NCBI RefSeq assembly: GCF_030499575.1
Contig: NZ_JASTLC010000001.1
Span: 558,001-622,000, forward strand
Reading direction: 5' to 3'
DNA length: 64,000 nucleotides
DNA from: Streptomyces sp. DG2A-72
GTDB lineage: Bacteria > Actinomycetota > Actinomycetes > Streptomycetales > Streptomycetaceae
The notes under the pieces were generated by a model. The model did not search any database and was not told where the DNA came from. It worked only from the letters and a program-made list of their open reading frames with translations. A program made the translations under genes and the position numbers. This document shows, piece after piece, positions 1 through 64,000 of the stretch. How positions within the stretch are numbered: the first letter of the stretch is position 1; each line of letters starts with the position of its first letter.

Positions 1-151
1 GCACCACGACACGGCGCGCTTCTCCTGGGAGCTGGTGAGCGAGACCGACGGAGCAGCACCCGTCGCCGGATTCGATGTGATCACGCTGGACGCGGACGGC
101 CGCATCCGGTCCGTGCTGGGCTTTCTGGACCGGGTGCCCGCCGGCGCGTGA
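1..151 (+). CDS. SnoaL-like / NTF2-fold protein, C-terminal fragment
   Basis: The window opens inside a gene. The frame from base 2 is open to TGA at 149-151 and gives about 49 residues. They contain [24 protein letters not shown] and GFLDRVP, the last beta strands of SnoaL-like (NTF2-fold) proteins, where 'DGRI..v.gF.D' is typical. Members bind or isomerise small hydrophobic molecules, but many have no known substrate. The N-terminus and any catalytic residues lie outside the window, so only the fold can be called. Confidence 0.6.
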
Positions 152-222
152 GGCTCGCGATGAGTTTCTCCGCTCACGGTGGTCCTCTCCCTACGAGGAC
201 CACCGCGAGCGGAGGCAGCATC

Positions 223-510
223 ATGACGACGACCACCCAGCTGGACGAGGAATTCACCGCCGTCCTGCGCAAGAGCCCGAGCGACGGCGGCTGGACCTAT
301 CTCGTCTGGCCGCAGAGCGTCGAGTTCTTCGGCACCCGAGGGCTCGTCAAGGTCCGCGGCACGATCGACGGACACCCTTTCCGCAGCTCCTTCATGGCCC
401 TGGGCGACGGCACCCACAAGCTGCCCGTCAAGGCCGAACTCCGCAAGGCCATCGGGAAGGGCGAGGGTGACACGGTGACCGTGCACCTCGACGAGCGGCT
501 CAGCTCCTAA
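223..510 (+). CDS. DUF1905 domain protein
   Basis: A 95-residue protein that matches the DUF1905 family over its whole length: [13 protein letters not shown] near the start, GGWTYLVWP, an [16 protein letters not shown] core and a C-terminal [13 protein letters not shown] strand. The family is a small beta-barrel-like domain of unknown function, often fused to or near YdeI-like (OmdA) domains. The start is ATG 223, which has GGAGG seven bases upstream; the frame is open further upstream to 148, but no better ribosome site is there. It stands alone, and the hairpins downstream suggest transcription ends before the convergent aldo/keto reductase gene. Confidence 0.8.
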
Positions 511-537
511 GCGGCCCTGGTGAATTCGGCGGTTCGG

Positions 538-583
538 CAGCGCCCCGAAGGGGCGCGGGGAACTGCGCGACCAGCCACGACGG
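538..583. repeat. Streptomyces-type intergenic repeat with GC hairpin
   Basis: CGCCCCGAAGGGGCG forms a perfect short stem-loop and is followed by CGGGGAACTGCGCGACCAGC. Hairpins with this 'GGGGAACTGCGCGACCAGCC' tail recur between genes in many Streptomyces genomes. The stem could serve as a terminator for the DUF1905 gene. The role of the conserved tail is unknown. Confidence 0.7.
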
Positions 584-612
584 ACCAGCAGACGACCGGC
601 GACCTCACCGCA

Positions 613-649
613 CCTCCCGCGGAGCGCTCCGCGGCGTCGCGGCGGGAGG
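613..649. terminator. Stem-loop between convergent genes
   Basis: CCTCCCGC at 613-620 pairs with GCGGGAGG at 642-649. The inner palindrome GCGGAGCGCTCCGC (619-632) is an alternative fold. The position between the end of the DUF1905 gene (+) and the end of the aldo/keto reductase gene (-) fits a bidirectional terminator. There is no U-tract, as is usual in Streptomyces. Confidence 0.5.
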
Positions 650-652
650 CGC

Positions 653-1645
653 TCAGGGCTTGACGAGCGCGTCGATCCGGGCCAGTTCGTCCGCGTCGAA
701 GTCGAGGTTGCGGATGGCGCCGACGCTGTCCTCGATCTGCTGCGGGCTGCTCGCGCCGACGAGGGCGGACGTCACCCGGCCGCCGCGCAGCACCCAGGCC
801 AGGGCCATCTGGGCCAAGGTCTGGCCGCGGGACTTGGCGATGTCGTCGAGGGCGCGCAGCCGGGCGACCAGTTCCCCGGTCAGCGCCTCGGATTTCAGGA
901 ACGGGCTGTCACCGGCTGCTCGCGAGTCCTCCGGGATGCCGTCGAGGTAGCGGCCGGTCAGCAGACCCTGCTCCAGCGGGGAGAAGACGATGGAACCGAC
1001 CTGGAGCTCGTCCAGCGCGTCCAGCAGGCCCTCGCTCTCGGGGCGGCGGTCCAGCATCGAGTAGCGCGGCTGGTGGATCAGCAGCGGGGTGCCCAGCTCA
1101 CCGAGGATGCGGGCGGCTTCACGGGTCTGCTCCGCCGAATAGTTGGAGACGCCCACGTACAGCGCCTTGCCCTGCTGCACCGCCGAGTGCAGGGCGCCCA
1201 TCGTCTCCTCCAGGGGAGTCTCCGGGTCGGGGCGGTGCGAGTAGAAGATGTCGACGTAGTCCAGGCCCATACGGGCGAGGGACTGGTCGAGCGAGGAGAG
1301 CAGGTACTTGCGGGAGCCCCACTCGCCGTACGGGCCGGGCCACATCAGGTATCCGGCCTTGGTGGAGATGACCAGCTCGTCGCGGTAGGCCGCGAAGTCC
1401 GCCTTCAGGGCCTCGCCGAAGGCGCTCTCGGCGGCCCCGGGCGGCGGGCCGTAGTTGTTCGCCAGGTCGAAGTGGGTGATGCCGAGGTCGAAGGCGCGGC
1501 GCAGGATCGCGCGCTGTGTCGCGACCGGGCGGTCCGGACCGAAGTTGTGCCACAGGCCGAGCGACAGAGCGGGCAGCCTCAGGCCGCTGCGTCCGGTGCG
1601 CCGGTAGGGCATGTCCGCGTAACGGTCGGGGTGTGCGGTGTACAA
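653..1645 (-). CDS. mgrA: Aldo/keto reductase, YghZ / MgrA type
   Basis: A 330-residue NADPH-dependent aldo/keto reductase of the YghZ/MgrA branch, whose members reduce L-glyceraldehyde 3-phosphate and other aldehydes such as methylglyoxal. The N-terminus MYTAHPDRYADMPYRRTGRS and the motif SLGLWHNFG are characteristic of this branch. The catalytic tetrad is present: Asp60 and Tyr65 (in DLANNYG), Lys96 (in ISTKAG) and His137 (in IFYSHRPD). The cofactor-binding end has FSPLEQGLLTGRYL and VLRGGRVTSALVGAS. The length is normal for the family. It is divergent from a LysR gene, which may regulate it. The enzyme class is secure; the physiological substrate is inferred. Confidence 0.88.
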   Translation of the reverse strand: MYTAHPDRYADMPYRRTGRSGLRLPALSLGLWHNFGPDRPVATQRAILRRAFDLGITHFDLANNYGPPPGAAESAFGEALKADFAAYRDELVISTKAGYLMWPGPYGEWGSRKYLLSSLDQSLARMGLDYVDIFYSHRPDPETPLEETMGALHSAVQQGKALYVGVSNYSAEQTREAARILGELGTPLLIHQPRYSMLDRRPESEGLLDALDELQVGSIVFSPLEQGLLTGRYLDGIPEDSRAAGDSPFLKSEALTGELVARLRALDDIAKSRGQTLAQMALAWVLRGGRVTSALVGASSPQQIEDSVGAIRNLDFDADELARIDALVKP

Positions 1646-1762
1646 CGCGACTCCAGAGGGGTTGGCGCGGTTTCCTGACTACCTTTGTCCACTCTTTCGC
1701 GACCTGGGGGCATTGGTCCAACAGAAGAATCCGATGGAATTCAGCGGATAGGCTTCTCAGTC

Positions 1763-2650
1763 ATGGAACTGCGCCATCTTCAGCACTTTGTCGCGGTCGC
1801 CGAGGACCAGCACTTCACCCGTGCCGCCGAGCGGCTGCTGGTGTCCCAGTCCGGCCTGTCCGCCTCCATCCGCGCGCTGGAGCGGGAGTTGCAGACGCCG
1901 CTGTTCGTGCGGACGACGCGCCGGGTGACGCTCACCCCGGCCGGGCGGGCGCTGCTGGTCGAGGCGGAGCGGATCCTCGCGCAGGTGCGGGCGGCCCATG
2001 AGGCGGTGGCCGCGGTGCAGGGTGTGCTGCGCGGCATGCTGGCGCTCGGGTCGGAGCAGTGCATCGCGGGGGTGCATGTGGCCGGGCTGCTCGCCGCGTT
2101 CCGGGGCCGCCACCCGGACGTGGAGATCTGTCTGCGGCAGGCGGGCTCGGGTGCGCTGGCGGAGGAGGTCGCGGCCGGGCGGCTCGATCTGGCGTTCACC
2201 GTCCGGACGGCGGGCGAGGACACCGATCAGCTGCGTGCCGTGCCCCTGACCAGCGAGCCGATGACGGTGCTGTGCCATCCCAGCCACCGGCTGGCGGCGG
2301 CCGGTACGGCCGTGACCCTGGAGGAGCTGGGCGGCGAGGTCTTCGTCGACTTCCACCCGGACTGGGGGCCGCGTCGCACCACCGACGCCGCGTTCGCCGA
2401 CGCGGGCGTACGGCGGACGGTCGCCCTGGAGGTGAACGACGTGCACAGCCTGCTGGACATGGTCGACGAGAACCTGGGCATCGCCGTCGTACCGCGGCAT
2501 TTCCGGCACAAGCGCGAGTCGCTGACGGCCCTGTCGGTGAAGGACACCGACGAGATCGTGTACGAGACGGTCGCCCTGCTGCCGCCCGCGCAGGCCACGA
2601 GCCCGGCGGCCCGGGCGCTGATGGCGTTGCTGGAAACAGAGGGCGCGTGA
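1763..2650 (+). CDS. LysR-family transcriptional regulator
   Basis: A 295-residue LysR-type regulator. The start is taken at ATG 1763 because the family begins right there (MELRHLQHFVAVAED); an upstream in-frame ATG at 1685 would add an atypical leader. The winged helix-turn-helix covers residues 1-60 (FTRAAERLLVSQSGLSASIR, then RTTRRVTLTPAGR). A LysR substrate-binding domain follows from about residue 90. The gene is transcribed away from the aldo/keto reductase gene across a 117-bp gap, the usual arrangement for a LysR and its target. The effector cannot be told from the sequence. Confidence 0.9.
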   Translation: MELRHLQHFVAVAEDQHFTRAAERLLVSQSGLSASIRALERELQTPLFVRTTRRVTLTPAGRALLVEAERILAQVRAAHEAVAAVQGVLRGMLALGSEQCIAGVHVAGLLAAFRGRHPDVEICLRQAGSGALAEEVAAGRLDLAFTVRTAGEDTDQLRAVPLTSEPMTVLCHPSHRLAAAGTAVTLEELGGEVFVDFHPDWGPRRTTDAAFADAGVRRTVALEVNDVHSLLDMVDENLGIAVVPRHFRHKRESLTALSVKDTDEIVYETVALLPPAQATSPAARALMALLETEGA

Positions 2651-2677
2651 CGGACGGCGATGCGCGATGGTGGAGCC

Positions 2678-3187
2678 ATGCATGCCAAGGACATCCTCAT
2701 CGACGCGTACAGCCGCATCCAGGAAGAAGTCCACGCCGCCGTCGAGGGTCTGGGCCCCGACGACCTCAACGCCCGGCCGTCCGTCGACGCCAACTCCATC
2801 ACCTGGCTGGTGTGGCATCTCACCCGCGTCCAGGACGACCACGTCGCCGACGCCTTCGCGCTCGACCAGGTGTGGCTCACCCAGGACTGGCAGAAGACCT
2901 TCGGGCTCGAGCTGCCGCGCCACGACACCGGGTACGGGCACTCGTCGACCAAGGTCGCCAAGGTGCGGGTCGACTCCGGTGACCTGCTGACCGGCTACTA
3001 CGACGCCGTGCACGAGCAGACGCTCGGGGCCCTGCGTGCGCTGGCCGCCAAGGATCTGGAGCGCATCGTGGACGAGCGCTGGGATCCGCCGGTCAGCCTC
3101 GGCGCCCGGCTGGTCAGCGTCCTGTCCGACGATCTGCAGCACGTCGGACAGGCCGCCTACGTCCGCGGGCTGCTTCAGAGCAGGTAG
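2678..3187 (+). CDS. DinB-fold / mycothiol transferase-like protein
   Basis: A 169-residue four-helix protein of the DinB/DUF664 group, which in actinomycetes includes mycothiol S-transferases and maleylpyruvate isomerase-like enzymes. Visible marks are [33 protein letters not shown] with a candidate metal His in WHLTR, and [20 protein letters not shown] with the second and third His-type positions. The start is ATG 2678 (MHAKDIL); ATG 2660 is an alternative. It follows the LysR gene by 27 bases and may be co-transcribed. Its 3' end overlaps the convergent adenosine deaminase gene by 13 bases. Confidence 0.78.
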
Positions 3188-4239
3188 CCCGGCAGGACGA
3201 CGTCCTCGATGAGGGCCTTGCGCTCGTCGAACGGGATGAACGCGCTCTTCACGGCGTTCACCGTGACCGTGCGCAGGTCCTCGACGCCCCAGCCCGCCTC
3301 CTCGACCAGCAGGGACATCTCCCGGGTCATCGTCGTGCCGGAGACGAGACGGTTGTCGGTGTTGAGGGTGACCCGGAAGCCCAGATCCTTCAGGGCCGTG
3401 ATCGGGTGCTCGGCGATCGAGGTGGCGGCGCCGGTCTGGAGGTTGGAGGTCGGGCACATCTCCAGCGCGATCCGGCGGTCCCGTACCCAGCCCGCGAGCC
3501 GGCCGAGCTTGTCGTCCACGATGTCCTCCGTGATCCGGACGCCGTGGCCGATGCGCTGGGCGCCGCACACCTGGAGGGCCTGGTGGATGCTGGGCAGCCC
3601 GTGCGCCTCGCCGGCGTGGATCGTGAACGGGACGCTCTCGCGGCGCAGATGCTCGAACGCGGCGAGGTGGTCGGCGGGCGGGAAGCCGTCCTCGGCGCCG
3701 GCGATGTCGAAGCCGACGACTCCGGCGTCCCGGAAGGCGACGGCCAGGTCGGCGGCCTCGCGGACGCGGTCGAACATCCGCATCCCGCACAGCAGCGTGC
3801 CCACCCGGACCGGCGTGCCCGCGGCCGCCGCCTTCGCCATGCCGGCCGCCAGCCCCTGCTGCACGGTCTCGACGACCTCCGGCAGGGTCAGCCCGCCCTT
3901 GAGCATCAGCTCGGGCGCGTACCGCACCTCGGCGTAGACCACGCCGTCCTCCGCGAGGTCGAGGACGTACTCCTCGGCGGTGCGCAGCAGTCCCTCGCGG
4001 GTCTGCATCACCGCGAGGGTGTGCTCGAAGGTGGCGATGTAGCGGACCAGGTCACCGGAGTTCGCGGCCTCGAAGTACCAGGCGGCGAGCGCGTCGGGGT
4101 CGGTGGTGGGCAGGGTGTGGCCGACCTCGTGCGCGAGCTCCACCACGGTGGCGGGGCGCAGTCCGCCGTCGAGGTGGTCGTGCAGGACGGCCTTGGGGAG
4201 GCGGCGGAGAGCGGTGGCGTCTATGCGCGTAGATGACAT
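3175..4239 (-). CDS. add: Adenosine deaminase
   Basis: A 354-residue adenosine deaminase, which converts adenosine to inosine in purine salvage. Zinc ligands and catalytic residues are visible: HDHLDGG with His20 and His22, [10 protein letters not shown] (ligand His and catalytic Glu), RIGHGVRI, and VTLNTDNRL with the metal-binding Asp. [11 protein letters not shown] is also typical. The start is ATG at 4239 ([11 protein letters not shown]), where the family alignment begins; the frame extends upstream without similarity. Streptomyces usually carry two or three add paralogues, so the copy number elsewhere is unknown. The glyoxalase-fold gene lies just upstream on the same strand. Confidence 0.92.
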
Positions 4240-4273
4240 GTGCGGTGGTTCCTCGACGTTCGGTTGAGCGGGG

Positions 4274-4666
4274 TCAGGCCGTGGGCTGGAGCAGGTCCCA
4301 GCGGTTGCCGTACAGGTCCTGGAAGACGGCGACCGAGCCGTACGGCTCATGCCGCGGCTCCTCCAGGAAGGTCACGCCCGCGGCGAGCATCCGGGCGTGG
4401 TCGCGGGCGAAGTCGTCGGTGTACAGGAAGAACCCGACGCGTCCACCGGTCTGGTCGCCGACCCGCCCGCGCTGGGCGTCACCCTTGGCGCGCGCGAGCA
4501 GCAGCCCGGTCCCCTGCGCTCCGGCACCGGGTTCGACCACGACCCAGCGGGAGCCGTCGGGGCGCGGCGTGTCCTCGACGAGCCGGAATCCGAGGGCCTC
4601 GATGTAGAAGCGGATCGCCTCGTCGTAGTCGTCGACGACGAGGGTGACCAGGGCGATGCGTCTCAT
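4274..4666 (-). CDS. VOC (glyoxalase/bleomycin-resistance fold) protein
   Basis: A 130-residue vicinal-oxygen-chelate protein made of two beta-alpha-beta-beta-beta modules. The first module reads [20 protein letters not shown], and the end has [17 protein letters not shown], where the terminal Glu metal ligand of many VOC enzymes is replaced by Asp. The family includes glyoxalase I, dioxygenases and antibiotic-binding proteins. Nothing here fixes a substrate. It lies 34 bases upstream of add on the same strand and is probably co-transcribed. Confidence 0.8.
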
Positions 4667-4783
4667 CGGGGCCTTTCGGGGCGGGGTGCCGAGGAGTGGT
4701 TGACGCGAGAGGTTATACGTAAAACCTCCGGGGCGCCAATCGGCGCATTCGGGGGGGCGGGCGGCCCGATCGGCACGGTGAAC

Positions 4784-6151
<1,368 letters not shown>

Positions 6152-6214
6152 TCACAATTCCGGCCTTCCTGTTCGGTGTTTCCGCACAGCGCTCCGCACC
6201 ACAATGACGGCGTG

Positions 6215-7141
6215 ATGAACCCATGGAGGCTACGACTGCTGACCCAGCTGGACGCGCTGGGCACCGTCCGGGCGGTCGCCCAGGCCGCCAATCTGAGCCC
6301 GTCGAGCGTGTCCCAGCAGCTCGCCGTGCTGGAGACCGAGACACGAACCCAGCTGCTGGAACGGACGGGACGGCGGGTGCGGCTGACCTCGGCCGGGCTG
6401 ATCCTCGCGCGGCGGGCCCGGGTGATCCTCGACCACATGGACGGCGTCGAGGCGGAGTTGCGCGGTTTCGGCGAGGAACCGGCCGGGCTGGTGCGGCTGG
6501 GCGCGTTCCAGAGCGCGATCCACACCCTGGCCGTACCGGCGGTGACCCGTCTGGCACGCGACCATCCGCACCTCGACGTCGAGCTGCGCGAGTTGGAGCC
6601 GCACGCCAGCATGCCCGCGCTGCGGGCGGGCGACGTGGACGTCATCATCACGACCACGGACTTCGACGAGCTGCCGTTGGGTCCGGACCTCGACCTCGTA
6701 CCACTGGCCGCCGACCCGATCCTGCTGGTCGTCCCGCCCGGGCACCGCGCGGCCGGCCGTGGCCCGGTGGACCTCGCGGCCCTGGCGGACGAGCCGTGGG
6801 CGTTCGACATGCCGCAGTCGTACATGGCGAATCTCGCGCTACGACTGTGCCGTCAGGCACGGTTCGAACCGCGGGTGGTCTGCCGGTTCAGCAACTACAT
6901 GATGACCCTCCAGCACGTCGAGGCCGGGTTGTCGATCGCGCTGCTGCCCGGCCTGGCGGCCGACCACAGCCGCTATCGCGTCGCCACCCGGGAACTCGCG
7001 ACTCCTGTGACACGGAACATCACGGCGGCGATCCGCCGCGGCTCACCACCTCGCGCGGCGGTGCGCGTCGTGCTGGACGTACTGCGTGACCATCCGGACC
7101 CAGGAAGCGCCGAACTGCTCGGGCCACGCGATGTCCGGTAG
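6215..7141 (+). CDS. LysR-family transcriptional regulator
   Basis: A 308-residue LysR-type regulator. The start is ATG 6215 (MNPWRLRLLTQLDALG); the GTG one codon upstream is possible. The helix-turn-helix is RAVAQAANLSPSSVSQQLAV, with the wing RTGRRVRLTSAGL. The substrate-binding domain contains VRLGAFQSAIHTLAVPAVTR, DVIITTTDFDEL and VEAGLSIALLPGL. The 102-bp divergent gap to the dialkylglycine-decarboxylase-like gene suggests that this is its regulator. A strong hairpin follows the stop codon. Confidence 0.88.
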   Translation: MNPWRLRLLTQLDALGTVRAVAQAANLSPSSVSQQLAVLETETRTQLLERTGRRVRLTSAGLILARRARVILDHMDGVEAELRGFGEEPAGLVRLGAFQSAIHTLAVPAVTRLARDHPHLDVELRELEPHASMPALRAGDVDVIITTTDFDELPLGPDLDLVPLAADPILLVVPPGHRAAGRGPVDLAALADEPWAFDMPQSYMANLALRLCRQARFEPRVVCRFSNYMMTLQHVEAGLSIALLPGLAADHSRYRVATRELATPVTRNITAAIRRGSPPRAAVRVVLDVLRDHPDPGSAELLGPRDVR

Positions 7142-7157
7142 TCGGACAGGATCACGC

Positions 7158-7188
7158 CCGGTCTGCCCGTGGCGGCGGAGCAGACCGG
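7158..7188. terminator. Stem-loop between convergent genes
   Basis: CCGGTCTGC (7158-7166) pairs perfectly with GCAGACCGG (7180-7188) around a 13-base loop. It sits between the 3' ends of the LysR gene (+) and the FG-GAP gene (-), so a two-way terminator is likely. Confidence 0.65.
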
Positions 7189-7218
7189 CCGGTGGTCAGC
7201 AGTTGGTGGGGACCGCCG

Positions 7219-8748
7219 CTACGGGGCGAGGGTCTCCCCGAAGCGGGCGTCGGGTGAGGGGGCGCTGAGTGTGGCGCCGTTGAAGGACCACGATCCGGTC
7301 GCGGCGGGGCCGTTGGCCGTGCCGGGAAAGACCCAGGCGGCGCCGTCGTTGGTGTCCTCGCCGGGTGCGGAGGCGATCAGTTCGGCCTTGCCGTCCTTGT
7401 TGGCGTCGATGAGCCGCAGGGCGCCGCCGAACCAGTCGCCGTTCTCGTTGTCACCGGGAACGGACGGTGTGCTCTGGCTGAAGCTGGCCAAGCCTCTCGG
7501 CGTGAGTCCTCCGGCACTCCCCCGCATCACCCACACCGTGCCCGGGTCGGTGAGGGTGTTGATGTCGTTGGCGGGAGCGCCGAGCGCGGCGTCGGCGTAG
7601 CCGTCGCCGTCGACGTCCGCCACGGTCACCGCACCGCCGAAGCGGTCACCGGTCTTGTCGTCGCCGGATGCGCCGATGGTCGTCTGGGTGAAGTGCTGGT
7701 CGGCATCCGAACCCTCCGGACCACGCAGACCGCTGGGTCCGCCGAGGAAGACGTCGACGGTGCCGCCGTCGAGGAACGCTTCGATCTGCTCGTGCCAGTC
7801 GGTGGGGGAACCCATGACGACGTCGGCGTAGCCGTCGTCGTTGATGTCACCGGTGGCGCCGACCGGGCCACCGCGCAGGCTGCCGCCGTCCGTCAGACCC
7901 TCGGAACCACCGCGAAGGTACCTGGCCTGGCCGAAGGTCTCGACGGGATTGAGCGATTCGGTGGTGGTGAAGGTGCCGAGCAGGACCAGGTCGTCGTCGT
8001 TGCCGCTGTTGTCGTAGTTGTCGTAGTCGCCGGAGGTGAGGCCGGTGGGGGTGAAGTCCTCCGACCACCTCCAGTTCACGGGAGTGGCCCGGACGGTGTG
8101 TCCGCCGTCGGCGCCGGCTTCGAAGACGTAGGTCTGCAGAGCCTTGCTGCTGACGAGCGCGAGTTCGGTGCCGGAGCCGTGGAAGCGGCCGGTGGCCAGG
8201 CCCAGTCCGAAGCGTCCGCGCGCCGTCGGCGTGCTGTCCTGCAGCGTGACCGCGCCGGTTGCCCGCAGCCCGTTCGCGGAGCCCCACAGCACGACCGCCG
8301 CCCCCGCGTCGACGGTGGTGCCGATGTCCTTGCCCGGCATGCCCACGACGAGGTCGGCGTAACCGTCGCCGTCCAGGTCCCCGGAAGCGGTGGTCCGTCC
8401 GAAGCCGTCGTCGGTCTGGGCGAGCCCCGGTACGCCGGGGGTGCTCATGCTGAACGTCGCCCGGCGCGTGGAGGACAGGCCGCTCGCCGACCCGTACAGC
8501 ACGGCGACATAGCCGGCGCCCTTCTGCGCGCTGACCGTGCCTCCGGGGGCGGAGATCACGGCGTCGGGGTAGCCGTCGCCGTTGAAGTCGTCGTGGGCCG
8601 CCTGCGCGGCCGCGGGGGCGGCGGGCGCCGGAGCGGCCGTCGCGGTGATGGTGGCGCCGATCGTCAGTAATACGGTCGCCGCGGCAGGCCCGGACAGCAG
8701 GCCTCTTCGTGTAACGGAGGTTCTGGTGGTGGAACGCGTACTGCGCAC
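7219..8748 (-). CDS. Secreted FG-GAP / integrin-like repeat protein
   Basis: A 509-residue exported protein with FG-GAP (VCBS) repeats. The chosen start is GTG at 8748, with AGGAG about seven bases upstream. The N-terminus has a twin-arginine-like stretch (SVTRRGLLSG) and a hydrophobic Ala/Thr-rich core ending near residue 45. At least six repeats follow, each with a calcium-binding Asp-rich loop: DDFNGDGYPD, GDLDGDGYADLV, GDINDDGYADVV, ADVDGDGYADAAL, IDANKDGKAEL. The repeats should form a beta-propeller that binds Ca2+. Streptomyces secrete many such proteins of unknown function. It stands alone between a LysR and a BlaI gene. Confidence 0.87.
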   Translation of the reverse strand: MRSTRSTTRTSVTRRGLLSGPAAATVLLTIGATITATAAPAPAAPAAAQAAHDDFNGDGYPDAVISAPGGTVSAQKGAGYVAVLYGSASGLSSTRRATFSMSTPGVPGLAQTDDGFGRTTASGDLDGDGYADLVVGMPGKDIGTTVDAGAAVVLWGSANGLRATGAVTLQDSTPTARGRFGLGLATGRFHGSGTELALVSSKALQTYVFEAGADGGHTVRATPVNWRWSEDFTPTGLTSGDYDNYDNSGNDDDLVLLGTFTTTESLNPVETFGQARYLRGGSEGLTDGGSLRGGPVGATGDINDDGYADVVMGSPTDWHEQIEAFLDGGTVDVFLGGPSGLRGPEGSDADQHFTQTTIGASGDDKTGDRFGGAVTVADVDGDGYADAALGAPANDINTLTDPGTVWVMRGSAGGLTPRGLASFSQSTPSVPGDNENGDWFGGALRLIDANKDGKAELIASAPGEDTNDGAAWVFPGTANGPAATGSWSFNGATLSAPSPDARFGETLAP

Positions 8749-9318
8749 GTCGTGGCTCCTGGGATCTCGGCGTGGCCGGTCGGGCGCGGAGTCGCGGGGG
8801 TGCGGCGGGGGCCCGTTCCCCGCTGCCGCGAGGTTGGACCGGAGACCGGGCACAAGGGTTGTGCTCGGTCGCACCCGAAAGAGCAGCCACCCCGGGCGTA
8901 CGCACGCCCGACATCCTCTTCCCGCACGGGAGTTACCCAGGGGACGCATCCCGCACCGCGCCGCACCCGGGGCGCGGCCGTGCGGCGGGCTGACTGCAAT
9001 CACGCGGAACATGGAGCCGGGAGAGGCCGACCTCACTCGACTCACCGACCCCTGCCGCGCCCTCCGGTATGTCGCCTGCGTGCCCCTCTTCCTCCGGGTG
9101 AGGCCACGGATCCAGGAGCGATCGGGAGTTTCCCGACTACCGCGCCACCGTCGGTACACGGAGTCGACTCCCAGCCACATGCAGGCGCGAGCGTAGACAG
9201 CCGATCTCGTGTCGCCCGCAACCGGACCATGACCAATACCGTCGCCACCAAGATCGGATAGAGGCGGGCGCCTCAGCCGTCGGCCGCATCGCCGAACATC
9301 ACAGCGGAAGGCACGTTC
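8749..9318. other. Intergenic region between divergent genes, mostly unexplained
   Basis: About 570 bases between the FG-GAP gene and blaI. The right end holds the blaI promoter region. No ORF in the remainder shows family motifs, and I see no RNA gene or long repeat. The FG-GAP promoter should lie near 8760-8850, but no clear -10/-35 pair was found. Confidence 0.5.
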
Positions 9319-9336
9319 TACTATGGCGCTGCGTAT
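9319..9336. promoter_or_regulatory. Candidate BlaI site at the blaI promoter (also a -10-like TACTAT)
   Basis: TACTATG, seven bases, then GTAT. It matches the pattern TACTAAG-N7-STAG seen at 15278-15295 and 18618-18635, with one mismatch in each half. TACTAT at 9319-9324 also fits the Streptomyces -10 pattern TAnnnT, so a repressor bound here would block transcription. The site is 22-39 bases before the blaI start. Autoregulation is usual for BlaI proteins; the site itself is inferred from comparison within this window. Confidence 0.45.
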
Positions 9337-9357
9337 TGCAGTGGGAAGGGAGCGACG

Positions 9358-9726
9358 ATGCGGCGGCTGGGGGATCTCGAGGCGGAGATCATGGACCGCT
9401 TCTGGCGGTGGCAGCGGCCGGCGACGGTGCGGGAGATCGTCGACGACATCAACAAGGAGCGCCCGCTCGCCTACACGACCGTGATGACCGTGACCAACAT
9501 CCTCTACAACAAGGGCTGGCTGCTGCGCGGCAAGCAGGGCCGGGCCTGGCTGTACACGCCGGTCCGCAGCCGTGAGGAGTACGCGGCGGCGCTCATGGAG
9601 GACGCGCTCGGCGCGAGCGAGGACCGTCCCGTGGCCCTGGCCCACTTCGTCCAGCAGATGGGTCCCGACGAGATCAGCGCCCTGCGCAAGGCATTGCGCG
9701 CGGCGGGGCGGCAGGCCGAGTCGTGA
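9358..9726 (+). CDS. blaI: BlaI/MecI/CopY-family repressor
   Basis: A 122-residue winged-helix repressor of the BlaI/MecI/CopY family. The family signature runs along residues 1-75: LGDLEAEIMDRFWRWQRPAT, then VREIVDDINKERPLAYTTVM, TVTNILYNKGWLLRGKQGRA and WLYTPVRSREEY. The C-terminal dimer helix follows. Such repressors are inactivated by cleavage or metal binding. Here the next gene, overlapping by four bases (ATGA), encodes an M56 membrane protease, the usual partner that inactivates BlaI. GGGAAGGG precedes the ATG at proper spacing. Possible operators upstream of this and three other genes are listed separately. Confidence 0.92.
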   Translation: MRRLGDLEAEIMDRFWRWQRPATVREIVDDINKERPLAYTTVMTVTNILYNKGWLLRGKQGRAWLYTPVRSREEYAAALMEDALGASEDRPVALAHFVQQMGPDEISALRKALRAAGRQAES

Positions 9727-10637
9727 ACGCGGTGCCCGCGCTGCTCGGCTACGCGGCGGGAGTCGGTTTCCTCGCCCCGCGGCTGCTGCTGCACAGCGCC
9801 TGGCCGCACCGGGCGCCGGCCCTGGCCGTGGCCGTGTGGCACGGGCTGACCGTGTCGTTCACCATCGCTGTCGCGCTGGCCGCGCACCACCTCGCCAGCC
9901 CGACCGAGCACCTGCACGCCGACCTGATCGGCGTGCTGCATTCCTGCGGTCTGACCAACGCGACCGCCGCGCCCGACCCGACCATCATCGACCGCCTGGC
10001 GGTCGGTCTCCCGCTCTTGGCGGTGCTCCTCGTACTCGGCTGCTTCGTCTTCGAAGTGCTCCACGGCCGACGTGCCCGCACCCGTCACCGGGAAGTCCTG
10101 GACATGGTGGGCCGTCGCTCGCAGCACTTGCGCGCCACCATCCTTGAACACGAACTGCCCGCCGCCTACTGCCTCCCGGGACACAACCCGCGTGTCGTCG
10201 TCAGTGCGGGCGCCCTGCGGCTGCTCTCTCCCGGGCAACTCGATGCCGTACTCGAACACGAGCGTTCACACATCGCGGGCCGCCACCATCTGGCGCTGGC
10301 CGCCACGGAGGCGTTTGCCCGGGTCTTCCGACGACTTCCGCTCGCCCACCACGCCAGGGAGCAGACCGCAGTGCTCCTGGAGATGATCGCCGACGACCGG
10401 GCGCTGCGCCGCCAGTCTCGCGAGGTGCTGGCCTCGGCCATGTACGAGATGGCGGCGGCCAAGGCCGCCCCCGCGGGCGCGTTCGCGGTGGGTGGTCCGA
10501 GCGCCGTGGTCCGAATGCGGCGGGTGCTCATCCCGCAGCGGCGGCCGCATGTCGCGCTCCTTGGTTCGGTGACCGCCGCAGCGGCCGTGGTGCCGGTGCT
10601 CCCGCTGCTGTTCGGCTGCGTACCCATCATTGGATGA
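9723..10637 (+). CDS. M56-family membrane metalloprotease (BlaR1/MecR1-like)
   Basis: A 304-residue integral membrane protein of peptidase family M56. It has N-terminal membrane helices, a loop, a further helix near residues 95-115 (LAVGLPLLAVLLVLGCFVFE), the cytoplasmic zinc-protease domain with the HExxH motif HERSH (His179, Glu180, His183), and a last C-terminal helix (AAAVVPVLPLLFGCVPIIG). Unlike BlaR1 it has no beta-lactam sensor domain, so the signal is unknown. Its start overlaps the blaI stop. By analogy it should cleave the BlaI repressor when triggered. Confidence 0.9.
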   Translation: MNAVPALLGYAAGVGFLAPRLLLHSAWPHRAPALAVAVWHGLTVSFTIAVALAAHHLASPTEHLHADLIGVLHSCGLTNATAAPDPTIIDRLAVGLPLLAVLLVLGCFVFEVLHGRRARTRHREVLDMVGRRSQHLRATILEHELPAAYCLPGHNPRVVVSAGALRLLSPGQLDAVLEHERSHIAGRHHLALAATEAFARVFRRLPLAHHAREQTAVLLEMIADDRALRRQSREVLASAMYEMAAAKAAPAGAFAVGGPSAVVRMRRVLIPQRRPHVALLGSVTAAAAVVPVLPLLFGCVPIIG

Positions 10638-10690
10638 ACCGGGCGCAAACGCCCCTCTTTCCCAGCGTGGATTGCGACTTCATCTACGAA

Positions 10691-10707
10691 GCTACTAAGT
10701 TTCTAGC
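10691..10707. promoter_or_regulatory. Candidate BlaI site upstream of the NlpC/P60 gene
   Basis: GCTACTAAGTTTCTAGC is an imperfect palindrome (GCTAnnAAnTTnnTAGC) containing TACTAAG and CTAG. It is 77-93 bases before the NlpC/P60 start. The same TACTAAG core with a CTAG/GTAG mate occurs before the DUF5134 and DUF6153 genes. An operator for the adjacent BlaI is the simplest reading. Confidence 0.5.
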
Positions 10708-10783
10708 GTATTTGATCGAGCCGACGGCACTGCGCTGGGAACGGTGCCTTGCCCGCGTGGGCACACAGAGGAGTTGTCGCAGG

Positions 10784-11812
10784 ATGGGATCCCACCGCCG
10801 ACCGAAGCCACCGAGCGGTCCCCGGCTCGCCGTACTGGCCGCCTCGGCGGGTGCGTTCTCCCTGCTGTCCACGGCACAGAGCCAGGCCGCACCGAAGCCC
10901 TCCATCGAGAAGGTGCGCGAAGAGGTCGAGGAGCTATACCACGACTCGGAGGCCGGCACCGAGGCGTACAACACCGCCCAGGGGAAGAAGGCGGTCCTGC
11001 AGAAGGCCGCCAACAGGGCACAGGAACGGGTGGCCGAGCAGCAGGCCGAGATCAACGAGATACGCAGCGAGATGGGCCCGGTAGCCGCCTCACAGTACCG
11101 AGACGGTGGCCTGGACCCGAGCGTGCGGCTCTTCCTGTCGGCCGACCCCGATGACTACCTGGAGCAGGTGGAGCTACTGGATCGTACGAGCTCCCGGCAG
11201 ATCTCCCTGCTCAAGAGCCTTCAGCACAAGCAGCGGGAGCTCGCCCAGACGCGCGCCGAAGCGTTGAAGAAGCTTGAGGCGGCCCGCAGGGCCCAGGAGC
11301 AGATGAGCGAGAAGAAGCAGGAGATTCAGAGCAAGCTTCGCAAGGCCCAGAAGCTCCTGAACAGCCTCACCGCCGAACAGCGGGCCGAGCTCAAGGCCGC
11401 GGAGGCGGAGGCCGACCGCGCCTCCGGCAGCAGCGACAGCGCCGCCACCTACAACGGTCCCGCCAGCGGACGCGCCCGTACCGCGATCGAATTCGCCTAC
11501 GCCCAGCTCGGCAAGCCCTACGAGTGGGGATCGACCGGCCCGAACTCCTACGACTGCTCCGGCCTGACCGGTGCCTCCTGGCGCGCCGCCGGCGTCTCGC
11601 TGCCCCGCACCGTCAACCAGCAGTACAACGCCGGCCGGCAGGTCGCCCGCTCCGACCTCCAGCCCGGCGACATCATCTACTGGTACAACAACAGCCAGCA
11701 CAACGGCCTGTACATAGGCGACGGCAAGGCCATCCACGCACCGCGCACCGGCAAGAACATCGAGATCACCAATCTCGACTCCATGCCGTACTTCGCCGCC
11801 ACGCGGCCCTGA
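10784..11812 (+). CDS. Secreted NlpC/P60 peptidoglycan endopeptidase with coiled coil
   Basis: A 342-residue secreted RipA/CwlS-like cell-wall hydrolase. The start at ATG 10784 is preceded by GAGGAG; an upstream ATG at 10634 would put 50 residues of non-signal sequence before the signal peptide. Order: signal peptide (LAVLAASAGAFSLLSTAQSQ, residues 14-33), a long Glu/Lys/Arg-rich coiled coil (about 35-210), a Ser-rich linker, then NlpC/P60 at about 230-342 with Cys258 (YDCSGLTGAS), His in QHNGLYIG and GKAIHAPRTG. These enzymes cut D-Glu-mDAP bonds. The coiled coil normally restrains activity. It follows the BlaI/M56 pair and has a candidate BlaI site upstream. Confidence 0.92.
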   Translation: MGSHRRPKPPSGPRLAVLAASAGAFSLLSTAQSQAAPKPSIEKVREEVEELYHDSEAGTEAYNTAQGKKAVLQKAANRAQERVAEQQAEINEIRSEMGPVAASQYRDGGLDPSVRLFLSADPDDYLEQVELLDRTSSRQISLLKSLQHKQRELAQTRAEALKKLEAARRAQEQMSEKKQEIQSKLRKAQKLLNSLTAEQRAELKAAEAEADRASGSSDSAATYNGPASGRARTAIEFAYAQLGKPYEWGSTGPNSYDCSGLTGASWRAAGVSLPRTVNQQYNAGRQVARSDLQPGDIIYWYNNSQHNGLYIGDGKAIHAPRTGKNIEITNLDSMPYFAATRP

Positions 11813-12081
11813 TGGCCGGATGGCGGGTTGTTGGCGCCCTGGTAGTGGATCACGTCGGCGGCCCAGGATGCCGATGCGGCGGCGCGCCGGGGTCACCGGG
11901 GTCCAGAGTGACGGGCCGCTACCTCCGTCAGGGTCGCGATCACATCAACACGTGACAGCCCTGTGCAGCGAATCTGCCCATGGCCGCGCCGGAGGTCCGG
12001 TCATCCGAGCGGATGAAGGCGCTCAGCTACGGTCCGTGCCGTAATCGATCCTCAGGTGGGCCGCGTATACCGAATGGCTGG

Positions 12082-12699
12082 CTAGGGTGAGGGCGCGGGA
12101 TAGAGCCACAGCCGCAACAGTCGGCTGAGACGCGGCATCAGCACATAAGTCAGCGTCGGCAGCAGTACCGCCGGGAAGACCACAGCGCGCAGCGGCAGCG
12201 GCCAGTCGGTCGTGTAGGGCACGAGCAGCCACTGGACCAGCAGAACGAGCGGATACGCCGCGAGGAACGTGGTCAGCACCATCTTCCAGTGGGGCGGGGA
12301 CTGCACCGTCGTGCCGGGCAGGCTGAACCACGTCTCCATCCCGGTGGTCGACTGCCGCTCGCCGCTGATCTCGGTGGCGATGTCCTCGATCCGTGCGTGC
12401 CAGTCCGCCCGCTCCCGGGACGTCAGCCACTGCGACAGCCGCTCCGGGCCGGCGAAGTGCACCACCGCGTGGAAGCGGTGCCCGTCCTCGGGGCGCAGCC
12501 AGGCGACCCCCTGGTTCCCCGGGAACCGCGACGCGCTGCGTGTGATGCCATGCGTCCACCGCTCGAACTCGGCTTCCTTTCCGGGGCGTACCTGCCAGGT
12601 GAAGACGGCCGTGACCGGTTCGGTGCACTGGGTGCTGTGGTCCGTACGGACGGCTCTGTGGTTCATACGGACCCGCGTGCCACGGACCGCGCCACTCAT
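12082..12699 (-). CDS. ABM-domain (antibiotic biosynthesis monooxygenase-like) protein with membrane tail
   Basis: A protein of 205 residues as read from ATG 12699; ATG 12666 is an alternative. The first 110 residues form an ABM/dimeric alpha-beta-barrel domain: FTWQVRPGKEAEFERWTHGI, GNQGVAWL, HRFHAVVHFAGPERLSQWL. The C-terminal third carries two hydrophobic segments (VLTTFLAAYPLVLLVQWLLV and AVVFPAVLLPTLTYVLMP). This soluble-domain-plus-two-helices layout is found in many actinomycetes and its function is unknown. ABM domains bind heme or oxidise aromatic substrates in some cases. It is the first gene on the minus strand after the NlpC gene. Confidence 0.8.
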   Translation of the reverse strand: MSGAVRGTRVRMNHRAVRTDHSTQCTEPVTAVFTWQVRPGKEAEFERWTHGITRSASRFPGNQGVAWLRPEDGHRFHAVVHFAGPERLSQWLTSRERADWHARIEDIATEISGERQSTTGMETWFSLPGTTVQSPPHWKMVLTTFLAAYPLVLLVQWLLVPYTTDWPLPLRAVVFPAVLLPTLTYVLMPRLSRLLRLWLYPAPSP

Positions 12700-12835
12700 G
12701 CCCCGCGCAGGGAACCGTAAAGCTTCCGGGGCCCTGAAAGGAGCCCGTGACTCCGAGTAGACGGCCCGCCGCTCACGTCCCAGTGCCGGGGCCGGCCGAA
12801 CAGGCCGACCCCGCTGCCAGACTCTGCGTTGACGG

Positions 12836-13160
12836 TCAGGCCTGGTAGGCGACCAGCGCCATCATGCCGACCTCCCCGTGGTACGCGTTGTGGCAGTGCG
12901 GCATCCACTGACCGGGGTTGTCGGTGCATCGGGTGCCACATCTCCGTGGTGTTGACGAAGTCGAGCCGAACCCGCTGCCCTTCTTCGATCGCAAGCGGAT
13001 TCGCGGCCGGGTCGGCCATGTCGTACGCCTTGCCGTTGATGGCCCAGTTGTACTTGTCCATGCCGCCGGTCAGCCGCCATCGGCGCGCTGCCGGATCCCG
13101 TACGAACCAGGGCCAGGCGATCAGCAGGGCGTCGGCCTGCTGGTGAGACGGCTCCCCGGC
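12836..13160 (-). pseudogene. Multicopper oxidase, C-terminal remnant
   Basis: Two pieces of a copper oxidase in different frames. The first (13130 down to about 12930) reads WPWFVRDPAARRWRLTGGMD, then YNWAINGKAYDMADPAAN, VRLDFVNTTEMWHPMH. The second starts right after and reads DNPGQWMPHCHNAYHGEVGM, then MALVAYQA and a stop at 12836. The two belong to the last cupredoxin domain, but roughly 40-50 residues between MWHPMH and NPGQW, including the LHGHTF copper motif, have been deleted at about 12926. The HCHNAYH type-1/type-3 ligands survive. The 5' two thirds are missing. This was once a CotA/CopA-like copper oxidase, in keeping with the neighbouring metal genes. Confidence 0.8.
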
Positions 13161-13193
13161 ATGACAAAGGCACGAGGAAGCCGTTGGGCACGG

Positions 13194-13690
13194 CCTAAAT
13201 GCGCAGCTGAGAGAGCGGACAGGGCCGGGGGCGCCCGGTTCACTGTCCCAGCGGCCTTGGGCCCGGTAGCGGCAGCTCCAGGCACGGTGAGGCCCCACGG
13301 CACCGGGGTCTGTGTCGGTGGCGCCAGCTTCACGACCTCGAAGCTCGCGGTCGCGCAGTGCTGCATGGTCATGCCGGAGCAGGGCGGGCTGTCGGCACTG
13401 CTCATCGTCGGAACGGCGGCCGTGGTCGGCTCTGCGGCGCTGCCGTGCCCATGCCCGGACATGCCCGTCGCCGGTGCGGCATGGCTGCGCCATCACCATG
13501 CGGGGCGTCATCACGTGCGCGGCGGACGAAGGGTTCGAGCCGATCGCTGCGGCGGCGGTTTCGTGGTGGATCAGTACGGCAAGTGCCGCGAGGAGAGCGA
13601 TGACGGCAGCTCGCGCCCAGCGGACGACGCCGTGCGAGCCACGGGTCGCCGGGGCCAGGCTGCCGGTGCTGTCATTCCCGGAACAGCCCC
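13194..13690 (-). pseudogene. DUF6153-family protein, frameshifted
   Basis: DUF6153 proteins are short Streptomyces membrane/secreted proteins with an N-terminal helix, a His/Met-rich middle and a terminal 'LxxLRI'. All three parts are here but in three frames: the helix AAVIALLAALAVLIHHETAA, then MSGHGHGSAAEP and SGMTMQHCATASFEVVKLAP, then PLSQLRI ending at TAG (13194-13196). At least two indels separate them, and no good start precedes the helix. An intact relative lies at 18133-18615, so this looks like a decayed second copy. Sequencing error cannot be excluded. Confidence 0.7.
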
Positions 13691-13724
13691 TGTCGCACTC
13701 CTCAGTGGTGGCGCCCTCGCCCCC

Positions 13725-14273
13725 TCACACCTGAGGCACGGACACCGCCCCCGGCGCGGTACGGCCCTCGCGCTGCGCCCGCCGCTCTCGCTGCCCGAAC
13801 GGAGTGACGCCCCGCGGCTTGTACACCGCAAGGACCATGGCGAGCAGCAGCACGACCAGCGCAAGTACGGAGTGCAGGACAGGTGAGAAGTCACGCACCG
13901 AGGACAGCCCGACCTCCGGGTCGGCTGCCATATGAGCCATCGACCTGAAGGTCCCCATGTAGACCAGCAGTACGACGGTGGCAACCACGTTGATCAGGAG
14001 TTTGAACAGCACCCAGTAGTGCCGCAACAGACCCCAGGGCGTACCCAGCGACTGGACGATGCCGGTGAGCAGCGCGGCGAAGGACAGGGGGACAAGGGCG
14101 TACCAGGCGGCCGGCTCCATCACGAGGTAGACCCCGCGTACCGTCGCCGGGTCCTGGCCGGTCAGGCCGATCACCGACAGGGCGAGAAAGGCAACGACCG
14201 CGCCGAGCCACCCGACCGAGGACGTGACATGCACGAGGAGAGCCAGCTTGCGCAGGCGAGGCGGCATCGTCAT
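13725..14273 (-). CDS. CopD/DUF2269-like integral membrane protein
   Basis: A 182-residue membrane protein with four predicted helices: LALLVHVTSSVGWLGAVVAF, PAAWYALVPLSFAALLTGIV, WVLFKLLINVVATVVLLVYM and LHSVLALVVLLLAMVLAVYK. The His in the first helix (LLVHVTSSVGWLG) and the overall pattern resemble DUF2269 and the CopD membrane domain, often found at copper loci. Its ATG (14273) overlaps the stop of the small gene upstream (ATGA), so the two are translationally coupled. A copper or heme role is inferred only from the fold and neighbours. Confidence 0.72.
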   Translation of the reverse strand: MTMPPRLRKLALLVHVTSSVGWLGAVVAFLALSVIGLTGQDPATVRGVYLVMEPAAWYALVPLSFAALLTGIVQSLGTPWGLLRHYWVLFKLLINVVATVVLLVYMGTFRSMAHMAADPEVGLSSVRDFSPVLHSVLALVVLLLAMVLAVYKPRGVTPFGQRERRAQREGRTAPGAVSVPQV

Positions 14274-14515
14274 CCGGTGCCCCCTACGGGCGCTCCGGTG
14301 GTTGCAGCGACGCCGACGAGCGCAGCCTGACCCCCGAGGTGACGGCCCGGACCATGGTTGCCCGGGATCAGCAGCATGACCACGACGAGAAGGACCACGA
14401 CCAGCGCGACAAGCCCGGACACCTTCACCCAGCGCGGCGTTCCCCCGCTCGGGCCGCTGACGGAGGCCTCGTCGGTCTTGTCGCGAGCGTCCGGCTCCTG
14501 CGACGGATCCACCAT
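14270..14515 (-). CDS. Small single-pass membrane protein
   Basis: An 81-residue protein with a charged N-terminus (MVDPSQEPDARDKTD), one strong hydrophobic helix (VSGLVALVVVLLVVVMLLIP, about residues 32-51) and a short tail with GNHGPGRHLGG. AAGGAG precedes the ATG by about eight bases. It overlaps the next gene by four bases, so it probably works with the CopD/DUF2269-like protein. I do not recognise a named family. Streptomyces copper loci often have such a small partner. Confidence 0.7.
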   Translation of the reverse strand: MVDPSQEPDARDKTDEASVSGPSGGTPRWVKVSGLVALVVVLLVVVMLLIPGNHGPGRHLGGQAALVGVAATTGAPVGGTG

Positions 14516-14571
14516 GAGGGGTTCTCCTTGCCTCGGCCAGGCCTGGGCGGCGTGCCGTTCGAGCGACCTCA

Positions 14572-14600
14572 GATTTATCGATACACATTGTCGCTGTCAA
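14572..14600 (-). promoter_or_regulatory. Sigma-70-like promoter of the small membrane protein / CopD-like operon
   Basis: On the minus strand, TTGACA (14600-14595) and TAAATC (14577-14572) are separated by 17 bases. The stretch is unusually A+T-rich. Transcription would start about 50 bases before the ATG at 14515. The same interval also carries the TetR gene's own promoter on the other strand, so the TetR product could control both. Confidence 0.5.
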
Positions 14601-14640
14601 ATCATAGTGTCACATGCTCGGCATCGCGTACGCTTTCCGC

Positions 14641-15228
14641 GTGCCGAAGCTGTGGAACGAGACGATCGAGGCGCACCGCCGGGACGTGCGCGACGCCATC
14701 CTGGACAACACCGCCGCCCTGGCGACTGAGAAGGGCCCGCTGGCGGTGACGATGTCTCAGATCGCGGAGAAGGTCGGTATCGGGCGCGCCACTCTGTACA
14801 AATACTTTCCGGACGTCGAAGCGATCCTGCACGCCTGGCACGCGCGCGCGATCGCCGGTCACCTCGCCCAGCTGACGGAAGTCCGGGACCGCACCGACGG
14901 ACCCGGCGCCCGCCTCGAAGCGGTGCTGGAGGCCTACGCCCTCATCACCCACGAATCACACGGCCACCACGACACGGACCTCGGCGCCTTCCTCCACCAG
15001 GACAGCGGCAACCACCTTGCCCACGCGCACCAGCACCTTCACCACCTGGTCCAAGAGCTGGTGACCGAGGCAGCACGGGCCGGCGACGTCAGGGACGACA
15101 TCCCACCGGCCGAGCTCACGCGCTACTGCCTCAGCGCCCTCGCGGCAGCACGAACCCTGCAGTCCGAGACCGCCGTGCGGCGCCTTGTCACGGTCACCCT
15201 CGCCGGCATGCGCCCTCCACAGCACTGA
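14641..15228 (+). CDS. TetR-family regulator, probably leaderless
   Basis: A 195-residue TetR-type regulator. I choose GTG 14641 because the family alignment starts at PKLWNETIEAHRRDVRDAIL; ATG 14614 adds nine residues with no ribosome site. The helix-turn-helix is VTMSQIAEKVGIGRATLYKY. The ligand domain contains the His-rich ESHGHHDTDLG and HLAHAHQHLHHLV, so metal sensing is conceivable. TACGCT at 14629-14634 lies six bases before the GTG, which suggests a leaderless mRNA. It is divergent from the CopD-like operon and precedes the DUF5134 gene. Confidence 0.83.
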   Translation: MPKLWNETIEAHRRDVRDAILDNTAALATEKGPLAVTMSQIAEKVGIGRATLYKYFPDVEAILHAWHARAIAGHLAQLTEVRDRTDGPGARLEAVLEAYALITHESHGHHDTDLGAFLHQDSGNHLAHAHQHLHHLVQELVTEAARAGDVRDDIPPAELTRYCLSALAAARTLQSETAVRRLVTVTLAGMRPPQH

Positions 15229-15277
15229 GGCCCCCAGGGAAACTCCTCTCCGCTGAACGCCTCTTGGCTCCGCTACG

Positions 15278-15295
15278 TACTAAGGGCATCCGTAG
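15278..15295. promoter_or_regulatory. Candidate BlaI site upstream of the DUF5134 gene
   Basis: TACTAAG, seven bases (GGCATCC), then GTAG; the flanks extend it to an outer CTACG...CGTAG inverted pair (15273-15295). It lies 80-97 bases before the start at 15375. Spacing and halves match the site at 18618-18635. Confidence 0.5.
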
Positions 15296-15374
15296 ACAGC
15301 AGCCAGAGGACGACGCACGTCGACGTGCTCGCGAATACCGCGCGGGCGACTGCCGGTCGACGCGGAGGGCACCA

Positions 15375-16286
15375 ATGGGAAGTCCCGCTATGACTTGGAC
15401 GCTGGCGGCGGTGGCCGCCCTCGTGGCCGGCATGAGCGCAGCCCGACTGGCCGCTGCCGACAGTGGAGAGGCCCGGTTCGCAGCCGGAGGCGACGTCCTC
15501 ATGGCCGGCGGCATGGCCGCGATGTTCCTGCCCGCTACGGCCGCCAGTTTCGGGGACCACGGTCTGTGGTGGGTGACGGGGTTCAGCGCCGTCGGCTTCG
15601 GCAGCGTGGCCCTGGCCGTACGCCACGCTCGGTTGCACGGCTGGCGACAAGGCCGCCGCTGGGCGCATCACATCATCGGCAGTGCCGCGATGGTCATCAT
15701 GACGCTGGCCATGCCGGGCACCGACTCCGGGCCGGTCCTGGCTCTGGGCGGGCATTCGATGGCCGGTACGGGGCATGGGCACGGGCACGGATCCGCCGGG
15801 ACAACCCACGGCCACGAGATGGCGGGGATGGCCGAGGAGGCGGGCAGCGCGGGCCACTCCTCGGGGATGACTGGCCACGACATGACGACTGGCGCCACCG
15901 AAAGCGCCGCCGCGGGAGGATCGGCCTCTGCGTGGCGTGTCGTATTGATCGCCTTGGCCATCTACTTCCTGCTTTCGATCGTCGCGTCCGTATGGGCGCG
16001 GCTCCGCGGCACCGACCGGCGGGCGGGTGCGGGCCGCGGTGCCGGCAGGGGCCACTGGGCACGGCGACTTCTCGCCCTGCCCGACGCGATCGTGGTTTTC
16101 GTCGCGTCCCTGGCCCTCTCCGTCTGGGACAAGGCCCGCCTGGGAGGGACCAAGCGCCGGGCACATGCGGCAGGGGGCAACCGGAGCCGTCGTCGCCCGC
16201 CCGGCACATCACCGGGCGCGGCCCTGACAGCCCACATCGGCATGGGCGGCACCATGTGCGCCATGCTCGTCATGATGGCCGCCTGA
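15375..16286 (+). CDS. DUF5134 membrane protein with His/Met-rich loop
   Basis: A 303-residue integral membrane protein of the DUF5134 family. GGAGGG lies five bases before ATG 15375. Hydrophobic segments are at about residues 5-25 (AMTWTLAAVAALVAGMSAAR), 40-60, 70-90, 105-120 and 195-215 (VVLIALAIYFLLSIVASVWA). Between the last two is a long loop rich in His and Met (MAGTGHGHGHGS, THGHEMAGMAEE, GHSSGMTGHDM), a typical Cu(I)/Cu(II)-binding composition. The end also has GMGGTMCAMLVMMAA. The cluster is dense in such proteins, so copper handling at the membrane is likely but unproven. Confidence 0.83.
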   Translation: MGSPAMTWTLAAVAALVAGMSAARLAAADSGEARFAAGGDVLMAGGMAAMFLPATAASFGDHGLWWVTGFSAVGFGSVALAVRHARLHGWRQGRRWAHHIIGSAAMVIMTLAMPGTDSGPVLALGGHSMAGTGHGHGHGSAGTTHGHEMAGMAEEAGSAGHSSGMTGHDMTTGATESAAAGGSASAWRVVLIALAIYFLLSIVASVWARLRGTDRRAGAGRGAGRGHWARRLLALPDAIVVFVASLALSVWDKARLGGTKRRAHAAGGNRSRRRPPGTSPGAALTAHIGMGGTMCAMLVMMAA

Positions 16287-16299
16287 TCCCGTCTCCGCC

Positions 16300-16333
16300 C
16301 CCGGCGTGACGCCGCTCTGAGAGTCTCGCCGGG
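16300..16333 (+). terminator. Terminator after the DUF5134 gene
   Basis: CCCGGCG (16300-16306) pairs with CGCCGGG (16327-16333), followed by TTCTTC. It lies between the convergent DUF5134 and BNR-lipoprotein genes. Confidence 0.5.
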
Positions 16334-16352
16334 TTCTTCATGTTGCTGCGGC

Positions 16353-17231
16353 TCAGCCGATCACATGACCCCCGCCCGACGCCACGGCCAGGCGCTTCTT
16401 GAACGTCTTGCCGCCGTCCTTCGACTCGAACACCCCGGTCTGGGTGGCGGCGAGGACGTGCGCGGCGCTGACAGCGGTGAGCGCCTGTGGCTGCCCGCCC
16501 GGCAGGGTGGCGACCTTTTGCCACGTGGTGCCGCCATCCGTACTGCGGTTCAGGGCGCCGGAGGTGTCGATGCCATGGAGAGCGTCCTTCGCGGTCCAGG
16601 AAAGGAAGGCCATCATCACGGGCCGCTGACCATGGGTGAAGGTCGTCCCGCCGTCGCCGCTTCGGGAGACTCCCTCCGCGGTGGTGGCCAGGACGACGCC
16701 GGGGTCTGTGGGGCTGACTGCTATGTCCCAGGCTTCGAGCCGGGCCCCGTCCTTCCAGGAGACGCCGTCCTTGGTCGTGCGGACCAGGCCGTTGGTGGAG
16801 TCGTAGCCGTAGACCGTGCCGTGGGCGAAGTCCAGAGCGTGGAAGTCGGACTCGCCGGACAGGGACAGGGACTTCCAGGTCTTGCCCGCGTCGGCGCTCT
16901 TGATGAGCCCCTTGTTCCCGCCGGAGGTGGGGTGGCCGCTGGCGTAGAAGGTCTTCGCGCCGGCCACGGTGAAGCCCATGAAGTCGTCCCTGCTGTTGCC
17001 CACCAGCTCGGGCTCCCCCTTGGCATCGGGGGTGTAGACGCCTTCATGGGTGGCGACGTAGAGACGCTGGTCGGTCGGGTCCACACCGAGACCGTGGATG
17101 TGGCTCACGGTCGTCCTTGCACCGGCGGACTTGCCGGTCGGCTCCTCACTGTCTCCGCTGTCGGAGCAGGCGGCCAGGACAAGGGCGAGAGCCAGGGCAG
17201 TGGCTGCCACGGCGGCGGGGCGCTTGTTCAT
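16353..17231 (-). CDS. BNR/sialidase-like repeat lipoprotein (F510_1955 family)
   Basis: A 292-residue lipoprotein. The signal peptide ends in a lipobox (LVLAAC, Cys about residue 20). The rest is a beta-propeller of BNR-type repeats: GVYTPD, LIKSADAGKTWKSLSLSG, LVRTTKDGVSWKDGARL, VSRSGDGGTTFTHG, LNRSTDGGTTWQKVATLP, VFESKDGGKTFKKRL. The opening VSHIHGLGVDPTDQRLYVAT is typical of the F510_1955 group, named as glycosylhydrolase but without proven activity. These proteins commonly sit in copper-related loci next to DUF305 and DUF6153 genes, as here. The start is ATG 17231, just before the signal peptide. Confidence 0.83.
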   Translation of the reverse strand: MNKRPAAVAATALALALVLAACSDSGDSEEPTGKSAGARTTVSHIHGLGVDPTDQRLYVATHEGVYTPDAKGEPELVGNSRDDFMGFTVAGAKTFYASGHPTSGGNKGLIKSADAGKTWKSLSLSGESDFHALDFAHGTVYGYDSTNGLVRTTKDGVSWKDGARLEAWDIAVSPTDPGVVLATTAEGVSRSGDGGTTFTHGQRPVMMAFLSWTAKDALHGIDTSGALNRSTDGGTTWQKVATLPGGQPQALTAVSAAHVLAATQTGVFESKDGGKTFKKRLAVASGGGHVIG

Positions 17232-17361
17232 GATTCCTCGGGGGCGTAGGAGTGCACCGGAGCGGCGACGGTCGATCACGCTCGTGGCGACATGGGGAGA
17301 AGACCGCCCGGGCTCCTCGGGCCGCGCCTCGGAGCCCTGGGCGGTCAGTGGGTGATGCGGA

Positions 17362-18042
17362 TCAGAGCCGGTCGAGGATCTTCTCGAACTTCTCGACCTC
17401 GGCGGACTGGGTCTTCACGACGTCGGCGGCGAGCTTCTTGGCCGTGGCGTTACGGCCGTTCTTCTGCTCGTCCTCCGCCATGGTGATCGCGCCCTTGTGG
17501 TGCTCGATCATCATCTCCGCGAACATCCGGTCGAACTCGGTGCCCTTGGCGGCCTCGATCTTCTGCATGTCCTCTTCGGACATCATTCCGGACATTCCAG
17601 ACCCGTGGTCCATGCCACCGGACCCGTGGTCCATGCCGGGCATGCTCTCTTCGGCGGACTCCGGCTTGCCCCAGGCCTTCAGCCAGGACCTCATGGTCTG
17701 GATCTCGGGATCCTGGGCCTTCTCGATGTCCCCGGCCAGGGTCTTGATCTCCGCGTCGGAGGCCCGGCCGTCCGCGAGCTTGGACATCTCCAGAGCCTGC
17801 TCGTGGTGCGGGATCATCATCTGCGCGAACATGACGTCCGCGTCGTTGAAGGCGCCGGGCGCCGGGTTGTCAGCCGCCGTCGGGGTGGACGTGACGGAGG
17901 CGGAGCTGCCGCTCCCGTGGTCCATGCCCTCCATGCCGTCCCCGCCGCAGGCGGCGAGCAGCAGTCCACCCGCCGCCACGGCACTCACGATCGCGATACG
18001 GCGACGAAGGCGGCGGCGCAGGCCAGAGTTGTGCGCAGTCAT
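17362..18042 (-). CDS. DUF305 lipoprotein, Met/His-rich
   Basis: A 226-residue lipoprotein (lipobox LLLAAC at about 28-33) of the DUF305 family. Two helical halves carry the family motif: MFAQMMIPHHEQALEMSKLA and MFAEMMIEHHKGAITMAEDE. Both contain the HH pair and neighbouring Met. Between and before them are MEGMDHGSGSS, MPGMDHGSGGMDHGSGMSGM, which look like metal-binding stretches. DUF305 proteins are found with copper-resistance genes. The gene lies between the DUF6153 and BNR-lipoprotein genes on one strand and is probably co-transcribed with them. Confidence 0.9.
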   Translation of the reverse strand: MTAHNSGLRRRLRRRIAIVSAVAAGGLLLAACGGDGMEGMDHGSGSSASVTSTPTAADNPAPGAFNDADVMFAQMMIPHHEQALEMSKLADGRASDAEIKTLAGDIEKAQDPEIQTMRSWLKAWGKPESAEESMPGMDHGSGGMDHGSGMSGMMSEEDMQKIEAAKGTEFDRMFAEMMIEHHKGAITMAEDEQKNGRNATAKKLAADVVKTQSAEVEKFEKILDRL

Positions 18043-18132
18043 GTGCGAGACACCTCGTTTGATCAGTTCTGTCAGTGGGTGGGGATACGCGCGGCGTGCG
18101 CGGGCATGACGAAACCCGCGCTGCGGTGCGGC

Positions 18133-18615
18133 CTATATCCGCAGCACTGACAGCTGAACGAGGAGAGGTCTGGGGCGTGGCGGGCTGGGGCGCAGCACGG
18201 CCATCGCTCGTGCGAGCAGTGCCGTCAGCTGTGCCTTCCGGCGAGCCGCCGCGCACAGGAACAACCAGAGCAGCCACCCGGTGAGCACCGCCACGCACAC
18301 GGACAGCACGTCCATGCTGATCGTGGGCTCGTCCACCGCCGCCGACGACGCGGCCGGTGCCGCGGCCCCGTGGTCCGCCATCGCCTCATCAGGCCCGGTG
18401 GATGTCTGGTTGTCGGCAGCCCCATGGGCCATGCCGCCCTCGGGCGGGCCTACGACGGCATGGAGAGCGCCGTCTGTCGCCGAGCCCGAAGAGTGCTCCG
18501 GATGGCCCATCGTGTGCATGGCGAACACGCCGAATGTGAGCACGGCTACCAGCAGGAGGTACCCGAAGGCCCCGCCCACACGCAGCCGACTGCTCACACG
18601 CAACACGCCAGACAT
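18133..18615 (-). CDS. DUF6153-family membrane protein
   Basis: A 160-residue protein. An N-terminal helix (GYLLLVAVLTFGVFAMHTMG) is followed by a His/Met/Gly-rich external stretch (HPEHSSG, MAHGAADN, MADHGAA), a second helix (VLSVCVAVLTGWLLWLFLCA) and the DUF6153 ending RPLLVQLSVLRI. ATG 18615 lies only two bases from the candidate BlaI site and has no clear Shine-Dalgarno, so translation may be leaderless. It heads the DUF6153-DUF305-BNR set. A broken relative is at 13194-13690. The function is unknown; metal binding in the envelope is inferred. Confidence 0.78.
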   Translation of the reverse strand: MSGVLRVSSRLRVGGAFGYLLLVAVLTFGVFAMHTMGHPEHSSGSATDGALHAVVGPPEGGMAHGAADNQTSTGPDEAMADHGAAAPAASSAAVDEPTISMDVLSVCVAVLTGWLLWLFLCAAARRKAQLTALLARAMAVLRPSPPRPRPLLVQLSVLRI

Positions 18616-18617
18616 AC

Positions 18618-18635
18618 TACTAAGCCGGTTCCTAG
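18618..18635. promoter_or_regulatory. Candidate BlaI site at the DUF6153 start
   Basis: TACTAAG, seven bases (CCGGTTC), then CTAG. With flanks it is an imperfect palindrome CTAnnAAGCCGGTTnnTAG. Spacing equals that at 15278-15295. It lies immediately before the start codon of the minus-strand DUF6153 gene, so binding would block initiation. Confidence 0.5.
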
Positions 18636-18667
18636 AACGGCGACCTGCCGACCGGGCCCCGGCAGGC

Positions 18668-18932
18668 TCAGGCGCATCGGCCGTCCCTGCCCGGAACGCG
18701 CTCTCCGTACGCCAGTGCTCCCATCCTCTGCTGGTATTCAGCGGCGTCGACCCGGCCATGCATCCGCAGGCCGACGAGCCACTGCTCCGCGGCAGCCAGA
18801 GCGGCCCGCCGCCCTCGCGGCCTCGCCAGGGCGAGGACACCGCGATTCCTCAGGCGTCACCAGCCGTGCCGTGTCGTAGACCACAACCAAGAGGATCACC
18901 GCGCCGATCAGTGCCGCCACCACCGCGGCCAT
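18668..18932 (-). pseudogene. Small SHOCT-like membrane protein, frameshifted
   Basis: ATG 18932, preceded by GGTGAGG, opens a helix AAVVAALIGAVILLVVVYDT, then VTPEE. A frameshift near 18840 separates this from a downstream frame reading LAAAEQWLVGLRMHGRVDAA, then EYQQRMGALAYGE, ending at 18668. The second piece has the pattern of a SHOCT-like tail (short helix hairpin 'LR..G.IDaaEYq.RM..L'). Together they would make an about 87-residue protein. It lies just downstream of nuoN on the same strand. It is either a decayed gene or a one-base assembly error. Confidence 0.6.
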
Positions 18933-19004
18933 GTCGCCTCACCAACCAGGATCGGTGACATGCGCGTACCCCGGCTCGGCAGCGATGACGCGCGACTGGG
19001 CCCG

Positions 19005-20431
19005 TCAGCGCGCGAGCGGTCCGCCCAGCATGTCCAGGACGGTCCCGCCGAGCACTCCGAGTACGACGGATGCGGTGGCCGCCCCGTAGGCGACGAGGGC
19101 CGCTGATCTTGACGTCGCACCCGGATCATCCGCGGGTCCGCGTGCGAGAAACGCTGGGGCGATCCAGCGCAGGTAGTAGAAGAGGGAAGCCACCGTATTG
19201 ACGGCCGCGACGACCGCCAGCCATGCGTAGCCGCCGTCGAAGGCCGCGCTGAAGGCTTCCAGCTTGCCGAGGAAGACGGCGGTCGGGGGCGTGCCCACCA
19301 GGCCGAGCAGGCAGACGACGAGCGAGGCCAGCAGGGCCGGGTGCGTCCGCGCCAGGCCCCGGTAGTCGTCGATGGTGTGGGCCTCGGGAAGTGCGCAGAC
19401 GACAGCGAAGGCGCCGAGGTTGGTCAGCGCGTACCCGGCCAGGTAGTACAGCAGCGCCTCCTGGTCGAGGTCGGTGCGCCCGGCGACGGCCACTGGGAGC
19501 AGGAGATAGCCGACCTGGCTGATGGTGGAGTACGCGAGGAGTCGTTTGACGTCCTGCTGGAAGAAGGCCGCCAGGTTGCCCAACGTCATCGAGGCCACCG
19601 AGAGCACGGCCACCAGGTCGGCCCACGGCAGGTCGGCGTCCGCGAGCGGCACGACGGCGAGCCGGTAGAACGCGGCCAGGGCTCCGATCTTGGGGATCGT
19701 GGTGAGGAAGGCAGCGACAGGCGCCGAGCTGCCCTGGACAGCGTCCGGCACCCAGAAGTGGCCGGGCACGCCGCCGGCCTTGAACAGGACACCGGCGAGC
19801 AGCGCGAGCGTGCCGACCGCCACCAGTCCCGCCGGGGCCTCGGCGAGTTCGGTGCGCAGCATGGGATACGCCGTAACTCGCCCGGCGGCGAGGAGGACGG
19901 TGATGCCGGCGAGCATCAGAACGCCGAGGAGCGCGCCGACCACATAGAACTTCAGGGCCGCCTCGGTTCCGGGGCCGTCCTTGCGGAACCCGGCGAGCGC
20001 GTAGGCGGGCACGCCGGCCAGCAGGTAGCCGGCGGCGAGGAGCAGAAGATCCTGGGCTCCGGCCAGCATCAGGGCGCCTGCGGAGGAGAGTTGGAGCAGG
20101 ACGTAGAACTCGGTCTCGCGCGGGTCGCCGTACAGGCGCGGCATGGCGAGCGCGAGAACCAGCAGCGTGGCGCCGAGGATGACGATCCTGCTGGTGGCCG
20201 TAAGCGTGTCCAGGGCGAAGGACTCGCCGAAAACCGTCTCCACGGGCTTGGCCGCGGCAATCGCGGCGGCCACGATCCCCACGGTGCAGGCCGTTCCCGC
20301 CAGGGCCCCGGTCAGCCACTGGCGGCGGCGCGGCAGCCACGCCCCGAGCAGCAGACCGAGGACGGCGGAGGCGGCGAGCAGGACCTCGGGCAGGAGGTCG
20401 AGGGGGTTCTCGTTCATCCCGGTCATCTCGT

Positions 20432-20435
<4 letters not shown>
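19005..20435 (-). CDS. nuoN: NADH-quinone oxidoreductase subunit N-like
   Basis: A 476-residue antiporter-like complex I membrane subunit with about 13 helices. Diagnostic segments are LKFYVVGALLGVLMLAGITV, FKAGGVPGHFWVPDAVQGSS (Lys and broken-helix region), FFQQDVKRLLAYSTISQVGY and TPPTAVFLGKLEAFSAAF. These carry the conserved Lys and Glu of the proton channel. The start ATG 20435 overlaps the nuoM stop (ATGA); two further ATG codons shortly downstream are possible. It is the last recognised subunit of the operon. Confidence 0.9.
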
Positions 20436-21945
<1,510 letters not shown>

Positions 21946-21949
<4 letters not shown>

Positions 21950-23796
21950 CTCACGAGGACGAGGACGACGGCGAGGACAGTGAAGGCGGCGACCGCCTGA
22001 GCGAGGTACTGGTGCAACTGCCCGGTCTGCGGCCTGCGCGCCCAGCGGCCGAGCGCGCGGGCACCGCCCGCCACGCCCTCCACCGTGCCGTCGACGAGCC
22101 GCTCGGCCTGGGCGTTGGTCCACTGCGCCAGCCGGACCGACCCGCGGGCCGTGCCCTCGACGGCGCGGTCCAGCACCCGGTCGTCGAAGGCGGCAAGGGC
22201 GTGGGCGAGGCGCATGACCGGGCCTACGAGGAGGGTTCGTGCCGCGTTCTCCAGGCGCAGCCAGTCGGACGTCCAGGCAGTGAACCGGCGCGGGAAGGCG
22301 AGGAGTTGGGGTCCACGCATCCAGACCAAAGCGGAGACGGCCAGCGCGAGCGCGCCGGACAACCCCAACTCCCAAACCCGCGGGTCCGGTTGTCCCCCGC
22401 CGCCGAGTACCCGCCGGACCGCGTCACGTACGGGCGGGAAGGACGTGACGGTCAGGGCGGCGCAGGCGACGGCCAGGGTCACCAGCGGCAGCCGGGTCGC
22501 ATACGGCAGCGGTTCCTCACGGTCGTCCGGCACGGGAGCGGGCTGCCAGACGAACCAGAGGGCCTTGGCGCTGTAGACCGCGGAGATCACCGCACCGGCC
22601 AGCCCGACTGCGTACAGCGCCAGGTTGTCTTCGAGGGCGCCGGCGAGAAGCACGTCCTTCGCCGCCCACAGCGCCAAGGGCGGGACCCCGGCCAGAGCCA
22701 GGGCCGCGACGCTGAAGGTGATCCCGGCCGTACGGTGCCGCCGGGCCGCGCCGCGCAGGGCGGGCAGCGCCTTGGTGCCGAGGATGGTCAGCCAGGCGCC
22801 CGCGACGACGAAGGCCAGGCTCTTCGCGGCGGCGTGCGCGATGAGTTGCAGGGTTCCGCCGGTTACCGCTCCGGCCCCGGCGGCAAGCACCATGAATCCG
22901 ATCTGCGCGCAGGTCGAGGCGGCGAGCAGCTGCTTGAGGTCGGTCTGCGCCACGGCGACCAGGCCGAGCACCACCGCCGTCACGACGCCCGTCCACGCCA
23001 CCACGGGCCCGCCCCACCCGGAAGCCGACAGCAGTGGCTCCAGCCGCAGCAGCAGATACGCCCCGGCCACCACCATGGTCGCCGAGTGCAGCAGGGCCGA
23101 GACCGGGCTCGGGCCCTGCATGGCCCTGGACAGCCAGAAGCTGAACGGCAGTTGGGCCGACTTGCCGAAGGCGGCCGCAATGACGCCGACGGTGATGACC
23201 GTGGACCAGACGCCGGTCGCGTCCGGGAGTTCATCGAGGGCGAGGGAGCCGACCTGCCCGCTCGCCCACGCCGCGCCGGCGGCCAGATAGAGGCCGAGGT
23301 CGGCGGCACGGGTGGTGAGGAAGGCCGTATTGGCGGCATCGCCGCGCTCGGGGTCGCTCCACCAGTAGCCGATCAGCGCCCAAGAGGTGGCGCCCATCAC
23401 CTCCCATGCCATCAGCAGGACCGTCAGCGTGGTCGCGGTGACCGTCGTCAGCATCGCGCCGCCGAACAGCAGCATCAACCCGAAGAAGCGGGCGCGTGCC
23501 TCGCCCGGTCCGATGTCCGCGACGCTGAACAGGAGGACGGCCACGGTCACCGCCGTGACGGTGACGACCATGAGGCCCGACAGTCCGTCGACCGCGAGCC
23601 CGGCGGGAAGCCCTTCGAGCAGCGGTACCTCGACCCGAGGGTGCTCGAACGCCACCGCGACGGCGAGGCCGAGCGCGGCAACGGCCGTGCCGACCGCGAC
23701 CGTCGGGGCGTACCGGTCCACCGGGCGGCCGACGACCGCCAGCAGCGTGCCCACGGTCAACGGCAGCGCGACGAGCGCCCACAGCAGCGCGCTCAC
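21946..23796 (-). CDS. nuoL: NADH-quinone oxidoreductase subunit L-like
   Basis: A 616-residue antiporter-like subunit with about 15 helices and a C-terminal amphipathic stretch. Marks: GLSGLMVVTVTAVTVAVLLF, ATSWALIGYWWSDP, AFGKSAQLPFSFWLSRAMQG (where NuoL has FPLHTWLPDAM), PSPVSALLHSATMVVAGAYL and QTDLKQLLAASTCAQIGFMV. The substitution of the usual HxWLPDAM by SFWLSRAMQ matches the DUF/NuoL subgroup seen with unusual complexes. The start GTG 23796 overlaps nuoK. The lateral helix HL is present but shorter than in E. coli. Confidence 0.9.
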
Positions 23797-24098
23797 TCCT
23801 TCAGCTCCGCCGCCATGTCGGTCATGTCGACCTCGCGGGATCGGAACAGCGCGGTGACGACGGCGAAGCCGATGGCCATCTCCACGGCCATGACCGTGAC
23901 TGCCAGGACGACCAGCACCTGTCCGTCGGCCGCGGCCGGGGCGATGTAGTACCAGACGGCCGCCGCGCCGACGATGATGCCGCCCAGCATCAGTTCCAGC
24001 CCCATCATCAGCATCACGATCGACTGCTGGGTGAGCGCGCCGAACAGGCCGATGCTGAACAGAGCTGCGGCGAGCAGCAGAAAAAGCTCCAGGCTCAT
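23793..24098 (-). CDS. nuoK: NADH-quinone oxidoreductase subunit K-like
   Basis: A 101-residue subunit with three helices: FLLLAAALFSIGLFGALTQQ, SIVMLMMGLELMLGGIIVGA and VLAVTVMAVEMAIGFAVVTA. Both conserved membrane Glu residues are present (in GLELML and AVEMAIG). Start and stop overlap nuoJ and nuoL by four bases, so translation is coupled. Confidence 0.93.
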   Translation of the reverse strand: MSLELFLLLAAALFSIGLFGALTQQSIVMLMMGLELMLGGIIVGAAAVWYYIAPAAADGQVLVVLAVTVMAVEMAIGFAVVTALFRSREVDMTDMAAELKE

Positions 24099-24658
24099 CG
24101 GCCCATCCCTCCCCCTACCGGGTCGTCGGCGGTACGCGCCTTGAGATCGTCGCCAAAGCGGTCATAGCGGCCCCGGCGCGTGGCCAGGACGACGGTCGCG
24201 ACGATGGTGGCGAACAGGGCGAGACCCAGGGTCATCATGGTGAGCATCTGAGGGCCCATCAGCGACAGGCCCAGGTCCATGGTCGGATCGGCCGACGGCC
24301 TGCCACGCCGGGACGGCCACGGGGCGAGCAGGATTCCCGCGGCGAGTACGGCGAAGACCGCCGCGCAGATCACGGCCGCGCCCTTCTTGTTGTGGACCAT
24401 GGTCATCGGCATGAGCCCGGCCGGGTTCATCATGTACATCACCATGAACACGGCCATGATGGCCATCTCGATGGTCATCATCAGCACGATCACGACCCCG
24501 AGGTAGTCCAGCCCGAGCAGCAGCACTTCACCGCCGACGCACAGCAGAGAGGTCAGCAGCGCGTACGTGGCCCGTGCCATGGAGTCGAACCGGAACACCA
24601 TGATCCCGCCGGCCACCGCCAGCAGGGCCAGCACCCAGAAGATCGCGTCGTCATGCAC
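24095..24658 (-). CDS. nuoJ: NADH-quinone oxidoreductase subunit J-like
   Basis: A 187-residue, five-helix subunit. Marks: FWVLALLAVAGGIMVFRFDS, LTSLLCVGGEVLLLGLDYLG and VVIVLMMTIEMAIMAVFMVM. The middle helix is unusually Met-rich (IEMAIMAVFMVMYMMNP). I choose GTG 24658, which has GGAGG eight bases upstream; ATG 24664 and GTG 24667 are too close to that site. It follows nuoH by 13 bases and overlaps nuoK. Confidence 0.88.
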   Translation of the reverse strand: MHDDAIFWVLALLAVAGGIMVFRFDSMARATYALLTSLLCVGGEVLLLGLDYLGVVIVLMMTIEMAIMAVFMVMYMMNPAGLMPMTMVHNKKGAAVICAAVFAVLAAGILLAPWPSRRGRPSADPTMDLGLSLMGPQMLTMMTLGLALFATIVATVVLATRRGRYDRFGDDLKARTADDPVGGGMGR

Positions 24659-24671
24659 GGCCATCACCTCC

Positions 24672-25616
24672 TCATCGGTTCAGGACGACGACGGCCACGA
24701 ACAGGGCCTGAAGCAGCGTCAGCGGCACCAGCACCATCCACGCCGCCTCCATGTACCGCTCCATGCGCAGCACGGGCAGCAGCCGACGCCCGGCCACCAG
24801 CAGCGCCAGCACGGCCACGGTCTTGAGCAGCGTCCACGCCCAGCCCGGCAGCAGCGGGCCGTGCCCGCCGCCGAGGAACAGCGGCACGCTGAAGCCGGCG
24901 GTCACCACGAGCAGCATCCACCGGCCGCCCAGCAACACCAGCCGGTCCACGCCTGCCAGTTCGACGGCGGCGCCCCCGGCCGCGTCCCGCGCGAGCGGGT
25001 ACGCGAACGGCCCCCAGAAGGCCATCGCGAGCGCACTCAGCAGGTAGACGACGAACGCGGCCGGCATCCACACCACGAACCACAGCCCGTCCTGGGCCGC
25101 GACCACGTCGCCCACCCGGAGCGACTCGGCCCCCAGCGCGGCCGTGGTGATGGCGAACATGTGCGGAAGTTCGTACGCCAGACCCTGCGCCAGGAACCGG
25201 TACCCGCCGATCAGCGACAGCGCCGAGTTCGGCCCCCAGCCCGCCAGCCAGACCGCCGCCCAGGCAAGCGCCTCCATCGCGTTGAACCACACGATGCCGA
25301 CGGACGGATCGCTCACGGAACGGAAACCCCACGGCAGTACGGCACCTGCGAGCACCGCCGCCACCGGGACCAGCACCACGCCCAGCCTTCCGAGCAGCCG
25401 ATCCGCGGCTGTCGTACGGCGCGGCTGCTGGACGAGCAGCCGCAGGGCTTCGCGTAACGGGGCCGTCGCGCGGCGCCCGGCCTCCCGGACGCTTCCGGCA
25501 GGGCCGCGCTCGGCAGCCCCGGACAGCACCGCGTCGAATCCGGCCGTGACCACGGCGGCCACCGCCAGGGCGACAGGGAGGATGACGGTCGCCCAGAGGG
25601 GCGCTGCATCAGGCAT
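24672..25616 (-). CDS. nuoH: NADH-quinone oxidoreductase subunit H-like
   Basis: A 314-residue membrane subunit that in complex I forms the quinone channel with NuoB and NuoD. Segments: VVTAGFDAVLSGAAERG, PLREALRLLVQQPRRTTAAD, VWLAGWGPNSALSLIGGYRF, LAQGLAYELPHMFAITTAAL and AFWGPFAYPLARDAAGG. The GWGPN..L.G..R..AQ..aYE motif is preserved with its Glu. It overlaps the degenerate NuoB/D-like gene by eight bases. The cytoplasmic loop that docks NuoI is poorly conserved, in agreement with the absence of nuoI. Confidence 0.87.
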   Translation of the reverse strand: MPDAAPLWATVILPVALAVAAVVTAGFDAVLSGAAERGPAGSVREAGRRATAPLREALRLLVQQPRRTTAADRLLGRLGVVLVPVAAVLAGAVLPWGFRSVSDPSVGIVWFNAMEALAWAAVWLAGWGPNSALSLIGGYRFLAQGLAYELPHMFAITTAALGAESLRVGDVVAAQDGLWFVVWMPAAFVVYLLSALAMAFWGPFAYPLARDAAGGAAVELAGVDRLVLLGGRWMLLVVTAGFSVPLFLGGGHGPLLPGWAWTLLKTVAVLALLVAGRRLLPVLRMERYMEAAWMVLVPLTLLQALFVAVVVLNR

Positions 25617-27042
25617 GGGCCGCTCCCGAGGCGGGCGTGAGCGCGAGTTCCTCGATGTCGGGATCCAGGCTGGCCACGATGATCCGTGCGCAGGCGAACT
25701 CCGCGCCGGTCAGCAGCTCCGGAAGGATGTCGAGCAGCGCCTGCGACGGTGGCTGCGCTCCGTCCAGGCGTCCGCGTGGGCCGGCGAGCTCGCCCGGCGT
25801 CAACGGCCGTTCGTCGTCGAGCACTTCGAGGCCGCACTCGATCTCGTCCAGCCACCTCCGCAGTCGGTCGTACGCGTCCCCGTCGGCGGCGAGGGCCGGC
25901 CCGGTCACTCCTGCCGCGCCCGCTCTGGAGGACGACAACTCCCCCAGCCCGGCGATCGACCAACGCAGAGTGCGTGACCGCCGCACTCTGCGCACTACCC
26001 CGCGCAGGTCGCCGCCGATCTCCTCGCGCGGTGCTCCCGACAGCAGCTCGTCCCGCAGCCGACGGCAGCGCACGGCGACGTCCTCCCAGCCGACGACAGC
26101 GAGGAGCCGCCCCGCACTGTCCAGATGCGCGGCACAGCGCCGACGCACCGCACTTCCCCTGGTGACCTTCTCGCCCTGCGCCGCCCACAGCCACGGCTGG
26201 TCCCAGAAAGGCAGTCGATGGCCGGGCGGTACATGGAGATGGTCGACCTCGACGTCCTGTACGACGTCGCCTTGCAGGGTGAGTCGGAGAACGAGCCCCG
26301 TTGGCCAGTCGGTCAGGCCGGGGCCGACCGGTACGTGCAGCTGATCGAGTCTCAGCTCGTCCCGGTCGTCGGCCCGTTCGGCCATCGGCAGGCCTGCCAC
26401 GGCCCCCATGGCATGCATGTCGTGGCCCATGTGATCCATCTGGCCGGAATGGCCTTCATGCTCCATGTGGTCCATGTGCGGGGCATGGTCGTCGGGGTGG
26501 TGGTTCCCGTGACCCTCATGGCCGGAGTGACCCGCATGGCCGCCATGGCCGTGGCCCATGGCATGGTGCGGATGACCTTGATCGTCGGGTGCTGGAGGCG
26601 GCGAGCTGCCGTGGTGCGCCCCGTGGCCCTGATCATCACCGTGCCCTTGATGCTCCCCTGGCGCACGACCGCCAGGCTCACCCGCCGCGGCCCCCTGCTG
26701 GTCGTCTGCTTCGGCCTCGCGCGGAGTAGCCGCCCTGTCGGTCAGATCCCTCCGTGCCATCTCGAGCGCGTGCGCGGCATGCCCGGTCTCCTCGACCACG
26801 ATCCGCACGGCCGGCTCCGGCATCGACCGCTCGATGTCGTCCAGCCACTCCGCGTCCCGTGACTCCGGGGAGCCACAGACGACCATCAGGTCGGCGGCGG
26901 CCGGGGCGTCCGCCACCGGCCACCCCCGCCGGCGTACCTCTGCCTCCACCTCCAGCCGGATGTCCGTCGATCCAGGCAGCGCGACCGCCAGGACCGCCGG
27001 GCGCTGCATCGCCGTACGCCGCAGAAGGCTTCTCAGGTCCAC
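25609..27042 (-). CDS. Degenerate NuoB/NuoD-like fusion with His/Met-rich insert
   Basis: A 477-residue soluble protein where nuoB, C and D should be. Residues about 12-85 resemble NuoB without its cluster cysteines (AADLMVVCGSPESRD, DIERSMPEPAVRIVVEETGH). Residues about 120-215 form an insert with dozens of His and Met (GHGDDQGHGAHHG, HPHHAMGHGHGGHAGHSGHE, HMDHMEHEGHSGQMDHMGHD). The C-terminal half resembles NuoD in order: VPVGPGLTDWPTGLVLRLTL, GDVVQDVEVDHLHV, RTLRWSIAGLGELSS, AAGVTGPALAADGDAYDRLR. The catalytic His/Tyr of NuoD are not evident. It could be a metal-binding cap on the H-N membrane arm. NuoB/D homology is inferred by eye. Confidence 0.7.
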   Translation of the reverse strand: MDLRSLLRRTAMQRPAVLAVALPGSTDIRLEVEAEVRRRGWPVADAPAAADLMVVCGSPESRDAEWLDDIERSMPEPAVRIVVEETGHAAHALEMARRDLTDRAATPREAEADDQQGAAAGEPGGRAPGEHQGHGDDQGHGAHHGSSPPPAPDDQGHPHHAMGHGHGGHAGHSGHEGHGNHHPDDHAPHMDHMEHEGHSGQMDHMGHDMHAMGAVAGLPMAERADDRDELRLDQLHVPVGPGLTDWPTGLVLRLTLQGDVVQDVEVDHLHVPPGHRLPFWDQPWLWAAQGEKVTRGSAVRRRCAAHLDSAGRLLAVVGWEDVAVRCRRLRDELLSGAPREEIGGDLRGVVRRVRRSRTLRWSIAGLGELSSSRAGAAGVTGPALAADGDAYDRLRRWLDEIECGLEVLDDERPLTPGELAGPRGRLDGAQPPSQALLDILPELLTGAEFACARIIVASLDPDIEELALTPASGAAHA

Positions 27043-27383
27043 CGCAGGGCCCCCTCACGCCAGGCGTAGGCCACCGCAGCGAACAGGATCCCCAGGAAGA
27101 GGAACATCTCGACGACGGCTGTGGTGCCCACTTCAGAGACGACCTTCACCCACGGGTACATGAAGAGCATCTCCATGTCGAAGGCCAGGAAGATCATGGT
27201 GACCGCGTACCAGCGCACATGGAACCGGGAAACGGCGTGCTCGCCCGGCTTGAGACCTCCGGCGAAAGGGCCCGTTTCCAGGGGAGTCCGCGCTGCCGCC
27301 AGCCACAGGCCCAATCCGTAGAGGATCGCCAGCCCGGCCCCGACCACACCGAGAAGGACCAGCATCGGCTGCCATGCGTCCAT
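27033..27383 (-). CDS. nuoA: NADH-quinone oxidoreductase subunit A-like
   Basis: A 116-residue, three-helix subunit. Marks: LETGPFAGGLKPGEHAVSRF, HVRWYAVTMIFLAFDMEMLF and MYPWVKVVSEVG. The EhxxGx..P.g.A..rF..r.Y..a..FllFDvE..fl.PW pattern of NuoA is clear, with Met replacing Val. It is the first gene of the nuoA-N set. GGAGG precedes the ATG. A candidate regulatory palindrome lies 33-48 bases upstream, and copZ diverges beyond it. Confidence 0.92.
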   Translation of the reverse strand: MDAWQPMLVLLGVVGAGLAILYGLGLWLAAARTPLETGPFAGGLKPGEHAVSRFHVRWYAVTMIFLAFDMEMLFMYPWVKVVSEVGTTAVVEMFLFLGILFAAVAYAWREGALRWT

Positions 27384-27415
27384 CCCGCCCGACCTCCGTT
27401 CTCGGCGTCATACGG

Positions 27416-27431
27416 CTCCTAAGGACGTTAG
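27416..27431. promoter_or_regulatory. Weak TACTAAG-type palindrome before nuoA
   Basis: CTCCTAAGGACGTTAG contains CTAA-N5-TTAG. It shares CTAAG with the sites at 10691, 15278 and 18618 but lacks the leading TA, so it is a weaker candidate. It is 33-48 bases upstream of nuoA, in the region shared with copZ. Confidence 0.3.
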
Positions 27432-27474
27432 TGGCCGGAAAACCTCCGGAACCACTCCCATCTCGGGGAGAGAT

Positions 27475-27489
27475 TACCCCCTGGGGGTA
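27475..27489. promoter_or_regulatory. CsoR-type copper operator
   Basis: TACCCCCTGGGGGTA is a perfect 15-base palindrome, extended by ATT...TCAT. It matches the known CsoR box (G/C-rich core flanked by TA..TA) found before copZ-copA in Streptomyces and other actinomycetes. It lies 34-48 bases before the copZ start. CsoR releases such sites when it binds Cu(I). No csoR gene is in the window. Confidence 0.85.
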
Positions 27490-27522
27490 TCATTGGCACT
27501 CCTCTTGGGAAGGAGCAAGAAC

Positions 27523-27741
27523 ATGGTCCAGAAGGTGTACGACGTCAAAGGCATGACGTGCGACCACTGCGTCCAGGCCGTCAGCTCCGAACTCAACGGC
27601 CTCCCCGGAGTCGAGGACGTCCAGGTGGACCTGCCGTCGGGCCAGGTCACGGTGACCAGCGAACAGCAGCTGGATTCCGCCGCCGTCGCCGCAGCGGTCG
27701 ACGTGGCCGGCTACGAGCTCGCCGGCGGCGAGAGCCAGTGA
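27523..27741 (+). CDS. copZ: Copper chaperone CopZ (HMA domain)
   Basis: A 72-residue heavy-metal-associated domain protein. It has VYDVKGMTCDHCVQAVSSEL with the Cu(I)-binding CDHC, then LPGVEDVQVDLPSGQVTVTS and DVAGYELAGGE. The ferredoxin-like fold is complete. The ATG at 27523 has GGAAGGAG eight bases upstream. A perfect CsoR operator precedes it. In most Streptomyces a CopA P-type ATPase follows; here only decayed sequence follows, so export must be by another locus. Confidence 0.94.
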   Translation: MVQKVYDVKGMTCDHCVQAVSSELNGLPGVEDVQVDLPSGQVTVTSEQQLDSAAVAAAVDVAGYELAGGESQ

Positions 27742-28035
27742 ACCGGCGGGCAGAGCTGCTGCGCCGGGCAGTCGGTCACCCTGTCGTCAGGCTCACGACC
27801 GCGGCGCTTCTCCAGGCCGCGGCTTCCCGCCTCACGGATCCCGGAGCCGCCCCCGCGCGAACGTCCAGCGCGTGCGGCGCCGCTCGCTCGACTCGCTGAG
27901 CTGGTCCGGTGCACCGCGACGACGGCTGCTCAGCACCGCGCGGGCCGACACCGCCGACCCACCGGGCATCCGGCACCGGCACGCTGATGCGCCGCGACGG
28001 TAGCGGGGTAGGTGCCGAGTCGGCGCCCTGGCGAG

Positions 28036-28328
28036 ATGACGGAGCGTATGAGCTACAGGGCCAGGGCGGGGCGAGGCGTGATCGGGCGCCTGTTGCTCCT
28101 CGCCCTCGGCCTGATGCACCTCCTCGCCCACGCGGGCGATACCGGCATCGGCCACGAACGCTTGCGCTGGCCACCGCGGCGGTCGCGTTCGTCGGGCTGT
28201 GCGGTATCGCCGCCGACATGGCCGCCGAGTCGGGCGGTGCCGGTCACAGCCACGGCGAGGAGATCACCGGCGAAACACAGACGGCGGAGGCGGACGGCAG
28301 CCATACGGAGGACGGACACGCTCACTGA
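28036..28328 (+). pseudogene. Small membrane protein with His-rich tail, frameshifted
   Basis: ATG 28036 (or 28048) begins RGVIGRLLLLALGLMHLLAH, AGDTGIGHE. A frameshift near 28160 then leads to a second frame RTLALATAAVAFVGLCGIAA, DMAAESGGAGHSHGEEITG, SHTEDGHAH and stop at 28328. Joined, the two give an about 98-residue protein with two helices and a His-rich tail, fitting the metal cluster. The family is not recognised. The 27742-28035 stretch before it shows no recognisable gene. Confidence 0.55.
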
Positions 28329-28416
28329 GTCAGGGCGCCGGTCGCCGGGGCTGCAGCAGAGTGCGACCGCTGCGGCTCCCGGCACCGGAGGAAAGGTAAG
28401 GCCTTGTCGCCCTGGG

Positions 28417-28930
28417 TCAGTGCACGTGCTGGCCGCCGGTCGACTGCGGTTTGCCGCGCGGTACGAGGCCCAGGGCCACGACGGCGCTGACGGCGGCCGC
28501 CACAGCACACACCGTGAACGCGTCGGCGAAACCGCCCGCCGCGCCTCGCTCGAAGCCGGACGCCGCGACGGTGGAGACGACGGCGACGCCGATCGAGCCA
28601 CCCACCTCGTGGAAGGTGTTGACGACTCCGGAGGCGAGCCCCGCCTCCCGGCGCTCCACCATGGCCAGCGCGGTCGTCGTGGCGGTGACGAACACCGCGC
28701 CGATGCCGAAGGAGGCGATCACGAAGCCGGGCAGGAGTCCGGCGTACACACTGCCCGTCTCCGACAACTGGGTCAGGTGAATGGTTCCGGCGGTGGCGAC
28801 GAGCAGGCCCGCGACAGCGATGGGACGGCTGCCGATGCGGCCGACGAGCCGGGATCCGAGGTGGGCGCCGATGCCGGTGGCCACGGCGACGGGCAGGAAC
28901 ACCAGCCCGGTACGCAGCGGGCTGAAGCCG
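28417..28930 (-). pseudogene. MFS transporter (EmrB/QacA, DHA2 type), C-terminal fragment
   Basis: About 170 residues of the last five helices of a 14-helix drug/H+ antiporter: GFSPLRTGLVFLPVAVATGI, LVGRIGSRPIAVAGLLVATA, GAVFVTATTTALAMVERREA, GLASGVVNTFHEVGGSIGVA and AFTVCAVAAAVSAVVALGLV. The frame is clean to the stop at 28417. The N-terminal two thirds are missing; sequence from another transporter begins immediately upstream (28936). Confidence 0.8.
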
Positions 28931-28935
28931 CGAAC

Positions 28936-29135
28936 GTGACAGCCCGAACGCCTCGACCCCGCGCTCCCCAGCGTCGGCCGCGAGGTACGCCCGTACGGCC
29001 GGGTTGAACAGCGCCCCGGCCAGCCCAGTGGCCGCGGACGCGGCGAGCAGCGAATCCACCAGCCCGAGCGTCGCGAAACCGAGGGTGCGCAGCACACACC
29101 CGGCGACGATGCGGCGATTGTGCACGCATCCCTCT
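28936..29135 (-). pseudogene. Second MFS transporter, internal fragment
   Basis: In a frame different from the DHA2 fragment: RRIVAGCVLRTLGFATLGLV, DSLLAASAATGLAGALFNPA, VRAYLAADAGERGVEAFGL. This is the cytosolic-loop and helix 3-4 region of an MDR-type (DHA1) MFS protein. It breaks off at VEAFGL (about 28938) where the DHA2 fragment starts. The fusion of two unrelated MFS genes with loss of the rest indicates a deletion event. Confidence 0.7.
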
Positions 29136-29376
29136 GTCACCTGCGCCGACCTCGTTTGAGCCGCCGTGTTCGCACGCGGCCCTCACCGGAGTCCGACGGA
29201 GGCCGCGCGCCTCAGGGTGCGTAGGCAAGGTCACCGGGGCAGCGATCAACCCTTGCGAGGTACCGATGTACCTGCCCTGGAGCGGCTGGTCCGGGCTCAT
29301 GCCCGGCGCGTTGAGGACTCCGGCATTCGGTCGGGCCTCGTCCACCACCGGCAGACCGTCGCTACGATCACTGGCC

Positions 29377-30270
29377 ATGGACTGGCTCGAGCGCACCGCG
29401 AAGCTGAGGCAGTGGACCAGAAGCGGGACGCGCGCGCCGCACAAACCGCTACTGCTGCTCTACGCCCTCGGTCAGTTCCAGGAGGAAGCCGACCGCGAGC
29501 TGCGGTACAGCGCGGTGGAGGAAGACCTGCAGCGGCTGCTGACCGAGTACGGTCCGCCCAACAAGACGACGCCCGCCTACCCGTTCCACCACCTGGTCAG
29601 CGACGGCGTATGGGAGGTACGTACCGACCGTGGGCCTGGCAGTCCAGGCAGTGGCCTGCGGGAGCTCCGCGAGTCGGGTGCCACCGGACGACTCGCGCCG
29701 GAACTCAGAGATGCCCTGCGACGCGAACCGCAACTGCTGCACCGCATAGCGCGATCGCTGCTCGACCTGCACTTCCCTCCCTCGCTCCACACCGAATTGT
29801 GCGAAGCCGTCGGCCTGGACCTGGAGCCGACGGAGACCGGTCGGCTCTCCCCCGCACGGAGGCGGCGTGACCGGCGGATGCGCGAGCTGGTGCTGACGGC
29901 GTACGAGTACCAGTGCGCCTTTTGCGGTTATGACGGCCGGATCGGCGCTGTGCCGGTCGGGCTGGAGGCCGCTCACGTGCGGTGGTGGGCGTTCGGCGGC
30001 CCAGACGACGTCGACAACGGACTGTGCCTGTGCTCGCTGCACCACAAGCTCTTCGACAAGGGTGTCCTCGGGGTCGACGACGGCCACCGCATCCTGGTCT
30101 CACAGCGATTCGTCGGCCACAGCCAAGCTTCCCGCGAACATGTCATAGCGCTTGCGGGCCGTCCGCTCGTCGGCCCACAGCCGGGCGCGCTCCCCGTCGC
30201 CGCCGGCCACCGCTCCTGGCACGCCAACCAGGTCTTCCACGGCGCTCCACGCCCTGCAACGCAGGCGTGA
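29377..30270 (+). CDS. Type IV restriction enzyme, SBD-HNH (ScoMcrA-like)
   Basis: A 297-residue nuclease with an N-terminal sulfur-binding-type domain and a C-terminal HNH domain. The opening WLERTAKLRQWTRSGTRAPH, KPLLLLYALGQFQEE and PFHHLVSDGVWEVRTD are as in SprMcrA/ScoMcrA-like proteins, which cut phosphorothioated DNA. The HNH part has CAFCGYDG, GLEAAHVRWWAFGGPDDVDN and GLCLCSLHHKLFDKG: zinc Cys pairs and the catalytic His. TACGAT (29363-29368) lies eight bases before ATG 29377, suggesting a leaderless mRNA. It is a stand-alone defence gene; methyl-C recognition is an alternative. Confidence 0.85.
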   Translation: MDWLERTAKLRQWTRSGTRAPHKPLLLLYALGQFQEEADRELRYSAVEEDLQRLLTEYGPPNKTTPAYPFHHLVSDGVWEVRTDRGPGSPGSGLRELRESGATGRLAPELRDALRREPQLLHRIARSLLDLHFPPSLHTELCEAVGLDLEPTETGRLSPARRRRDRRMRELVLTAYEYQCAFCGYDGRIGAVPVGLEAAHVRWWAFGGPDDVDNGLCLCSLHHKLFDKGVLGVDDGHRILVSQRFVGHSQASREHVIALAGRPLVGPQPGALPVAAGHRSWHANQVFHGAPRPATQA

Positions 30271-30299
30271 AGACTCTGGGCACAGGGGCACAGGGCTGA

Positions 30300-31535
30300 T
30301 CAACGCGCCGAAGCGACGACCGGCTCCAACCTCCGTACGCGGAGCCGGTCGCGCCGCACCAAGGGCCGCTCGATGAGGACGTACGAGGCGAGGGCAGCCA
30401 CGATCGTCGCCGCGACGCCGGCGGGGAGCAGCCGGTCGCCGTCCACACCGAGGTCGGAGAGCAGCCGGATGACGGGGTAGTGCCACAGGTACATCCCGTA
30501 GCTGAGGTTGCGTCCGACCCACGCCAGGGCGGGCATCGACAGCAGACGGGAGGGCCACGCCTGCGGGCACAGATCCAGCGTGGCCACGACGACGGCCGAC
30601 AGAACGGCGGCGGCCAGCAGTCCGACCGTGTACCACACGGGGTTCCACCCGCTGGGTTCGGTGATCGGGATCTGCCAGGCGATCAGCCCCAGCAGTGCGA
30701 GCGCGGGCCAGCACAGCCGTGCCGCCCATCGGCGCAGCAGCGCCAGCCGGGGGTCGTCGGCGCGCAGCCGGGCCAGTACGACTGCCAGCAGAGCCCCGAT
30801 GAGGAGCTGGTCGGCGCGGGTGTCGGGGCCGTTGTAGATGCGGTGCGCCGCCGTCGGATCCCAGAGCGCCAGCCGCCAGAGGACCGGCAGGATGCACAGC
30901 GCCGCGACCCAGACCAGGACCGTCCGCGCCGTCGTGTGCCGTAGCAGCACCAGCAGCAGGAGCGGCCAGGCCAGATAGAACTGCTCCTCCACCCCCAGGG
31001 ACCAGGTGTGGCTCAGTGGCGCGGTGAGGTCGGAGTACGGCCCGGACTCCCCGGCCCGTACGAGATTGACCACCGAGACCGCGGCCAGCGCCGCCGCCAT
31101 CCACGCCCCGTCGAACAGCGGTAGCGGAAGCGCCACGGACAGCAAGGCGGTGACCGCGCACATCACCAGCACGGCCGGCCCCAGCCTCAGCCAACGCCGC
31201 CGGTAGAACGGCCCCAGGCCGATGCGGCCGGTACGGGCGAACTCGGCTACCAGCAGCCGGGTGATGACGAAACCGCTGATCGTGAAGAAGACGTCCACCG
31301 CCACCGAGCCGCCAGGCACCCAGTCCGGCTCCACGTGATAGACGATCACCAACGCCACCGCGACCGTCCGCAATCCGTCCAGCCCCGCCACCCGCCCACC
31401 ACGCAGCGCCGACGAGAAGCCCCGCCCACCGCCTCTTCGCCGTTCCGCCGACGACGCGAGCGGTGGCGGCGCCGCCTGCACGCCGGGGCTCTGCTCCGTG
31501 TCCTCGTCTGCCGTGCTCGGATGGGGGATGCTCAT
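30300..31535 (-). CDS. Membrane acyltransferase (OafA/YrhL family)
   Basis: A 411-residue, about ten-helix acyltransferase-3 protein. A Pro-rich cytoplasmic tail (residues 1-45) precedes VAGLDGLRTVAVALVIVYHV, where RT..vh is the active region, then VFFTISGFVITRLL with the typical FF.lSGF.it, RRWLRLGPAVLVMCAVTALL and SHTWSLGVEEQFYLAWPLLL. Such enzymes O-acetylate sugars, peptidoglycan or antibiotics. Here the usual His of 'H' is in VYHVEPDWVPGG. Substrate unknown. The neighbour is a restriction gene, so no operon is suggested. Confidence 0.88.
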   Translation of the reverse strand: MSIPHPSTADEDTEQSPGVQAAPPPLASSAERRRGGGRGFSSALRGGRVAGLDGLRTVAVALVIVYHVEPDWVPGGSVAVDVFFTISGFVITRLLVAEFARTGRIGLGPFYRRRWLRLGPAVLVMCAVTALLSVALPLPLFDGAWMAAALAAVSVVNLVRAGESGPYSDLTAPLSHTWSLGVEEQFYLAWPLLLLVLLRHTTARTVLVWVAALCILPVLWRLALWDPTAAHRIYNGPDTRADQLLIGALLAVVLARLRADDPRLALLRRWAARLCWPALALLGLIAWQIPITEPSGWNPVWYTVGLLAAAVLSAVVVATLDLCPQAWPSRLLSMPALAWVGRNLSYGMYLWHYPVIRLLSDLGVDGDRLLPAGVAATIVAALASYVLIERPLVRRDRLRVRRLEPVVASAR

Positions 31536-31859
31536 GACGGCGGCGCCTGCCCAGTTGCTCCGAGATCACACAAATTCTCAGGTTCCCCACAGGATCAAGG
31601 CAGCTTTCCGGCCGCCAGAGCCAGGGGCGGCGTCCGGCCCCCATAGGGCGTCGGCGAGACTCGCCCGGTGGCAAGCACGGACGAGACCGGTCGGGCCGCC
31701 CCGCACGCATCTGCAACCGACACGCCGCCAAGGGCTCGCGCTCTTCCTCGCCCTCGCGATCGAACCCGCCGTCGGCCCGATCGAGCTCAAGGCCCAGAGG
31801 CTGCTGGCCCGTCGGGCCCGGTGTCAGAGCTCGGGCGGCGGCGGGATTCGAGCAGCGGC
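31536..31859. other. Intergenic region, nothing recognised
   Basis: About 320 bases upstream of the acyltransferase gene. Open frames on both strands here have no family motifs. The left end should hold the acyltransferase promoter. It borders the TetR remnant on the right. Confidence 0.4.
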
Positions 31860-32081
31860 TCGTACGGGAACACCCGCTTGGCTCGAGCGCGCTGGTGCTC
31901 AGCGACGTGCGGATCGTATGGGCAAGGCCTCGTCGATCAGCGCGTCGCGCGACCCGAAATGGTGCACGACGAGCCCGTGGGTGGTGACCCCGGCCTCTTC
32001 TGCGAGGGCCTCGCGCCCCTCGTCGTAGTGCAGGCGCTTGCGCAGTTGGCACCTTTGGGAGGCGTCCGCGGAATCGGTCAT
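31860..32081 (-). pseudogene. TetR regulator, truncated copy
   Basis: ATG 32081 begins MTDSADASQR, then RKRLHYDEGREAL, directly followed by AEEAGVT and HGLVVHHFGSRDALIDEAL. The intact TetR at 39953-40555 has RKRVDYGTGREAL, then about 21 further residues, then AEEAGVTHGLVVHHFGSRDA. The first helix pair is therefore deleted here. After DEAL the frame shifts; a nearby frame continues with IRTSLSTSALEPSG, matching VRTSASTSSLEPG of the intact protein. It is a dead relative of that regulator, separated from it by the ABC/amidase genes. Confidence 0.72.
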
Positions 32082-32166
32082 GCCCATGGCCCTACCTGCG
32101 AGACCAGCGCGGACGGGGCGGATCACGGGCAGTCTTCGCAGGGCAAGTGCCGGGTCGCAGGAGAGG

Positions 32167-33087
32167 TCAGAGCCTGGAGTTCATCCGCCGGTACGTCTGT
32201 GGGGGCTGACCGTACTGGGCCTTGAACGCCCGGGAGAACACGGAGGCGTCGTGGAACCCCCAGTGGCGGCCGATGGCCGCGACGCTGTGCGTGGCCAGGG
32301 CCGGATGCACGAGGTCGGCGCGTGCATGCTCGAGTCGGCGCTCACGCACGTACCGGGAGACCGTGGACTGACGCGCGGCGAAGATCTGGCGTACGTACCG
32401 TGCCGAGAGGTGGTGAATGGCTGCCAGGCGCTCGGCGTCCAGGATCTCGTCGGTCAAGTGCTGCTCCACGGACTGTGCCAGCAGATTGAACAGGCTGAGC
32501 ATCCGCGTCGGCTCCTCGTCGACCTGGTGGTCCGAGATCACTCCCTGGATCAGTGCCACCACAGCGTTGCCGCACTGCTGCCGGGCCCGGGGCGACAACT
32601 CGGACTGCCGGGTCGCCAAGGTCGTGAGCGTGTCCGAGAGGAGACTGGAGCTGGTGAGCAGGCCGGGGATGCCGGCGGCGAGCATTCCCGACAGATCGAC
32701 GAGTCGCAGGCCGATGGTGAACAGCGGGATGGTGACGACGAGATACTCGTGCGCGGCGGGAGCACGGACGGCGAACGGCTGGGCGCCCGCGTAGAAGGTG
32801 AACTGTCCTGGATGGAGGGTGACCGACCTCCCTGCCTGCGTGACGGTCAGTTCCCCTTCCAACGCCAGGCCGAGCGCGATGCCCGCCGACTGCGACAAGC
32901 GGTAGGACTCCGCCTCGGCCCGGTCGTCGCAGGAGAACATGCTGCATGTCAGCGTGCCCAGCGCGAAGGTGTCGGGACCGCGGACCACGCTCCGGGACCG
33001 GAGGATGGTCGTGGGTTCCCAATCGCCCCGGCGGAGTGCGTCCTGCGTGGACCCGTGGAGGATACGCTCCTGCACCGTCTGGCTCAT
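32167..33087 (-). CDS. AraC-family transcriptional regulator
   Basis: A 306-residue regulator. Residues about 45-180 form an AraC_binding_2-type cupin domain (LALEGELTVTQAGRSVTLHP, GQFTFYAGAQPFAV). The C-terminal AraC domain has two helix-turn-helices: LAAIHHLSARYVRQIFAARQ and VAAIGRHWGFHDASVFSRAF, then KAQYGQPPQTYRRM. It is the last gene in the amidase-ATPase-permease-regulator row, 39 bases after the permease, so it is very likely the local regulator of this uptake system. Confidence 0.9.
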   Translation of the reverse strand: MSQTVQERILHGSTQDALRRGDWEPTTILRSRSVVRGPDTFALGTLTCSMFSCDDRAEAESYRLSQSAGIALGLALEGELTVTQAGRSVTLHPGQFTFYAGAQPFAVRAPAAHEYLVVTIPLFTIGLRLVDLSGMLAAGIPGLLTSSSLLSDTLTTLATRQSELSPRARQQCGNAVVALIQGVISDHQVDEEPTRMLSLFNLLAQSVEQHLTDEILDAERLAAIHHLSARYVRQIFAARQSTVSRYVRERRLEHARADLVHPALATHSVAAIGRHWGFHDASVFSRAFKAQYGQPPQTYRRMNSRL

Positions 33088-33125
33088 CGCTCATCAGCCT
33101 CCTGGGCCCGGGAGGATAGTGGACC

Positions 33126-34178
33126 TCAGCTCCGGCTGCTACGTCCCGCGGCCAGGCGCGTAAAGGCCACGGCGGCCAGCAGCGCTGCCCCGTCGAACAC
33201 TGGTCCCACCCATGCGGGTGCCCCGAGAAGAGTGAGGCCACTGACGCTCACCGCCACCACGAAGATGGCGACGACCGTTCCGGCCACCGACGGGCGCCCG
33301 AGTTCCAGCGTGATGGTGCTCAGCAGCACGGCGGTGAGCGCCGGGAAGAGCATGGTCATGCCGTTGTCGGAGGTCGCCGCGCCCTGGCGGGCGAGCAGCA
33401 GCACGCCGGCGATCCCGGCCACGGTGCCGGACACGACGAATGACAGCAGGCGCACCCGGGTCACTCGCACACCGACGAGAGCGGCGGCCCGCGCGTTGGA
33501 ACCGATGGCGAAGAGCTGTCTGCCGAAGGGGGTATGGCCCATCACGAACCAGGAAGCCGCAGCGATCAACGCCGCCAGCACGGCGATCCGGGGAACCCCG
33601 AGCACCGGCAGCGATCCGAGATCCGTGAGTGAGGAGGGTATCCCGGACGTGATCTGCAGCCCTCCGGTGTAGGCGAAGATCAGACCGCCGAGCAGGGTGG
33701 CGGTCCCGAGTGTGGCGATGAACGCGTTCATGTCCAGCACGGCGATGAGGACACCGAGAATCAGACCCGCCGCGGCGCCGGACATGATCGCCACCAGTAC
33801 GGCCAGCGGCAGCGGAAGGCCGACCTGGGACAGCAACGCTGCCGCGACGACCGAACAGGTCGCGGTCACGGCGCCGACGGAGAAGTCGAAATACCCGGCG
33901 GCCATCGGGAACAGCAGCGCGATCGCCACGGTCAGCCCGACGGCCTGGTTCGCCAGCATGGCCCGGAGGTTCTCCGGACTGCGGAAGGCCGCTCCCGACT
34001 CAGGCAGCACGGCAAACGTGATGATCATGAAGACCAGCACCATGACCAAGGCATAGCGCTGGGCGGTGTGCCGCCGTGAGCCCGCCCGTCCCACCCGCTG
34101 GGTCTCCTGGGGGTCGCGGACTTGTACAGGCGGCTCGACGCCGACGGACGACCTACTGTTCAAGGACATCGAGGTCAC
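33126..34178 (-). CDS. Sugar-type ABC transporter permease
   Basis: A 350-residue permease of the RbsC/BPD_transp_2 family with about ten helices. The hydrophobic blocks include ALVMVLVFMIITFAVL, FPMAAGYFDFSVGAVTATCS, LGVLIAVLDMNAFIATLGTA (typical 'N.fiaTLgt' motif), TPFGRQLFAIGSNARAAALV (typical 'GR...aiGgN..AA'), and GVRVTRVRLLSFVVSGTVAG. Its start overlaps the ATPase gene by 26 bases. The missing second permease is normal for this family, which works as a homodimer. Confidence 0.9.
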   Translation of the reverse strand: MTSMSLNSRSSVGVEPPVQVRDPQETQRVGRAGSRRHTAQRYALVMVLVFMIITFAVLPESGAAFRSPENLRAMLANQAVGLTVAIALLFPMAAGYFDFSVGAVTATCSVVAAALLSQVGLPLPLAVLVAIMSGAAAGLILGVLIAVLDMNAFIATLGTATLLGGLIFAYTGGLQITSGIPSSLTDLGSLPVLGVPRIAVLAALIAAASWFVMGHTPFGRQLFAIGSNARAAALVGVRVTRVRLLSFVVSGTVAGIAGVLLLARQGAATSDNGMTMLFPALTAVLLSTITLELGRPSVAGTVVAIFVVAVSVSGLTLLGAPAWVGPVFDGAALLAAVAFTRLAAGRSSRS

Positions 34179-35697
34179 TCCGATCCTCTTGTGCCAACTG
34201 GGAAATGCGAGCTTCAGTGAGTTCTGGTCCGGACAGCACCGCCGAGGTTCGCCCCTCGTTCAGGACGACGACGCGGTCGCACAGCTCGGCGAGTTCCTCG
34301 GTGTCCGAACTCGCCACGAGCGCGGCGCTGCCGCCTGTGACCTGGGCGCGCACGAACCGGTGGATATCGGCCCGGGCCGCGGCATCGACCCCCTGTGTGG
34401 GCTCGTCGAGCAGCAGCAGCCGGGGCGTGCGGTGGAACCAGCGGGCGAGCACCGCCTTCTGCTGGTTGCCGCCCGAGACCGAGGCGAACGGTGCGTCGGC
34501 CGACGCGGCGCGTACGTCGTAGCGGGCCAGCAGCGCGAGCGCGTCGCTCCGCTCCCGCCTGCGGTCCATCCGCCAGCCGGACCAGTAGTCCCCAAGGCTG
34601 GCTGCGGAGACGTTCTCCCACAGCGGACGGTCCGGGAACGCGGCGTCACCGGCGCGGTCCTCGGGCACCAGAGCGATGCCCAGTGCGACCGCTTCAGCGG
34701 GGTTACGGATGGTGACCCCCTGCCCGTCGAGTCTGACAGTGCCGGCACGCACCGGCAGGTCCCCGAACAACGCCCGCAGCAGCGAGGTGCGTCCCGAGCC
34801 GACCCGACCGGCGAGACCGACCACCTCCCCTGCCGCCAGTTCGAGGTCTGCGCATCTCAGCGGGCCCGCCGTGAGCCCCTGGACCTGCAAGAGAGCCGGA
34901 CCGGCAAGGCCGGCCCCGTCAGCTTCCCGTCGCGCCGGAGGTGCGACGGGCACACCGGTCATCGCCTCGATCAAGCTCGCCTGGCTTGCCCGGGACGCGG
35001 GGATGTCGACGATCACCGCGCCGTCGCGGAGCACGCTGATCTGGTCGGCGATCTCGAGCACCTCGCCAAGCCGGTGGCTCACGTAGATGATCGTCTGGCC
35101 TCGGTCCCGGCACTCGCGCAACGCCCGCAGCAGCACATCGACCTCGTGCTGCGGCAGGCTCGCGGTGGGTTCGTCGAGCACGAGGGTGATGAGACGGCCG
35201 CGATCGCTGTCGCGCAGGGCCCTCGCGATCGCCACCAGGGTCCGGTCGCTGGGCCGGAGCTCCCGCACCGGTGTGCGGGCGTCGACCCGGACCTGGGCGC
35301 GATCGAGCTGCTCCTGGGTGCTGCGATGCAGCGCCCGCCATCCGATGGCGGGGCCGTACCGCCGGGGGAACCCCCCGTCGAGGGCGAAGTTCTCGCTGAC
35401 GGAGAGGTCGGGAACCAGTCCCAGTTCCTGGTGCACGAATCGTAGACCGGCTGCGCGTGCCGCCGCGGGAGAGTAGTCCCTGGTGTCATGGCGTGTGCCG
35501 TGCACTCGGATGGTGCCCCCGTGCTCGGCGCGGTGGATCCCCGCGAGGATCTTCAAGGTGGTGGACTTGCCGGAGCCGTTGCCACCCAGCAGGGCGTGGA
35601 GGGATCCCGCACGGACTCGGAACGAGACGTCTCTGAGCACGGGCACGCCGGTGAACGACTTGCTGATGCCGGACAGTTCGATGGCTGGTTCATCCAT
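34153..35697 (-). CDS. Sugar-type ABC transporter ATP-binding protein (two domains)
   Basis: A 514-residue RbsA/MglA-type protein with two nucleotide-binding domains. The first (about 1-240) has Walker A GGNGSGKST, a Q-loop in HQELGLVPDLSVSEN, a degenerate signature (VRELRPSDRTLVAIARAL instead of LSxxQ), and Walker B ITLVLDEPTASL. The second (about 260-500) has a degenerate Walker A AGRVGSGRTSLL, signature VSGGNQQKAVLARWF and Walker B LLLLDEPTQGVD. Such asymmetry is usual in this family. The start is ATG 35697. It sits between the amidase and permease genes, 20 and -26 bases apart. Confidence 0.92.
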   Translation of the reverse strand: MDEPAIELSGISKSFTGVPVLRDVSFRVRAGSLHALLGGNGSGKSTTLKILAGIHRAEHGGTIRVHGTRHDTRDYSPAAARAAGLRFVHQELGLVPDLSVSENFALDGGFPRRYGPAIGWRALHRSTQEQLDRAQVRVDARTPVRELRPSDRTLVAIARALRDSDRGRLITLVLDEPTASLPQHEVDVLLRALRECRDRGQTIIYVSHRLGEVLEIADQISVLRDGAVIVDIPASRASQASLIEAMTGVPVAPPARREADGAGLAGPALLQVQGLTAGPLRCADLELAAGEVVGLAGRVGSGRTSLLRALFGDLPVRAGTVRLDGQGVTIRNPAEAVALGIALVPEDRAGDAAFPDRPLWENVSAASLGDYWSGWRMDRRRERSDALALLARYDVRAASADAPFASVSGGNQQKAVLARWFHRTPRLLLLDEPTQGVDAAARADIHRFVRAQVTGGSAALVASSDTEELAELCDRVVVLNEGRTSAVLSGPELTEARISQLAQEDRSDLDVLEQ

Positions 35698-35717
35698 GGT
35701 CGCAACCCCCGGCCGGC

Positions 35718-37127
35718 TCAACGGAACGCGTCGGGAAGCGTCGTGGTCCATCCGAAGACCGACTCGACAGCACTGGCCAGGCGGATCAGGCACGCTTCGT
35801 CGAAGGGGGCGCCGACCAGTTGGGCGCCGACCGGGACGCCCGTGGCGGTCCGGTGCACGGGCAGGCTGATCGCAGGCAGCCCGGTCAGGTTGGCGAAGAA
35901 GGTGAAGGAGATCATCTGGGTCTCCGTCATCCGGAAGCCGGTGGGGTCGGCGTTCTTCTCCTGGACGACGGTGCCCACCGGCGGCGGCGTGCAGGCCATG
36001 GTGGGGGTGAGCAGGACGTCGAAGTCGTGTCCCCACTGCGCGTTGATCTGGCGGGACTCCAGATGCAGTCGCGCGACGCCCTGGGCGTACTCGGCACAGT
36101 TGCGGGACAGAGCCTGCGCGCGCAGTGCCCGCAGGTACGGCTCGGCCAACTCCGGGTCGTCGTACGGCGTCAGATGGAGTGCGGCCGGGATGACCAGGTC
36201 GAGGAACGCCTGTGTTGCCTCCAGAGAGAAGAACCGGGGCTCGACCGGCGACACGTCGTGGCCGAGGCCCTCCAGGGCGTGGGCGAGCGAGGTGGCCGCG
36301 GTGACGCACTCATCGTCCACGGGCACCCCGGTGGGTGCCGAGAGCAGCAGGCCGATGCGCAGCCGTCCGCTGTCCCGGCCGACTTCCTCAGCGAAGGGGC
36401 GCTCCGGCGCGGGTGCGTGGTACCAGCCGAGCAGGTCGGGCACCGACATCACATCAAGCAGTGCGGCGGCGTCCTCGACATGGCGGGTGATCGCACCGTC
36501 GGTCGCCGAATGCTCCCAGGCGGGGACACGCATCGGGACGCGTCCGCGGCTCGGCTTCAGCCCGACCAGTCCGCACGACGACGACGGCATCCGGATCGAT
36601 CCACCGCCGTCCGACGCCTGTGCCACCGGCGCCAACCCCGCGGCGACCGCGGCGGCGGCGCCCCCGCTCGACCCTCCCGGGCTCAGCCGGAGGTCCCAGG
36701 GGTTGCGGGTCATACCGTAGCGCTGGTTCTCGGTGACCGACATCGGCCCCATCTCAGGGGTGTTGGTCCGTCCCATCAGCAGGAAGCCGGCCTGCTGCAA
36801 GCGGCCGATGCTCAGATCGGTTTCTGTGCGCGGGACGTCGGAGATACCCGCGGAGCCGAAGGTGTTCGGCTGTCCGGCAACGGAGTTGAGGTCTTTCACG
36901 GGAATCGGTATCCCGTGGAAGGCGGGCAGCTCCCCGTCCGACATGACGGCTGCTTCGGCTTCCTTCGCCGCCTGGAGCACCTCGTCGTCGTTGCGCCAGA
37001 CGAACGCATTGACCCGAGGGTCGTACCGGTCCGTCCGACGCAGGTACTCCTGCGCGATCTCCACCGGGCTGACCTGCTTGGACCGGACGGCCTGAGCCAG
37101 ACTCACTGCTGAGTCGAAGGGGTTCAT
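35718..37127 (-). CDS. Amidase (amidase-signature family)
   Basis: A 469-residue hydrolase with the complete Ser-cisSer-Lys triad: Lys78 (GIPIPVKDLNSVAG), Ser153 (LSPGGSSGGAAAAV) and nucleophile Ser177 (ASDGGGSIRMPSSSCG). The other family parts (TNTPEMG, GLKPSRGRVP) are in place. It hydrolyses an amide or carbamate. It is the first gene of the operon with an ABC ATPase and permease, and the solute-binding protein is divergent. The system probably takes up an amide-bearing compound and cleaves it inside. The true substrate cannot be told from the sequence. Confidence 0.9.
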   Translation of the reverse strand: MNPFDSAVSLAQAVRSKQVSPVEIAQEYLRRTDRYDPRVNAFVWRNDDEVLQAAKEAEAAVMSDGELPAFHGIPIPVKDLNSVAGQPNTFGSAGISDVPRTETDLSIGRLQQAGFLLMGRTNTPEMGPMSVTENQRYGMTRNPWDLRLSPGGSSGGAAAAVAAGLAPVAQASDGGGSIRMPSSSCGLVGLKPSRGRVPMRVPAWEHSATDGAITRHVEDAAALLDVMSVPDLLGWYHAPAPERPFAEEVGRDSGRLRIGLLLSAPTGVPVDDECVTAATSLAHALEGLGHDVSPVEPRFFSLEATQAFLDLVIPAALHLTPYDDPELAEPYLRALRAQALSRNCAEYAQGVARLHLESRQINAQWGHDFDVLLTPTMACTPPPVGTVVQEKNADPTGFRMTETQMISFTFFANLTGLPAISLPVHRTATGVPVGAQLVGAPFDEACLIRLASAVESVFGWTTTLPDAFR

Positions 37128-37453
37128 CGGTCAAACACCTCCCATGTGTCGTGTGGCGTCAGAGTCTGACGACCAGCCCACCGGTCGCATTGACCGACAA
37201 GGCAAGGTTCTTGACTGTCACGGCACAGGCCGTCGCGGGTGCGCGGTCGCGGATCGGGAGTTCCGCCACGGTCAACGGGTTCGCCTTCCCGGTCAACCAC
37301 TCGGCAGGGGACCGCCCCACACTGTCGAAACGCACCAGCCCCGGCTCGAGGCGCTGGGGCGCGGGCTGGACCAGCACATCCATTCTCAGGCGACCTTGGG
37401 GCGCCCCCGGTCCGGCAACGAGACCCATCGACCCCGGACAAGGACGATCGGCC
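37128..37453. other. Divergent promoter region of amidase operon and binding-protein gene
   Basis: 326 bases. It must contain both promoters and probably the AraC-type operator. TTGACTGTCA at 37211-37220 includes a -35-like TTGACT on the plus strand. The minus frame 37455-37159 is open and ends in KNLALSVNATGGLVVRL, which looks like genuine protein, but no family was recognised and it overlaps both promoters. Confidence 0.4.
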
Positions 37454-38635
37454 ATGAAACGCTACTCGATGTCCATCCCCCGCACCGCTGCGGCAGGCGC
37501 CTTGGCAGGGATGCTGGCCCTCACAGGCTGCTCATCAGATACGAGCGCGGCCACTGGGCCGTCCTCCGGCAAGCCCAACCAGAATTCGGCGGCGGCGGTC
37601 GCGGCCGCCACGGCCGCCGTCGAATCGGCCGTCAAGGGGATCGGGGGCCCCGTTCCCACGACCGGACCGCCCGCAGCAGCGGGAAAGAAGGTGTGGGTCA
37701 TCTCGGCGTTCGAGCAGGTGCCCAACCTTTCCTCGCTCACCAGGCAGGCGCGGGAGGCGGGAAAGGAACTGGGTTGGAAGACGTCCGTCTGCGACGGACG
37801 CAACAACGCCAACGGCGCCTGGGCCGGTTGTGTGCGGCAGGCAGTCGCCGCCAAGGCCGACGGCATCGTCCTGGAGTCGGTCGACTGCGCTCCGGTGAAG
37901 GCTGCTCTGGGCGAGGCGAAGCAGGCGGGAATCAAGATCGTCGGCCTGACGGCGTTCGACTGCGACGATCCCACGCAGGGGGGCGGGAAGGCGATGTTCG
38001 ACGCCAGTGCGAGCTTCGTCTCGTCCGTGCCGTCCACCGCCGAGTTCTTCCGCCAGCAGGGGAAACTGCGCGCGGACTGGTTGATCGCCAAGTCGCAGGG
38101 CAAGGCCAAGGTCCTGCACGTGGCGTTCCGCGGGGTTGCCTTGGGCGAGTACCTCGCGGAGGGGTTCGAGAAGGAGATGGCCACGTGTTCCGGTTGCACC
38201 GTGGCAGGCACGGTCGACATCACGCCACAGGACGTTCCGCAGATCCGGCAGAAGTTCGAATCGGCGCTGACCAAGCTGCCGCAGGTCGACGCAGTCGCGG
38301 TGGACGTCGACTTCATGGCGACGGCCGGTATCCAGGCCGCACTGGTTTCGGCGAACCGACCGGGTCTGTCGGTGGCCGGCGGTGAGTGTTCGCTGGACAG
38401 TCTGGGCTATGTACGCGAGGGCAAGGGTGTCCAGATGTGCATCGGATCCTCACTCGGCCGGCAGGCGTATGCGGCGGTCGACGCACTCAACCGGGTCTTC
38501 GCCCATGCTGCCCCGGCGCCGTCCGGTCTGGGCTGGCAGGTCGTCACTCGGGACGACAACCTGCCGAAGGCCGGCGAAGGGTACGAGGACCCGACCGAGT
38601 ACCGGGCCGGGTTCCGGGCGCTTTGGAAGTCCTGA
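37454..38635 (+). CDS. Sugar-type ABC solute-binding lipoprotein
   Basis: A 393-residue periplasmic-binding-protein-4/RbsB-like lipoprotein. The lipobox is LALTGC (Cys about 25), followed by an Ala/Ser-rich spacer. Domain marks are KKVWVISAFEQVPNLSSLTR, AREAGKELGWKTSVCDGRNN, CVRQAVAAKADGIVLESVDC and QVDAVAVDVDFMATAGIQAA. Start ATG 37454 with AAGGA ten bases upstream. It is divergent from the amidase operon and supplies its missing binding component. Ligand unknown. Confidence 0.9.
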   Translation: MKRYSMSIPRTAAAGALAGMLALTGCSSDTSAATGPSSGKPNQNSAAAVAAATAAVESAVKGIGGPVPTTGPPAAAGKKVWVISAFEQVPNLSSLTRQAREAGKELGWKTSVCDGRNNANGAWAGCVRQAVAAKADGIVLESVDCAPVKAALGEAKQAGIKIVGLTAFDCDDPTQGGGKAMFDASASFVSSVPSTAEFFRQQGKLRADWLIAKSQGKAKVLHVAFRGVALGEYLAEGFEKEMATCSGCTVAGTVDITPQDVPQIRQKFESALTKLPQVDAVAVDVDFMATAGIQAALVSANRPGLSVAGGECSLDSLGYVREGKGVQMCIGSSLGRQAYAAVDALNRVFAHAAPAPSGLGWQVVTRDDNLPKAGEGYEDPTEYRAGFRALWKS

Positions 38636-38889
38636 ACGCCGTACTGGGATCCTGATCCGGGCTTCTGCGCGGGTGGCGAAGGTGGCATCCACCGTCGAAT
38701 GCGCTCGTTTCCCGCGATGACGATGGACATGTGCCTGTTGGTCCATCCGTTCCATCCGCGTCCGGCGAGGCGTTCGAGTTTCTGGAGCGGATGAACTCGT
38801 GGCGCGGGGACATGGCCGGACATGGCCCTTGCCCTCGATGAGGAAAAACGCAGGTGCTCGTTCCCGGTGGCGTGGACAGATATGGCGCA

Positions 38890-39722
38890 AGTGGATGCGT
38901 TCGACGATGCCCGGCCGTGCCTCCGGCTCGTCCCGGTAGGCGGCGAACAGCTCGGGTTGCCGCGTCATCAGCCAGATGCCGTGGTTGATCAGGTGCCTGA
39001 CGTCGAGGTGGCCCACGGCGAAGAACAGGAAGATGGTGTAGACGACTTCTTCCTCGGTCGTCCTGCCCTCGTCCTGCGCGGCGACGAAGGCGTCGATCAG
39101 GCCCTCGCCGGGGGGCCGCGCCTGTCGGCCACCAGTCGGCGGATGTGCTCGGCGAACCAGGCGAACGCCTCCGTGGTGGCGCGGGCCTCCTCGTCGTTGC
39201 CGCCGGGGCCGAGGCTCAGCCCGATCTCGTAGGTCTTGCGCTGGATGGCGTCCATCTCGGTCGGCTCGATGCCGAAGATGGGACAGGTGGTGTCGAAGGC
39301 GCACTTCAGAGAGGGGCCGTCGGCCGCGCCCAGGGTGCCGTCGCCCTTCTCGACCTCGTCGAGCACGGCCTCCACGGCGGCACGCATCACCTTGGACCAC
39401 TCCTCGACCGCCTTGGGCGTGAACCAGCGGTTGGTGATCCGCCGCAGCCTCGTGTGGTCGGGGGCGTCGTTGCCGGGCATGGTGTGGTGGATCGGGGCGG
39501 CCGGGCCGAAGTCGAGCTGCTGCACGCTCAGGGTGGGGTTGCGGACCAGCCGGGCGACGCCTCGTAGCGGGAGACGACGTACAGACCGACCGGATGCCTG
39601 TGGACAGGGTGCTCCTGCCGCAGCCGCGCGTAGTACGGGTACGGGTCCGCACGGAAGCCGGGGTCACGGAAGGGCAGCAGATCCTCGGTGGCGGAGGCGG
39701 GTCCGGCGGTGGTGACGGTCAT
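38890..39722 (-). pseudogene. Cytochrome P450, frameshifted and truncated
   Basis: Three pieces in order. (1) From ATG 39722: TEDLLPFRDPGFRADPYPYY, ARLRQEHPVHRHPVGLYVVS, RYEA. (2) In another frame: DFGPAAPIHHTMPGNDAPDH, TRLRRITNRWFTPKAVEEWS, CAFDTTCPIFGIEPTEMDAI. (3) In a third frame: FVAAQDEGRTTEEEVVYTIF, LFFAVGHLDVRHLINHGIWL (I helix, with AVGHLD for AGhET), MTRQPELFAAYRDEP, IVERIH. Coding ends there; the ExxR and heme-Cys parts are absent. So at least two indels and a 3' deletion occurred. A perfect palindromic operator precedes the start. Confidence 0.85.
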
Positions 39723-39808
39723 GTCGTGACACTCCTCGTACCGGGCGCGAGGCGGAGGGGAAGCTGGGGAGTGGAAGAGGGAGGGCGACGAGGGGCCCTA
39801 CACCGCGA

Positions 39809-39830
39809 GAATTATCCAGTCGGATAATTC
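39809..39830. promoter_or_regulatory. Perfect palindromic operator, probable TetR site
   Basis: GAATTATCC (39809-39817), AGTC, GGATAATTC (39822-39830): nine-base arms, four-base spacer, strongly A+T-rich. It lies 87-108 bases before the start of the broken P450 gene and downstream of the tetR gene. A shorter copy of the same core, TATCC-N4-GGATA, occurs at 43734-43747. Confidence 0.7.
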
Positions 39831-39952
39831 CGTCGATACTTCGCGCGCACGTAATCAACTCTTTACGCCGCCGGAAACAGGCGAGTCCCCGTCGACGGGC
39901 GACGGGGACTCGTCCTGACCTGCTGTTATGGCAGGGACTACCACACGGACGA

Positions 39953-40555
39953 CTACTCTGCGCCTCCACGCTGCCGCGTCAGCAGCGACCGCAGTTCCTT
40001 CAGCGCGGCCTCGGTGACGTCCGGCTCGTCGAGGACCAGCTGGTGCAGTACGAGGCCCTCCAGAGCGGCGAAGACGAGCCGGGTCAGGGCAGGGCTGGTG
40101 CCTTCGGGCAGGCTGCGGGACAGTTCCCTCTCCGTGGCCTCGAAGTACTCGTCGTACAGCGCGCGGATCTGCGGCAGCAGCTCGGGCCTGCGCCGGGACT
40201 CGAGCATGAGCTCGTACTGGAATGTCTGCATGGCCGGCTCGCGGGTGACCATGTCCGCCAGTCCCGCCGCGAAGTCCGCGATGTCGCCCGTACCGGGTTC
40301 CAGAGAACTCGTACTCGCGCTGGTGCGTACCGCGTGTTCGAGGGCTGCCTCAATGAGCGCGTCCCGCGAACCGAAGTGGTGCACCACGAGCCCGTGGGTG
40401 ACACCCGCCTCCTCCGCGACGGAGCGATAGGTGAGCTTCCGCAGCCCTCCTCGGGCCACGACGCGCACAGCGGCCTTGAGCAGGGCCTCGCGGCCGGTCC
40501 CGTAGTCCACGCGCTTGCGCGGCCTGGCGGGGGGCTTCGGGGAGGAATCGCTCAT
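39953..40555 (-). CDS. TetR-family regulator
   Basis: A 200-residue TetR regulator of the BetI/TetR_C_6 type. DNA-binding part: RKRVDYGTGREALLKAAVRV, LRKLTYRSVAEEAGVTHGLV, VHHFGSRDALIEAALEHAV. The ligand part (about 70-195) is helical and shows QYELMLESRRRPELLPQIRA. The related but truncated copy is at 31860-32081. Its likely sites are the palindrome before the broken P450 gene and the shorter one in the ferredoxin/GS promoter. It probably represses the catabolic genes around it until the substrate appears. Confidence 0.9.
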   Translation of the reverse strand: MSDSSPKPPARPRKRVDYGTGREALLKAAVRVVARGGLRKLTYRSVAEEAGVTHGLVVHHFGSRDALIEAALEHAVRTSASTSSLEPGTGDIADFAAGLADMVTREPAMQTFQYELMLESRRRPELLPQIRALYDEYFEATERELSRSLPEGTSPALTRLVFAALEGLVLHQLVLDEPDVTEAALKELRSLLTRQRGGAE

Positions 40556-40603
40556 GAGCGCGACCCTACCCGTGCCTCGGGACCGGCAGACCGCCGCAGG
40601 GCG

Positions 40604-41296
40604 TCAGCGCTGCGGGGGACGGATGCCGCGGCACTCCCAGTCGCCGCCGGGCGCGGTGGACAGCACCTCCTCCGATTCGGTGGGCTGGGCGCCGACGTCG
40701 GTGCGGATGGAGGTGGGGCCGGTGACGATGTGGTTGGTGAGCCGGCCGAGGCCCTCGACCTCGACGATGTCGCCCGGCTGGACGGGGGCGGGAGTTGGCG
40801 GGGGTGCCGGACAGGAGGACGTCGCCGGGGTAGAGGGTGATGGTGCGGGCGATGTCGGCGACGAGGTAGTGCATGTCCCACTCCATCTCGTCGGTCGTAC
40901 CGTCCTGGACCAGCTTTCCATTGACGTAGGTGCGCAGGCTCTTGCCGTGGAAGTCCCAGTTGGTGACCAGGCCGGGGCCGAGCGGGCAAAGGGTGTCGGA
41001 GCCCTTGACGCGGAGCATGGAGCCGGCGTCGGTGTCGTGGAGGCCGTAGTCGTGGGGCGGACGATGTCGCCCTGGTGGGAGTTGAGGGCCGAGGTCGGCT
41101 TGTGGAAGTAGGTGGGAGTGTCAGGGAGGTCGATCCCGAACTCGTCGACACGGCTGCGGTGGTCGAGGTGGACCGCGATGACCTTGGACGGCACCACCGG
41201 GGGCAGGTGCTGGGCGTCCTCGGTCTTGACGCGGCGGCCGTCGGCGGTGACCTGGACGGCGGCGCCGCCCAGGAGGATGCGGCGGTACTCAGGCAT
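40604..41296 (-). pseudogene. Fumarylacetoacetate-hydrolase-family enzyme, frameshifted with internal deletion
   Basis: Begins MPEYRRILLGGAAVQVTADG, then VIAVHLDHRSRVDEFGIDLP, DTPTYFHKPTSALNSHQGDI. The middle switches frame to DYGLHDTDAGSMLRVKG, LGPGLVTNWDFHGKSLRTYV, ADIARTITLYPGDVLLSGTP, and the end returns to VQPGDIVEVEGLGRLTNHIV. About 40 residues that normally carry the metal Glu residues (NYEGE region) are missing between IVRP and DYGLHD. So the enzyme, once a HpaG/FAH-type hydrolase or decarboxylase of ring-cleavage products, is dead. Its last bases overlap the next remnant. Confidence 0.8.
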
Positions 41297-41640
41297 GGGC
41301 GGTCTCCCGGGAGGTCGTGGTCGGGCTGCCGGTCCAGCCGCCCTCCGGGCGGTCGAACCACAGGTGCACCTGGCCGGTGCCGATCGAGTTCTCGTACTCG
41401 CCGTGCTGTCGGGCCTTGGCGGTGCACGCCTGTTCGCCGAGGGCGCCGGCCATCATCAGGTAGTGGAAGAACTTCGCCTCCGGCTTGTACTTCCAGAACT
41501 CGTCCATGGTGTCGAGGACCTTGTCGTGGCGGCCCTCCTTGAACCAGGCGATGCGCTCCTCGTCGGCCGCACGGGCCTCGGGCGTGAAGATGTGCACCGG
41601 GTCGCTGGCCTCGTGGTCGCGGATCTCGCGCAGCGGCCAG
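41289..41640 (-). pseudogene. Extradiol-dioxygenase-like C-terminal remnant
   Basis: About 110 clean residues: LREIRDHEASDPVHIFTPEA, RAADEERIAWFKEGRHDKVL, DTMDEFWKYKPEAKFFHYLM, MAGALGEQACTAKARQHGEY and ENSIGTGQVHLWFDRPEGG. The stretch from FHYLMMAGALG to the end resembles the last part of class III (LigB-type) extradiol ring-cleavage dioxygenases; the assignment is by eye only. The N-terminal part with the iron ligands is missing; acetoacetate-decarboxylase-like sequence is joined at about 41640. Confidence 0.5.
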
Positions 41641-42137
41641 AAGGTTGTGGGCCAGGCGCCGGCCGACGGCGGCGAGCGTGGCGCCGAAACGGGCCCCCGC
41701 CTCGATGCGCGGTGCGGGGCCGTACGGGTGCGGGCGGGTCTGGTGGATCGAGCCGAGCTTCTTCGGGTAGCCCTGGTGCAGCCCGCGCGCGATGGCGAAG
41801 TCCTTGTCGCCCCAGATGTAGACGCATCGCGAGTAGGTCTGTCCCCGGTACTGGCAGCGGACGACCGCGAACGCCTCCTTGTACTGGGAGAGCACGGGAT
41901 CGAGCAGTTCCTCACGGGATGCCGAGCAGGACTGCCAGTCGGCCCAGATCAGCGCCACCGCGCCCGGGTCCTCGTCGGCGAGCTCCAGCGACCCGGGGAG
42001 CAGTTCACGCACGCGTGCCGGGTCGGTGCGGTACTCGACGGTGAGCAGGTCCCCGGAGTACCGCCAGGGAGGTGAAGGGATCAGCGATGAGGCCCCGCTC
42101 GCCGTCTTGGGAACAAGAATCCGTGGACGGTTTTCAT
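41641..42137 (-). pseudogene. Acetoacetate-decarboxylase-family N-terminal remnant
   Basis: ATG 42137 gives MKTVHGFL, then the frame shifts to VPKTASGASSLIPSPPWRYS, GDLLTVEYRTDPARVRELLP, DPVLSQYKEAFAVVRCQYRG, RCVYIWGDKDFAIARGLHQG and YPKKLGSIHQTRPHPYGPAP. This is the first half to two thirds of an acetoacetate-decarboxylase-fold enzyme (IPSPPW and YPKK..s.h are typical). It ends near GRRLAHNL, where the dioxygenase-like piece begins. The gene is dead by frameshift and fusion. Confidence 0.8.
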
Positions 42138-42139
42138 GA

Positions 42140-43369
42140 TCAGCAAAGTCCTTGGGCGGTGAGGGCGGGCTGCTTGAGCAGTTCGGCGCGGTATCGGGAG
42201 GCGGCGGCCGCCGCGGCCTGACCGCCGAGGGCGACGACACCGGCCAGCCGGCCACCGGCGTGGTAGCCGACGACGACATCACCGTCGAGGTCGCCGTCCA
42301 GGACCCGTACGTCCTCCCTGCCGAGTACCGGTGCGCCGAAGGACTGCAGGCGGAAGTCGTGCTGGTCGCTCCAGAAAGTGGGCAGCGGCGCGAACGGGGA
42401 CAGGTCGTGGCCGGTGCCGGTCAGCTGGGCGACGAGGGTCTTCGCGGCGTGCTTGGCGGTGTCCGTGGGGATGCACCAGTGCTCGACACGGCGCGGTACG
42501 CCGTCGTAGCGGGCGTTGGGGAAGCGGGCGACGTCGCCGACGGCCACCACGTCGGGCCGTCCGCCGACGCGCAGGTGCTCGTCGGTGAGCACTCCGTCGC
42601 TCAGGTCGAGGCCGTTGCCGTCCAGCCACTCGGTGTTGGCGACCGACCCGACCGACTCGACCACCACGTCAGCGGGAAGGACGGTGCCGTCGTCGAGGGC
42701 GACGCCGGTGACGTGGTCGTCGCCGGTGAAGCCGGTCACGCCCGTGCCGAGGGCGAAGCGCACGCCGCGCTCTTCGTGGCGCTTCAGCAGGGCCCTGGCG
42801 AGGAGTTCACCGAGGGGGCCGACCATCGGCAATGGCAGCGGGTCGACGACGGTCACCTCGTGGGCGCCCAGAGCGATGGCGGTGGCGGCGACCTCGCAGC
42901 CGATGAAGCCGCCTCCGACGACGACCACGCGGGTTCCTGGCCTGGTCAGGGCCTGCCGCAGGCCCTGCGCGTCGTCGATGGTGCGGACCGTGTGCCGGCC
43001 CGCGAACGGGCCGGGGCAGCGCAGGCGCCGGGGCCGCATTCCGGTGGCGACGACCAGACCGTCGTACGAGAGCGCCTCGCCGTCGTCGAACTCGACGATG
43101 TTCTCCGCGAGCCGCGCGGCGACGACCTTGGTGCCCAGCCGCCACTCCGCGTCGGCCACGCTCGCCCGGGGGCGGAAGGAGAGCGACTCGAAGGCGGCCT
43201 TGCCGGCCAGGACCTCCTTGGACAGGGGCGGCCGGTTGTAGGGCATGTGCGGCTCGTCACCGACGAGCGTGATGGCTCCGGTCCAGCCGGCGGCCCGCAG
43301 TTGCTCGGCCGCGCGCAGGCCGGCCATGGAGGCGCCGGCCACGACGATGCGTGCACTCCTCGACGTCAT
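42140..43369 (-). CDS. NAD(P)H-dependent ferredoxin reductase (FAD)
   Basis: A 409-residue FAD-dependent pyridine nucleotide-disulfide-type reductase of the putidaredoxin/rhodocoxin-reductase class. FAD site: IVVAGASMAGLRAAEQLRAA, then DEPHMPYNRPPLSKEVLAG. NAD(P)H site: TRVVVVGGGFIGCEVAATAI. Second FAD part: RPDVVAVGDVARFPNARY. C-terminal reductase domain with VEHWCIPTDTAKHAAKTLVA, and PTFWSDQHDFRLQSFG. Start ATG 43369 overlaps the ferredoxin stop (ATGA). It should pass electrons from NAD(P)H to the adjacent ferredoxin and on to a P450. Confidence 0.92.
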   Translation of the reverse strand: MTSRSARIVVAGASMAGLRAAEQLRAAGWTGAITLVGDEPHMPYNRPPLSKEVLAGKAAFESLSFRPRASVADAEWRLGTKVVAARLAENIVEFDDGEALSYDGLVVATGMRPRRLRCPGPFAGRHTVRTIDDAQGLRQALTRPGTRVVVVGGGFIGCEVAATAIALGAHEVTVVDPLPLPMVGPLGELLARALLKRHEERGVRFALGTGVTGFTGDDHVTGVALDDGTVLPADVVVESVGSVANTEWLDGNGLDLSDGVLTDEHLRVGGRPDVVAVGDVARFPNARYDGVPRRVEHWCIPTDTAKHAAKTLVAQLTGTGHDLSPFAPLPTFWSDQHDFRLQSFGAPVLGREDVRVLDGDLDGDVVVGYHAGGRLAGVVALGGQAAAAAASRYRAELLKQPALTAQGLC

Positions 43370-43560
43370 GGTCGGGCCTCGATACGGATGGCCTGGAGCG
43401 GACACACGTCGGCGGCTTCCTCGACCTCGTCGCGCAGCGAGTCGTCGGGGTCGGGGACGTAGGCCAGGTGGCCGCTGTCGTCCATGGAGAAGACATCGGG
43501 GGCGGCGAAGACGCACTGGCCGTGGTCCTGGCACTTGCTCATGTCGACGACGACCTTCAT
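43366..43560 (-). CDS. P450-type ferredoxin, single cluster
   Basis: A 64-residue ferredoxin: VDMSKCQDHGQCVFAAPDVF, then EEAADVCPLQAIRIEA. Cluster ligands are Cys10, Cys16 and Cys53, with His13 where the second Cys of CxxCxxC would stand. This CxxHxxC-Cys-Pro arrangement is common in P450 redox partners and holds a [3Fe-4S] (or His-ligated [4Fe-4S]) cluster. Its stop overlaps the reductase start. A GGAGG-like site (rc of GGTCCTCCTG) precedes the ATG. It is the likely electron donor to the P450 at 45256. Confidence 0.93.
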   Translation of the reverse strand: MKVVVDMSKCQDHGQCVFAAPDVFSMDDSGHLAYVPDPDDSLRDEVEEAADVCPLQAIRIEARP

Positions 43561-43687
43561 GGCCGGTCCTCCTGAAAGTGAGGGCGTCGGGGCGGGGAGG
43601 AAGGGAGGAAGAGGGGCCCGACCGCCGTCGGATCACCGTCGGCCGGGCCCCGGCCAAGAGCCCGGTAACTGACCGGGCCTCTACTCA

Positions 43688-43806
43688 TTTGGCTTCAAAC
43701 AACATAGGAAGCCGCATAGCCCTGGTCAATACCTATCCATGCGGATAATTTTTCTCCTGCCCCTCTTGCGGGGCACTTGAAGCCCTCATACCGTTTGGCA
43801 TCAAAC
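43688..43806. repeat. Direct repeat TTTGGCnTCAAAC in divergent promoter
   Basis: TTTGGCTTCAAACAA (43688-43702) and TTTGGCATCAAACAA (43794-43808) differ at one base in 15. Each is a small palindrome TTTG-N4-CAAA; the second extends to GTTTG-GCAT-CAAAC. A related inverted piece, CTTGAAGCC, lies at 43776-43784. The copies flank the TATCC-N4-GGATA element. They look like paired operators for a second regulator not encoded nearby. Confidence 0.6.
43734..43747. promoter_or_regulatory. Second copy of the TetR-type operator core
   Basis: TATCC, ATGC, GGATA: same half sites and four-base spacer as the perfect palindrome at 39809-39830. It lies between the divergent ferredoxin and GS-like genes. Confidence 0.55.
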
Positions 43807-43882
43807 AAGCCAAGTCCGTGTGCCCCACCCGTATCGGCCCGACTCCCTCGCCATCCACACCCGAGCGCCCGAGGAGACATCG

Positions 43883-45238
43883 GTGAGCGCAGACCCAACC
43901 CCCAGCCTCCGTCAGCACATGCAGCGGCTCGCCGCCGAGGGCATCGACGTGGTGCGCGTGATCTATCCCGATCTCATCGGCACCGACCGTGCACGCGACA
44001 TCCTGCTGGACCACCTGCCGTCGGCCTGCGACCACGGCCTGGCCTTCTGCCGGGCCGTCTACCACACCAGCCCGCAGGGCGACGTGGTCCCCGTCTCCGG
44101 CGGTCTCGACGCCGGCCTGCCCGACATCACCGTGCGACCGGACCTGGACACCCTGGTCCCCCTCCCCTGGGAACCCGGCGTCGCCTCCTGCCTCGCCGAC
44201 GTCACCGACCCGGCCACCGGCCTGCCCGCGCCCGAGTCACCCCGCGATCTGCTGCGCACCGTCCTCGACCGATGTGCCGGACACGGCCTGCGTCCGGTGG
44301 TCGGCCCCGAGCTCGAGTACTTCCTCTGCGACGAGGACCCGGCCTCCCCGAGCGGCTGGAAGCGTTACTCGGGGGCCACCGGCGTCGTCTACACCGCCGG
44401 TCTGCGCGCCGATGGCGACAATCACCTGCTCCGCACGCTGCGTCTGTTGCGGGACATGAACATCGGCGTGACCAGCGGAAACCACGAGTTCGACGGCGGC
44501 CAGTTCGAGATCAACCTCACCCACTCCGACGCCCTGTCCGCCGCGGACCGCGCCTTCCGCTTCAAGTCCGCGATCAAGGAACTGGCCCGGAAGGAGGGGA
44601 AACTCGCCACCTTCATGGCCAAGCCGTTCAACGACGCCGGAGGCTCCGGTTTCCACCTCCATCTGTCCTGCGACAACGATGAGGGCGGTAACACCTTCGA
44701 CGATCCGGCCGGGCCGTACGGGCTGTCCGCCACCGCACGCCACGCCGTCGCCGGCGTCCTCGCCCACGCCCCGGCCCTGGCCGCACTGGCCAACCCGACC
44801 GTGAACTCCTACAAGCGCTTCGGCCCGGACACCCTCGCGCCGTGGCTGATCGACTGGGGCCTGGACAACCGCAGCGCCATGGTCCGCATCCCGCCCGAGC
44901 GCGGCTCCGGCGCCCGATTCGAACTGCGCCTCGGTGATGCCAGCGCCAACCCGCACCTGCTGATCGCGGGCGCGGTCGCCGCCGCGCTGCTCGGGGTTCT
45001 GACCGGCGAGGAGCCGCCCGCCCCACTGGAGGGGTACGGCTACGACACCGCCAGGGCGGCCGTGCTGCCCATGAGCCTGCCGGCCGCGCTGGACGCCCTG
45101 GAAGCGGACACGGAACTGACCGACGTTCTCGGCAAGGACTTCACCGCCTCCTTCCTCTCCTACAAGCGCAACGAAATCGAACGCTTCCAACGGCACGTCA
45201 CCGACTGGGAGTTCACCGAGTACGCCTGCCACCTGTGA
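43883..45238 (+). CDS. Glutamine-synthetase-like gamma-glutamyl ligase
   Basis: A 451-residue GS-family protein. Parts in order: VVRVIYPDLIGTDRARDILL (beta-grasp), PVVGPELEYFLCDED and GNHEFDGGQFEINLTHSDAL (metal-binding Glu), FMAKPFNDAGGSGFHLHLSC (catalytic loop), NPTVNSYKRFGPDTLAPW, LDNRSAMVRIPPERGSGARF and ELRLGDASANPHLLIA. It lacks the adenylylation site of primary GlnA and belongs to the type-III-like ligases (PuuA, IpuC, aniline GS) that couple amines to glutamate. GTG 43883 has GAGGAG six bases upstream. The P450 gene follows after 17 bases, so amine glutamylation and oxidation are probably linked. Confidence 0.88.
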   Translation: MSADPTPSLRQHMQRLAAEGIDVVRVIYPDLIGTDRARDILLDHLPSACDHGLAFCRAVYHTSPQGDVVPVSGGLDAGLPDITVRPDLDTLVPLPWEPGVASCLADVTDPATGLPAPESPRDLLRTVLDRCAGHGLRPVVGPELEYFLCDEDPASPSGWKRYSGATGVVYTAGLRADGDNHLLRTLRLLRDMNIGVTSGNHEFDGGQFEINLTHSDALSAADRAFRFKSAIKELARKEGKLATFMAKPFNDAGGSGFHLHLSCDNDEGGNTFDDPAGPYGLSATARHAVAGVLAHAPALAALANPTVNSYKRFGPDTLAPWLIDWGLDNRSAMVRIPPERGSGARFELRLGDASANPHLLIAGAVAAALLGVLTGEEPPAPLEGYGYDTARAAVLPMSLPAALDALEADTELTDVLGKDFTASFLSYKRNEIERFQRHVTDWEFTEYACHL

Positions 45239-45255
45239 CGACTGGGAGCCATACG

Positions 45256-46542
45256 ATGACGACCGAGACCCCGAGCGCCGCCGTGAACGAACCGATGCCA
45301 CTGGCGGACGTCAACCTCGCCGACCTGGACAACTTCACCGACGGCAGCACCCCATGGCGCATGTTCCACACCCTGCGCCACCAGGACCCCGTCCACTGGC
45401 AGCCCGAAGAGGCCCCCAACTCCGGCTTTTGGGCCGTGACCCGCCACGCCGACATCGCCCGCGTCGACCGTGACGCCGAGACCTTCACCTCCACGAAGTT
45501 CGTCAACCTCGAAGAAGTCGACGACGACCAGATCAAGACCCGCGCCTCCATCCTGGAGCTGGACGGTGTCCGCCACCGCGCGCTGCGCAGTCTGCTCCAG
45601 CGCCAGTTCGGCGCGAGCGTCATCAACAGCTACACCGACTTCCTGCGCGGCCTGACCGCCACCACGCTGGACGCGGCACTGGCCAAGGGGACCTTCGACT
45701 TCGTCAAGGAAGTCTCCGCCGACTTCCCCATCAACGTCCTCGCCCGCCTGCTCGACGTTCCGCAGGAGGACAACCAGCAGCTCATCGACTGGGGCAACCG
45801 CATCATCGGCAACACCGACCCCGACTACGCCGACGTCCTGCTGGACAGCGCGGAGAGCGAGCAGTACCGGCACCTGCCCTTCCGCTCGCCCGCCTCGCTG
45901 GAGGTCTTCGAGTACGGCCGTGAGCTGGCCAGGCAGCGACGCGGCGGCGACGGCACCGACCTGGTGTCGAAGCTCGTGAACACCACCCCGAGGGACGGCG
46001 TGCCGCTCTCGCCGCAGGACTTCGACAACTACTTCCTGCTCCTGGTCGTGGCCGGCAACGAGACCACCCGCCACACCATCACCCACTCCATGCTGGCCCT
46101 CCTCCAGCACCCCGGCCAACTGGCCCGCCTCAAGGACGACCCGTCCCTGATTCCGGTCGCGGTGGAGGAGTTCCTACGCTGGGCCTCCCCCGTCTACCAC
46201 TTCCGCCGCACCGCCACCCGGGACGTCGAACTCGGCGGCAAGCGGATCAAGGAGGGCGACAAGGTCGTCATGTGGTACGCCTCCGGCAACCGCGACGAGG
46301 CGGCCTTCGGCAACCCGTACGACTTCGATGTCACCCGCGCCGACAACGACCATGTGACCTTCGGCAAGGGCAGCCCCCACCTCTGCCTGGGCAACCTGCT
46401 CGCCCGCACCGAGATCCGCATCATGTTCGAGGAGCTGATCCCGCGCCTCGCCGGCATCCGCCTCGTCGGCGATGTCCCGCGCGTCCGCTCCAACTTCGTC
46501 AACGGCATCAAGAAGCTGCCGGTCGAGGTGACCCTCGCCTGA
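45256..46542 (+). CDS. Cytochrome P450
   Basis: A 428-residue soluble P450. I helix: FLLLVVAGNETTRHTITHSM (AGNETT). K helix ExxR: VEEFLRWASPVYHFRRTA. Heme loop: VTFGKGSPHLCLGNLLARTE with ligand Cys377. The N-terminus MPLADVNLADLDNFTDGSTP is like CYP125/142-type bacterial P450s, but the family number cannot be assigned. Start ATG 45256, GGGAG seven bases before. It is co-transcribed with the GS-like gene and shares the locus with its likely redox partners. A broken second P450 is at 38890-39722. Confidence 0.93.
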   Translation: MTTETPSAAVNEPMPLADVNLADLDNFTDGSTPWRMFHTLRHQDPVHWQPEEAPNSGFWAVTRHADIARVDRDAETFTSTKFVNLEEVDDDQIKTRASILELDGVRHRALRSLLQRQFGASVINSYTDFLRGLTATTLDAALAKGTFDFVKEVSADFPINVLARLLDVPQEDNQQLIDWGNRIIGNTDPDYADVLLDSAESEQYRHLPFRSPASLEVFEYGRELARQRRGGDGTDLVSKLVNTTPRDGVPLSPQDFDNYFLLLVVAGNETTRHTITHSMLALLQHPGQLARLKDDPSLIPVAVEEFLRWASPVYHFRRTATRDVELGGKRIKEGDKVVMWYASGNRDEAAFGNPYDFDVTRADNDHVTFGKGSPHLCLGNLLARTEIRIMFEELIPRLAGIRLVGDVPRVRSNFVNGIKKLPVEVTLA

Positions 46543-47145
46543 ACAAGGCCGGGGGCGGGGCACCGGTACGCCAGGAGAAGAACTCCTACGAGATCTGACG
46601 ACGGACTACCGGCGCAGGACACCAGCGGGCCGCCCGCGAGGAGGCGGCGGCGTCGGCGAAGCGGGCGATCCCGAAGTCCCCGGTCTTCAGGGTGCGGTGG
46701 GCCGTCACGACAACGCGCCCGGTCCCCACCCGCTCATGCTCTGGGCAAGCGTTTCCTTCGTGGTCCAGTCGGTCATGACGACGCTGCCGCCGAGAGCCGC
46801 GTCGTAGTAGCCGACTTGGGACCGGAGGAAGTGCTCCATGAAGGCGTCGGGGTCATAGCAGGAGCTTGGCCGTGAAGTAGCTGCGGAAGAAGGCTGTCGC
46901 CGGTGCGGCCCATTGTCGTAAGCGCGATCGTCCTGGTGCCTCGTCTGCTCTACCCTCCGAGCTGCAGCAAGCTCAGTCTCGTCTGGCCAACGACGCGCGA
47001 TCAACGATGCTTCACGGACCGGAGCACCCCACCCCGTCAGTCCCGATGTTCAGGCTGCGATGTGGGTCTTGGAGCGCCGTTCCAGGACCCCGGATGATCC
47101 TGCGCTCTACCTGTCGCGGTTAGATCTGGGCGGCATATCTCCGTG
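46543..47145. other. Decayed intergenic region
   Basis: About 600 bases between the P450 and pentapeptide genes. It holds a kinase-like fragment (46622-46706, below). The minus frame 47004-46705 includes FMEHFLRSQVGYYDAALGGS, then VVMTDWTTKETLAQSMSGWG, which looks like former protein but was not recognised. No RNA gene or intact gene was seen. Confidence 0.45.
46622..46706 (-). pseudogene. Ser/Thr protein kinase fragment
   Basis: The minus frame reads AHRTLKTGDFGIARFADAAA. This is the kinase catalytic-loop HRDLK joined to the DFGIARF of the activation loop, with the normal 12-15 residues between them missing and Asp changed to Thr. No other kinase part was found near it. The match is short but specific. 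Confidence 0.4.
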
Positions 47146-47337
47146 ATGCCCGATGCCGACCTCCGGAGGGCTCTCCTCGATGGTGCGAGCCTCAAGGGCG
47201 CGAACCTCAGTCGCGCACACCTGCAGGAGGCCAGTCTGCGCCGAGCTGACGTTCGCGGCGCGGATCTGCGTGGCACCGGCCTCAGTGCCGAAGCGCGCCG
47301 TGAACTGGGAATTCTCGACGACGATCGAAGCCCGTGA
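47146..47337 (+). CDS. Short pentapeptide-repeat protein
   Basis: A 63-residue protein (ATG 47146; GTG 47143 possible). Repeats of the A(D/N)LxX type: DADLRRALLDGASLKGANLS, RAHLQEASLRRADVRGADLR, GTGL. They would make about one and a half turns of a right-handed beta-helix. The tail is SAEARRELGILDDD. No Shine-Dalgarno is evident, and it borders decayed DNA, so it may be the 3' remnant of a longer gene. Confidence 0.55.
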   Translation: MPDADLRRALLDGASLKGANLSRAHLQEASLRRADVRGADLRGTGLSAEARRELGILDDDRSP

Positions 47338-47500
47338 CAGGAGCCCGCCTATCCGTCCTCTCGCATCGCAGAGCGTTCCGGCGTGCCTGGAGTCGAACCC
47401 GGGAAGTGCGGAACGGGCAAGGGAAGCTTGTGCCCGCTGTTCGGCGCAGGCTCCCCCTGCATGGTTGACGTGCGCGGTCGGTGTCGGGCGATCATGATTC

Positions 47501-48085
47501 ATGACTCGCGCTCTGTCGACACCGCCCGTCATCACCGCCGGCTTGCTCGCCAACTCTCCCCAACCCGTGCTCCCCGCCACCGGGGGCTTACAGCTGCGCC
47601 CCTGGGAGAAATCCAACGCACCCGCTTTCCTGTCTGCCTACCGGGACGGTGAGATCCGCCGCTGGCACACGCGTCGCCCCTCTTCCCAGGCTCAGGTGCG
47701 GGAATGGTTCGACGCGTACCGCCAGGACTGGAAACGGGAGAAGGGCGGCCACTGGGCGATCACCCGCGACAGCGGCGAGGTACTCGGCCGGATCGCACTG
47801 CGCGGCCTGGACTTCGACGACGGCATCGCAGGCGTGGCCTACTGGGTGCTCCCGGCCGCCCGCGGCGCCGGCGTGGCCTCGCGCGCCCTGGCGGCGCTCA
47901 CCGCCTGGGCACTGAACGAGATCGGCTTCCACCGGCTGGAACTGGACCACTCGACCCGCAACCATCCCTCATGCAGGGTCGCCACCAAGTCCGGCTACCT
48001 CCTGGAAGGCACCAAACGCAGCGCCGCCGTGCACGACGACGGCCTACACGACATGCATCTGCATGCACGCATCCGCGGCGACTGA
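47501..48085 (+). CDS. GNAT-family N-acetyltransferase (RimJ/RimL type)
   Basis: A 194-residue acetyltransferase. The GNAT core begins at LQLRPWEKSNAPAFLSAYRD and includes GGHWAITRDSGEVLGRIALR, AYWVLPAARGAGVASRALAA (motif A, acetyl-CoA loop RGAGVA) and WALNEIGFHRLELDHSTRNH, then RVATKSGYLLEGTKRSAAVH. This pattern is of the RimJ/RimL branch, acting on N-terminal or small-molecule amines. It has no evident partners. The target is unknown. Confidence 0.87.
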   Translation: MTRALSTPPVITAGLLANSPQPVLPATGGLQLRPWEKSNAPAFLSAYRDGEIRRWHTRRPSSQAQVREWFDAYRQDWKREKGGHWAITRDSGEVLGRIALRGLDFDDGIAGVAYWVLPAARGAGVASRALAALTAWALNEIGFHRLELDHSTRNHPSCRVATKSGYLLEGTKRSAAVHDDGLHDMHLHARIRGD

Positions 48086-48174
48086 GCCTGCCCCATCAAT
48101 CAGGAGGTTGCCGACCCGGACCGTCGTCTGTTTGGCGACGCTGCGCTGCCCGCCGGATGAGTGGGCGGTACTCA

Positions 48175-48570
48175 TCAGGCGGACCCGAACTGCCGCTCGT
48201 GTTCGGAGCGGTCGGCGGTCTGCTCCGCGTGTCGGGAGCGGGTGAGAGCGCGTCGGCCGAGGGCCATGGCGATCAGTCCCAGTGGGATGGCCCCGATGGC
48301 TCCCACCATTCCGTTGCCGGTGCCGGGACCGCCGCTGGAGGTGGCCAGATGCAACGCCGCGAGGGCGGTGCCGACCAGCCCCACCGCCATGGCCGAGATG
48401 GCGCCGGTGCGTGCGTTGCCGGTGCTGATACGGCCGGCGGCGCGGGCCAGGGTCAGCCAGCCGATGGCCACGCCGATCAGGCCCACCCCGAGGGCCAGGT
48501 TGGCCCCGGTCCGTCCGTCGCCGATGACTCCGCCCTCGGCGGCCACCATCAGGGCATCTGCTGCGCTCAT
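48175..48570 (-). CDS. DUF6223-family membrane protein
   Basis: A 131-residue protein with four hydrophobic segments: NLALGVGLIGVAIGWLTLAR, AISAMAVGLVGTALAALHLA and VGAIGAIPLGLIAMALGRRA among them. Motifs RAAGRISTGNARTGAI and GGPGTGNGMVG are typical of the Streptomyces family DUF6223, whose role is unknown. GGAGGAG is six bases before ATG 48570. Its leader contains tandem 14-base repeats, and it is divergent from a two-component system, so that system may control it. Confidence 0.82.
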   Translation of the reverse strand: MSAADALMVAAEGGVIGDGRTGANLALGVGLIGVAIGWLTLARAAGRISTGNARTGAISAMAVGLVGTALAALHLATSSGGPGTGNGMVGAIGAIPLGLIAMALGRRALTRSRHAEQTADRSEHERQFGSA

Positions 48571-48590
48571 GCCGATCTCCTCCTTCTTGC

Positions 48591-48643
48591 GTGCTTCTTC
48601 CGTGCTTCTTCTTGCGTGCTTCTTCTTGCGTGCTTCTTCTTGC
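48591..48643. repeat. Tandem 14-base repeats in the DUF6223 / kinase promoter
   Basis: GTGCTTCTTCTTGC is present in tandem: one short copy (GTGCTTCTTCC, 48591-48601), then 48602-48615, 48616-48629 and 48630-48643, with a further half unit CCTTCTTGC at 48582-48590. On the minus strand the unit is GCAAGAAGAAGCAC and ends at the DUF6223 ribosome site. It may be an array of regulator sites or a slipped-strand leader. Confidence 0.75.
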
Positions 48644-48853
48644 GTGGCGAATTGCGAGGTTCGCTGTGCCTTGAGCGTGCCCGCAGACCGCGCCGCCGGT
48701 CGTCCGGCGGGTGCGGTCTCTTCGGACTGCCATCGACGTGGCAGTTGACTGCCGCGGATGCGGCAGGCGGCGGGCAGATACCGCGGGTGCGGTAGCCGAT
48801 CGCTCGTCCGCGGGCTGGACTCGCCCGCCGCGGCGTCCGGCTAGGGTGCGCGC

Positions 48854-49980
48854 ATGGACACAGGGCGTTTTCGTGTCCCGGCCGGTGCCATGGACTGGGC
48901 GATCGCCGTCAGCGTGGCGGCACTGCTGCTGGGCACCGGGTTGTCCGGGCAGCACCCGACCGGGGAGCGCGAGCTGCTCGGCTCCGTGCTGCTGGCGGCC
49001 GGTGGTCTGGCGCTGGTCGCGCGTCGCAGGGCTCCGATTGCCGTGCTGGCTGTCACCGGCCTGTGCGCGGTGGGCTACGAGGCGGCGGGTTTTGAGGTGC
49101 TGGCTGTCTCTTACCTGGTCGCGGTGTACGGCGCGGTGCGAGCCGGGCACCGGGTCCTGACGGTGGCGGCATCCGTGGCCCTGCTCGTCGTCCTCCCCCT
49201 CACGGCACTTGTCTTCCGCGACGGGCCCGCGCGTGAGGCGTTCGCGCAGGCCCGGAACGTACTGGAAATCGCCTGGCTCATCGCCGCCTTTGCCGCCGGT
49301 GAGGCGCTGCGGCAGGCCGAGCGGCGGGCGGACGAAGCCGAGCGCACCCGGGAGGAGGCGGCGCGGCGCCGCGCCGACGAGGAGCGGCTGCACATCGCGC
49401 GGGAACTGCACGATTCGCTCACCCACCAGATCTCGATCATCAAGGTGCAGTCCGAGGTCGCCGTCCACGTGGCCCGCAGGCGGGGCGAACAGGTGCCGGA
49501 GACCCTGCTGGCGATCCAGGCGGCCGGCCGTGAGGCGACCCGGGAGTTGCGCGCGACCCTGGAGGCCCTGCGCGACGACGACACGACCCCGCCGCAGGGC
49601 CTCGACCACGTACCGGAACTCGTGGAGCGCGCCCGTTCGATGGGCCTGGACGCGACGCTGACGATCGAAGGTCAACGGCACGACGTGCCGGCCGCGGTGG
49701 GCCGTACCGCCTACCGCATCGTCCAGGAGGCGCTGACCAACACCGCCCGGCACGCGAGTGCCACCACCGCGACGGTCCGGATCGAATATCGGCCCGACGC
49801 CCTTGCCGTCCAGGTGGACGACGACGGCAAGGCCACCCCCGATGACGCCCCGGCCCCGGGCCTCGGGCTGCTCGGCATGCGCGAACGCGTCACCGCCCTC
49901 GGGGCCGGCTGCGCGCGCAGCCGCGTACCGAGCACGGCTTCACCGTCCAGGCCGAACTCCCCGTGGAACGAGGATCATGA
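48854..49980 (+). pseudogene. Two-component sensor kinase, 3' frameshift
   Basis: NarX/LiaS-type histidine kinase. Four to five membrane helices (residues 12-155) are followed by HATPase-type parts: RRADEERLHIARELHDSLTH with His186, QISIIKVQSEVAVHVARRRG, AYRIVQEALTNTARHASATT and GLGLLGMRERVTALG. A base is missing after TCGGGG (about 49900): the restored frame would read GRLRAQPRTEHGFTVQAELP and end TGA 49978-49980, overlapping the regulator's ATG. As sequenced, the frame runs on to 50491 with nonsense residues. Most catalytic parts precede the shift, so activity may remain. Assembly error is equally possible. Confidence 0.75.
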
Positions 49981-50636
49981 TCCGTGTCCTGCTGGTCGAC
50001 GACCAGCCGCTCATCCGCAGCGGCTTCCGCGCGCTGCTCGACCTCGAGGAGGACATCGAGGTGGTGGCCGAGGCCGCCGACGGCACGGAGGGCTTGGCAC
50101 TCATCAAGGAGCAGTTGCCCGACGTCGCGCTCATCGACATCCAGATGCCGGTCATGGACGGCATCGAGGCGACCCGGCGCATCGCCGCGGACCCCGCCCT
50201 GGCCGGTGTGCACGTCGTCATGCTGACCAACTACGGCATGGACGAGTACGTCTTCGAAGCGCTGCGCGCCGGTGCCGCCGGGTTTCTGGTCAAGGACATC
50301 GTGCCGGAGGACCTTCTGCACGCCGTACGGGTCGCCGCCCGCGGCGACGCCCTGCTCGCCCCGTCCATCACCCGCAAGCTGATCCACCGGTACGTCACCC
50401 AGCCCCTCCCCACCACCGGCGCTGCGCTTACGGAGCTGACCGGCCGGGAACGCGAAGCGGTCGCCCTGGTCGCACAGGGCCTGTCGAATGACCAGATCGC
50501 CGACCGCATGGTGATCAGCCCGATGACCGCGAAGACCCACATCAACCGGGCGATGACCAAACTCCACACCCGCGACCGTGCCCAACTCGTCGTCCTCGCC
50601 TACGAGTCCGGTCTGGTCACCCCGCGCAACCACTGA
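49977..50636 (+). CDS. NarL/LuxR-type response regulator
   Basis: A 219-residue response regulator. Receiver: IRVLLVDDQPLIRSGFRALL with Asp8/Asp9, phospho-acceptor Asp54 (ALIDIQMPVMDGIE), Thr in MLTNYG and Lys in GFLVKDIVPEDL. Output domain: LTGREREAVALVAQGLSNDQ, IADRMVISPMTAKTHINRAM. Its ATG overlaps the original kinase stop, the normal coupled arrangement. Probable targets are its own operon and the divergent DUF6223 gene with the 14-base repeats. Confidence 0.93.
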   Translation: MIRVLLVDDQPLIRSGFRALLDLEEDIEVVAEAADGTEGLALIKEQLPDVALIDIQMPVMDGIEATRRIAADPALAGVHVVMLTNYGMDEYVFEALRAGAAGFLVKDIVPEDLLHAVRVAARGDALLAPSITRKLIHRYVTQPLPTTGAALTELTGREREAVALVAQGLSNDQIADRMVISPMTAKTHINRAMTKLHTRDRAQLVVLAYESGLVTPRNH

Positions 50637-50819
50637 CCTCCGCGCACCGGTTGCCGACATCACGGCGGCGGTGAAGAAACCCTGCACCACCGGACTGCCG
50701 CGCAGCCGATCGAACCTGGCCCCTCGCCAAAGAGGGTCCAGGTGCCCGCGGCCTGCGCGGTGATCGTGTCCTAGGTCGTCGGCGGAGTCGGCGCAAGCCT
50801 CCGGGGCGGCGTCAGCAGT

Positions 50820-51114
50820 AGAGGTTGCCGCCGGGTGGGACGCCGAGGATCGAGGTGAAGCGGTTGTGTCAGACAGATGCCGCCGAGCATCTCCTTGCCC
50901 TCGGCGTACGGGCCGTCGGTGACAAGGACGTCGCCGTCGCGGGGTCGCAGCACGGTGGAGGACTCCGGGCCGTGCAGTCCCCGGCGAACACCCAGGCGCC
51001 CGCCTCACGCAGCTCCCGGTGGAAGACATCGAGCCTCTTGCCGATCTCGGCGAGGATCTCCGGGGCGGGCGGCTCCCCCACCGGCTGCACCACGCTGAGC
51101 AGGTCGTACTTCAT
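50820..51114 (-). pseudogene. YCII-related protein, frameshifted
   Basis: ATG 51114 (GGGAGG upstream) gives MKYDLLSVVQPVGEPPAPEI, RLDVFHRELREAGAWVFAG. A shift near 50985 leads to LHGPESSTVLRPRDGDVLVT, DGPYAEGKEMLGGI, the core YCII motif; after that the family sequence is lost. An intact member would be 110-130 residues. YCII proteins are small dimeric alpha-beta-barrels of mostly unknown function, often near ECF sigma genes. Confidence 0.7.
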
Positions 51115-51212
51115 GACAGCCTCCCAGGCGTCGTCGCGTTCTCTCACCTCCTGCACGAACGGCAGGCCCCCGGATCGACACCCCGCGCCGCGGCACCGCG
51201 AGAATCTTGTCC

Positions 51213-52250
51213 ATGACCACCGCACCCCACCCGCTCGTCGCCCGTGCCCGACAGCTCGCCGCCGACGTCCTGGCGCCTGAGGCAGAGCGCGTCGACCGGG
51301 AAGGCCTGCCGGTGAGCCACATCGAGGCGGTCAAGCGGTCCGGGCTGCTCGGGGTGAGCGCGCCCGAGCAGTACGGCGGCTCGGCCGCGCCCGCCGCGGT
51401 GGCCCGGGAGATCGCGGAGATCCTGGCCGGGGCGTGCTGCTCGACCTGGTTCGTGCAGACCCAGCACTACACGCCGGTGAAGCTCCTGGCCGACTCCCGA
51501 CTGCCCGTCCGGGAGCGGCTGCTCAGCCCACTGGCGACCGGTGAGCTGCTCGCCGGGATCGCGTACGCGCACGTCCGCGCCTTCCCGAGGATCCCGGTAC
51601 GGGCCACCGCCGAGCGCGGCGGCTGGCGCTTCGACGGCACCGTGCCCTGGTACACCGGCTGGGGTCTGAACGACGTGATGCTGCTCGCCGGTGTCACGGA
51701 GACGGGCGAGGTGGTGTTCGCGTTCACCGAGGCACGCGAGCAGCCAGGGCTGCGCCCGTCGGACCCGATGCGGCTCGCGGCACTCACCGCCGCCCGCACC
51801 GTGTCGTTGCGGCTGGCCGGGCTGTGGCTGCCCGAGGAGACGGTAGTGCTGCGCACACCGCACGAGAAGTTCGCGCAGATCGACCTGCCCCGCGCCACCA
51901 ACACCAACCCGGCCGTCTTCGGGATCGCGTACGCGGCACTCGCCCTGCTCGACGCGGATACGGAGACGGCATCCGCTCTGCGCGCCCGCCTCGACGATGT
52001 GCGTGCTGAGGCGTACGCCCTCGCCGACCACCCCGTGCCGCACGAGCACATAGAGGAACGGCTGACCCTCAAGACACGGGCGTACGATCTGATGCGCGCG
52101 GCGACGACCGCCGCGATCGTCGCCGGAGGCGGACGCGCCATGGACCTGCGCAGCCCTGCCCAACGGCTCGCGCGCGAGGGGATGTTCCTGCTGGTGCAGG
52201 GGCAGACGGCCGGGGTGCGCAGGGCGCACCTCGACCGGCTGTCCGGCTGA
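51213..52250 (+). CDS. Acyl-CoA-dehydrogenase-fold flavoprotein (SfnB/DszC-like)
   Basis: A 345-residue protein of the acyl-CoA dehydrogenase fold. Segments: ADVLAPEAERVDREGLPVSH, GLLGVSAPEQYGGSAAPAAV, ILAGACCSTWFVQTQHYTPV, and C-terminal helices with AATTAAIVAGGGRAMDLRSP. The catalytic Glu of true dehydrogenases is not visible, and the TQH near the flavin is like flavin-dependent monooxygenases such as DszC and SfnB. With the convergent SsuD-like gene it may take part in sulfur scavenging from organosulfur compounds. Start ATG 51213; TTG 51207 is possible. Confidence 0.75.
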   Translation: MTTAPHPLVARARQLAADVLAPEAERVDREGLPVSHIEAVKRSGLLGVSAPEQYGGSAAPAAVAREIAEILAGACCSTWFVQTQHYTPVKLLADSRLPVRERLLSPLATGELLAGIAYAHVRAFPRIPVRATAERGGWRFDGTVPWYTGWGLNDVMLLAGVTETGEVVFAFTEAREQPGLRPSDPMRLAALTAARTVSLRLAGLWLPEETVVLRTPHEKFAQIDLPRATNTNPAVFGIAYAALALLDADTETASALRARLDDVRAEAYALADHPVPHEHIEERLTLKTRAYDLMRAATTAAIVAGGGRAMDLRSPAQRLAREGMFLLVQGQTAGVRRAHLDRLSG

Positions 52251-52253
52251 GGT

Positions 52254-53396
52254 TCAGCTCGCGAACGGCACCGGCGCCGAGGAGGCCGCCCGTTCTCCGT
52301 ACGGATGCCGCCACAGCCCCCGCCCGGCGAGCCGGGGCAGGACGCCCTCGCCGAACCAGTACGCCTCCTCCAGGTGCGGATAGCCGGAGAGGACGAACTC
52401 GTCGATGCCGAGGGCGTGGTACTCCTCGATACGCGCAGCGACCTCGTCGTGGCTGCCGACCAGGGCGGTGCCCGCGCCGCCGCGCACGAGCCCGATCCCG
52501 GCCCACAGGTTGGGGTGGATCTCCAGACCGTCCCGGCCGCCGCCGTGCAGCGCGAGCATCCGTTGCTGCCCTTCGGACTCGCTGCGGCCCAGCCCTGCCT
52601 GGACGGACCGTACGGTCTCCGCGTCGAAGCCCTCCAGGAGCCGGTTCGCCTCCGCCCAGGCCTGCGCGGAGGTGTCACGGGTGATGACGTGCAGCCGGAT
52701 GCCGAAGCGCAGTGTGCGGCCCTGCTCGACGGCCAGTCCCCTGACCCAGGCGATCTTCTCGGCGACCTGGGCGGGCGGCTCGCCCCAGGTGAGGTACACG
52801 TCGGCGTGCCGGGCCGCGATCTCGCCGGCGATGGGTGAGGAGCCGCCGAAGTACACCTCGGGAACGGGATCCGGCACGCGGGCCAGCTTGGCGTCCTCGA
52901 CCTGAAGGAACTCGCCGTTCAGGTCGACGGTCTTGCCGTCCCACAACTCCCGTACGATCTGCAGGAATTCACCGGTACGGCGATAACGGGCGTCCTTGTC
53001 GAGGAAGTCGCCGTAGGCCCGCTGCTCCTGACTCTCGCCCCCGGTGACGACGTTGAGGAGCAGCCGTCCGCCGCTCTGCCGCTGGAACGTGGACGCCATC
53101 TGCGCGGCGAGCGTCGGCGAGACGGAGCCGGGCCGGAAGGCCACCAGGAATTTCAGGCGCTCGGTGTTCTGGCTGACCATCGCGGTGGTCAGCCAGGCGT
53201 CCTCGCACCAGGCGCCGGTCGGCGTGAGCGCGCCGACGAAGCCAAGGTCCTCAGCGGCGCGGGCGATCTGGCTCAGATAGCCGACGGTCGGCGGCCGGTC
53301 CCGTCCGGATGCGGTGGCGGGAGTGCCGTGGCCGCCGCCGACGACATGGCGGCTGTCGCCGTTGGTGGGCAGGAACCAGTGGAACGTGAGGGACAC
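52254..53396 (-). CDS. ssuD: FMNH2-dependent alkanesulfonate monooxygenase (SsuD-like)
   Basis: A 380-residue luciferase-like monooxygenase of the SsuD class, which releases sulfite from alkanesulfonates. Marks: LTFHWFLPTNGDSRHVVGGG, AARAAEDLGF region (QIARAAEDLGFVGALTPTGA, Cys in WCED), KFLVAFRPGSVSPTLAAQMA, STFQRQSGGRLLLNVVTGGE, YFGGSSPIAGEIAARHADVY, LTWGEPPAQVAEKIAWVRGL and RFGIRLHVITRDTSAQAW. Start GTG 53396 with GGAG six bases upstream. A cysteine-type leader peptide lies 310 bases upstream. The required FMN reductase is not next to it. Confidence 0.92.
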   Translation of the reverse strand: MSLTFHWFLPTNGDSRHVVGGGHGTPATASGRDRPPTVGYLSQIARAAEDLGFVGALTPTGAWCEDAWLTTAMVSQNTERLKFLVAFRPGSVSPTLAAQMASTFQRQSGGRLLLNVVTGGESQEQRAYGDFLDKDARYRRTGEFLQIVRELWDGKTVDLNGEFLQVEDAKLARVPDPVPEVYFGGSSPIAGEIAARHADVYLTWGEPPAQVAEKIAWVRGLAVEQGRTLRFGIRLHVITRDTSAQAWAEANRLLEGFDAETVRSVQAGLGRSESEGQQRMLALHGGGRDGLEIHPNLWAGIGLVRGGAGTALVGSHDEVAARIEEYHALGIDEFVLSGYPHLEEAYWFGEGVLPRLAGRGLWRHPYGERAASSAPVPFAS

Positions 53397-53629
53397 CAGG
53401 ATCTCCGATCAGAGCAGGCCGTGCCGGGGCGGCTTCGCGCCGTTGAGGGTGTACCGGCCGAGGTGCTGGATCTTCCAGCGGGCCGGTTCATACAGGTGTG
53501 AGTGCGTGCGTCACGCCAATGTCGGTGCACATTGAGGGAGTTGAGGGCGGACCAGGTTCTGGCGCCCTCGAATCGAGGATCTCCGCTGCGGGCATGCGGA
53601 ACTCCTGTTGCGGCATGCTTTCGGGCACG

Positions 53630-53665
53630 CTGAATTCAATGAGTGCGCGGAAACGGAGAATTCAG
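53630..53665 (-). promoter_or_regulatory. Inverted repeat in the ssuD leader, candidate attenuator
   Basis: CTGAATTC (53630-53637) and GAATTCAG (53658-53665) form an eight-base stem. A second palindrome, CCTCGAATCGAGG, is at 53566-53578. Both lie downstream of the leader peptide and upstream of ssuD. They could be alternative folds in cysteine-dependent attenuation. Confidence 0.35.
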
Positions 53666-53705
53666 GCGAGAAAAGGAGAAAGCGCGGCGGATCGCAGGGA
53701 GGTGA

Positions 53706-53783
53706 TCAGGCCGCGGCGCAACAGGAGGCGCTGGAGACGCGTGCGAGGTCGACATGGCGTCGCCGCGTGAGGTCCAGTCGCAT
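53706..53783 (-). CDS. Cysteine-type leader peptide
   Basis: A 25-residue peptide MRLDLTRRRHVDLARVSSAS-CCAAA. The 'TRRRHVDLxRVSS' core with Cys near the end is shared by many actinomycete leader peptides in front of sulfur-assimilation and sulfonate genes, where stalling at the Cys codons senses cysteine supply. GAGGG is seven bases before ATG 53783; ATG 53789 is possible. The two adjacent Cys codons are the putative sensors. It precedes ssuD on the same strand. Confidence 0.8.
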   Translation of the reverse strand: MRLDLTRRRHVDLARVSSASCCAAA

Positions 53784-53925
53784 CGTCATGCCCTCGATCG
53801 TGGCAGCCGCTCATCGACGTCGTCAAGGTAAACCCGACGGGTCTCGTATCGCGGACCATTGAATTTCACGAACGTGTGACAGGGAAACCTTGAGCGGGCC
53901 GGGAAGTCGCCCGCATTCTGCTGCG

Positions 53926-54240
53926 GTGCGGACAGAACAGCCGGAATACATCACCGCCGTCCCCCGGTTCGGCTCGCTGCGCCGGGCGGTGGAGGAACTG
54001 CGGCAGCCCGCGTTGAGCGAGACCGTAGGGAATCTGGAACATGAGCTGGGCGTGGACCTGCTGGAGCACGAGCGGTCCGGGGCGACGATGAGCGCGGCGG
54101 TGCGCGAGTTCCGCGCCGCGCACTGCTCAGCGGCCGTCCTGGTGTGCCTACGGCCTGCTCGGCATGACGGTGCTGCCCCACTTCAGCGTGTGGTCGGATC
54201 CCCTTCAGCGATGCGGGGCGATCATCCACCGCCCGGGCGC
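53926..54240 (+). pseudogene. LysR regulator remnant
   Basis: GTG 53926 gives EQPEYITAVPRFGSLRRAVE, ELRQPALSETVGNLEHELGV, DLLEHERSGATMSAAVREFR, which is a LysR helix-turn-helix with changed positions. The effector domain is almost all deleted; shortly after, another frame has AYGLLGMTVLPHFSVWSDPL, the end of a LysR protein. No functional regulator can be made. Confidence 0.65.
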
Positions 54241-54255
54241 TGGGCGACCACAGCC

Positions 54256-54293
54256 CGGACCACTACACACAAACCGGACCACTACACATAAAG
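54256..54293. repeat. Tandem 19-base repeat
   Basis: CGGACCACTACACACAAAC at 54256-54274 is followed directly by CGGACCACTACACATAAAG. The two differ at two bases. They lie between the LysR remnant and the SPW gene, in its upstream region. Role unknown. Confidence 0.7.
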
Positions 54294-54381
54294 AAGAAAT
54301 AAGAGCAGAATGGGTGTACGCGGCGCTTACCGCACACCGCACCAGACGCGGTCAGGCCTGTGAAGTCAAAGGAGACGAGTC

Positions 54382-54822
54382 ATGGCCAACGTCTCGCCCA
54401 CCAGAGGTGACATAACCAGCCACCCTGATGCAACCGAAATGCGGGATCGCTACGCCCGCATGCTCGGCGGTCGCGATGTGGCGCTCGTGGACGGACCGGT
54501 GTTCCTGCTCGGTCTGTACTGCGCTGTATCCCCCTGGATAGTCCACTACACGAACAGCCAGCCCGATCTCGTGCCCCACAACCTCGTCATCGGCATCGCG
54601 ATCGGCCTGCTGGCTCTCGGATTCACCCGCGCTCCGGAACGCATGTACGGCCTGAGCTGGGCCTTCTGCGCGCTCGGCGTGTGGATGATCATCTCGCCGT
54701 GGGTCGTCGGCGACAGCCCCGATGCCGGCGTCGTGTGGAACAACATCATCATCGGCGCCCTGGCCGTGATCCTCGGGCTGATATGCGCCGGTACGGCGGC
54801 GAGGAGCGCCCCGAGGCCATAG
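54382..54822 (+). CDS. SPW-repeat membrane protein
   Basis: A 146-residue protein with two SPW repeats: FLLGLYCAVSPWIVHYTNSQ and LGVWMIISPWVVGDSPDAGV, each followed by a helix (LVIGIAIGLLALGFTRAPER and IIIGALAVILGLICAGTAAR). Four helices in total. The family is common in actinomycetes, is often stress-induced, and has no known function. GGAG is eight bases before ATG 54382. Confidence 0.88.
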   Translation: MANVSPTRGDITSHPDATEMRDRYARMLGGRDVALVDGPVFLLGLYCAVSPWIVHYTNSQPDLVPHNLVIGIAIGLLALGFTRAPERMYGLSWAFCALGVWMIISPWVVGDSPDAGVVWNNIIIGALAVILGLICAGTAARSAPRP

Positions 54823-54888
54823 ACACCGCAAGGAAGGAACGGGTATCCGGCCGGTCCGCGTCACGCGGACCGGCCTTCCGCTGCCCTC

Positions 54889-55680
54889 TCAGTGGCCGGG
54901 CACCGACCAGGGCTCCTGCGGCAGCGGGCTGCCGGTCTCCAGGAGCGACTTGAGGTTGGACAGCACCGCCGGCCAGCCGGAGGAGACGTCGGCCAGCTCG
55001 CCCTCGTCGGCGAGGTCCTCGTGGGTGACGGTGAGCTTGACGATGTCGGCGTGCGGCTGGATGTCGAAGGTGACCCGGGAGTGGGTGTCCTCCTGCCCCT
55101 CCTTCTCGGGATCGCCCCAGCTGGTGATCAGGCGGCGCGGGCGGTCGCTCTCGACGACCTTGCCGACGACGTCGGCGATGCCCGAGCCATCCGTGCGGAC
55201 ATGGGCCCAGCGGGAGCCGGGCTGCCAGTCGGACTCGTTGCGGTGGCCCCAGTAGGCGCCGGTCAGGTCGGCGTCGGTGAGGGCGTCCCAGACCTTCTCG
55301 GGCGTGCTTTCGATGTAGATGACGTACACATAGCTCGGCTTGTCGGCCATGGCTTCCTCGGCTCGTCGCTTCAGGGCGCCGAGCGCACGCAGGCGCGGGC
55401 GCTCGAATTTGTCGATCCACCGCTCCTGGATCTCATGGAGCGGGACCGGGTTGAGGTAGTGCAGCTTCTCCCGCCCCCGTCGCACCGTGCCGATCAGGTT
55501 CGCGGCCTCCAGGACGGCCAGATGCTGAGTCACCGACTGGCGCCTCATGTCGATGCGCTCGCACAGCTCGCCGAGCGTGAGCCCGTTGTCCTCGTGCAGC
55601 CGGTCCAGCAGCCGCCTGCGCGTGTCATCGGCCAGCGCCTTGAAGACCCGGTCCATCGCCGGGTCGCTGTCTGATCGCAC
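54889..55680 (-). CDS. ArsR-type HTH fused to SRPBCC (AHSA1-like) domain
   Basis: A 263-residue fusion. Residues about 9-100 are an ArsR winged helix: MDRVFKALADDTRRRLLDRL, LTLGELCERIDMRRQSVTQH, LAVLEAANLIGTVRRGREKL. Residues about 110-260 are an SRPBCC/AHSA1 domain: YVYVIYIESTPEKVWDALTD, ADLTGAYWGHRNESDWQPGS, VKLTVTHEDLADEGEL and GWPAVLSNLKSLLETG. Normally the two are neighbouring genes; here one protein carries both. GTG 55680 is chosen because the promoter places transcription start on it; ATG 55656 is the alternative. It likely represses itself through the palindrome inside its promoter. Confidence 0.88.
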   Translation of the reverse strand: MRSDSDPAMDRVFKALADDTRRRLLDRLHEDNGLTLGELCERIDMRRQSVTQHLAVLEAANLIGTVRRGREKLHYLNPVPLHEIQERWIDKFERPRLRALGALKRRAEEAMADKPSYVYVIYIESTPEKVWDALTDADLTGAYWGHRNESDWQPGSRWAHVRTDGSGIADVVGKVVESDRPRRLITSWGDPEKEGQEDTHSRVTFDIQPHADIVKLTVTHEDLADEGELADVSSGWPAVLSNLKSLLETGSPLPQEPWSVPGH

Positions 55681-55685
55681 ACTCA

Positions 55686-55715
55686 AAGTTATGCAGGCGA
55701 ATACCTGCATGTCAA
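55686..55715 (-). promoter_or_regulatory. Promoter with embedded palindrome, leaderless start
   Basis: On the minus strand TTGACA (55715-55710) and TAACTT (55691-55686) are 18 bases apart. The spacer is the palindrome ATGCAGG-N6-CCTGCAT (55691-55710). The -10 box ends six bases before GTG 55680. So the mRNA is probably leaderless and the ArsR domain can bind between the two boxes. Confidence 0.7.
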
Positions 55716-55925
55716 CCGGGCGAAGGTCCTCACGACCGGCAAGCACCGCCGCGGAGGGGCGACACACTCGCCGAGCTGACGTCGTCGTGGGTCGACCAGG
55801 ACCCGGCACCGGACCGACGCCGACCCCGGACACCACGCCCCAGGCTTCGTGACGCCGGCGCGGACTGTCTCCGCCTCCAGGGGGCACTTGCTCAGCAACG
55901 GGGGTCTCGACAAAGAGGGGCGGAA

Positions 55926-56189
55926 ATGGAGATCTCGGGCATCATCAGTGCCATTGTCATCGGCATCATCATTGGTGTCCTGGGGCGGCTGGTCGTCCCG
56001 GGTCGCCAGCGCATGGGAATCCTGTGGACGATCCTCGTCGGCATCGCGGCCGCACTGCTCGGTTCGGCGATCGCGAACGCGTTCGACGTGGCCGACACGG
56101 ACGGCGTCGACTGGATCGAGTGGCTCATCCAGATCGGCCTGGCAGCGGTCGGCGTGGCCGCGATGGACCGGACGAAGGTCCGCCGCTGA
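55926..56189 (+). CDS. GlsB/YeaQ/YmgE-family membrane protein
   Basis: An 87-residue protein with three helices: GIISAIVIGIIIGVLGRLVV, GILWTILVGIAAALLGSAIA and WLIQIGLAAVGVAAMDRTKV. The short loop VPGRQRMG after the first helix is typical of the transglycosylase-associated/GlsB group, which is linked to stress but has no proven activity. A strong terminator follows. Confidence 0.9.
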   Translation: MEISGIISAIVIGIIIGVLGRLVVPGRQRMGILWTILVGIAAALLGSAIANAFDVADTDGVDWIEWLIQIGLAAVGVAAMDRTKVRR

Positions 56190-56219
56190 GGGTCGGACCC
56201 AGGCAGGGAAAACAGTGCC

Positions 56220-56260
56220 GGGACGCGGCTGCTTCCTTCAGGCTGCCGTAGCCGCGTCCC
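56220..56260. terminator. Strong stem-loop terminator
   Basis: GGGACGCGGCT (56220-56230) and AGCCGCGTCCC (56250-56260) are perfectly complementary over 11 bases with a 19-base loop. It lies between the GlsB-like gene (+) and the epimerase gene (-). Confidence 0.8.
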
Positions 56261-56324
56261 ACGCAACGACATGCTCCGGTACATCCACGGCAGAGGGCGG
56301 ACACGGCCGCCGGCGACTCGCGCC

Positions 56325-57281
56325 TCACAGGCTCGCGAGCCACTCCCGGTACCAGGTCACCGTGGCGTCCACCGTCTCCTCGATCGGTGCCGGAGCCGCA
56401 CCGAAGGCCTGCTCGAAGGCGGAGGAGTCCATGATCTGGGGCTCGGTGTGCTGGTAGAACATCTCCGCGTACTCGGCCATGAACTCCTCGTCGAACGGGC
56501 CGAAGGGGCGGGGCTCGTCGACCGTCACGATGTTCAGCGGGCGGCCCACCCGCTGCTCGATCATGGTGAGGATCTCGCGGGTGCTGACCGCCGGCGCCGT
56601 CGGCAGGTGCCAGACACGGCCGTCGCCCTCGGGGCGCTCGCCGAGGGTCGCGAGGCCCGCGGCCACATCGGCGATGCTCGTGTAACTGTGCGGCAGGTCG
56701 ATGTCTCCGAGCCCGGGGACCTCACCGCCGGTGAGCGCCGCGGGGAACACCGCTCCGCCGAGGGTGGAGCTGATCACACCGGGTCCGACGAAGTCGGCGG
56801 ATCGCCCGAGGACGACCCTGGCCCGGCCCTCGCGGTGCGCGGCGAGGTACTTCTCGTCGAGTTCGGCACGCATCCGGCCCTTACGGGTCGTCGCCTTCCA
56901 CGGGGTGGCCTCGGTCATCACCGCTCCCCCGGTCTCGCCGTACGGATACAGCGTGTCGAGTACGACCAGCCGCGCACCGGAGGCTTCCACGGCACCGAGG
57001 ACGGCGTCCTGGACGCGGGGCATCACCTCGACCTGGAGGTGATAGCCGACGTTGACGCAGTGGTACACGACGGCGGCACCGGCCATGGCCTCGCGCGCAC
57101 CCTCGGCCGTGCCGACGTCGGCGGCGTATCGCTCGACTCCCTCGATCGCGGGTCCGTCGCCCTTGCGGTCGACGAGACGCACGGAGTGGCCGCGGCGTAC
57201 CAGTTCGCGGGCGACCGCGGTTCCGGCAGGGCCGGAGCCGAGGACGGTGTGCAGGGCGCGGGGCTCCTGAGTGCCAGACAT
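56325..57281 (-). CDS. NAD(P)-binding epimerase / reductase-like protein
   Basis: A 318-residue short-chain (extended) dehydrogenase-like protein. The Rossmann motif is TVLGSGPAGTAVARELVRRG near the start, a GxGxxG variant. VVYHCVNVGYHLQVEVMPRV follows, then LVVLDTLYPYGETGG and a YxxxK-like AELDEKYLAAHR. It resembles NAD-dependent epimerase/dehydratases of the NmrA/atypical type, with enzyme activity uncertain. ATG 57281 has AAGAGG upstream; ATG 57296 is less likely. It is divergent from a TetR gene, the probable regulator. Confidence 0.82.
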   Translation of the reverse strand: MSGTQEPRALHTVLGSGPAGTAVARELVRRGHSVRLVDRKGDGPAIEGVERYAADVGTAEGAREAMAGAAVVYHCVNVGYHLQVEVMPRVQDAVLGAVEASGARLVVLDTLYPYGETGGAVMTEATPWKATTRKGRMRAELDEKYLAAHREGRARVVLGRSADFVGPGVISSTLGGAVFPAALTGGEVPGLGDIDLPHSYTSIADVAAGLATLGERPEGDGRVWHLPTAPAVSTREILTMIEQRVGRPLNIVTVDEPRPFGPFDEEFMAEYAEMFYQHTEPQIMDSSAFEQAFGAAPAPIEETVDATVTWYREWLASL

Positions 57282-57323
57282 GATTGACCTCTTCATCGTG
57301 ATTCACCATCGCTTCCGTTAGAT

Positions 57324-57352
57324 ACTGTAACTCTTTCGATTACCCATCACAA
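57324..57352 (-). promoter_or_regulatory. Promoter of the epimerase-like gene
   Basis: On the minus strand TTGTGA (57352-57347) and TACAGT (57329-57324), 17 bases apart. The spacer is A+T-rich. It lies in the 129-base gap with the divergent tetR, so the TetR could bind here. Confidence 0.5.
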
Positions 57353-57410
57353 GAGTGGGTCACTCGGACCTTCGTTAAGGTGTGTCGCGACATCGAGAAG
57401 GGAGTCGGCC

Positions 57411-58118
57411 GTGGCCGGGAGCACACAGAGCCCGAGGGCGCGTTATCGCGAGCAGACGCGGGCGGAGATCAAGGAGATCGCGCTCCGGCAGCTGGCCGAG
57501 GGCGGCACGGGGGCCGTGGCGCTGACGCGGATCGCCAAGGAGGTGGGGCTGTCGGGACCTGCCCTCTACCGCTACTTCGACAGCCGGGACGCGCTGCTCA
57601 CCGACCTGATCCGGGACGCGTACACCGATCTGGCCGCCGCCGTCACCCAGGCCGCGGACGCACTGCCCGCGACCACCTCACCGCGGGAGCGGCTACGGGC
57701 CCTGGCGACGGCGTGCCGGAACTGGGCGGTCGCGCAGCCGCACCGCTATCTGCTGATCCAGGGCACGCCCGTCCCCGGGTACACCGCGCCCCCGGAGACG
57801 GTCGACAGCGCGCGGGCGGTGCTCGGGCCGTTCCTGCCCGCCTTCGAAGGGGCCGAGCCGTCGTCGGCCGTACGACCCGTGGTGACGCAGATGAAAGCCT
57901 GGGCCGACACGGACACACCGGTATCGGAATGGGTACGCCTGAATGCGCCCGCCGTCGACCAGGGGACCGCCCTGGCCGGTGCCGTGCTCGCCTGGTCGCA
58001 CATGCACGGGGTGGTCGGCCTCGAGGTGTCAGGTCAGTTCGACGGCATGGGTCATGACGGAGGCACCCTGCTCACGGCCCAAATGGACTCGCTGGCGGAC
58101 ACGTTCGGCCTGACCTGA
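57411..58118 (+). CDS. TetR-family regulator (WHG C-terminal domain)
   Basis: A 235-residue TetR regulator. DNA-binding part: REQTRAEIKEIALRQLAEGG, VALTRIAKEVGLSGPALYRY, FDSRDALLTDLI. The ligand part (about 95-220) has RNWAVAQPHRYLLIQGTPVP, GYTAPPE and LAWSHMHGVVGLEVSGQFDG, typical of the TetR_C_13/WHG domain. Start GTG 57411, GAAGGGAG six to seven bases upstream. It is divergent from the epimerase-like gene. Confidence 0.9.
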   Translation: MAGSTQSPRARYREQTRAEIKEIALRQLAEGGTGAVALTRIAKEVGLSGPALYRYFDSRDALLTDLIRDAYTDLAAAVTQAADALPATTSPRERLRALATACRNWAVAQPHRYLLIQGTPVPGYTAPPETVDSARAVLGPFLPAFEGAEPSSAVRPVVTQMKAWADTDTPVSEWVRLNAPAVDQGTALAGAVLAWSHMHGVVGLEVSGQFDGMGHDGGTLLTAQMDSLADTFGLT

Positions 58119-58144
58119 CCGCCCGACCTGACCGCCGAGGCGCT

Positions 58145-58921
58145 CTACGGCACGTAGACGTACGGCGTCGTGGTGCTCAGCGGCTGGAAGCCCAGACGTT
58201 CGAGGATCGGGCGGCTCTGACTCATGGCGTCGACCTGGAGATACCGGTAGCCACGGTCCACGGCGGCCCGCGCCCGGTGGGCGACGAGTGCACGGTAGAT
58301 GCCACGGCCGCGCCACTCCTCGACGGTGCCGCCGCCCCACAGCCCCGCGAACCGAGTGCCGGGCACCATCTCCATCCGGGCCGCGCTCACCGGCGTGTCA
58401 CCGGCGAGGGCGACGACGGCGACGATCGAGTCGGGGTCGTCCGTGAGCCGGGCGAGCAACTGGTGCCGCATCCGGGAGCCGTCCGTGCCGAAGGCCTTCT
58501 CATGCACGTCCGCCACGAGGTCGACGCCGACCCGGTCGGTCACGGGAAGGATGCGGATGCCCTCGGGCGGCTCGGCGTCGAGGGTCAGATCGGCGACCTC
58601 GCCGATCATCAGGGTCTCCTCCGGCTGAGCCGTGAACCCGGCGTCTCTGAGCCGCTGCCCCAGGTCGACGGGCAGGTCGTGGCCGTAGAGCTTCCACTCG
58701 AACTCGCGGCCGAGGCCGGAGAAGTAGGCGACCTGCTCGGCGATCGCCGCGTCCGCGCTCGCCTCGTCCAGGTCGGACCACACGACGCCGTTCCAGCCCT
58801 GCGGCGAGGACACCTGGCGCACCACGCGTCCGGCGCGCTCGACCCGGGCGTCGGGAGTGTCCGGCCGGGCACCCTCACGCATGTCCCGGTCGAACAGGGC
58901 GAGCACACCGACATGATCCAT
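58145..58921 (-). CDS. GNAT-family N-acetyltransferase
   Basis: A 258-residue protein. The N-terminal half (about 1-125) has no clear family: ALFDRDMREGARPDTPDARV, EFEWKLYGHDLPVDLGQRL. The C-terminal half is a GNAT domain: VADVHEKAFGTDGSRMRHQL, GDTPVSAARMEMVPGTRFAG and GGTVEEWRGRGIYRALVAHR (motif A with RGRGIY), then ASRAVDRGY-like AAVDRGYRYLQVDAMSQSRP. Alone in its transcription unit; substrate unknown. Confidence 0.85.
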   Translation of the reverse strand: MDHVGVLALFDRDMREGARPDTPDARVERAGRVVRQVSSPQGWNGVVWSDLDEASADAAIAEQVAYFSGLGREFEWKLYGHDLPVDLGQRLRDAGFTAQPEETLMIGEVADLTLDAEPPEGIRILPVTDRVGVDLVADVHEKAFGTDGSRMRHQLLARLTDDPDSIVAVVALAGDTPVSAARMEMVPGTRFAGLWGGGTVEEWRGRGIYRALVAHRARAAVDRGYRYLQVDAMSQSRPILERLGFQPLSTTTPYVYVP

Positions 58922-58961
58922 GTGCTCACTCCAGCACCGGGGTGCCCTCGTGGCAACCGCT

Positions 58962-59345
58962 TTACGGCTCCGATACGGCGGACATCCCGCTCACCGCGTC
59001 CAGATACGCGCTCAACCGGTCCCGGTTGCGGGCCAGGCAGTCGATCCGGGCCTGGATGCGGTCGATGTGGCCGCGCAGCAGCGCGGCGGTCTCGGCGGTG
59101 AGACAGGCGGAGGGCAGCAGGATCTCGTCGGGTCCGGAGAGGTACGGCAGGATCGCGCGGATCATCTCCGTGGTCAGGCCCGAGTCCAGCAGCCCGCGGA
59201 TCTGCTGTACGTCCTGGACGGCCGGTTCGCCGTAGTCGCGGTAGCCGTTCTCGGTGCGCTCGGGGTGCAGAAGGTCCTGCTCCTCGTAGTACCGCAGCAG
59301 TCGCGTGGGGACGCCTGTGCGGCGGGACAACTCGCCGATCCTCAT
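58962..59345 (-). CDS. MerR-family regulator
   Basis: A 127-residue MerR regulator. MRIGELSRRTGVPTRLLRYY, EEQDLLHPERTENGYRDYGE form the winged helix; the rest is the dimer coil (LTAETAALLRGHIDRIQARI). There is no Cys pair for metal, but one Cys in PSACLT. It probably senses a drug-like molecule and activates the divergent MFS gene. GGAGGG lies four to five bases before ATG 59345. Confidence 0.93.
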   Translation of the reverse strand: MRIGELSRRTGVPTRLLRYYEEQDLLHPERTENGYRDYGEPAVQDVQQIRGLLDSGLTTEMIRAILPYLSGPDEILLPSACLTAETAALLRGHIDRIQARIDCLARNRDRLSAYLDAVSGMSAVSEP

Positions 59346-59368
59346 GGGCTCCCTCCAGAGACCGCCCT

Positions 59369-59399
59369 TGCCTTCACACTGATGTGAAGGTCCGAGCAT
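59369..59399 (+). promoter_or_regulatory. MerR-type promoter with 19-base spacer and operator
   Basis: TTGCCT (59369-59374) and GAGCAT (59394-59399) are 19 bases apart, the over-long spacer typical of MerR-activated promoters. Between them lies the palindrome CCTTCACA-CTGA-TGTGAAGG (59371-59390). Transcription would start at or next to ATG 59406, giving a leaderless MFS mRNA. Confidence 0.75.
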
Positions 59400-59405
59400 G
59401 GTCGC

Positions 59406-60605
59406 ATGTCCACCGCATCCCTGGTCAAGGGCACAGTCGTGCCCGCGCCCCTGCCATGGTCCGGGCTGCTCGCCCTGTCCACGGCCGCCTTCACCGCCGT
59501 CATGACCGAACTGCTCCCGGCGGGACTCCTCCCCCGTATGGCACCGGCGCTGGGAGTCACCGAGGCACACGTCGGATACCTCGTCACCGCCTACGCGCTC
59601 GCCTCCTTCGCCGCCGCGATCCCGCTCACCACGCTGCTGCGCGGGCTGCCACGCCGGCCGGTGCTCATGGGCGCGCTCCTCGGCTTCGCGTGCGGCAACG
59701 CGGTGGTGGCGCTGTCGTCGTCGTACGCCCTCACATTCGCGGCACGGCTCGTGGCCGGGGCGATGGGCGGCACCCTGTGGGCGATGCTCGTCGGGTACGC
59801 GTCCCGGATGGTGCCGGCCGAGCGGCGTGGGCGGGCGATCGCGATCGTGCTCGCCGGGATCACGCTCGCGCTGTCGCTCGGCGTGCCCGCCGGGACGGCG
59901 GTGGCCGAGGCGCTCGGCTGGCGCACGGCGTTCGGAGCACTGGCCGGGATCGCGCTGTTGCTGGCGGGATGGGTGCGGTGGCGGGTGCCCGGCTTCCCGG
60001 GTGAGGCGCCGGGCGCCCGGCTGCCTCTCGGGCGAGTTGCTGTGCTGCCGGGGATTCCGGCGATCTTGACCGTGACGTTGTGCCTGCTGCTGGGGCACCA
60101 GGTGATGTACACATACGTCGGCCCGTTCGCGGCGTACGCCGGGTTCGGCCGGACCGGGCTGGTGCTGCTGGTGTTCGGGGCGGCCACGGTCGCCGGGATC
60201 TGGGTCACCGGGCTGCTCGTCGACCGGCGTCTGCGGCCCACGCTGCTGGGCGCGCTCGCCCTGTGTGCGGCGGTGATGCCGGTGCTGGGCCTGGCGGCCG
60301 GTGCCCCTGTGGTGCTGCTGGTCTCCGTCGCCTTGTGGGGTGCCGCGTTCGGCGGGGCGCCGACGCTGATCCAGACCGCGCTGGTCGACGCCTCGGGTCC
60401 GGCCCGGGCTGATGTAGCCACCGCACTGCAGACGACGGTCTACAACGCGGGCATCGCGGCGGGTTCGCTCACCGGCGGTGTCGTCCTGGAGAACGCGGGC
60501 GCCCGGTCCCTGCCCTGGACCGCGCTGCCGCTGATGCTGGCCGCCCTCGCCACGGTGGCGCTCGGCCGACGGCACGCCTTCCCGGCCGCGCGCCGCCGAC
60601 CATAG
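59406..60605 (+). CDS. MFS transporter (DHA1, drug/sugar efflux type)
   Basis: A 399-residue, twelve-helix MFS protein. Marks: FTAVMTELLPAGLLPRMAPA (helix 1), YLVTAYALASFAAAIPLTTL, the loop 2-3 RGLPRRPVLMGALLG, GYASRMVPAERRGRAIAIVL and LGVPAGTAVAEALGWRTAFG (motif C region), plus GAAFGGAPTLIQTALVDASG in the C half. It is like YdhP/AraJ-type exporters. The MerR-controlled promoter and lack of ribosome site support a leaderless start at 59406. Substrate unknown. Confidence 0.9.
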   Translation: MSTASLVKGTVVPAPLPWSGLLALSTAAFTAVMTELLPAGLLPRMAPALGVTEAHVGYLVTAYALASFAAAIPLTTLLRGLPRRPVLMGALLGFACGNAVVALSSSYALTFAARLVAGAMGGTLWAMLVGYASRMVPAERRGRAIAIVLAGITLALSLGVPAGTAVAEALGWRTAFGALAGIALLLAGWVRWRVPGFPGEAPGARLPLGRVAVLPGIPAILTVTLCLLLGHQVMYTYVGPFAAYAGFGRTGLVLLVFGAATVAGIWVTGLLVDRRLRPTLLGALALCAAVMPVLGLAAGAPVVLLVSVALWGAAFGGAPTLIQTALVDASGPARADVATALQTTVYNAGIAAGSLTGGVVLENAGARSLPWTALPLMLAALATVALGRRHAFPAARRRP

Positions 60606-60646
60606 GCTTCGGTGTGAAGATCACGTCACGGGAGGGGTCGTACGCC

Positions 60647-61132
60647 ATGGTCGTGAAGGACACCGAGCTGCCGTATCTGCGTCGCTGTGTGGAGCTGGCG
60701 GCCGAGGCGCTGGGGGCCGGTGACGAGCCGTTCGGCTCGGTCCTGGTGGACGCGGGCGGTGCGGTGCTCGCCGAGGACCACAACCGGGTGGCCTCCGGCG
60801 ACCGCACGCGGCACCCCGAGTTCGAGCTGGCGCGCTGGTCCGCGGCGCACATGACCCCTCAGGAGCGGGCCGCCGCCACCGTGTACACCTCCGGCGAGCA
60901 CTGCCCGATGTGCGCGGCCGCGCACGCCTGGGTGGGCCTCGGCCGCATCGTGTACGTCGCCTCGTCCGAGCAACTCGCCTCATGGCTGGCCGAGTCGGGC
61001 GTCCCCGCGCCTCCGGTGCGGACGCTGCCGGTCAACGAGGTGGCGCCCGGCGTGGCGGTGGCCGGACCCGTGCCTGAACTGGCCGAGGAGGTACGGGAGT
61101 TGCACCGGCGGTTCCACCGCGGGCGCGGCTGA
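60647..61132 (+). CDS. Zinc-dependent nucleoside deaminase-like (CDA/tRNA deaminase fold)
   Basis: A 161-residue cytidine/deoxycytidylate-deaminase-fold protein. DEPFGSVLVDAGGAVLAEDH, then the HxE zinc motif HPEFELARW and the PCxxC-like EHCPMCAAAHAW, in which the usual Pro is His. C-terminal VRTLPVNEVAPGVAVAGPVP. It resembles guanine/nucleoside deaminases of the TadA-like group. ATG 60647 has GGAGGGG nine bases upstream; GTG 60614 is possible. The substrate base is not predictable. Confidence 0.87.
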   Translation: MVVKDTELPYLRRCVELAAEALGAGDEPFGSVLVDAGGAVLAEDHNRVASGDRTRHPEFELARWSAAHMTPQERAAATVYTSGEHCPMCAAAHAWVGLGRIVYVASSEQLASWLAESGVPAPPVRTLPVNEVAPGVAVAGPVPELAEEVRELHRRFHRGRG

Positions 61133-61189
61133 CACGCGGCCCCACCGATCACGGGCCCGGTGGGGCCGTCCGTCACCGGGACGTCCCGG

Positions 61190-61834
61190 TCAGTGAGCCG
61201 CCTTGGCGCGGAAACGCCGGTACAGGACGGCTCCGCCCAGCATCAGAGCGGCGCTGCCCGCAACCGCGGGGAGCGTCCCGTCGGATCCCGTGTCGGCGAG
61301 GGCTGCCACGGGGGCCCGTGGAGCGGGCGGGACCGCCTTGGGGGGAGCGTCAGGCGCGGCCGGCCTGGGGGCCGGCCGCGTCGAGGAGCGGTCGGGCCGG
61401 TCGCCGGAGGTGTTGACGGACTCGTTGCCGGTGGCCGCGTTGCCGGCGCCGACCACGCTCACGGTGTTGCCGCTGACGTTCACCGGGAGGTGGACCGGGA
61501 GCTGGACACCGTTGCCGGACAGCACACCCGGCGAATCCTTTCCGCGGCTCTCCGCGCCGGCTCCGCCGGGCTTGCCGCCCCGCTTCCCGCCCCCGCTCTC
61601 GTTGGCGCACTCGTTGCCCACCGTCGGATTGAGGAGCCCCACCACGTTCACGGTGTTCCCGCACACGTTCACCGGCACGTGCACCGGGAGCTGGATGGTG
61701 TTGCCGGAGATCAACCCGGGCGAGCCGGCCGCGGCACCCTCGGCCGCGGAGTCGGCGTACGCGGGCACTGTCACTGCCATCGCGCCGGACGCGGCGGCGA
61801 CGGCGATCACACCGTTTCGGGTAACCCGTCTCAT
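61190..61834 (-). CDS. Long chaplin with two chaplin domains and sorting-like tail
   Basis: A 214-residue secreted hydrophobic surface protein. Signal peptide about 1-28 (GVIAVAAASGAMAVTVPAYA). Two chaplin domains: GSPGLISGNTIQLPVHVPVN, VCGNTVNVVGLLNPTVGNEC (with Cys pair) and SPGVLSGNGVQLPVHLPVNV, SGNTVSVVGAGNAATGNESV (no Cys). A Pro-rich spacer leads to LADTG, a hydrophobic stretch and YRRFRAKAAH, a sortase-type signal (LAxTG variant). Long chaplins anchor the short ones to the wall of aerial hyphae. The second domain lacks the usual Cys pair. Confidence 0.93.
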   Translation of the reverse strand: MRRVTRNGVIAVAAASGAMAVTVPAYADSAAEGAAAGSPGLISGNTIQLPVHVPVNVCGNTVNVVGLLNPTVGNECANESGGGKRGGKPGGAGAESRGKDSPGVLSGNGVQLPVHLPVNVSGNTVSVVGAGNAATGNESVNTSGDRPDRSSTRPAPRPAAPDAPPKAVPPAPRAPVAALADTGSDGTLPAVAGSAALMLGGAVLYRRFRAKAAH

Positions 61835-62103
61835 AGGTTCCCTGCCTTCCAGACATGGTCGCGGGCACTCGCCCGCACCGGATAAAACGCAAGCGAACCA
61901 TCCGAGTTATGGCTTATCGGCCTTTCACCCCATCGAGCGGCAGACTTATCGAACTGGCGGCAAAGCCGCACCATGCGCCGAGGAGCGCACAGGGTAGGGC
62001 ACTCCACACGATCCCGCCCGCCCGGAGGCGTCGGTTCCGGGGGCCGCCTATCGTGAGCGGAGGCGCCAATTCCGGTCCTCGGCGGGCGCCTCTGGAGGCA
62101 TGG

Positions 62104-63672
62104 ATGCTGGCCAAGCTGACGACGCGCCTCAAACTCCGGCGCTCCACGCTCACCGGCGCGGTCGGGCTGGCCGTGCTGGCGGCCGGGCTGCCGGCGGTGG
62201 CCGTACGTGACACCGAGTCCGACCTGACGCGGTTCTACCGGCAGAAGGTCGTGTGGACGAAGTGCGACAGCAAGTCGATGCCGAAGGACCTCCAGTGCGG
62301 CAAGGTCACCGTCCCCCTCGACTATGCGAAGCCGAAGTCGGGCACGCTCGAGCTGGCCCTCGCCCGCTACCGGGCCACCGGCAAGTCGCGCGGCTCGGTG
62401 GTGCTGAACTTCGGCGGCCCCGGGATCCCCGGGATCCCCGAACTCGCCTTCGGCGGCGACGACTTCATGGAGCTGACCGACGGCTACGACGTGGTCTCCT
62501 TCGACCCGCGCGGCGTCGGCAGATCCTCCCCGGTCAGCTGCGGCGACGGCTCCGACGAGGCCTCGGAGGCGATGGGCACGGGCACGGACCTCACCGACGA
62601 CCCGCGGGCCGTCCTCAAGCAGTTGAAGGAGGCGGCCGCCCAGTGCGCGAAGCACTCCGGACCCGTGCTTCCCAACATAGGAACCGTGAACGCCTCCCGC
62701 GACCTGGACGTCATACGCCAGGCCGTCGGTGACAAGAAGCTCAACTACCTCGGCTTCTCGTACGGCACCCGGCTCGGCGCCGTGTACGCGGCGCAGTTCC
62801 CGGACAAGGTCGGCCGGCTGGTGCTCGACGGCGTGGACACGCTCACGGAGCCGCTGACCGAGCAGGCGGTCGTGGGCGCGGAGGGGCAGCAGACCGCGCT
62901 GGACGCCTTCGTCGCGTGGTGCGCCGAGGACGACGTCGCCTGTCCGCTCGGGACCGACTCCCGCACCGCCCGGGAACACGTCGTGACCCTCGTCGATTCG
63001 CTCGACGAGGATCCGGTGCCGACCGACTTCGGCGACTCCTTCACTGGGCAGGACCTCGTCGCCGCCCTCAGCCAGGCCCTGTACAGCGAGAACATGTGGC
63101 CCACGCTGGAACGTGCCATCGCCTCGCTCGTCGAGGACGGCGACGCCCGGGGCCTGCTCGCCCTCACCGGCGGCGGCATGGCACGGGACGACGACGGCGC
63201 CCTCGCGGACGAGGAGGACGTCCCCTTCGACAACCTGCCGGCCGCGTTGATGGCGATCAACTGCGCCGACGACCCCGACCGCCCGACGGCCGACTGGATC
63301 ACGAAGAACCTCGACCGGCTGCGCACCGAGTACGAGGAGGCATCCCCCGTCTTCGGCGAGTACCGCCTCACGGAGGTACTCATGTGTTACGGCCGCCCCA
63401 AGGGCACCGACTACATCCGCAAGAAGGTGCGGGACGTCGACACCCCGAAGATGCTCCTCGTGGGCACCCGCGGCGACCCGGCGACGCCGTACTGGTGGAC
63501 CACGGAGACGGCGAAGCGGCTGGGCTCCTCGGCCGTGGTGCTCGACAACAGGGGCGAGGGCCACACCGGTTACGCCTCCTCGAAGTGCGTGCACAAGAAG
63601 GTCGACGACTTCCTGCTCTACGGCTCCCTGCCCGCGAGCGGCAGCTCCTGCGGCTCGGATGACGACGACTGA
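62104..63672 (+). CDS. Secreted alpha/beta-hydrolase, tripeptidyl aminopeptidase type (S33)
   Basis: A 522-residue exported enzyme like SlpD/SlpE and Streptomyces tripeptidyl aminopeptidase. Signal/anchor segment STLTGAVGLAVLAAGLPAVA (residues about 15-35). Hydrolase: GSVVLNFGGPGIPGIPELAF (oxyanion), YDVVSFDPRGVGRSSPVSCG, nucleophile elbow NYLGFSYGTRLG with Ser, DGVDT, and C-terminal TAP-like part MLLVGTRGDPATPYWWTTET (Asp) and EGHTGYASSKCVHKKVDDFL (His). GGAGG is five bases before ATG 62104. It removes N-terminal peptides from secreted proteins. Confidence 0.93.
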   Translation: MLAKLTTRLKLRRSTLTGAVGLAVLAAGLPAVAVRDTESDLTRFYRQKVVWTKCDSKSMPKDLQCGKVTVPLDYAKPKSGTLELALARYRATGKSRGSVVLNFGGPGIPGIPELAFGGDDFMELTDGYDVVSFDPRGVGRSSPVSCGDGSDEASEAMGTGTDLTDDPRAVLKQLKEAAAQCAKHSGPVLPNIGTVNASRDLDVIRQAVGDKKLNYLGFSYGTRLGAVYAAQFPDKVGRLVLDGVDTLTEPLTEQAVVGAEGQQTALDAFVAWCAEDDVACPLGTDSRTAREHVVTLVDSLDEDPVPTDFGDSFTGQDLVAALSQALYSENMWPTLERAIASLVEDGDARGLLALTGGGMARDDDGALADEEDVPFDNLPAALMAINCADDPDRPTADWITKNLDRLRTEYEEASPVFGEYRLTEVLMCYGRPKGTDYIRKKVRDVDTPKMLLVGTRGDPATPYWWTTETAKRLGSSAVVLDNRGEGHTGYASSKCVHKKVDDFLLYGSLPASGSSCGSDDDD

Positions 63673-63754
63673 AGCCCAGGTCAGCGAATCACCCCTGATG
63701 TCCGGTTGAGTTACCCCAAGTGCCCGATCGGTGAATCGGGCCTATCGTGCTGAT

Positions 63755-64000
63755 ATGGAGCACGCACTCAGCCCCGCGACCCTCACCGAGCTGCGCCGTC
63801 CGCGCCCTTATCCGGCGGTGTCCGTGCTGACGCCGACGCACCGCCGTGAGCCGGAGAAGGCCCAGGACCCCGTACGGCTGCGCAATGTCGTGGCCGCGGC
63901 CAAGAAGCAGCTGGAGTCCGATCCCGCGGTCAGCCGGGACCGGCGTGCCGACGTCGAACGACAGCTCGACCAGGCCCTCGCCGAGGTCGACCTCACGCAT
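63755..64000 (+). CDS. baeRF-like protein (archaeo-eukaryotic release-factor fold), 5' part
   Basis: First 82 residues of a gene cut by the window end: MEHALSPATLTELRRPRPYP, AVSVLTPTHRREPEKAQDPV, RLRNVVAAAKKQLESDPAVS. The TPTHRREPEKAQDPVRLRN region resembles the N-terminus of bacterial archaeo-eukaryotic release-factor-like (baeRF, family 3) proteins, of unknown role. TATCGT at 63743-63748 is six bases before ATG 63755, so translation may be leaderless. Confidence 0.7.
   Translation, partial: MEHALSPATLTELRRPRPYPAVSVLTPTHRREPEKAQDPVRLRNVVAAAKKQLESDPAVSRDRRADVERQLDQALAEVDLTH

Follow-up and report, generated by a model that had tools for sequence, protein, structure and literature searches.

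A putative redox-inert relative of respiratory complex I in Actinomycetota and its probable role in copper handling

Introduction

How quinone reduction is coupled to distant proton channels in respiratory complex I is a long-standing question, and a natural relative that retains most of the proton path, with a metal-binding part in place of the redox module, would allow the coupling half to be studied without redox chemistry. A candidate is encoded in the 64,000-nucleotide stretch of Streptomyces sp. DG2A-72 analyzed here (contig NZ_JASTLC010000001.1, positions 558,001 to 622,000 of the forward strand; "the window"). The locus raises the question of what a set of complex I-type membrane subunits may be doing when it is encoded beside copper genes and accompanied by a protein, here called X, that joins degenerate NuoB-like and NuoD-like parts. 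X is annotated as "hypothetical", and the other subunits of the cassette as NADH-quinone oxidoreductase. Two further nuo clusters are present in the same 10.6-Mb genome, the canonical one near 6.06 Mb and another near 6.11 Mb. No title found in a literature search dealt with an actinobacterial complex I that is linked to copper or free of redox chemistry; the words copper and Streptomyces are absent from the accessible part of the main text of PMC12361115.

Loci and Distribution

The cassette was followed in two samples of loci. The first set consists of 71 loci, picked by X and including L069, which is without a linker region; the second set (L172-L191), picked by NuoJ3 similarity, has 20 loci in 19 genomes, and a single family contributes 12 of these loci. 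A NuoJ3-like match with E 1e-21 or better was found in 24 of 296 Actinomycetota genomes, the next best match having E 1e-10, and the second set leaves out 5 of these 24 genomes with strong matches. Within the genus the cassette occurs unevenly: it was matched in 17 of 121 genomes, a count that includes the genome of the window, with one match weak (G134) and one in fragments (G127). One deep type of X relatives includes a protein from a Chloroflexi MAG (P0309); the cassette family is spread over Actinomycetota and perhaps Chloroflexota. Loci are called Rubrobacter-type below after NuoJ relatives that are annotated as Rubrobacter, one of which is identical to the query. ORF starts are approximate in some of the orthologues.

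Organization of the Cassette

The cassette comprises eight genes in the order nuoA3-X-nuoH3-nuoJ3-nuoK3-nuoL3-nuoM3-nuoN3, X being the second gene; their coordinates, together with those of the neighboring copper-related features, are listed in Table 1. The products of the A, H, J, K and L genes were named by Pfam, those of M and N by operon position and by alignment to Escherichia coli NuoM and NuoN. This order is fixed in 67/71 loci of the first set; of the other four, three lie at a contig edge and the fourth, L069, is truncated. No gene for NuoB, NuoC, NuoD, NuoG or NuoI was found between nuoA3 and nuoN3 in any of the 71 loci; in L073, a single weak NuoG-like match lies upstream of the cassette.

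Table 1. Features of the cassette and of its neighborhood (positions in the window)
Feature	Position	Strand	Remarks
DUF305 protein	17362..18042	-	His/Met-rich
Putative DUF6153-type small protein	18133..18840	-	
nuoN3 (start approximate)	19005..20435	-	Lys kept; TM5 Glu lost (Leu)
nuoM3 (start approximate)	20432..21946	-	Proton-path Lys/Glu kept; TM5 Glu replaced by Asp
nuoL3	21946..23796	-	Proton-path Lys/Glu kept
nuoK3	23793..24098	-	E35/E73 kept; M29, M31, M32, M70, M74 gained
nuoJ3	24095..24667	-	About 10.5% Met
NuoJ3 residues 63-80, Met stripe in TM3	24428..24481	-	MMxxEMxxMxxxMxMxMM
nuoH3	24672..25616	-	Quinone-entry segment lost; quinone loop degraded
X, degenerate NuoB-linker-NuoD fusion	25609..27042	-	477 aa; ORF, folds, relatives, purifying selection
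X residues 221-468, truncated NuoD-like domain	25639..26382	-	Without quinone His
X residues 111-220, linker	26383..26712	-	Disordered, His/Met-rich; site of HMBD in Rubrobacter-type relatives
X residues 1-110, NuoB-like domain	26713..27042	-	Without cluster cysteines
nuoA3	27033..27383	-	D69/E71 kept; M70, M72, M75, H55 gained; ECG cysteine lost
CsoR-type operator TACCCCCAGGGGGTA, nuoA3-copZ intergenic	27475..27489	.	Strict pattern match
copZ-like copper chaperone	27523..27741	+	HMA domain; divergent from nuoA3

Architecture of X and Its Linker

The first-pass annotation had described X as a NuoB-like N-terminal part devoid of the cluster cysteines, followed by an insert and by a NuoD-like C-terminal part devoid of catalytic residues, and had made this description depend on structural similarity of the two halves to NuoB and NuoD. 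Searches against solved structures matched both folds in X, and the sequence motifs show the losses: CCxxE and GCP[PR], which carry the N2 ligands, are present in 25/25 canonical NuoB controls and in 0/89 X sequences, while the NuoD motif GPQHPSTHGVL has become GPx5PxGL at the equivalent position of X. The quinone-site His (HPxxH) is absent from the NuoD-like part; the only regex match among the 89 X sequences is in the window X and falls in the linker, and the three matches to H[PQ]xxHG among 120 listed Streptomyces X sequences all lie ahead of the NuoD-like part. The assignment of the C-terminal part to NuoD is based on the fold match and on Pfam PF00346 matches in distant X sequences, the window X and the L172 X having no match in the Pfam scan; profile comparison of this part with a two-sequence NuoD profile gave a weak result (E 0.015, probability 2.9). 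X has no membrane segment (top 19-residue hydropathy, 1.44). The NuoD-like part has a dN/dS of 0.15-0.28 in 7/7 comparisons, and the NuoB-like part one of 0.32-0.66. Given its motifs, X is predicted to be unable to carry electrons in the manner of NuoB and NuoD.

The insert between the two halves, proposed as a His/Met-rich copper site, does recur in the orthologues, although not in all of them: the linker contains at least six His in 58/71, with a median length of 79 residues (range 0-284, over the 71 loci) and a median His fraction of 0.20, against 0.02 elsewhere in X, but it is short, absent or His-poor in the remaining 13/71. Several orthologues, such as L053, L064 and L073, have a very short linker, and in some deep X relatives it is merely of the GMMGG or GMTGG type.

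In Rubrobacter-type X the linker site is occupied by a heavy metal binding domain (HMBD, of the CPMHPEVVxxxPGxCPxCGM type). Of the 19 deep X sequences parsed, 10 contain the motif. These ten all come from one family, in which 11 X were rightly parsed, and the X of the other deep families gave 0/7; the L180 X, read in a wrong frame, was excluded from these counts, although its HMBD is visible, and the L173 X is missing from the deep set. Pfam confirmed the domain (PF19335, E 5e-12 to 2e-27) alongside PF00346 in 7/7 Rubrobacter-type X scanned, all seven having been pre-chosen by motif among the 10 deep X submitted; in the window X, PF19335 gave no match above the cut-off.

Quinone Site and Proton Path

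Losses comparable to those of X are found in the membrane subunits that border the quinone cavity. Among the 24 aligned cassette NuoH sequences, the counterpart of QxRxGPNRxG has been either lost or replaced (L190 being unclear), the PFDxPExExEL quinone loop of NuoH3 is degraded, and the ECG cysteine is gone from NuoA3. At the sequence level, the quinone site is dismantled in X, NuoH3 and NuoA3.

The residues of the proton path had a different fate. Retention was complete for NuoA D79/E81 (71/71), NuoK E36/E72 (69/69), NuoL E144, K229 and K399 (67/67), NuoM K234, K265 and E407 (67/67), NuoN K247/K395 (65/65) and NuoH K274 (70/70), and nearly so for NuoN K217 (64/65) and for NuoH E157 and E228 (69/70). 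There are four exceptions: E144 of NuoM is replaced by Asp in 67/67 sequences, the TM5 Glu of NuoN (E133) is lost in 65/65, with Leu in 63 of them, H334 of NuoL is Gln in 58/67, and Rubrobacter-type NuoH has no equivalent of E157. As judged from these alignments, most of the tested proton-path residues through NuoA, NuoK, NuoL, NuoM and NuoN are kept.

The Methionine Signature of NuoJ3, NuoK3 and NuoA3

In complex I, the A/J/K region forms the E-channel, with the quinone site on one side of it and the pumps on the other. In the cassette, the corresponding subunits have acquired conserved Met, Glu and His residues. In NuoJ3, M63, M64, E67, M68, M71, M75, M79, M80 and M88 are present in 70/70 sequences of the first set and in 20/20 of the second, the latter being a non-independent sample for this feature since its loci were picked by NuoJ3 similarity. 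At 100 degrees per residue, M64, E67, M68, M71, M75 and M79 fall within a helical arc of 120 degrees. In a relaxed form, the stripe occurs in 119 of 120 listed NuoJ relatives, a list that derives from a family query, and it was found in none of the 30 actinobacterial control NuoJ loci (0/63 HSPs), each being the best PF00499 match of its genome. Met content likewise separates the two groups, since it reaches at most 4.5% in control NuoJ and has a median of 10.5% in NuoJ3.

NuoK3 conserves M29, M32 and M70 (70/70 in the first set, 20/20 in the second), and NuoA3 conserves M70, M72, M75 and H55 (71/71 and 19/19, respectively); in neither protein do the Met residues lie on a single narrow helix face. 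The percentage of Met in NuoK was considered as a separator of the family and rejected, as it overlaps with the controls (control maximum, 10.6%); the residue positions do separate. NuoL3, NuoM3 and NuoN3 are Met-poor, with medians of 1.6-2.0%. The shared operon order, together with this Met signature, suggests a single origin of the cassette family. The strongest metal signature of the locus lies in NuoJ3, NuoK3 and NuoA3, outside the X ORF.

Copper Genes and the CsoR Operator

The presence of copZ, a CsoR box and DUF305/DUF6153 genes next to X had led the first-pass annotation to a copper connection, which is borne out by the comparison of loci. A panel of CopZ, CopA, DUF305, CsoR and multicopper oxidase was scored beside the cassettes and in control stretches of about 20 kb, taken at fixed coordinates in cassette-bearing genomes. 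Copper genes were found beside the cassette in 37/71 loci of the first set versus 2/20 controls (Fisher p 7e-4); the flank available at these loci was smaller than the control stretches, averaging about 12 kb outside the cassette. The second set gave 16/20 versus 1/18 controls (Fisher p 3e-6) and is the fairer test, because the panel was drawn from neighbors seen in the first set; by family, the score was 12/12 in one family and 4/8 in the others. Of the 16 first-set loci named as other than Streptomyces, only 3 have copper genes beside the cassette, which weakens the case for a universal copper neighborhood.

The Streptomyces CsoR consensus, as given in PMC3902906, is a Type 2 operator, TAC-N9-GTA with G-tracts, and the sequence TACCCCCAGGGGGTA of the window fits it. 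The strict pattern has four sites in the genome, against none for the reversed control; 10/71 loci carry it no more than 400 bp upstream of nuoA3, and it does not occur in 400 kb of control DNA. In two of these loci, L014 and L016, the box is located about 50 bp upstream of nuoA3 and no copZ was found. The operator in the window might act on copZ only. The idea that the CsoR box is a shared trait of the cassettes was rejected, in view of the 10/71 loci with the strict pattern and of 1/19 deep loci with a relaxed one.

A Model for the Cassette and Its Alternatives

The cassette is predicted to form a complex I-shaped membrane machine without a redox centre, in which X replaces NuoB and NuoD. 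The loss of the redox and quinone parts, the retention of most proton parts and the presence of metal-binding residues beside copper genes suggest a possible proton-coupled copper machine. We regard it as probable that the cassette handles copper, and the link to this metal is strong; transport and its direction, instead, we infer. The chances seem about even that the cassette is a redox-inert complex I derivative handling Cu(I), probably by H+-coupled translocation, and we give the same even weight to the translocation of Cu(I) as such; an outward direction is put forward only tentatively. Three antiporter-like subunits make a seemingly heavy machine for Cu(I) translocation, and this speaks against it. 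Copper binding by X and transport by the complex are predictions, as is the facing of the Met residues towards one another.

In the proposed mechanism, X would sit on the cytoplasmic side of the membrane arm, where its His/Met linker, or the HMBD in Rubrobacter-type genomes, would take up Cu(I), with CopZ as the probable donor. From there, the ion would travel along a Met-lined path in the A/J/K part, at the place of the complex I E-channel, its movement being coupled to H+ flow through the L, M and N subunits. Most likely, the proton motive force would expel Cu(I) from the cell, export being the best fit to the CopA, CopZ and CsoR neighbors, and copper would induce the cassette through CsoR wherever the operator is present. 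The earlier proposal of an electron-transfer or ion-pump complex is supported, with the movement of ions or metal as its better-fitting half; electron transfer is disfavored by the lack of Fe-S ligands in X and by the absence of NuoB, NuoC, NuoD, NuoG and NuoI from the 71 cassettes.

The loss of the redox parts, a mostly conserved proton path and the copper neighborhood would also agree with a copper-regulated, Mrp-like cation/H+ antiporter, which would move H+ or Na+ under copper stress and use the His/Met sites only to sense copper and thereby gate the complex. However, the conserved Met residues form a stripe along a transmembrane helix and not one surface site, which makes an ion path likelier than a sensor; this alternative, although deserving of attention, is unlikely.

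A second alternative is a copper-dependent redox pump, in which copper in X and at the Met/His sites would stand in for the Fe-S clusters, H+ pumping being driven by the change between Cu(I) and Cu(II). The position of the metal-binding segment, between the NuoB-like and the NuoD-like parts, and the pump residues, mostly kept, are in line with this idea, but the 24 aligned NuoH sequences have lost or replaced the quinone-entry segment (with the one unclear case), X has not kept the NuoD quinone His and a partner electron carrier was not found in the cassette. Moreover, Met ligands favor Cu(I) and disfavor redox cycling. We consider this pump improbable.

It is more improbable still that an identical machine serves another soft metal, such as Ag or Hg, or a broader set of metals: the name of the HMBD specifies nothing beyond a heavy metal, but the recurrent neighbors are CopZ, CopA-like ATPases, CsoR, DUF305 and multicopper oxidase. 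The canonical and the second nuo clusters of the genome could in principle lend their NADH module to the cassette, which would then be an alternative membrane arm of ordinary complex I; this was rejected as very hard to sustain, since X has no Fe-S ligands to accept the electrons and lacks a large part of NuoD. Finally, a decaying complex I relic with a low-complexity insertion, suggested by the fast divergence of X and by the fragmented or truncated copies G127 and L069, is scarcely credible and was rejected for the family as a whole, given the complete, ordered operon in 67/71 loci, the conservation of residues across the phylum and the purifying selection on the NuoD-like part (7/7 comparisons).

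If copper is moved, actinobacteria would possess a new type of copper transporter, one hidden by the annotation of X as hypothetical and of the other subunits as NADH-quinone oxidoreductase. With somewhat less than even confidence, we propose a new class in which Cu(I) would replace the quinone-driven signal, delivered by a NuoB-NuoD scaffold to a Met-lined E-channel (NuoA3/J3/K3), with NuoL, NuoM and NuoN providing H+ coupling. As a caution, the genes of the cassette should not be counted as respiratory complex I.

Comparison with Known Systems

The cassette shares with complex I the A, H, J, K, L, M and N subunits, most proton-path residues and the NuoB and NuoD folds found in X. It differs in lacking the N2 ligands, the quinone His, an intact quinone cavity and NuoC, NuoG and NuoI, and in the addition of a metal-binding linker and of the Met stripe. 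It is plainly derived from complex I stock, yet, for want of the N2 ligands, the quinone His and NuoC, NuoG and NuoI, it does not qualify as complex I.

Mrp antiporters are redox-free relatives that use NuoL/M/N-like and NuoK-like subunits; they are not known to have NuoA, NuoH or a NuoB/NuoD fusion, all of which are present in the cassette, and the copper signature is a further feature of the cassette. In NCBIfam, NuoL3 scored 312 bits as NuoL versus 209.5 or less as MrpA, all of these values being under the curated cut-offs.

The Ehr complexes, as described in PMC6349859, have a large subunit devoid of the catalytic metal ligands and retain the pump arm. The cassette may resemble them, in that its large subunit would likewise be without such ligands and the pump arm is kept; unlike them, it also loses the small-subunit Fe-S ligands and has NuoA- and NuoJ-type subunits.

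The HMBD is carried by copper/silver transporters of the CopA and CusA/CusB types, which use a Met-based path for Cu(I). The likeness lies in PF19335 of Rubrobacter-type X and, by analogy, in a Met-based Cu(I) path that the cassette may share; the differences are that the window X itself has no HMBD and that the membrane parts of the cassette belong to complex I families. Should copper transport be demonstrated, the cassette would stand beside these systems as a new class.

Proton Channel Subunits and Genomic Surroundings of the Cassette

In the alignment of orthologues, the TM5 Glu of NuoN3 is lost in all 65 sequences, with Leu at this position in 63 of them, and that of NuoM3 is replaced by Asp in 67 out of 67; the two substitutions may alter two of the three proton channels.

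Among the neighbours of the cassette, the cluster of the BNR/YCF48-like protein is present at 10 of the 71 loci. M48/M56 peptidases are found near the cassette at 13 loci, and BlaI-type repressors likewise at 13; the recurrence of these peptidases and repressors is consistent with a possible second regulator. A tyrosinase-like protein, named by eye from its sequence, lies close by at three loci and would be one more copper enzyme.

Incomplete copies were also observed, each in a single genome: at L069 the cassette is truncated, retaining nuoA3 and part of X, with H–N absent, and in G127 a copy is in fragments.

The X family may extend past Actinomycetota, since P0309, an X-like protein, is named as coming from a Chloroflexi MAG.

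Coordinates of the features discussed
Feature	Position	Remark
M48-type peptidase	window 9723-11812	adjoins NlpC/P60 protein
BNR/YCF48-like protein	window 16353-17279	after DUF305 gene; Pfam matches below cut-off
NuoN3	window 19005-20435	
NuoM3	window 20432-21946	
Tyrosinase-like protein	L012:6489-7475	one of the three loci
Fragmented cassette	G127:C1:9210562-9211373	
Second nuo cluster (L077)	G000:C1:6109500-6121000	

Comparison with Other nuo Clusters

In addition to the canonical nuo cluster, G000, the window's own genome, carries a second one, whose products include NuoA2, NuoB2, H2 and I2; its NuoB2 retains the cysteines, and this cluster is distinct from the copper-linked cassette.
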